DNA of 20,201 nucleotides from a virus, in IMG/VR virus record IMGVR_UViG_3300007722_000150, positions 1-20,201 of that record. One strand, written 5' to 3'. Position 1 is the stretch's first letter; each line of letters opens with the position of its first letter. Below the pieces are notes generated by a model. The model searched no databases, was not told the DNA's origin, and saw only the letters and a list, made by a program, of their open reading frames with translations. Of the stretch, positions 1 to 20,201 are shown one piece after another. Made by a program: the position numbers and the translations under genes.

Positions 1-134
1 AAGAACGCAAGCGTCAAGCTGAGTCGTCGAGACTCGCCGGTCAGGCTGCTGATATTGTCAGGCAGCATCCTGTTGCTCCTGTTCATCCTGATGGGCTGTC
101 AGACGCGGCTCGTGCCCGTATTCTTAAGCCCTGA
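1..134 (+). CDS. i-spanin (Rz-like), C-terminal fragment
   Basis: Frame 3, open from the window edge to a TGA at 132-134, gives about 43 residues beginning ERKRQAESSRLAGQAADIV and ending RARILKP. The charged, Ala/Arg-rich helical character is that of the periplasmic end of Rz-type inner membrane spanins. The identification rests mainly on context: a lipoprotein signal (o-spanin-like gene) is encoded in another frame over the same bases, the classic nested Rz/Rz1 layout. The i-spanin bridges to the o-spanin and fuses inner and outer membranes in the last step of lysis. The N-terminal membrane anchor lies outside the window, so it cannot be confirmed here. Confidence 0.6.
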   Translation, partial: ERKRQAESSRLAGQAADIVRQHPVAPVHPDGLSDAARARILKP

Positions 135-285
135 AGTCGATTGGGTGACCAAGGAGAGCGTTTGTCGCGCCTTCCTTGTGGAGTCCATCACTCTTGAGCA
201 ATACAACCACAACGAAGAACTGAGGGACTACGTGTACCGCGCCGATCTTCGGTGGCAGGCTTACGAATGCGAGGAGAGCAGCTGA
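55..285 (+). CDS. o-spanin (Rz1-like outer membrane lipoprotein)
   Basis: From the TTG at 55 the product is 76 residues with a hydrophobic core (SILLLLFILM) and a lipobox LMGC, Cys at about residue 15, followed by a soluble domain of about 60 residues. The frame stays open upstream to the window edge, adding residues including RRDSPVR. A signal peptide needs positive charge before its core, so the true start may lie upstream of 55. The gene is nested out of frame in the i-spanin and runs 151 bases beyond it. Expected role: the lipidated outer membrane partner of the i-spanin. Odd points: few prolines for an Rz1, and no clear ribosome binding site before the TTG. Another small phage lipoprotein is possible. 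Confidence 0.62.
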   Translation: MSGSILLLLFILMGCQTRLVPVFLSPEVDWVTKESVCRAFLVESITLEQYNHNEELRDYVYRADLRWQAYECEESS

Positions 286-467
286 TGCAAATCACGTTGG
301 ATATCTGGCGTGGAGTTGGTATCCCTGACAACAGGGATGGCCAGCCTCAAGGTGTATGGCACACCATGACTTTCCCTATGGAACGTCTGGCTTCAGCCGA
401 ACGGGCATTTGCCACGTTTATCAGGCAAGGTATGCACGTTGTCATGGTGAAACCTCACAGAATTTAG
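285..467 (+). CDS. small protein of unknown function (60 aa)
   Basis: The ATG at 285 overlaps the o-spanin stop (TGATG) and is preceded by GAGGAGAG at 271-278, a good ribosome binding site. This decides for it over the earlier in-frame GTG near 252. The product (MQITLDIWRGVGIP...) has no membrane segment or Cys motif and ends MVKPHRI. It is the last gene before promoter P1. I do not recognise the family. Translational coupling to the o-spanin suggests it belongs to the end of the same late transcript. Confidence 0.6.
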   Translation: MQITLDIWRGVGIPDNRDGQPQGVWHTMTFPMERLASAERAFATFIRQGMHVVMVKPHRI

Positions 468-487
468 GGGTGCGACAAGTTGTACCA

Positions 488-515
488 TTGACAGGTTTAA
501 GATTCATGGTATAAT
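488..515 (+). promoter_or_regulatory. sigma70 promoter P1
   Basis: A perfect -35 TTGACA (488-493), a 16-base spacer and a perfect -10 TATAAT (510-515) are present, with TG at 507-508 making an extended -10. Transcription should begin near 522, giving a leader of about 45 bases before the first gene. It sits in the only sizeable gap (468-569) left of the amidoligase island, so it is the likely host-polymerase promoter for that operon. No operator-like inverted repeat is evident around it. Confidence 0.85.
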
Positions 516-569
516 AATATTGTAGTCCCCACCGTTGCATACCTATAAGAGAGGAGTTTGAAGAACAGA

Positions 570-851
570 ATGATGAGGACAGTACCCTCTACCTTGTTTA
601 CCACTGATTGGGACAAGGAAGCTGGTTTGAATCTAAGTGAGGAGCAATTAATTGTCTATGAAAGACTTACAGCACCGGTCCGTAAGAAGTGGGAAGGGTG
701 CAAAGCCGCCTACAACAGAGGCCGTCGTGTCTATAATAACCGTGGCTGGTCTTATGGGGAGTCGGAGACAGCTGCTCATTACATGGAATACAGACAAACC
801 CTATGGTCCATGTACATGTCGGTGCGTATCGGGCCGCGTTCGGCCATCTAA
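570..851 (+). CDS. unknown phage protein, first gene after P1 (93 aa)
   Basis: Best start is the ATG at 570 (MMRTVPSTLFTT), 13 bases after GAGGAG at 551-556. A TTG at 558 is in frame but only one base from that site, too close to be used with it. The ATG at 573 is also possible. The product is hydrophilic and rich in Tyr, Trp and Arg (NRGRRVYNNRGWSYGESE). I see no known motif, signal or membrane segment. As the promoter-proximal gene of the operon it could be expressed early, but the sequence does not show a function. Confidence 0.6.
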   Translation: MMRTVPSTLFTTDWDKEAGLNLSEEQLIVYERLTAPVRKKWEGCKAAYNRGRRVYNNRGWSYGESETAAHYMEYRQTLWSMYMSVRIGPRSAI

Positions 852-866
852 AATGAGGAACTTAGT

Positions 867-1241
867 ATGACTGATGAGTTCAAGGTTGGGGTTAAATACA
901 TCACCAAATCCCACAAGTCGGCCATCTACATCTGCAAATCCGTCGTAGAGGATACCGACTATGGTCCTTTCGTCGTCCTGCTTCCCCAGTGTGCATCTGA
1001 TGGGTCGGATTTTATCACTGGCTATCAACAGGACTTTGATAGGGGTGACCTTGGGGGTTGGAAGGAGTTCAAGCCACCACCCCCACCCAAGAAACATAAG
1101 CGTTGGATTGTGTGGAGGAGAGACAGCCACGGGCACTTGGACCTCACCATCTTCAACCATGTCCCTAACCTGTCGATCGGCTCTTACTTTAACGGCTTCA
1201 CTACTATCTACATCGATGAAACTGTTTACACGGAGAACTAA
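867..1241 (+). CDS. unknown protein with a polyproline linker (124 aa)
   Basis: The ATG at 867 follows GAGG at 854-857. The protein has an N-terminal segment predicted by eye as beta-rich (KVGVKYITKSHKSAIYIC), a PPPPPKKHKR linker around residues 70-79, and a second half beginning RWIVWRRDSHGH. The two halves may be small separate domains joined by the proline stretch. Its stop overlaps the next ATG by one base (TAATG), so its translation is coupled to the gamma-glutamylcyclotransferase-like gene and it could belong to the same pathway. I do not recognise a family. Confidence 0.65.
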   Translation: MTDEFKVGVKYITKSHKSAIYICKSVVEDTDYGPFVVLLPQCASDGSDFITGYQQDFDRGDLGGWKEFKPPPPPKKHKRWIVWRRDSHGHLDLTIFNHVPNLSIGSYFNGFTTIYIDETVYTEN

Positions 1242-1642
1242 TGTACGTAGCTGTCTATGGTACCCTCAAGAAGGGGTACGGGAATAACAGATTGATGGAC
1301 CCACGTGGCTTTACGCTCGTGGGTTCTTTTGTGTCGGTGGACAAGTTTCACATGACATCAGGCGGGGGCTTCCCCATTGTCTACAAAGACATGAAGCAGC
1401 ATCACGTCAAGGTGGAAATCTACCGGGTCGATGATAAGGCTTATCTATCATCAGTCGACTCCCTTGAGGGTCACCCTACGTGGTATCGTCGGGAGCCTGT
1501 TGAGTTTGTCCCGGCTGATATGAGTGGTGGTGACATAGTCATCGCCGAAATGTACATACAAGACAAACCCCGCTCCACTCCCATGTATTATAACGTGCGG
1601 GTCAACAACAACATTGCAGAATGGGCAAGGTCGCATGACTGA
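1241..1642 (+). CDS. gamma-glutamylcyclotransferase-like (AIG2/GGCT fold) protein
   Basis: The 133-residue product opens with the family signature YGTLKKGYGNN (residues 6-16), which forms the substrate pocket, and carries the family's acidic residue at E76 in SLEGHPTWYRRE. Family members act on gamma-glutamyl amines or peptides and release 5-oxoproline plus the free amine. The length is typical for a single-domain member. Known fold members include gamma-glutamylaminecyclotransferase, which acts on gamma-glutamyl-lysine isopeptides. It is the first recognisable enzyme of an island otherwise full of amide-bond ligases and glutamine amidotransferases, which suggests it trims or recycles a gamma-glutamyl intermediate. 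Its end overlaps the next gene by 8 bases. The exact substrate cannot be read from sequence. Confidence 0.85.
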   Translation: MYVAVYGTLKKGYGNNRLMDPRGFTLVGSFVSVDKFHMTSGGGFPIVYKDMKQHHVKVEIYRVDDKAYLSSVDSLEGHPTWYRREPVEFVPADMSGGDIVIAEMYIQDKPRSTPMYYNVRVNNNIAEWARSHD

Positions 1643-2528
1643 GGCTATACGAAATCCGTTCCTTGATGAGGTTGTCAAGGTAACTCTCAAAGCTAACGCT
1701 AATGGGGTTTTTGATCTGGAGTTCCCCACCATGGCTAACGCCTTCTTCACCTATAAATCTTGGGGGGGTCGTAGTGCCGGGCACGGTGGGTGTTACGGGA
1801 ACACTCCAGGTTACATGGTTGAGAGACCCAACGACTGGTTCTACTATCCACCACCGTATAATCAAAACCCCCACAACGGTGAGAAGAAACTCAGCGAGAT
1901 TGTGGAGTACAACCACCTCGCATTCCTCCACCCCGACAGTCCCTTCTGCAAGATGGTCAACGGTCTTGACCAGTTCAAGGGATATGAGACGGACGATGAA
2001 AAGGCGCTTGTCATAGCCCGCTATGGCTTTGCCTTCTCAAAGAACGACCGTGTCAGGCTCACCATGCCACAGATTGGCAACCTTCTTGTGTTTTGGAAAC
2101 GTGCATTCATGACCATGTATGTGCGGCCTACATTCCTCCGCATGATGCGGGATGAAACGCACAGCAAGCGTCCTCTTGCGTGGAACATGCTTGCCTCTAC
2201 GTGGTGGGTTACCAACAATGAAGACACCTTGATCACTTTAGGGTTCGGTGATGGCCACCACATGGTGAGTCCCAACGCTTATCCCCACACTGTCAAGAAC
2301 TTCATCAACCACCGTCAAGCCGTCACCGCAAGGGACTGCGACAAGTGGGGGGAGGGGGCTCTCAACAGGGTCTTTGGTGCCAATTACAGAAGTAAATGTG
2401 CTCCCAGTTGGGAGGCTCCTTATTATGCGGTGTACGACCCTAAGTCACACTATATAAACCCCGCCTTCACAAACTTCGACGGTATCGTTGGGTGGTATTG
2501 GGACAATCGGGTGCAACCATGGTTGTAA
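1635..2528 (+). CDS. unknown 297-residue protein inside the amidoligase island
   Basis: The preferred start is the ATG at 1635 (MTEAIRNPFLDEV), with AAGG a few bases ahead. A TTG at 1614 in frame would add seven residues but lies deep in the previous gene. The protein is rich in Trp, Tyr, Phe, Asn and His (WFYYPPPYNQNP, LGFGDGHHMV, YWDNRVQPWL). It has no membrane segment, signal or nucleotide-binding motif that I recognise. Conserved-looking His/Asp clusters near the middle could bind metal, but this is only a guess. It overlaps both neighbours (8 and 10 bases), placing it firmly in the pathway operon. It may be a novel enzyme or the substrate-specificity component. Confidence 0.7.
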   Translation: MTEAIRNPFLDEVVKVTLKANANGVFDLEFPTMANAFFTYKSWGGRSAGHGGCYGNTPGYMVERPNDWFYYPPPYNQNPHNGEKKLSEIVEYNHLAFLHPDSPFCKMVNGLDQFKGYETDDEKALVIARYGFAFSKNDRVRLTMPQIGNLLVFWKRAFMTMYVRPTFLRMMRDETHSKRPLAWNMLASTWWVTNNEDTLITLGFGDGHHMVSPNAYPHTVKNFINHRQAVTARDCDKWGEGALNRVFGANYRSKCAPSWEAPYYAVYDPKSHYINPAFTNFDGIVGWYWDNRVQPWL

Positions 2529-3217
2529 CCTTGGTTCCTCCTCCCAATGTTGGCGTGTTCGTTCCTCAGTCCTCCCATATGATGCGGGAACTGCTCAGTA
2601 AATTGGGCAGGGAAGTATACTCGTTGGACGAGGCAGACATTGTCCTGTTTTCAGGTGGGTCGGATATCTCCTCCAGCCTGTATGGTGAGCCCGAGACCAA
2701 ATACACAAAATCCAACCCCCTACGTGATGCCGATGAGGTAAGTATCTTTGTGCGTACTGTTAACCGCACCAAGCCTATTGCCTATGTCGGTATCTGTCGG
2801 GGTGGGCAGCTGCTCAACGTGTTGAGTGGCGGCTCCTTGTGGCAGCATTGCCACGACCACGGATCAGGGCACACCATTCGTGACCTTGCAACTGACAAGC
2901 TCTACAACGTAACGTCCACTCACCACCAGATGATGCGAGCCCCCCTTCCTACACACAAGACACGGTTCTCTGTGCTTGCTGTTGCAACGAAGAAGGACTC
3001 ACCCGAGGTGGTCGTCAACACAATCAAGTTCGGGGCAAAAGAAGCTGATCTATCACACGACGGTATGGACATTGAGGCTATGTGGTATCCAGACACACGG
3101 TCGCTTTGCTTCCAGCCACACCCTGAACACTTTCAATCAGGAGATACGCAGAAGTTGTTCCTCGAATACTACCACAAACTTATTCTCCCCTCCCTCAAAC
3201 CACGGTTGATCAATTAA
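2519..3217 (+). CDS. class I glutamine amidotransferase / gamma-glutamyl hydrolase (peptidase C26-like)
   Basis: The ATG at 2519 gives 232 residues. The nucleophile elbow GICRGGQLLNV holds Cys93, and FQPHPEHF supplies His201 and Glu203, completing a class I catalytic triad. The FSGGSDISSSLYGE segment (residues 45-57) and the STHHQ segment are typical of the PuuD/peptidase C26 group, which hydrolyses gamma-glutamyl amides, rather than of amidotransferase subunits that feed a synthetase. No fused synthetase domain is present. Two roles fit: releasing glutamate from a gamma-glutamylated product, as PuuD does for gamma-glutamyl-GABA, or providing ammonia. The stop overlaps the next ATG by one base. 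The fold is secure, the substrate unknown. Confidence 0.87.
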   Translation: MVVTLVPPPNVGVFVPQSSHMMRELLSKLGREVYSLDEADIVLFSGGSDISSSLYGEPETKYTKSNPLRDADEVSIFVRTVNRTKPIAYVGICRGGQLLNVLSGGSLWQHCHDHGSGHTIRDLATDKLYNVTSTHHQMMRAPLPTHKTRFSVLAVATKKDSPEVVVNTIKFGAKEADLSHDGMDIEAMWYPDTRSLCFQPHPEHFQSGDTQKLFLEYYHKLILPSLKPRLIN

Positions 3218-4470
3218 TGTGCGGCTTAGTCGGAGTAGCGGGTAACCTCTTCAATCGTGAGATTGAAACCTTCAAGGACCTCTTGTATTGTTCGGAACGC
3301 CGGGGCTCAGATGCCACTGGTGTCGCTTCCTATGCTGTCCGAACGCAGGAGTGGAGGATTGCCAAGCAAGCCCTGCCTTCCCCTGTCTGGCTGGAAAGCA
3401 GGAAGAATGACCAAGTGATCAGCGCATCTGCTGATGTTCTTTTGGGGCACACACGTAAAGCTACGTATGCTTCCAAGCACCTGTGGGAGGATGCTCACCC
3501 GTTCAAATACGGTAGCATCATCGGCGCTCACAACGGTTCTATCCCATACCACAGCCTTCTCAAGCTGCCTCACCGGCTTACTGGGGTAATTGATTCGGAA
3601 GAGTTGATCTTCAATATCCACAAGGAAGGGATCGACGGGATCATCCCCAAGATTAACGGGGCATGGGCTTTGTCTCTTCTTGATGTGGACAACAAGAAGC
3701 TTGGCTTTGTTCGCAATGCCCAGCGACCGTTGCATATCTCCTTCTCCAAAGACAGGTCCAAGATGTATTGGGCGTCGGAGTCTGGTATGCTTCAGTGGTG
3801 TCTTGAACGCAACGACGTCGAGACCTACACGCCTATGCCTATCCCTCTCAAAGAGGATGTGTTCTACGAGATCGACTTGACGGGCAACCTGATTGCCGAC
3901 TCTATCACCGAACGCCCGCTCAAGGGGGCGGAGGAGGAAAAAAAGACCTGTCAACCGGCGTACAGAGGAGGCTATGGGGGGAGTCAGTACCCGGCGTTGA
4001 GTGGACCGAGTACTCCGATTGGTGGAAACACTACTAAGAAAGAGAAGAACATCACCCCTTACGATGCTATAAGCCGTGCCATCACTGGCATGGAGTATCG
4101 CTTGCTTGACTATGACTACTCACGTCAAGCTACGTGGTCCAAAAACATCAAAGGAAGGCACAGGCACCTAGTCACCCAACTTACTGCCGCTCGTCGATCT
4201 CGTACGAGGTTAGCCGGAACATCGGTTGCATTGAAAGAGGATGCTGAGATCATCGAGAAGCTTGGCATGTCTGAAGCTGTGTTCCGAGAAGTGTATGCTG
4301 AGATGGGGTGCTCATACTGTGCTGACAAATCATCAGACAACCTCGTTGTTGAGGGCTGTGAGCACACTAAGTCTGGTAAGATAATCTGTCCCGTGTGTGC
4401 CGCTGACCCTGAAGTCAGGCACGACTCTGGTCTTAACGCTGAAAAGGATGAAGTACTAGAATGCAACTAA
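3217..4470 (+). CDS. class II glutamine amidotransferase domain protein with C-terminal Cys cluster
   Basis: The protein begins MCGLVGVAGN, placing Cys2 as the N-terminal nucleophile after Met removal. SERRGSDATG, LGHTRKATYASK and IGAHNGSI are the further Ntn-hydrolase signatures seen in asparagine synthetase, GlmS and PurF. The glutaminase domain fills about residues 1-215. No synthetase, isomerase or phosphoribosyltransferase domain follows. Instead there is a Gly/Pro/Ser-rich linker (about 240-275), a helical basic segment, and a putative zinc module with Cys pairs CSYC and CPVC plus an intervening Cys near residues 365-400. It probably delivers ammonia or a glutamine-derived group to a partner ligase of the operon, with the C-terminal part as a docking module. 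It overlaps the following ligase gene by 10 bases. Confidence 0.88.
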   Translation: MCGLVGVAGNLFNREIETFKDLLYCSERRGSDATGVASYAVRTQEWRIAKQALPSPVWLESRKNDQVISASADVLLGHTRKATYASKHLWEDAHPFKYGSIIGAHNGSIPYHSLLKLPHRLTGVIDSEELIFNIHKEGIDGIIPKINGAWALSLLDVDNKKLGFVRNAQRPLHISFSKDRSKMYWASESGMLQWCLERNDVETYTPMPIPLKEDVFYEIDLTGNLIADSITERPLKGAEEEKKTCQPAYRGGYGGSQYPALSGPSTPIGGNTTKKEKNITPYDAISRAITGMEYRLLDYDYSRQATWSKNIKGRHRHLVTQLTAARRSRTRLAGTSVALKEDAEIIEKLGMSEAVFREVYAEMGCSYCADKSSDNLVVEGCEHTKSGKIICPVCAADPEVRHDSGLNAEKDEVLECN

Positions 4471-5237
4471 AAGTTGGCGCTGACCCTGAGTTCTTTCTGG
4501 TTGACAGGAACAAAGGTGTATACGTATCTGCTCACGATGTGGTTCCGGGAACCAAGGAAAACCCTCACCGTGTCAAGCAAGGTGCTGTCCAAGTTGACGG
4601 TACATCTGTTGAGTTCAACATCGACCCAGCCTCGACTGAGGAGGAGTTTGTTGACAACGTTCTGGTTGTCTTGTCGGAAATCCGCAATATGATCCCGATG
4701 AAATACGAGTTTCACTTCCGTCCCTATGTCAACTATGATCCTATCTACTTCAAGAAACTCCCTCGCTCAGCTGTGGACATGGGGTGTATTCCTGACTTCT
4801 CGGCGTACAGCTTTTCCGAGAACCCTCGCCCCGATAGCTCTGGCACCATCCGTACTGGTGCTGGGCACGTCCATGTGGGGTGGCTTGAAGGTGACAAGCT
4901 GTGGGATATGAATGAACACGGCATGGACCACCACTATGAGTGTGGGCGCATTGCTCGCAACCTTGACGTCACGCTTGGCATCCTTTCCCTTACGTGGGAT
5001 CGTGACCGTATCCGTCGCCGCCTGTATGGCAAGGCTGGAGCGTATCGTCCGAAGCCTTACGGCATCGAGTACCGTACTCTCTCCAACATGTGGCTGACGC
5101 ATAACGACTACATCCGTCAGGTGTATAGGGGCGCTATCGCGGGTGTCACTGACTACTTCGAGAACGGTGCAAGCTGCATGTTCATGCGTGAGCGTGCTGG
5201 AGCCACACAAGATCGTATTGACCGTGGTGTTGCATGA
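4461..5237 (+). CDS. phiEco32-type COOH-NH2 ligase (amidoligase)
   Basis: The ATG at 4461 gives 258 residues beginning MQLKVGADPEFFL, the N-terminal signature of the COOH-NH2 ligase type 2 group named after coliphage phiEco32. Members have a glutamine synthetase-like catalytic fold and are predicted to join a carboxylate to an amine using ATP. Visible fold elements are E10, VDGTSVEFNIDP (about 45-56), GHVHVGW (about residues 135-141) and an Arg/Glu-bearing stretch PYGIEYRTLSNMW, in the order expected for metal and nucleotide binding. The gene lies between the class II amidotransferase and a 220-residue unknown, with 10- and 4-base overlaps. The substrate is unknown. Confidence 0.9.
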   Translation: MQLKVGADPEFFLVDRNKGVYVSAHDVVPGTKENPHRVKQGAVQVDGTSVEFNIDPASTEEEFVDNVLVVLSEIRNMIPMKYEFHFRPYVNYDPIYFKKLPRSAVDMGCIPDFSAYSFSENPRPDSSGTIRTGAGHVHVGWLEGDKLWDMNEHGMDHHYECGRIARNLDVTLGILSLTWDRDRIRRRLYGKAGAYRPKPYGIEYRTLSNMWLTHNDYIRQVYRGAIAGVTDYFENGASCMFMRERAGATQDRIDRGVA

Positions 5238-5896
5238 CCACTGTTGCTGAGAAGTTTGCAGAGAACCCTCGGGATGCTGTTGAGAAACTTTCCAACATCA
5301 TCCTCAGATACAAAAACAACTGGGTGCAGATGGCAACTCTCACGGAGGATTTGTCTGCCTCCGTATTTGGCTTGAAAGGCGGCACGATTCGTTCTCTTCC
5401 TGACCAGATCTCACTACGGTCCATTGACACCAAGGACTTTGATGTCTCAACCTACCCTCTTGGGTACATGAGTACAGAGCAGGGCCTGTATTACCTCTCC
5501 CGCATTCCCTTACGACGTAACCGCTTTGGTCTTCGCTCGGAGAACACCCAAGTTGATATGGTTTGGGCAGATGTGGAGCTTGGGTCCCTTCGTAGTATCA
5601 TCTATGATCACGGGGTGGCATACGGCTCCTTGTGTGAAACCTTGGAAGGTAACTACTCTTCGTTTGAAGAATGTATGTCTTCTGTTGGCAACGGATCACG
5701 AGAAGCCTCCGCCTTCTCTCATGACTTCGCTGTCAAGCGAGCCACACGGTACGTGTCTCTCCTCATGTACAAAACTGATGTAGCTGGTGAGCTATCCGTT
5801 CGGGATGGCTGTGGAGAACTGTACCCCAGCTTCGTACACCTCGCAGAACGTGCTGTTCTGGCCGGGGTCCCCACTTCTTATCTATCACAAAGGTAG
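5234..5896 (+). CDS. unknown 220-residue protein between the two amidoligases
   Basis: It starts in an ATGA overlap with the COOH-NH2 ligase stop, so it is translationally coupled. The N-terminal 45 residues look helical (MTTVAEKFAENPRDAVEKLSN), followed by mixed alpha/beta sequence with DVELGSLRSIIYDHGVAYGS and a Cys-containing segment ETLEGNYSSFEEC. I see no catalytic motif I can name, no signal peptide and no membrane segment. Its position between two amidoligases makes it a candidate acceptor protein, scaffold or unrecognised enzyme of the pathway. There is no evidence to choose among these. Confidence 0.7.
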   Translation: MTTVAEKFAENPRDAVEKLSNIILRYKNNWVQMATLTEDLSASVFGLKGGTIRSLPDQISLRSIDTKDFDVSTYPLGYMSTEQGLYYLSRIPLRRNRFGLRSENTQVDMVWADVELGSLRSIIYDHGVAYGSLCETLEGNYSSFEECMSSVGNGSREASAFSHDFAVKRATRYVSLLMYKTDVAGELSVRDGCGELYPSFVHLAERAVLAGVPTSYLSQR

Positions 5897-5902
5897 CGAT
5901 AC

Positions 5903-7027
5903 GTGTTCACCAAGCCGACACTGACAAAGGACCAACTCACTAACGTGATGGCCTACTACACAACCGCGTCCCTCTATAGCAAGGACCGGAACATAGGACT
6001 GGAACTGGAGCTTGAGGGCTTCGGAGCCGAGGCTATGGGGTACTCGGAGTTCTGCAAGTCCTTTGCCCCTCACCGTGATCCCTCTTTGCGGGGGGATTGC
6101 GTAGAGCTTGTTCTTCGTCGCCCTTGCAACATCAGGGAGATTGAGGAGAAGGTCATACCTGAGTTTGAAAGGCTCAAGGAGGCTACCCGATTCAAGCCCT
6201 CGCTGTCTTCTCGCTGCTCCTTCCACGTCCATCTGGATTTCTCCCACAGGACCTTGTATACCTTCGTCAAGTTCCTTACCTTGTATGCCTTGTATGAACC
6301 TCACTTCTTTGAGGTGGTTGGGTCCGAGCGTAAAGGCAATCACTTCTGCCTCCGACTCATGGACTCCCCTAAATACGTCAAAGACACCGTTGACGGCATC
6401 AAGAAGGTCAATTTCCAACCCATCTCCGGTGAGAACCTCCGGTACATGGCCCTCAATCTTCAATCTCTGTGGAAGTTTGGGTCGGTTGAGATTCGCCTGC
6501 ATGAAGGTGTGTCTGAGTCCAAGGAAATCCTGCGGTGGCTTCATGTCCTTATGGAGCTTGTGACGTTTGCTGAAAACAGCTACGACTTCAAGCCTGACGA
6601 GATTATCTATGCTGTGTCAGGTGAGAGCCTTCCGGGGTTCACCATGCGCCATCTTCCCCTCACTCACGAGTTTGTGAAGGAGGCTTACGCCAAGGTGTCT
6701 TACCGAGAGTCCGTTGATATCGCTCAGGACTACGCTTGTGCTGTGGATTGGGTGAATGCCCCTACGGAGGGGGCTGCCCCGGTGACACCAGTAAAAAAGG
6801 CACGAATAACTTCACGTTCTACGCTTCCACCTCTACGAGCACCTCTACAACCACAAGTTGACAACCAAACTATTGGTTTCCGTTTAGATGCTGCGCCGAT
6901 ACTCCCTCTTACAGAGGACCGTTGGACCATACAGAATGATCCAGTAATAGAAGACGATCATGAAGAAGAGGATGACGAAGATGAAGATGAGGAAGAGGAT
7001 GACGAAGATGAAGAAGAGGAGTTCTAG
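5903..7027 (+). CDS. putative amidoligase (Amidoligase_2-like) with acidic tail
   Basis: Translation from the GTG at 5903 follows AAAGG at 5889-5893 and gives 374 residues. The domain (about 30-225) shows glutamine synthetase-like fold marks: GLELELEGFG (E34/E36), a conserved Arg/Asp region, SFHVHLDFS and FGSVEIRLHEG. They occur in the same order as in the amidoligase family of bacteria, fungi and phages, and the protein is distinct from the type 2 ligase upstream. Residues 226-300 look helical, followed by a Pro/Thr-rich stretch. The last 25 residues are almost entirely Asp and Glu, encoded by GAT/GAA/GAG repeats. Such a tail may recruit a basic partner or a metal. It probably forms an amide bond on a substrate shared with the other ligases. 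Confidence 0.85.
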   Translation: MFTKPTLTKDQLTNVMAYYTTASLYSKDRNIGLELELEGFGAEAMGYSEFCKSFAPHRDPSLRGDCVELVLRRPCNIREIEEKVIPEFERLKEATRFKPSLSSRCSFHVHLDFSHRTLYTFVKFLTLYALYEPHFFEVVGSERKGNHFCLRLMDSPKYVKDTVDGIKKVNFQPISGENLRYMALNLQSLWKFGSVEIRLHEGVSESKEILRWLHVLMELVTFAENSYDFKPDEIIYAVSGESLPGFTMRHLPLTHEFVKEAYAKVSYRESVDIAQDYACAVDWVNAPTEGAAPVTPVKKARITSRSTLPPLRAPLQPQVDNQTIGFRLDAAPILPLTEDRWTIQNDPVIEDDHEEEDDEDEDEEEDDEDEEEEF

Positions 7028-7028
7028 T

Positions 7029-7790
7029 ATGAGGCTTAGAGACTTTCTGGTTGTTGTCCCGTACAAGAAGGCATCAGCCGGGAGCAAGGCCATCGCCAAG
7101 GGATTGAAGGTTGAACGTATTAATCACCCTGAATTGATCAGAGGTGGCCACCACGTCATCAACTGGGGGAATACCAAATGGCGTTCACCTGTTGCTGCGC
7201 GAATATACAACAAGCCTGAGAACTTGGCTAACGCTGTGAACAAGCTCAAGGCATTCCGTATCTTGGAAGAGGCTCGCGTGCCTATCCCCGCGTACACCAC
7301 CGACAAGCACCAAGCCGAGGAGTGGCTTCGACAGAAGGGCACCATCGTTGTGTGTCGTCGGCTGCTTTCGGCATCGGGTGGCAAAGGCATCGTCATTGCC
7401 AAAAATAGAGTTGACATTGTTGACTCCCCGTTGTATACTAGGTATGTGAAGAAGAAGCGGGAGTACCGGGTCCATGTCTTCCAAGGCAGGATCATAGGTT
7501 ACAAGCGTAAGATCAAGCACCGTGGTGTAGAGACTAGCTCTGACTACGTGCGGTCTCACAGTAACGGCTACAGGTACATCATTGACCCTGAGCACCCACC
7601 TAGCCAGTCAGTCCTTGATGCTGCTGTAGCAGCTTGTGGAGCCCTCCGGCTGGACTTCGGAGGGGTTGATGTCATGTGGGTCAAGAAAGGTGACAAGTCA
7701 TACGTGCTTGAGGTCAACTGTGCTCCCGGTCTCACTGACATGACTGGTCAATGGTATATTGATGCATTCAAACGGAAGTACAGAGAATGA
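7029..7790 (+). CDS. ATP-grasp ligase (RimK-like)
   Basis: The ATG at 7029 (MRLRDFLVVVPYKK) lies seven bases after GAGGAG at 7016-7021. Upstream in-frame ATGs read through the shadow of the acidic tail of the previous gene and are rejected. In 253 residues it shows the ATP-grasp order: an N-terminal pre-ATP region, the glycine-rich loop SASGGKGIVIAK (114-125), REYRVHVF (144-151), the metal-binding segment RLDFGGVDVMWV (207-218) and LEVNCAPGLTDM (227-238). This group activates a carboxylate as an acyl phosphate and couples it to an amine, as RimK does in adding glutamate. It is the third ATP-dependent amide-forming enzyme of the island and probably adds amino acids or a similar unit. Confidence 0.92.
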   Translation: MRLRDFLVVVPYKKASAGSKAIAKGLKVERINHPELIRGGHHVINWGNTKWRSPVAARIYNKPENLANAVNKLKAFRILEEARVPIPAYTTDKHQAEEWLRQKGTIVVCRRLLSASGGKGIVIAKNRVDIVDSPLYTRYVKKKREYRVHVFQGRIIGYKRKIKHRGVETSSDYVRSHSNGYRYIIDPEHPPSQSVLDAAVAACGALRLDFGGVDVMWVKKGDKSYVLEVNCAPGLTDMTGQWYIDAFKRKYRE

Positions 7791-7864
7791 GTGACGTCCA
7801 CCCCGCTTGCGTCAACTGTCGCTCCCACGCCGCCATCGCTGCTTACCGTGAGGCTAAGAAATAA
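7787..7864 (+). CDS. 25-residue CxxC microprotein
   Basis: An ATG in a 4-base ATGA overlap with the ATP-grasp stop opens a 25-codon frame (MSDVHPACVNCRSH...AKK), ending at TAA 7862-7864 just before the next gene. GGAAG lies about nine bases upstream. One CVNC pair could hold half of a zinc site. Without it, 77 bases would be unused in an otherwise tightly packed operon. Short length means chance cannot be excluded. Confidence 0.4.
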   Translation: MSDVHPACVNCRSHAAIAAYREAKK

Positions 7865-7867
7865 CCA

Positions 7868-8137
7868 ATGCCGTATAGAATGTATGATAAGCGGGGTCGT
7901 GGAGATTCCGGTACCATGTCCATGGCCCTCTGGGGTAAAGATGGAAAGATCGAAACAGAAGATTTTGCCCGACCTCGTGTAGGGGTGGCTATGCGGGTTG
8001 GCTCACTTTCTGGTCGTAGCTACTCTTCACACGACTGGTGGCAAACCACCACCATCAAAGAAATCGTTGAAGACACCCCTGAGAAGATTGTGTTCCGAAC
8101 CCTTTCGGGCTCCATCTACACATGGGAGCACTTTTAA
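7868..8137 (+). CDS. unknown protein (89 aa)
   Basis: The ATG at 7868 follows the previous small frame by three bases. The start context AATAACCAATG is repeated exactly before the next gene. The product (MPYRMYDKRGRGDSGT...) appears beta-rich, with TTTIKEIVEDTPEKIVFRTLSGSIYTWEHF at its end, reminiscent of a small SH3-like or KOW-like barrel, though I cannot assign a family. No Cys, signal or membrane segment is seen. It is probably co-transcribed with the island upstream. Confidence 0.6.
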   Translation: MPYRMYDKRGRGDSGTMSMALWGKDGKIETEDFARPRVGVAMRVGSLSGRSYSSHDWWQTTTIKEIVEDTPEKIVFRTLSGSIYTWEHF

Positions 8138-8166
8138 CTGATGCGCAATAAGAAAAGGAATAACCA

Positions 8167-8355
8167 ATGCGCTGTCACATTTGCGATACAATCCTTATCA
8201 ACATTCATGTGGAGGCTGGTGGTAAAATCGACCCATGTGGGACATGCCAAGAAGCTATTGATGACTGTGTAGAAGGCTACGAAGAAGCCTCAGTCACCAA
8301 GTATGAGGACTTTATCCACTACCCTGATTTTCCGTTTCATGAAGGTGAGATTTGA
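8167..8355 (+). CDS. small putative zinc-binding protein (62 aa)
   Basis: The ATG at 8167 is preceded by AAGGA about eight bases upstream. The product begins MRCHICDTIL and has a second pair in PCGTCQE about 20 residues later, forming a CxxC-x(n)-CxxC zinc knuckle. An acidic, aromatic tail ends HEGEI. Such proteins are common in phage early regions, and many bind host proteins or nucleic acid. The stop overlaps the next possible start (TTGA). Function unknown. Confidence 0.62.
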   Translation: MRCHICDTILINIHVEAGGKIDPCGTCQEAIDDCVEGYEEASVTKYEDFIHYPDFPFHEGEI

Positions 8356-8540
8356 TCGTACCAGAAATCCTGCGCCGCATAGCCCGCGCAGAGGCAGCAA
8401 TAAAAAACCTACACACAACCGAGATTGTCCGTGTACGGCTACTAGCTCCAGAATTGGAAATCCTCAACCTCGCACTTAATGGAGCAGCACAACGGAACAG
8501 CGCCCAAAGGCTAAATTCCTCCGACATTCCCCCTGCCTAG
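8352..8540 (+). CDS. unknown protein overlapping the primase N-terminus (62 aa)
   Basis: A TTG at 8352 overlaps the preceding stop and follows AAGGTGAG at 8343-8350. The 62-residue product is mostly helical (EILRRIARAEAAIKNLHTTE, then LLAPELEILNLALNGAAQ) and has no family I recognise. It runs 62 bases into the primase-helicase region in another frame and stops inside the codons for the zinc finger. If it is not a gene, the stretch 8356-8478 would be empty. Confidence is limited by the TTG start. Confidence 0.45.
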   Translation: MIVPEILRRIARAEAAIKNLHTTEIVRVRLLAPELEILNLALNGAAQRNSAQRLNSSDIPPA

Positions 8541-10189
8541 ACTGTGGGTCATCGGACGGACTAGCCATATTCGACGACGGACACACTCATTGCTTTGTGT
8601 GTAGTCGCACTACCCAAAACAAATACATCCCACCATCAGGAAAACCTGATGTACAAGAGGAGAAGAAAATCAAAGCTCCACCACCTAATACCGAGAAAAG
8701 GTCTATTCGGCCTGTGCCTACAGATTTCAAGGCTCTCGAAGACCGTCAAATCTCTACCGATACAGCCCGACTGTACAAGTTCGGGTACTACGAAGACGGT
8801 GCGTACATACATACCTACCCCCGGTTCCGTAACGGTTCCCATATAGCCAATCAATTCAGGCTACGTGGCAAGAAAGATTTCCGGTGGGAGGGTTCCCAAG
8901 ATAAGATGGAACTGATTGGCCAGCACGCATTCCCTGCGGGCTCAGCCAAGTCGATAACTATCACGGAAGGTGCCTGCGATGCAGCTGCCAGCTACGAACT
9001 ACAAGGGTCCAAGTGGCCTGTCGTTGGCGTCACAGCAGCATCCACAGCCCGTAAGGAGGTGCTTGATAACTTCGAGTATCTAGCCTCGTTCGAGAACATC
9101 GTAATCTGTATGGACTCAGATGATCCGGGGCGGGAAGCCGCTATGCGTATCGCTGAAATTCTCCCCCTTGGGCGCACCAAGATTGTAACCATGCGCCGAC
9201 ACAAGGACCCTAACGACTACCTCCGTGCAAACATGCAGAAGGAGTATATGAGCGAGTGGTGGGGTGCTCCCCTCTACATGCCCGCTGCTCTCCGTACTGG
9301 TAAGGAGTTGTGGAAGGAGATTGAAACACCTCCTGAACTCAGCTTCCTTGATTACCCGTGGGCTACCCTTACCGAGAAGACATACGGTATGCGGCAATCC
9401 GAGCTTATCATCCTCAACGCTGAGACGGGGGTGGGTAAGACCACTGTTACCAACATGATCTCTTATCACATCCTTCGGAATACCCCGGATGATGTGAAGA
9501 TCGGTCAAATGAAATTGGAGGAAACCAATCGCGATTCTGGTCTTGGCCTGCTTAGTATTCACGCAGGTCGTCGTCTCCATCTTCCTGATGAATGGGCTGC
9601 GACGAGCCCAGAGGAACTACGCGGACTCTATGACGAAGTCCTTAATAACGACCGCGTTGTTTTTTGGGATCACTTTGGTTCAAATAGCATTCATGCTGTT
9701 CTCGCTAAAATCCAACATATGGCTGCATTGGGCTGTAGGTATGTGGTACTGGATCACCTCAGTATCATTGTATCTGACCAGTCCGGGGACGAAAGGAAGC
9801 AGCTGGACGAAATCATAACGAAGATCAAGACTGAGTGTATGAAGCTCAAGATTTGTGTCATCGCTGTCATTCACCAGAACAGGCAGGGCCAGATCAGGGG
9901 TACAGCAGGCGTCGAGCAGCTGGCTAACGACATTCTCAAGCTTGAGCGTGAGCGTGAGAGCCCTGATAATTGGCGTCGTAACGTAGTCAAGATAACTATC
10001 CAGAAGAACCGATTTGCTGGCGCTGGTGGTCACGTCTACCTGTTCTTTGACAGCAAGACAGGACTCCTTACTGAACTCAGTAAAGATGAGATTAACGTCT
10101 ACGAGAAAGGTGGGACTGTCGTGTCTACTGCCCCTGTGCGAGAAGGTTCATGGGACTTTGATCTGGAGAATGAAGCAGCAGCGGTATGA
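8479..10189 (+). CDS. T7-type DNA primase-helicase (apparent frame shift at its start)
   Basis: The main frame is open from 8480. It encodes a T7 gp4-type zinc-binding domain (HSPCLDCGSSDG and THCFVC, about 8525-8602), a TOPRIM primase domain (ITITEGACDAA; MDSDDPGREAA) and a RecA-type helicase with Walker A NAETGVGKTT near 9417-9446, a Walker B-like YVVLDHLSII and an H4-like segment VIAVIHQNRQGQIRG. It synthesises RNA primers and unwinds DNA 5'-3'. No ATG, GTG or TTG precedes the zinc finger in this frame. The ATG at 8479 is one base out of frame, and a +1 shift at CCC AAA (8503-8508) would give MEQHNGTAPKAKFLRHSPC, a natural N-terminus. A GTG at 8597 is in frame but cuts the finger in half. 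ACG at 8492, seven bases after GGAG, is another option. The stop overlaps the polymerase ATG. Confidence 0.88.
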
Positions 10190-11994
10190 AATACCTAAGC
10201 TATGATGAGAACTACTGGTCTCTAGACGTCGAGGCAGATAGCCTTAAGCCAACCCAAATCTGGGTGGTACGAACAAAAAACATAAGAACGGGAGAGAAAT
10301 GTTCGTTCAGAACAGCCAAAGACTTCAACGAGTGGATGAGCGATGAAAAAATCATCATCGCGTTTAATGGCCTCCATTATGATATTCCTGTACTGCGCTC
10401 TCTTTGGGGCGCTGATATTCCCACTTCTCGTTGTATTGATCCCATGCTTCTTGGGTATCTGCTTGATCCTTATCTTTCTGGGGGCCATTCGCTAGAAGCT
10501 TGGGGTCATCGAGTTAAACTCCCCAAGATATCGTTTGATGACTACTCAAGGTACACCCCCGAGATGGAGGTGTATTGTGAGCGAGATGCAGATATCTGCG
10601 CCCGTGTCTATGTTGCCCTTTGCAACAAGCTGACAGCCATGAGGTACTCCGAATCCGCTATCTGGATTGAGCACCACTTCGCAGCTGTTATCGAGGAACA
10701 ACAAGTCAACGGGTTCAAGTTCGACCTTGAAGGAGCCGAGAAGCTCTACAAGGAACTCCGTGATAAAGAGGCTGAGCTTAATGAACACATCAGAAACTTT
10801 TTCCCTGCCCGGCTTAAGTCAGCCGGTACATATCAGTATCGCATCACAAAACAGGGCGAGCCGTACTCTTCTTACATTAAACATACCGAACGATATCCTG
10901 AAGTCCGAAGGTATGAGGACGGCACTTATGAGTGCTTTGAGTATCAACATTTCAACGTTGGGTCACCAACTCAACGGCTCTCACGTCTGCTAGAGCATGG
11001 GTTTAAGCCAACAAAGAAAACCAAGACAGGGGGATGGGCAACAGGTGAAGATGTTGTTCTAGAGTTCTTTGAAGAAAGTGGGATACCGGAGGTTGGGATG
11101 ATCGCAGAGTGGCTTGTTCACAACGGGCGAGCCAACATGCTTAACAACTGGTTGGAGAATCTTGATCGTGCTGATAATTGCATTCGTGGTTCTGTTTTTA
11201 CATGTGGTGCTGGTAGTCGTCGCTGCCGCCATGCTAGCCCTAACACCGCAAACATCCCGAGCACAGAGTCTAAGTTTGGGGCTGAGTGCCGTTCTCTGTG
11301 GCGTGCTAGGGATGGCCGCGTGTTGGTGGGGATTGACGCAGCTGGTCTAGAGGGGCGTGTTCTGGTCCACTATCTCGGAGGCCGTAAAGACGCCTACGAC
11401 TACATCATCGACACCCAAAACGCTTTCGGTGTCAAGGACTTCCACACTTTGAACGCCCAGCAGCTTACCAAAGCTGGTATCCCCAAGGAGAGAAAGCCAT
11501 GCAAGAACGACTTCTACGCCATGATCTACGGCGCACAAGACAAGAAGCTAGGAGCAATGTCAGGTGGTGATGAAGCCCTTGGAGCCCGTATCCGACACGT
11601 CCTCGGAGACGCAGTCCCCGGTTTGGGGGGCCTTATGGAAGAAGCTGGTAACGAATTTAAAAGCACGGGGGGCATCCTTCGAACAGTTGACGGAGGATTT
11701 GTCAGATGCCCCTCACCGCACGCGGCGCTTAACTACAGATGTCAGTCGTGTGGAGCGATCATCATGAAACTAGGAGCAATCCTACTAGACAGGGAGATTA
11801 AGAAACATGGATGGGATGCACTCAAAGTTGGAGACATCCACGACGAATGGCAATACGACTGTGACCCTGACTGTTCAGAACTTGTCGGACAAGCAGGTAT
11901 CGAAGCTATTAAGCTGGCTGGCGTCAAGCTTAAGATTCGCGTACCCCTCGATGGAACTTACGCGATTGCCGCCAATTGGGCAGGAACCCACTAA
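10186..11994 (+). CDS. T7-like family A DNA polymerase with 3'-5' exonuclease
   Basis: This is the replicative polymerase, starting in an ATGA overlap with the helicase. The exonuclease domain shows SLDVEADSL (Exo I), AFNGLHYDIPVL (Exo II) and a third acidic motif YCERDADIC. The polymerase domain has an RHASPNTANIP segment matching the T7 region before motif A, then motif A GIDAAGLEGRVL (catalytic D384, the Glu of the steric gate present), motif B KNDFYAMIYGA (K440, Y444) and motif C DIHDEWQ (D553, E554). At 602 residues it is about 100 shorter than T7 polymerase (704). Whether a thioredoxin-binding loop exists cannot be settled by eye. It pairs with the primase-helicase upstream and the SSB downstream. 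Confidence 0.96.
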   Translation: MKYLSYDENYWSLDVEADSLKPTQIWVVRTKNIRTGEKCSFRTAKDFNEWMSDEKIIIAFNGLHYDIPVLRSLWGADIPTSRCIDPMLLGYLLDPYLSGGHSLEAWGHRVKLPKISFDDYSRYTPEMEVYCERDADICARVYVALCNKLTAMRYSESAIWIEHHFAAVIEEQQVNGFKFDLEGAEKLYKELRDKEAELNEHIRNFFPARLKSAGTYQYRITKQGEPYSSYIKHTERYPEVRRYEDGTYECFEYQHFNVGSPTQRLSRLLEHGFKPTKKTKTGGWATGEDVVLEFFEESGIPEVGMIAEWLVHNGRANMLNNWLENLDRADNCIRGSVFTCGAGSRRCRHASPNTANIPSTESKFGAECRSLWRARDGRVLVGIDAAGLEGRVLVHYLGGRKDAYDYIIDTQNAFGVKDFHTLNAQQLTKAGIPKERKPCKNDFYAMIYGAQDKKLGAMSGGDEALGARIRHVLGDAVPGLGGLMEEAGNEFKSTGGILRTVDGGFVRCPSPHAALNYRCQSCGAIIMKLGAILLDREIKKHGWDALKVGDIHDEWQYDCDPDCSELVGQAGIEAIKLAGVKLKIRVPLDGTYAIAANWAGTH

Positions 11995-12015
11995 CTATAT
12001 TACAAAGGTAATTTG

Positions 12016-12423
12016 ATGAGCCCAGATAAAAACTTGGCCCTAGTAATCAAGTACCCTGAGATTTTCAGGGACCGACGGGGCAACATGCAGGAAACCGCCA
12101 TGTGTTGGGGTTTTGACTGTGGGGATGGGTGGTATGATATCTTGGATAGGCTTTGTGCCACTCTTATAGAGTTGTCAAAAGAGGCGTACCCCCCACATAT
12201 CCCAGTAGCCTCACAGGTTAAAGAAAAGTATGGGGGACTTCGGTTCTATCTGGTGTCCGGGACGCGTGCCCAGTACGACGCTTGTGCCACAGCTGAACTT
12301 GAGTCAGAAAAAACTTGTGAACAATGTGGGGAGCCCGGCGAGATAAGGGGAAGGGGTTGGTTTTACGCAGCTTGTGATGCTCATAACAGAGAAGATGATA
12401 AAAGTATTGACATCGAGCCCTAG
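12016..12423 (+). CDS. conserved phage protein of unknown function with C-terminal CxxC (135 aa)
   Basis: The ATG at 12016 has AAGG at 12005-12008, seven bases ahead. The product carries a pattern I recall from many phage and bacterial proteins without assigned function: CWGFDCGDGWYDILDRLC (about residues 29-46), then VKEKYGGLRFYLVSG, then TCEQCGEPGEIRG with one further Cys, probably a zinc ribbon. It lies between the polymerase and SSB genes. Its last codons and stop overlap promoter P2, so transcription through it may compete with P2. Confidence 0.75.
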   Translation: MSPDKNLALVIKYPEIFRDRRGNMQETAMCWGFDCGDGWYDILDRLCATLIELSKEAYPPHIPVASQVKEKYGGLRFYLVSGTRAQYDACATAELESEKTCEQCGEPGEIRGRGWFYAACDAHNREDDKSIDIEP

Positions 12424-12435
12424 TCACGGTATAAT
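12407..12435 (+). promoter_or_regulatory. sigma70 promoter P2 (SSB/nuclease operon)
   Basis: Perfect TTGACA (12407-12412), a 17-base spacer and perfect TATAAT (12430-12435) are present. The -35 and part of the spacer lie in the last codons of the preceding gene, whose TAG is inside the spacer. Expected start near 12442, about 28 bases before the SSB start codon. The spacer shares GCCCTAGT at the same offset with promoter P3, and both continue GGTATAATA then TAGGTAGA. Confidence 0.85.
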
Positions 12436-12469
12436 ATAGGTAGAAGTTCAACAAAGGAGACCAACTAAG

Positions 12470-13051
12470 TTGGCAAAAGCTAAGCTAGAGACCACCATCA
12501 TTCAGGCGGAAGCCTATTGGTGCAAACTTATCGGTAAGCCCCGTGATTCCTACGATGGGAAGCACAAGGAGTGGACCGTTGATATTGTTCTTGACAAAGC
12601 TGGGTTGAAGTCCCTCAAGGACTTCGGTATTGATCCCTTCTACGTCAAGAAAGGCAAGACGAACAAAGACGGTACGATTAACTACCTGACAGGTAAGCCG
12701 GTACTCAAACTTGTCCGTAAATCTGTTCGGTCGGATGGCTCCCCAGCCAACCCTGTACAGATCAGGGACGCTACTGGTGAGCCTTGGAACGGTGATCTGA
12801 TTGGCAACGGTTCTGTTGTCAACATCAAGATCATGAAGTTTGAGGTGGCTCTCCCTAACCAACCTCGTCGAATGAAGCCCTATCTGCTTGAGATGCAGGT
12901 GTGGGACCTTGTGCTGTATGAAGGTGGTGGCAGCGATGGTGGCTTCCCCACAAAAGAGAAAGCTGTTGGTAAAGATGGTGATGACTTCGACTTTGGTGAG
13001 AACACCAACCACCAGAAAGACGTAGACTTCGACGACGAAATTCCGTTCTAA
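12470..13051 (+). CDS. single-stranded DNA-binding protein (T7 gp2.5-like)
   Basis: Start is the TTG at 12470 (MAKAKLETTIIQAEAYW), nine bases after AAGGAGA. It is the first gene after promoter P2. The 193-residue product has a beta-rich, basic OB-fold-like body (VRKSVRSDGS; NGDLIGNGSVVNIKIMKFEV). It ends in a flexible acidic tail DVDFDDEIPF, the hallmark of phage and bacterial SSBs, which recruits replication proteins through its final aromatic residue. Position among replication genes and size (T7 gp2.5 is 232 residues) agree. It binds exposed single strands and should contact the polymerase and helicase. Its stop overlaps the exonuclease ATG by one base. Confidence 0.88.
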   Translation: MAKAKLETTIIQAEAYWCKLIGKPRDSYDGKHKEWTVDIVLDKAGLKSLKDFGIDPFYVKKGKTNKDGTINYLTGKPVLKLVRKSVRSDGSPANPVQIRDATGEPWNGDLIGNGSVVNIKIMKFEVALPNQPRRMKPYLLEMQVWDLVLYEGGGSDGGFPTKEKAVGKDGDDFDFGENTNHQKDVDFDDEIPF

Positions 13052-13920
13052 TGAAGTCTATTGAAACACTTACTCAAGATGTAGAGAACCTATTTAATGG
13101 TCACGATCCAGACCCAGACAAGCTTGCCGCCTTTGCCCACCAACTCGCCGGGGTTGTTGGTAATAGGCTTCGAGCTAGCGGAGAACGACGGTCAAACTAT
13201 CTACGCCTCTCTAACATCGGAAAACCAGCACGGCAGGTATACTACGACATTCAAGGTTACGGACCAAACTCTCGTGGAACACCTGAAACACTCGACGCTT
13301 CCGATAAGCTCAAATTCCTTTATGGAGACATTATTGAAGAGCTTTTCCTCTATCTTGCAGAAGAAGCTGGGCACAGCGTTACCGACAGACAAAAAGAAGT
13401 AACGGTAGACGGAATCAAAGGTCATACTGACGGGAGGATTGACGGTGTACTTGTCGATGTTAAGAGTGCTTCTAAGTTCTCGTTCGCCAAATTCAATGAT
13501 GGCTCGTTTTTGCAAGGTGACGATCCTTTCGGATATGTCCTCCAACTCTCTGGGTACGGAAAGGATGAGGGGGATGCTAAGGGATACCTTTGGGTCATTG
13601 AGAAAGAGCGAGCAAAACAAGCTCTTGTTGAAGTGCCCTTGGTTGACCCCTCTCCTAAAATTGGAGAACTGAAAGATGCTTTATCGCGAGACGTTCCCCC
13701 TGCTCGATGTTATGAGGCTGTTCCCGTCGGGAAATCTGGCAACAAGGGTCTTCCAGTGGGATGCATATTCTGTTCCCACAAGAGGCACTGTTGGTCTGAT
13801 GCTAACAGAGGCCGGGGTTTGCGAGTATTTTCATACTCGAACGGGCCCACTTATCTCACTGAGGTTTTTGAAACTCCCCGAGTAGATGAAATAACAAATA
13901 CACATTGGAAGGAAGTATAA
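13051..13920 (+). CDS. PD-(D/E)XK exonuclease (Cas4/RecB-like)
   Basis: The 289-residue protein has the RecB-type nuclease core GHTDGRIDGVLVDVKSAS, with H125, D127, D131, D136 and K138 as likely metal-binding and catalytic residues, preceded by the helix LYGDIIEELFLYLAEE containing E96/E97. A C-terminal cluster of Cys (PARC, then GCIFCSHKRHC) could hold a zinc or iron-sulphur site as in Cas4/AddB relatives, although here all four are C-terminal. Likely job: degrading host DNA or processing phage DNA ends during recombination, the role filled in T7 by gp6, an unrelated family. It overlaps SSB by one base and lies upstream of the resolvase. Confidence 0.87.
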   Translation: MKSIETLTQDVENLFNGHDPDPDKLAAFAHQLAGVVGNRLRASGERRSNYLRLSNIGKPARQVYYDIQGYGPNSRGTPETLDASDKLKFLYGDIIEELFLYLAEEAGHSVTDRQKEVTVDGIKGHTDGRIDGVLVDVKSASKFSFAKFNDGSFLQGDDPFGYVLQLSGYGKDEGDAKGYLWVIEKERAKQALVEVPLVDPSPKIGELKDALSRDVPPARCYEAVPVGKSGNKGLPVGCIFCSHKRHCWSDANRGRGLRVFSYSNGPTYLTEVFETPRVDEITNTHWKEV

Positions 13921-13925
13921 CACTT

Positions 13926-14174
13926 ATGATGAAACTAGTGTCTGATAACGAAGAACCGGTTGAACCGGCAACCGTCTGGAAGATTGTCTTAGAGACGGCC
14001 AAAGACACGTTCATTGAGATCACAAAGCAGGGCTACCCCAGTTTCTCTGGACCCCTGTTTTGTATCTTCCCTACAGAGGAAGAGGGCTTTCCCCCCAACT
14101 TCTGTGTACCGTACCACCGCATCCTTTATGTCGATCCGGTTGTCACAGCTGGGATGAGCGACAGTGTCAACTAG
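13926..14174 (+). CDS. unknown protein (82 aa)
   Basis: The first ATG of a doublet at 13926 is preceded by GAAGGAAG about ten bases upstream. A TTG at 13905 in frame lies inside the exonuclease gene and is less likely. The product is acidic at its start (SDNEEPVEPATVWKIVLETA) and has two Cys-containing aromatic segments (GPLFCIFPTEEEGFPPNFC). No motif that I recognise. It overlaps the resolvase start by 11 bases, so it is probably coupled to it. Confidence 0.6.
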   Translation: MMKLVSDNEEPVEPATVWKIVLETAKDTFIEITKQGYPSFSGPLFCIFPTEEEGFPPNFCVPYHRILYVDPVVTAGMSDSVN

Positions 14175-14514
14175 GAAACGTTCTGGTTTTGAAGCAGAGG
14201 TCGGGCGCAAGCTTGGCCGTCTGCGCCGGGGGCAGTACGCTCACGAGATCGAGAAGCTGCCGTATGTCTACTACTACATCCCAGACTATACCAACAGGCG
14301 AACGGGGGTTATCATTGAGGTAAAGGGATACCTCGACCCAGAAGACATTCGGAAGATGCGGGCCATCAAGAAGGCTCACCCTGACCGACGTATCGTCTTC
14401 TGTTTCCAGAAGCCACATCAGAAAGTGTACAAACGCAAATGTACTCACGCTGAGTGGGCGGAGAGGAATGGTTTTGAATGGTGCTCCATTGAGAACATCA
14501 AGGAGTACGTGTGA
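14164..14514 (+). CDS. endonuclease I-like Holliday junction resolvase (T7 gp3-like)
   Basis: GTG at 14164 with GGATGAG just upstream gives 116 residues. The order RKRSGFEAEVGRKL, then PDYTNRRTGVIIEVKGYL, then HPDRRIVFCFQ follows T7 endonuclease I. The catalytic residues are D41, E52 and K54, with an N-terminal acidic residue (E10 or E12) in the place of T7 E20. It should cut branched DNA as a domain-swapped dimer, resolving replication and recombination junctions before packaging and helping break down host DNA. It is shorter than T7 gp3 (149 residues), mostly at the termini. Its stop overlaps the next GTG (GTGTGA). Confidence 0.92.
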   Translation: MSTRKRSGFEAEVGRKLGRLRRGQYAHEIEKLPYVYYYIPDYTNRRTGVIIEVKGYLDPEDIRKMRAIKKAHPDRRIVFCFQKPHQKVYKRKCTHAEWAERNGFEWCSIENIKEYV

Positions 14515-15260
14515 GTAAAACCCATCTTGTAATACCGGATAGCCATGCACACCCATCATATAACAACAACCGATATGACCTTCTCGGTAAATTGGTTGCA
14601 GACCTCAGGCCGGACGTCGTTGTGGACATTGGAGATTGGTTCGACATGCCGTCTCTCTGCTCATACGACAAGGGCAAACGTGGTTTCGAGAATAGACGAT
14701 ATCATCTCGACATTGCTAAAGGAGTTGAAGCTCAAGACCGACTACTTGGTCCGATCAAGAAGCTGCGTAGAAAGACTCCTCGCCGCATCAGATGTCTGGG
14801 AAATCACGAGCACCGTATCAATCGAGTGCTCGACCTCGATCCCATTCTCGACGGTACAATCTCTACACGAGATTTTCAATCAAAGGAATACGGATTTGAA
14901 GAATACCCCTTTCTCGAAGTCGTTGACGTAGATGGCATCCAGTACTCCCATTACTTTGCCTCCGGCATCATGGGGCGCCCTATTGGTGGAATTAGTATTG
15001 GCGCGTCAATTATATCCAAGCAGCTACAGTCTTCAACGCAAGGGCACAGCCATCTCTTTGATCATGCAGTTAGAGTCCGAGGAGATGGCCGACGAATTCA
15101 TGGACTATCTTGCGGAGTGTTTCAAGACTATGTCCCCGACTTCGCCAAAGCCATCGCCCGATACTGGTCCTCTGGAGTAGTCATCAAGCACGGGGTGGAG
15201 AAGGGGGACTACGACCTAGAGTGGGTCTCAATGAAGAGGTTGAAAAAATTGTATGGATGA
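14511..15260 (+). CDS. calcineurin-like metallophosphoesterase
   Basis: The GTG at 14511 opens inside the resolvase stop. In 249 residues the five metallophosphoesterase blocks appear in order: IPDSHAHP (D10, H12), VVDIGDWFDM (D39 to D42), LGNHEHR, then HYFASG and QGHSHLFDH at the C-terminal side. Two divalent metals bound by these Asp, Asn and His residues hydrolyse phosphoesters. Phage members of this fold include protein phosphatases and nucleases, and the genome position beside nucleases favours a nucleic acid or nucleotide substrate, though the sequence cannot decide. The next gene starts within its last codons. Confidence 0.88.
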   Translation: MSKTHLVIPDSHAHPSYNNNRYDLLGKLVADLRPDVVVDIGDWFDMPSLCSYDKGKRGFENRRYHLDIAKGVEAQDRLLGPIKKLRRKTPRRIRCLGNHEHRINRVLDLDPILDGTISTRDFQSKEYGFEEYPFLEVVDVDGIQYSHYFASGIMGRPIGGISIGASIISKQLQSSTQGHSHLFDHAVRVRGDGRRIHGLSCGVFQDYVPDFAKAIARYWSSGVVIKHGVEKGDYDLEWVSMKRLKKLYG

Positions 15261-15432
15261 GGAGCTAGCAAAACGTGCCATCGCCCAAAGAACCTCAGGT
15301 GAAATCTGTGACCTCCTCGATATCACGGTCGAAGAGATTTTTGAGCATATTGAATTGGGGGCAACACGGATTAGACTTCTCCGGGAAGAACTCGAACTCG
15401 ATGATGAAGGAGAGCCTGAAGATGACGACTAA
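15253..15432 (+). CDS. small acidic protein (59 aa)
   Basis: The ATG at 15253 overlaps the end of the phosphoesterase gene by 8 bases. The frame runs 59 codons to TAA at 15430-15432. The product begins MDEELAKRAIAQRTSGEICD, is helical with a possible helix-turn-helix-like segment (RTSGEICDLLDITVEEIF), and ends in an acidic tail LDDEGEPEDDD. GAGG lies about 13 bases upstream. It fills what would otherwise be a 160-base gap, which supports it. Function unknown; a small DNA- or protein-binding regulator is possible. Confidence 0.6.
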   Translation: MDEELAKRAIAQRTSGEICDLLDITVEEIFEHIELGATRIRLLREELELDDEGEPEDDD

Positions 15433-15817
15433 TAGCCGCCGTCAGGCGACGACGTTCACACCGGTCGAGGTTCTGGCTTCCATCGATCGTGTCTTTGAAC
15501 ACGGCGTGGAGAAGCACGGAGCTTTTGGCTACCGCACCTTGGACCCCAGTGGGGCTAAAGGGATTAGCCACCAAGTCAGGAAAGCTCTCGGCCACATGTA
15601 CAAATGGGACGCTGTCTCACGGATGGACGAGTCAGGTGAGAGCCACCTCGCCCATGCTATTACCCGACTCATCATAGCCCTCGACATGGAATTAAGGAAA
15701 GATGGACCCCAGCGAAATCAAGGAACAGCAGAAGGAGTCTCGCAGACTTCGACAGTCTCTGACTACATCCAAAAAGAAGTCAACAAGTGGAAAGAAGAGA
15801 CTGGACGAAACCGCTGA
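15422..15817 (+). CDS. DUF5664-like protein (dATP/dGTP diphosphohydrolase N-terminal type)
   Basis: The ATG at 15422 (MTTNSRRQATTFTPVEVLAS) follows AAGGAGAG and overlaps the previous stop. The frame continues upstream to a GTG at 15275, but that part is the shadow of the 59-codon gene. The 131-residue product has the helical pattern of phage DUF5664 proteins: VEVLASIDRVFEHGVEKHGAFGYR, then QVRKALGHMYKWDAVSRMDESGESHLAHAITRLIIALDMEL, with the EKHG and SHLAHA motifs. This group is linked to all-alpha nucleotide pyrophosphohydrolases and is annotated as a dATP/dGTP diphosphohydrolase N-terminal domain, which fits a role in nucleotide pools near the reductase. Catalysis is not shown by sequence. 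Confidence 0.75.
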   Translation: MTTNSRRQATTFTPVEVLASIDRVFEHGVEKHGAFGYRTLDPSGAKGISHQVRKALGHMYKWDAVSRMDESGESHLAHAITRLIIALDMELRKDGPQRNQGTAEGVSQTSTVSDYIQKEVNKWKEETGRNR

Positions 15818-15869
15818 AGACAGGAAGATGCGACGTTTTAACCAATCTGTCTGGGACCTAGAAGATTAG
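15702..15869 (+). CDS. nested basic small protein (55 aa)
   Basis: An ATG at 15702 with AAGGA close upstream opens a 55-codon frame that overlaps the DUF5664-like gene by 116 bases and continues 52 bases past its stop to TAG 15867-15869, directly before promoter P3. The product is strongly basic (KKKSTSGKKRLDE) with an acidic-aromatic end SVWDLED. Extension beyond the host gene and the good start site argue that it is real. No known family. Confidence 0.5.
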   Translation: MDPSEIKEQQKESRRLRQSLTTSKKKSTSGKKRLDETAEDRKMRRFNQSVWDLED

Positions 15870-15871
15870 GG

Positions 15872-15900
15872 TTGACAAACGGCCCTAGTTGTGGTATAAT
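15872..15900 (+). promoter_or_regulatory. sigma70 promoter P3 (holin-like cassette)
   Basis: Perfect TTGACA (15872-15877), a 17-base spacer and perfect TATAAT (15895-15900) are present, with a TG at 15892-15893-like position giving partial extended -10 character. The expected start near 15907 leaves a leader of about 128 bases. It lies in a true intergenic gap and drives a single small gene followed by a strong terminator. Confidence 0.87.
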
Positions 15901-15961
15901 AATAGGTAGACTAGAGTTTTAAGCTTTACGTTAAGGTGCTCCCTAAACTGATGTGGGTTAA

Positions 15962-16018
15962 ATGAAGTGGGACCCTAAAGCCTTTACTACCCCATTCCCG
16001 CCAACCGGGAGTTTTTGA
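15962..16018 (+). CDS. possible 18-residue leader peptide
   Basis: Within the P3 leader an ATG at 15962 opens MKWDPKAFTTPFPPTGSF and stops at TGA 16016-16018, on the first bases of the downstream ribosome binding site. A still shorter frame (MWVK, 15951-15965) overlaps its start. Ribosomes finishing here would land directly on the extended Shine-Dalgarno sequence. The upstream ribosome site is weak, so this may be chance. Confidence 0.25.
   Translation: MKWDPKAFTTPFPPTGSF
15994..16016 (+). promoter_or_regulatory. hairpin with T-run in the P3 leader (possible attenuator)
   Basis: TCCCG (15996-16000) pairs with CGGGA (16006-16010) around a five-base loop, extended by A-T and G-T pairs, and TTTTT follows at 16012-16016. 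This resembles a weak intrinsic terminator just before the ribosome site of the holin-like gene. The short stem makes strong termination unlikely. It could instead be an RNA structure affecting translation. Confidence 0.35.
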
Positions 16019-16033
16019 AGGAGGTGATCCAAC
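16018..16033 (+). promoter_or_regulatory. extended Shine-Dalgarno sequence
   Basis: AAGGAGGTGATCCAAC matches the complement of the 16S rRNA 3' end over at least 14 bases for any typical bacterial tail (…UGGAUCACCUCCUU) and over all 16 for the E. coli form (GUUGGAUCACCUCCUU). The AAGGAGG core is ten bases before the ATG at 16035. Ordinary sites in this window pair over 4-7 bases. Confidence 0.9.
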
Positions 16034-16034
16034 A

Positions 16035-16235
16035 ATGAATGGTATTGTGAAATATGTGCTCGACCGATTGTCTGAGCGAACGACTTGGGTAGGCTTGCTG
16101 GCCGCTCTTGGTATGGCGGTCTCTTGGTCCAGTGAGCAGCTTGCTGCTTTCGGTGACCTCGGTATCGCACTTGCCGCCGCCGTCCTTGTCTTCTTCAAGG
16201 ACAAACTTCTCGCTCCCCCGAAGGACCCCGCCTAA
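16035..16235 (+). CDS. small holin-like membrane protein (66 aa)
   Basis: The ATG at 16035 is fixed by the very strong ribosome site before it. The product has a charged amphipathic start (MNGIVKYVLDRLSERTT), one hydrophobic segment WVGLLAALGMAVSW (about 18-31), a short loop with SSEQLAAFGD, a second segment LGIALAAAVLVFF (about 42-54) and a charged tail KDKLLAPPKDPA. Size, two membrane segments and the FFKDKL end resemble small phage holins, which open the inner membrane at a set time to start lysis. No endolysin is adjacent, and the spanins are some 15 kb away on the same strand. It stands alone between promoter P3 and a terminator. An alternative is a small membrane protein with another task, such as exclusion. 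Confidence 0.65.
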   Translation: MNGIVKYVLDRLSERTTWVGLLAALGMAVSWSSEQLAAFGDLGIALAAAVLVFFKDKLLAPPKDPA

Positions 16236-16237
16236 CG

Positions 16238-16261
16238 CCAAGGTACAACTAGCGACCTTGG
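16238..16261. repeat. 7-bp inverted repeat just before the terminator
   Basis: CCAAGGT (16238-16244) and ACCTTGG (16255-16261) are perfect inverted copies with a 10-base loop, three bases after the holin-like stop codon and about 11 bases before the terminator stem. In RNA this forms a separate hairpin. No T-run follows it. It may protect the 3' end of the transcript or bind a protein. Confidence 0.55.
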
Positions 16262-16271
16262 TATCCAGACT

Positions 16272-16300
16272 AGCCCCCGGTGTAAAAGCCGGGGGTTTTT
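16272..16300 (+). terminator. intrinsic terminator after the holin-like gene
   Basis: CCCCCGG (16274-16280) pairs with CCGGGGG (16289-16295) around an 8-base loop TGTAAAAG, followed by TTTTTC. The stem is pure G-C, so termination of the P3 transcript should be efficient, giving a message of about 390 bases. Downstream genes would need read-through or a promoter that I do not see in 16301-16324. Confidence 0.9.
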
Positions 16301-16324
16301 CTTTCCCTAAACTACAGGTGTAAT

Positions 16325-16570
16325 ATGAAACTTCCGAGTTTACCTAAGATTATCAAGAATGCGTGCCGCTGCAAGAAGTGCGACACCTACCTAGAAAGTA
16401 CCCACAGGCACGACTACAAGACCTGCCCGTGTGGTGTTATGGTGGACGGTGGCAAGGAGTACATCCGCCGTGGATGGCCTAGCCCAGCCCCTCCAGCCCC
16501 ACGACAGACTGAGAACGATTGGATCGAGGAACTAACAGAGTACGAGGAGAGCGACGATATTCAAAAGTAA
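16325..16570 (+). CDS. small zinc-ribbon protein (DUF7695-like, 81 aa)
   Basis: The ATG at 16325 follows AGGTG by about six bases. CRCKKCDTYLESTHRHDYKTCPCG (residues 14-37, written here as Cys14/16/19 and Cys34/36 with His28 and His29 between) is a zinc ribbon, followed by VDGGKEYIRRG. This matches a family of small phage proteins that I recall as DUF7695. A Pro-rich linker and an acidic tail (EELTEYEESDDIQ) follow. Its stop overlaps the ATG at 16570 that begins the reductase region. Function unknown. Confidence 0.7.
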   Translation: MKLPSLPKIIKNACRCKKCDTYLESTHRHDYKTCPCGVMVDGGKEYIRRGWPSPAPPAPRQTENDWIEELTEYEESDDIQK

Positions 16571-18224
16571 TGAAAACCCCCAGTTCAGATCAAAATTCTC
16601 GGAGGATATATTTCGACAGAAGTATGCACACGAAGGTTCTGAGACGTGGGATAAACTAGCAGCCGTACTTGTTGAAGGCGTCTGCGGTGACATGATGGGA
16701 CAAGATGAGCAAGATGAACTCACAAGATTTATCAGAGAACTCAAATTCATACCGGGTGGTCGTTACCTATACTACGCGGGTCGTGCGGCTAAATTCTACA
16801 ACAATTGCTACCTTCTACGTGCCGAAGAGGACACGAGAGAAGATTGGGCCGAAATCAGCTGGAAGTCAGAATCATGTTTGATGACAGGAGGTGGTATCGG
16901 TGTTGATTATTCTCGTTACCGGGCTTCTGGTGGTCGTCTCGGTCGTACAGGTGGTGTTGCAAGTGGGCCTATCCCTAAGATGGCTATGGTCAATGAGATT
17001 GGGCGCAACGTTATGCAAGGTGGCTCCCGTCGATCTGCTATCTACGCTAGCCTTAATCACGCTCATGCTGATGTGGATAAGTTTCTAGCAGCTAAGGACT
17101 GGGACACCCAAGAGGTTGTTCCGGGCCTGACTCTGGCCGACGTCAAGAAGCATAACTTCAACTTCCCTGCTCCCCTCGACATGACTAATATCTCGGTCAA
17201 CTACGACACCGCTTGGCTGGAGAACTACAAGAAAACTGGTGACGTTGGTGAGGTGTTCAAGAGGAATGTCTACCAAGCTCTGAAGACCGCTGAACCCGGC
17301 TTCTCCTTTAACTTTTACGAGAAAGAAAATGAAACACTACGTAATGCCTGTACTGAGGTCACTTCAGAAGACGACTCAGATGTTTGTAATCTTGGCTCTA
17401 TCAACATGGGTCGCATTCATTCTCTTGATGAGTTTAGTGATGTTGTACAACTAGCAACCAAGTTCCTCTTCTGCGGAACTTTCAAGGCGCACCTCCCTTA
17501 TGAAAAAGTTTACAAGGTACGTGAGAAAAATCGTCGTCTCGGCCTCGGCCTTATGGGTATTCACGAATGGCTCATTCAACGTGGCTCTCCCTATGAAGTC
17601 ACGCCAGAGCTTCATAAGTGGCTTGCGGTGTATCAGGGGGTATCAACTTCTGTCTCGCAAAGCACGGCTGACGATCTGGGGGTGGCGACACCTAAAGGCA
17701 TACGAGCAATTGCTCCCACCGGATCAATCGGTATCTTGGCTGGAACAACCACCGGAATTGAGCCTCTCTTTGCGGTCGCCTACAAACGGCGTTACCTGAC
17801 AAATGGAACAGAATGGAAGTACCAATATGTTATTGATGGCGCAGCACAGGAACTTATTGATGTCTATGGAGCGGACCCGGAGCGCATCGAATCGGCGCTC
17901 GACTTGGCACCGTATTATGAAGGACGTATCCAGTTTCAAGCTGACGTTCAAGACTACGTTGATCAAGCTATTTCGTCGACTATTAATCTTCCTGCTGTGT
18001 CTCAGTTCACTCTTTCTGATCGTTATGTCGATTCTTTCGCTAGCACTCTTGCTAAGTATGCTCATCGTCTTAGGGGCTTCACTTGTTACCCTGACGGGGC
18101 TCGTGGTGGGCAACCCCTTACACCTGTGGACTACTATGAAGCAAAAGGGCGAGTGGGAGAAGTATTTACCGAAACCGTAGACATCTGTGACCTCACCGGA
18201 AAAGGTGGAAGCTGTGGAGCATAA
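16570..18224 (+). CDS. class II (adenosylcobalamin-type) ribonucleotide reductase, start out of frame
   Basis: It converts ribonucleoside triphosphates or diphosphates to deoxy forms for phage DNA synthesis. Visible marks: NPQFRSKFSEDIFRQKYAHEG at the N-terminus, FIPGGRYLYYAGR, the redox Cys in YNNCYLL, MTGGGIGVDYS, the radical Cys and Glu in RNACTEV, EDDSDVCNLGSINMG, PTGSIG, and a C-terminal Cys pair ending GGSCGA. The NACTEV form and absence of an adjacent small subunit gene fit class II. About 550 residues, no ATP cone. The coding frame starts at 16572 or earlier without ATG, GTG or TTG before 16692. The ATG at 16570 (TAATG overlap) is one base off. One more A in AAAACCCCC would give MKNPQF, and a -1 slip on CCC would give MKTPQF. 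ATA at 16557 lies seven bases after GAGGAG. Confidence 0.9.
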
Positions 18225-18227
18225 TAA

Positions 18228-18470
18228 ATGGCAATGACCTATGAACAAGCCCGTAAGATTGCGAAGCCTGAAGTCGTGTTTCGTATCATCGTAGGGGCTG
18301 ACCCTGAATACCCAAGTAACCGCAAGGCGGCTATTGTTGTCAAAGACGGGGAGATTTGGTTCTCCCTTACTGGTGACGTCAAGGACTGGGGAAAGAAGAA
18401 GACAGCAGCGGCTATTCGAGAATGTTGTCTCAAGATCATAGAGGACTACTGCAAGAAGGAACTGATGTAA
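18228..18470 (+). CDS. unknown protein (80 aa)
   Basis: The ATG at 18228 lies three bases after the reductase stop with GGAG about ten bases upstream. The product (MAMTYEQARKIAKPEVVFRI...) looks like a small alpha/beta fold: helix, strand VVFRIIVGADP, strands AAIVVKDGEIWFSLTG, and a C-terminal helix AAAIRECCLKIIEDYCKKEL with three Cys. No family recognised. It is the last gene before the bidirectional terminator. Confidence 0.65.
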   Translation: MAMTYEQARKIAKPEVVFRIIVGADPEYPSNRKAAIVVKDGEIWFSLTGDVKDWGKKKTAAAIRECCLKIIEDYCKKELM

Positions 18471-18474
18471 AAAG

Positions 18475-18505
18475 AAACCCCTTGGTGATGAGCCAAGGGG
18501 TTTTT
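18475..18505. terminator. bidirectional intrinsic terminator
   Basis: AAACCCCTTGG (18475-18485) and CCAAGGGGTTT (18493-18503) pair perfectly over 11 bases with a 7-base loop. TTTTTC follows on the plus strand, and the A-rich AAAAAGAAA before the stem supplies a U-run on the minus strand. It separates the plus-strand early/middle genes from the minus-strand virion genes that converge on it. Confidence 0.92.
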
Positions 18506-18552
18506 CATTGTCGCTGTCTAAGGCGACAGGCGTTGTCAGAAATCTGTATACA

Positions 18553-19326
18553 TTATTCGGACGGAAGGGGGTTGTTCTTCTCCGTGGCTGGCTGGAGTGG
18601 GCCCTCCCTCAAGTTATCAGTCTTGGGCTCAATGGGGTGTAGGGGGTCAGGCACAGCCTGTCTGTCAATCCCCAGTTGTTCAAGGTTGGTCCAGTCGCCT
18701 TGTGCGTTCTGGTCCCGCGCCTGCTGCCGTAGGTCTTTATTCTGCTGGTTCTTTCGGCTGGCGATCTCATCCCCAACCTTTTTGAGTGCAGCAGTCAAGT
18801 CCTCATCTTTGAAGTGTCTGAGGTCTTGGTATCCGTTGTCAATCTGCTCACCCACCTGTGGGCCAGACTCCCCGTTGTCTATCACGGCGGGGCGCGGTTG
18901 GCTCATGGCCCTGTCAACGGCTTTTTGGCGTAACTCTCGGGCAATACGGCCCCCTTCTTTGAAGCCCGCGTCCTCCAAGTTATTCCCGATTACTTCCCAC
19001 GACTCTCCGTGGTTATGACCGTTTTCAATGATCCAGTTGGCGTGCATACGCTTTGTGGTTTCATCTGGCTCAGACTTCTTCATGACAGGGTCACGACGCT
19101 TCGCTACACCGATCTGGTTTTTGATCCAGTCGTTGTCAACGGCTACACCGTTCTCCTTGAGTGCTCTAACAACATCGGCGTGGCTACCACCGTTTCTCAA
19201 AGCCTTCTCGATTTCAAACTTGGCAAGGTTGCCTTTTGAAATGGTTCTGCCTTCGATGGTGACAATATCTTCTAGTGCTTTGGGGAGCTTCAGAGCTTTG
19301 GCTAACGCTCCAAGGGGTGGGGGCAT
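18553..19326 (-). CDS. probable virion-associated protein, unknown (257 aa)
   Basis: On the minus strand the ATG at 19324-19326 follows AAGGATT by seven bases. The product starts MPPPLGALAKALKLPKALED and is highly hydrophilic and helical (LTAALKKVGDEIASRKNQQNKDLRQQARDQNAQ), rich in Asn, Gln, Lys and Glu, with no membrane segment or Cys. It follows the transglycosylase-bearing protein by ten bases in the same operon, so a structural or internal virion role is likely. Its compact, disordered-looking C-terminal third would also fit a scaffold. I do not recognise a family. Confidence 0.65.
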   Translation of the reverse strand: MPPPLGALAKALKLPKALEDIVTIEGRTISKGNLAKFEIEKALRNGGSHADVVRALKENGVAVDNDWIKNQIGVAKRRDPVMKKSEPDETTKRMHANWIIENGHNHGESWEVIGNNLEDAGFKEGGRIARELRQKAVDRAMSQPRPAVIDNGESGPQVGEQIDNGYQDLRHFKDEDLTAALKKVGDEIASRKNQQNKDLRQQARDQNAQGDWTNLEQLGIDRQAVPDPLHPIEPKTDNLREGPLQPATEKNNPLPSE

Positions 19327-19336
19327 GTGTTAATCC

Positions 19337-20201
19337 TTATTGCTTGGGGGTTTCAAGAACGATACCGTCGTTCTTCAAGTAGTCCGTTATAGGCATCTGA
19401 GCATCAGGCATACCCATCTCTTCCATGTAGGCTGAGAACGTCGGGTCGTTCCTGTGAAGTCTTGCATTCCACATCTGGAGGAGGGTGTTGTCACCCGACT
19501 TGGTGAGTTCTGGGTTGCTTTTGATAATGTTATCAGAAAAGAAGTCCTTCGTCTTTGTAGAAGAGTCCTCCCTCAACGCTTTCATGAATTTGATAGCCCC
19601 GCCTGCCCCGAGGAGGTGGGCCATGTTCAACTCCTCGAACGAAGGAGGAGCCCCCGCCGCCTTTTTCAGGGCTTCGTAGTTCTTAGCTGTGAAGTGGTCG
19701 AAGACCTGATCTTCGATAACCGGATCAGCCATCAATTCCCACCGCTGCTTCCGAGTCATCTCAGCAGCCTCTGGCATGATCTCAATCAAGTTAGCATCCC
19801 ACGTTGTTGGAGGTGAGGATGGGGATTTTCCTTTAGGGCTCAGCTCTTGCTTGTAGTCATTCAAGAACCCGTAGGTACCCGACGCAGAAGACCTGTTCAG
19901 GTTGTGGGCTTGGTTGCCTGAGATGTTGGCCCCACCTTCTGTCTTACCCATCATGACCCTGTACCCATCCATGTTGGTGATTTGGACGTAGGTATTAGGA
20001 GTGCTGTTGATCAATGAACGGGTCCTGTAGGATGTGGCCATCATGTTGGCTAGGGTCATGTTGGAGAAGTCTAGCTGCGGGTACTGGGTGCCCTCTTTGA
20101 TGTTCTTGATGGTTTTGTAGAACTGGCTCTTGGCAGTCAGGAGTTCCGGGTCCTTGGAGGCGCTGACCCAGTTATCAATCGCCTTACCGAGGTTTGCCTC
20201 T
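19337..20201 (-). CDS. virion protein with lytic-transglycosylase-like domain, 5' end beyond window
   Basis: The minus-strand frame is open from the window edge at 20201 through an internal ATG at 20059 to its stop at 19337, so at least 287 residues are present and the N-terminus lies outside. Residues read from the internal Met show GKTEGGANISGNQAHNLNRSSASGTYGF, written in two halves as the catalytic-type Glu in KTEGGAN and the SSASGTYGF strand of the SLT/lysozyme fold. Later ELNMAHLLGAGGAIKFMKAL is typical of the helical part of such domains. Phage virion proteins with this domain cut peptidoglycan during DNA entry. The upstream sequence (AIDNWVSASKDPELL) is a helical extension. The 20059 ATG should not be taken as the start. 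Confidence 0.8.
   Translation of the reverse strand, partial: EANLGKAIDNWVSASKDPELLTAKSQFYKTIKNIKEGTQYPQLDFSNMTLANMMATSYRTRSLINSTPNTYVQITNMDGYRVMMGKTEGGANISGNQAHNLNRSSASGTYGFLNDYKQELSPKGKSPSSPPTTWDANLIEIMPEAAEMTRKQRWELMADPVIEDQVFDHFTAKNYEALKKAAGAPPSFEELNMAHLLGAGGAIKFMKALREDSSTKTKDFFSDNIIKSNPELTKSGDNTLLQMWNARLHRNDPTFSAYMEEMGMPDAQMPITDYLKNDGIVLETPKQ

What the first reader, a model, noticed from the sequence alone, without database searches (positions are those of the whole stretch)
1241..7790. Phage-borne pathway of three ATP-dependent amide ligases with two amidotransferases and gamma-glutamyl enzymes
Eight genes joined by 1-10 base overlaps or gaps of at most 6 bases encode a GGCT-fold protein, C26-type class I amidotransferase, stand-alone class II amidotransferase, phiEco32-type COOH-NH2 ligase, a second amidoligase, a RimK-like ATP-grasp ligase and two unknown proteins. 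Amidoligase/ATP-grasp clusters in phages are known from computational work on phiEco32-type genomes and were predicted to modify peptides or make novel metabolites; I know of no confirmed product. The set here seems unusually complete. It spends about 6.5 kb of a compact genome. Possible products: a gamma-glutamyl tag on host protein or peptidoglycan, an amino-acid adduct on DNA bases, or a small metabolite.
Basis: partly seen in the sequence, partly recalled or inferred. Interest (0 to 1): 0.85.

Follow-up and report, generated by a model that had tools for sequence, protein, structure and literature searches.

The report
Conserved phage amide-ligase operon
Eight tightly packed phage genes encode a machine that makes and breaks glutamate-type amide bonds; the set was already known in outline and is shared by hundreds of phages, but its product is unknown, and two of its constant parts (one never recognised as a single family) belong to no characterised family.

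Summary
Eight genes at 1241-7790 overlap by 1-10 bases or lie 1-6 bases apart: GGCT (g), unknown U, C26-type class I amidotransferase fold (I), class II amidotransferase (II), PF14395 COOH-NH2 ligase (CN), unknown '6', Amidoligase_2 (AL) and a RimK-like ATP-grasp (AG). It is not unusually complete: the set is usual in Zobellviridae, LUZ24-like, phiEco32-like and some crAss-like phages. Across 168 loci it has two gene orders, both containing CN-6-AL. Catalytic residues of all six enzyme families are nearly invariant. C26 and GGCT substitute for each other: 103 of 107 complete clusters have at least one. Both cleave gamma-glutamyl amides in characterised relatives, so the chemistry probably passes through one. 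New here: U is an almost constant member, hidden in several 'unknown' PHROGs, with an invariant Cys and Arg. CN is about as conserved as the replication genes, while '6' and especially U diverge fastest, as expected of target-recognition subunits. Best guess (0.4): a gamma-glutamyl/aminoacyl conjugation-and-editing machine acting on a macromolecular target chosen by U and '6'. The product is unproven. Bulk DNA modification is unlikely: LUZ24-like DNA is cut normally. New member of a known, uncharacterised kind.

The parts
1241..1642 (+). g: gamma-glutamyl cyclotransferase-fold protein (GGACT/AIG2-like), YGTLKKG motif, catalytic-type Glu76
   Evidence: PF06094 2.9e-15, phrog_2520, PDB AIG2-like match; E76 invariant in 77 aligned members
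1635..2528 (+). U: 297-aa protein of unknown function, divergent member of a constant cluster family; invariant Cys (Cys53, codon 1791-1793) and Arg in the family
   Evidence: hhalign with the TC6_056 family prob 76.6, E 2.1e-5, against at most 1.6 for seven control families; Cys 109/109 and Arg 117/117 in family columns
2519..3217 (+). I: C26-type class I amidotransferase-fold protein, gamma-glutamyl-amide hydrolase type; Cys93, His201, Glu203, SxHHQ motif
   Evidence: PF07722 1.1e-16, phrog_7218, NCBIfam gamma-glutamyl-CDP-amidate hydrolase and PuuD below cut-off, PDB 3fij/7d4r, conservation
3217..4470 (+). II: class II (Ntn) amidotransferase domain with N-terminal Cys2 (MCG), glutamine-site residues R80, N106, G107, D126, and a C-terminal region without a known synthetase domain
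   Evidence: PF13522 2.8e-11, phrog_4736 7e-57; residues 99-100% conserved in 172 members
4309..4398 (+). putative zinc ribbon of II: C365, C368, C391, C394
   Evidence: four cysteines 95-98% conserved in 172 members; zinc binding not tested
4461..5237 (+). CN: phiEco32-type COOH-NH2 ligase type 2; E10, E51, H136, H138, E203, R205
   Evidence: PF14395 1.5e-7, phrog_3815 2.6e-65; residues 100% conserved in 171 members
5234..5896 (+). '6': 220-aa non-catalytic-looking protein, N-terminal SH3/Sm-like barrel plus a domain without a match, almost always between CN and AL
   Evidence: phrog_11055; AlphaFold pLDDT 88.8, pTM 0.84; weak SH3/Sm-like matches, Z up to 4.5; clear structural relatives only among phage proteins
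5903..7027 (+). AL: Amidoligase_2; E34, E36, E38, H108, H110, E196, R198; GTG start
   Evidence: PF12224 1.4e-10, phrog_7469 1.4e-40; residues 99-100% conserved in 166 members
6953..7024 (+). acidic C-terminal tail of AL ending in Phe (DDHEEEDDEDEDEEEDDEDEEEEF), resembling acidic-aromatic tips of replication proteins
   Evidence: statistics
7029..7790 (+). AG: RimK-like ATP-grasp ligase; K72, E145, R147, K161, D214, E228, N230
   Evidence: PF08443 2.8e-5, PF02655 6.2e-6, phrog_2599 3e-62, NCBIfam MptN/RimK below cut-off, PDB RimK, conservation
8597..13051 (+). neighbouring replication genes (primase-helicase, DNA polymerase A, SSB-like protein with DDEIPF tip), next to which the operon usually lies; not part of the operon
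   Evidence: Pfam; helicase within 4 kb downstream in 110 of 151 decidable loci

Best explanation
A phage operon for a gamma-glutamyl/aminoacyl amide conjugation-and-editing machine encoded next to the replication genes. Shown from sequence: three intact ATP-dependent ligase types (CN, AL, AG), an intact glutamine-site Ntn enzyme (II), and one or two gamma-glutamyl-amide-cleaving enzyme types (C26 and/or GGCT) that replace each other. Inferred: II takes ammonia (or the gamma-glutamyl unit) from glutamine; CN carries out one fixed small-molecule amide ligation, probably on a glutamate gamma-carboxyl; AL and AG extend or transfer it; I/g trim, unmask or recycle the gamma-glutamyl unit, as BtrG, PuuD/SpuA and gamma-glutamyl-CDP-amidate hydrolase do (general knowledge). 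Also inferred: '6' and the fast-evolving Cys-containing U recruit the acceptor, most likely a host protein or another macromolecule rather than bulk DNA.
For: Catalytic residues nearly invariant in all enzyme families. Conserved gene order over very diverse phages. Of 107 complete clusters, I only 54, g only 35, both 14, neither 4 (Fisher 1.6e-12, not corrected for phylogeny), and g occupies I's slot in L005, L075 and L080. I matches gamma-glutamyl hydrolase models best. Pairwise similarities within the cluster correlate (CN-AL 0.71, CN-6 0.61) more than with helicase (0.36) or polymerase (0.16), so the module moves largely as a unit. At median helicase identity 69%: CN 64, I 51, AG 49, II 39, AL 37, '6' 32, U 16. 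No transmembrane-like segment in any cluster protein. Operon beside helicase or SSB genes in unrelated phages.
Against: No substrate, product or phenotype is known. Fast divergence of U and '6' could be relaxed constraint rather than host-driven change. Substitution of I by g follows clades in part. A macromolecular acceptor is inferred only from the two non-enzymatic subunits, the cysteine ribbon and the absence of a carrier or exporter. The AL acidic-aromatic tail is absent from many relatives (33 of 108 sequence clusters end in F/W/Y, 16 acidic as well).
Confidence: 0.4

Rival explanations
1. The operon makes a free small metabolite, for example a gamma-glutamyl polyamine, a gamma-glutamyl di- or tripeptide, or a glutathione-like compound. 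I/g remove or recycle the gamma-glutamyl group, and U and '6' are structural partners of the enzymes.
For: C26 relatives act on gamma-glutamyl polyamines, GABA and CDP-amidate (PuuD/SpuA function from general knowledge). CN, the most conserved member, would do fixed small-molecule chemistry. GCS-like plus ATP-grasp plus GGCT recalls the glutathione cycle.
Against: Does not by itself explain two constant, fast-evolving, non-enzymatic subunits or the cysteine ribbon of II. No transporter or carrier protein in the operon.
Confidence: 0.25
2. The enzymes alter the host cell envelope (peptidoglycan stem peptide or surface polymer) and so block superinfection, the prediction made computationally for phiEco32-type clusters.
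For: This is the published proposal (Iyer et al. 2009, not held here; reported as a suggestion in PMC10580990 and repeated in PMC11318856). Cytosolic amide ligases can act on cell-wall precursors.
Against: No envelope-related gene and no membrane-like segment in the operon. Position beside replication genes rather than lysis or tail genes. The named hosts are mostly Gram-negative with varied surfaces.
Confidence: 0.15
3. Auxiliary metabolism: the genes raise nitrogen assimilation or amino-acid supply of the infected cell.
For: Proposed for phage ZRK32, which carries these genes, with growth effects on a Pseudomonas (PMC10945688).
Against: The ZRK32 record is 85% identical over 80% of its length to Pseudomonas phage SCYZ1, so its assignment to a planctomycete is doubtful. 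Found in phages of many host types. U and '6' would have no role.
Confidence: 0.08
4. The pathway places an amino-acid adduct on phage DNA bases to evade host nucleases.
For: Position beside primase-helicase, polymerase and SSB genes. The AL tail resembles the acidic-aromatic tips of SSB and helicase in the same phages.
Against: LUZ24-like phage DNAs, including P2-10pyo (the record vB_PaeP_p2-10_Or1 carries CN), are cut by EcoRI, HindIII, Sau3A and AluI (PMC3634792); phage Delta DNA is cut by BamHI (PMC8540360). No base hydroxymethylase or other base-hypermodifying gene was noticed in the annotated stretches of TC6, CW02 or tf.
Confidence: 0.06

Closest known systems
phiEco32-type phage amidoligase/ATP-grasp clusters (Iyer et al. 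2009; annotated in phiEco32, LUZ24, tf, TC6/PA11, CW02)
   Same: Same enzyme families plus '6', same tight packing, same place beside primase-helicase; CN 32-48% identical
   Different: phiEco32 and LUZ24-like phages use the other gene order and lack the C26 protein; the window has both C26 and GGCT; U is very divergent
Operon of Zobellviridae-like relative G001 (IMG/VR 3300017780_002852, 49.9 kb)
   Same: g-U-I-II-CN-6-AL-AG in the same order; replication genes 65-83% identical
   Different: U 27%, '6' about 30%, II 41%, AL 48% identical; AL tail ends in REEEL, not EEEEF
Butirosin BtrJ/BtrG, polyamine PuuA/PuuD (SpuA) and capsular gamma-glutamyl-CDP-amidate hydrolase pathways
   Same: Logic of a gamma-glutamyl amide made by a ligase and opened by GGCT or a C26 hydrolase
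   Different: No carrier protein, sugar or polyamine gene here; ligases are of other families; C26 scores far below those equivalog cut-offs
RimK / MptN alpha-glutamate ligases
   Same: ATP-grasp fold and catalytic residues
   Different: Below the NCBIfam cut-offs (35 of 143 and 52 of 350 bits); acceptor unknown
Ergothioneine EgtA-EgtC pair and stand-alone class II gamma-glutamyl hydrolases
   Same: GCS-like ligase with a stand-alone class II domain; weak EgtC match (21 bits)
   Different: II is closest to GFAT/AsnB-type domains, not EgtC, and carries a cysteine ribbon

Membership tests
phiEco32-type phage amidoligase cluster | PF14395 COOH-NH2 ligase with Amidoligase_2, RimK-like ATP-grasp and class II amidotransferase in one operon | tested here: met
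   All over Pfam cut-off in adjacent genes; spacing
phiEco32-type phage amidoligase cluster | GGCT and/or class I amidotransferase-fold partner | tested here: met
   Both present in the window; at least one in 103 of 107 complete clusters
phiEco32-type phage amidoligase cluster | Conserved order including CN-6-AL, beside replication genes | tested here: met
phiEco32-type phage amidoligase cluster | Defined product or cell-wall function | not testable with these tools
   Only predicted in the literature reached here; the founding paper is not held
C26 gamma-glutamyl hydrolase (PuuD-like) | PF07722 over cut-off with Cys-His-Glu triad and SxHHQ motif | tested here: met
   61.8 bits vs 20.5; C93, H201, E203, H135, H136, Q137 conserved in 98 members
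PuuD / gamma-glutamyl-CDP-amidate hydrolase equivalogs | NCBIfam equivalog cut-off | tested here: not met
   24.6 of 266 and 27.4 of 250 bits
Class II (Ntn) glutamine amidotransferase | N-terminal Cys and glutamine-site residues | tested here: met
   C2, R80, N106, G107, D126; PF13522 44 vs 27 bits
Class II (Ntn) glutamine amidotransferase | Fused or partner synthetase receiving ammonia | tested here: inconclusive
   No known synthetase domain in II; partner unknown
RimK alpha-L-glutamate ligase | NCBIfam rimK_fam cut-off | tested here: not met
   35.4 of 143.4 bits; Pfam RimK domain is met (24.3 vs 21)
Carboxylate-amine ligase (GS/PafA) fold for U | Clear structural match | tested here: inconclusive
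   Best second-look match PafA 4bjr Z 4.4, rmsd 4.1, 175 aligned; another row has the same Z and this is within the usual noise
Known anti-phage defence genes | PADLOC model match | tested here: not met
   No match for any of the eight at E 0.01

The most novel reading that the evidence does not exclude
The operon is a phage-encoded, target-directed protein-tagging machine. CN/AL/AG build and attach a gamma-glutamyl-type tag to a host protein, U (invariant Cys, perhaps a thioester carrier) with '6' selects the target and evolves with it, C26/GGCT edit the tag, and in some lineages the AL tail docks the machine on the replisome.
Probability: 0.15. Interest if true: 0.85.

Novelty: new member of a known kind. 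Interest (0 to 1): 0.52.

Why it matters
At least 317 of 50,697 phage records, including model E. coli phages of the BASEL set, carry the key ligase of this roughly 6.5-kb set, yet nobody knows what it makes. The conserved core defined here (CN-6-AL, II, AG, U, and I or g), the interchangeability of C26 and GGCT, and the conservation gradient from CN to U turn an old computational prediction into a short list of tests: gamma-glutamyl amide chemistry, CN as the invariant step, and U/'6' as the likely target-binding parts. A new amide modification in infected cells would be a new phage weapon or counter-defence and could yield new ligases.

Tried and rejected
Finding close relatives of CN with a single-sequence scan: nothing; alignment queries worked. 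Independent baits in the phage records ('6'; U of TC6) returned largely phages already seen with CN. Relating U to CN, AL or '6' by profile: no signal; CN and AL do not detect each other either, so this is uninformative. PDB search by sequence for CN, U, '6' and AL: no credible hit. Fold search: for '6' only SH3/Sm-like barrels at low Z; for U nothing significant. AL tail as a universal replisome tag: rejected, since the marine B-type group ends in DKLCxx and other groups vary. DNA modification considered and put low. Promoter scan at chance level (8 found, 7.1 expected); the terminator-like excess (12 against 5.6) lies mostly inside coding sequence and was not used. First assumption that tf_17/18, phi32_87/88 and cr108_300/329 are not U-like: profile scores are weak, but each has a C-[FY]-[GA] motif at residues 20-48 (background 42 of 481 for a slightly looser motif) in the U position, so they are probable U relatives, not proven.
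Full report
OBSERVATION. The window is a 20,201-base virus record with replication genes related to those of Zobellviridae and cobaviruses. Bases 1241-7790 carry eight same-strand genes: g, U, I, II, CN, 6, AL, AG. Successive genes overlap by 1-10 bases or are separated by 1-6 bases. Pfam and PHROGs confirm the six enzyme families. U matches no library; '6' is phrog_11055, unknown. PADLOC finds no defence gene.

RELATIVES. CN finds 317 of 50,697 phage records, no plasmid and only 11 loci, all in metagenome-assembled genomes, among 84,980 bacterial and archaeal species, most of which carry the same phage operon. So it is a phage system. Hosts include Pseudomonas, Escherichia, Vibrio, Salinivibrio and Aeromonas, and the carriers include two crAss-like phages. 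Two scans of IMG/VR with CN alignments and annotated phages gave 168 loci including the window.

CO-OCCURRENCE AND ORDER. In the first 87 loci: II 87, CN 87 (bait), '6' 86, AL 85, AG 84, I 75, U 68, g 27. Over 168 loci there are two main orders, A = (g)-U-I-II-CN-6-AL-AG and B = U-CN-6-AL-II-AG-g. CN is the bait, so its count is by construction, and contig ends hide some genes. Searches from '6' and from U without that bait return largely the same phages. Pairwise similarities correlate inside the cluster (CN-AL 0.71, CN-6 0.61, AL-II 0.58) more than with helicase (0.36 for CN) or polymerase (0.16), so the module travels largely as a unit; AG is the loosest part.

CATALYTIC RESIDUES. In alignments of 77-172 members the expected active-site residues are nearly invariant in g, I, II, CN, AL and AG. 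II also has four conserved cysteines at its C-terminus, a likely zinc ribbon. The non-enzymatic '6' has only four positions conserved at 85% or more.

GAMMA-GLUTAMYL CHEMISTRY. Of 107 clusters with enough flank, 54 have I only, 35 g only, 14 both and 4 neither (Fisher 1.6e-12, not corrected for relatedness). In L005, L075 and L080 g sits exactly where I sits elsewhere. Characterised relatives of both cleave gamma-glutamyl amides (general knowledge), and the best NCBIfam models for I are gamma-glutamyl-CDP-amidate hydrolase and PuuD, though far below their cut-offs. This interchangeability is the best available clue that a gamma-glutamyl amide is an intermediate or product; it is an inference.

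THE TWO UNKNOWN PARTS. The window's U joins the family of TC6_056 by profile comparison (prob 76.6, E 2.1e-5; seven control families at most 1.6). Family members fall in PHROGs 27195, 34254 and 38092, all unknown; the probable relatives in LUZ24-like and phiEco32 phages fall in 7973, 13102 and 13063. In the family's aligned columns one Cys (109 of 109) and one Arg (117 of 117) are invariant. AlphaFold gives a confident fold for a marine member (pLDDT 85.6, pTM 0.88), but no solved structure matches with significance. '6' folds confidently (pLDDT 88.8) with an N-terminal SH3/Sm-like barrel at low Z; its only clear structural relatives are phage proteins.

RATES. Where helicases are 60-90% identical (median 69), median identities are CN 64, polymerase 61, I 51, AG 49, g 49, II 39, AL 37, '6' 32 and U 16 (values use whole open frames, which lowers U somewhat). 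Against the nearest relative, G001, the window's replication genes are 65-83% identical while U is 27% and '6' about 30%. A fixed ligation step (CN) with quickly changing non-enzymatic partners suggests target recognition; relaxed constraint is the alternative.

LINK TO REPLICATION. A primase-helicase gene lies within 4 kb downstream in 110 of 151 decidable loci. In the one B-type marine locus inspected, an SSB-like gene with an acidic tail ending in Phe follows. crAss-like clusters also sit among replication genes. In the first 87 loci AL ends in F, W or Y in 35 of 84 cases, against 0-15% for the other cluster families. Acidic-aromatic ends are otherwise typical of SSB (33 of 37) and some helicases (8 of 82), never of the polymerase (0 of 74). 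Over all loci after grouping, 33 of 108 AL clusters end aromatic and 16 are acidic as well, and whole clades lack this. It is a lead only.

MECHANISM. Best guess: glutamine-derived ammonia or gamma-glutamyl units feed CN, the fixed step; AL and AG extend or transfer; I/g edit or unmask; U and '6' choose a macromolecular acceptor. Shown: gene set, order, intact active sites, interchangeability, rates. Inferred: substrates, direction, acceptor. Bulk DNA modification is unlikely because LUZ24-like DNAs are cut by EcoRI, HindIII, Sau3A, AluI and BamHI (PMC3634792, PMC8540360). The published cell-wall/superinfection idea (Iyer et al. 2009, not held; quoted in PMC10580990 and PMC11318856) and the nitrogen-metabolism idea (PMC10945688) are untested for the enzymes; one paper already cites the former as if established. 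The phage behind the latter looks like a Pseudomonas phage.

NOVELTY. The cluster type is known and annotated piecemeal; no characterised product was found in the papers searched (bioRxiv and most subscription journals not held). New here: U as a probably universal core member with an invariant Cys, the I/g interchange, the two gene orders, and the rate gradient.

Noticed in passing
L187 (OP650935.1, phage ZRK32), 1-21911: The 'chronic phage of a planctomycete' of PMC10945688 is 84.8% identical over 80% of its length to Pseudomonas fluorescens phage SCYZ1, with weaker matches to LUZ24-like Pseudomonas phages; the record is flagged UNVERIFIED. Its host assignment and the nitrogen-metabolism claim for these genes look doubtful.
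   Followed up: partly
L006 (MT135025.1, Vibrio phage V07, 294511-313257): A 349-kb Straboviridae record flagged UNVERIFIED contains the whole podovirus-type amidoligase operon; its '6' matches those of 50-kb Vibrio phages at the same residues and identity, so the record may be chimaeric.
   Followed up: no
window 12470-13051: SSB-like protein without Pfam or PHROG match, ending in DDEIPF; 68-69% identical in relative G001.
   Followed up: partly
window 18553-20059 (- strand): Minus-strand genes beyond the class II RNR match late-region frames of G001 at 44-46% identity, one with a weak transglycosylase match, so they diverge much faster than the replication genes.
   Followed up: no
L180 7989-13441: A Deltaproteobacteria MAG contig has two PF14395-like proteins separated by an SSB-like and a helicase-like gene, without the rest of the operon: perhaps an ancestral or different use of CN.
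   Followed up: no
L181 10296-11756 and L182 10726-12273: crAss-like AL proteins carry about 195 extra N-terminal residues before the amidoligase domain, and no separate '6' gene was detected among the annotated neighbours; the extension may replace '6'.
   Followed up: partly
L035, L044, L054, L062, L063 and others: Some clusters carry extra ATP-grasp or CN genes, so the number of ligation steps may vary.
   Followed up: no
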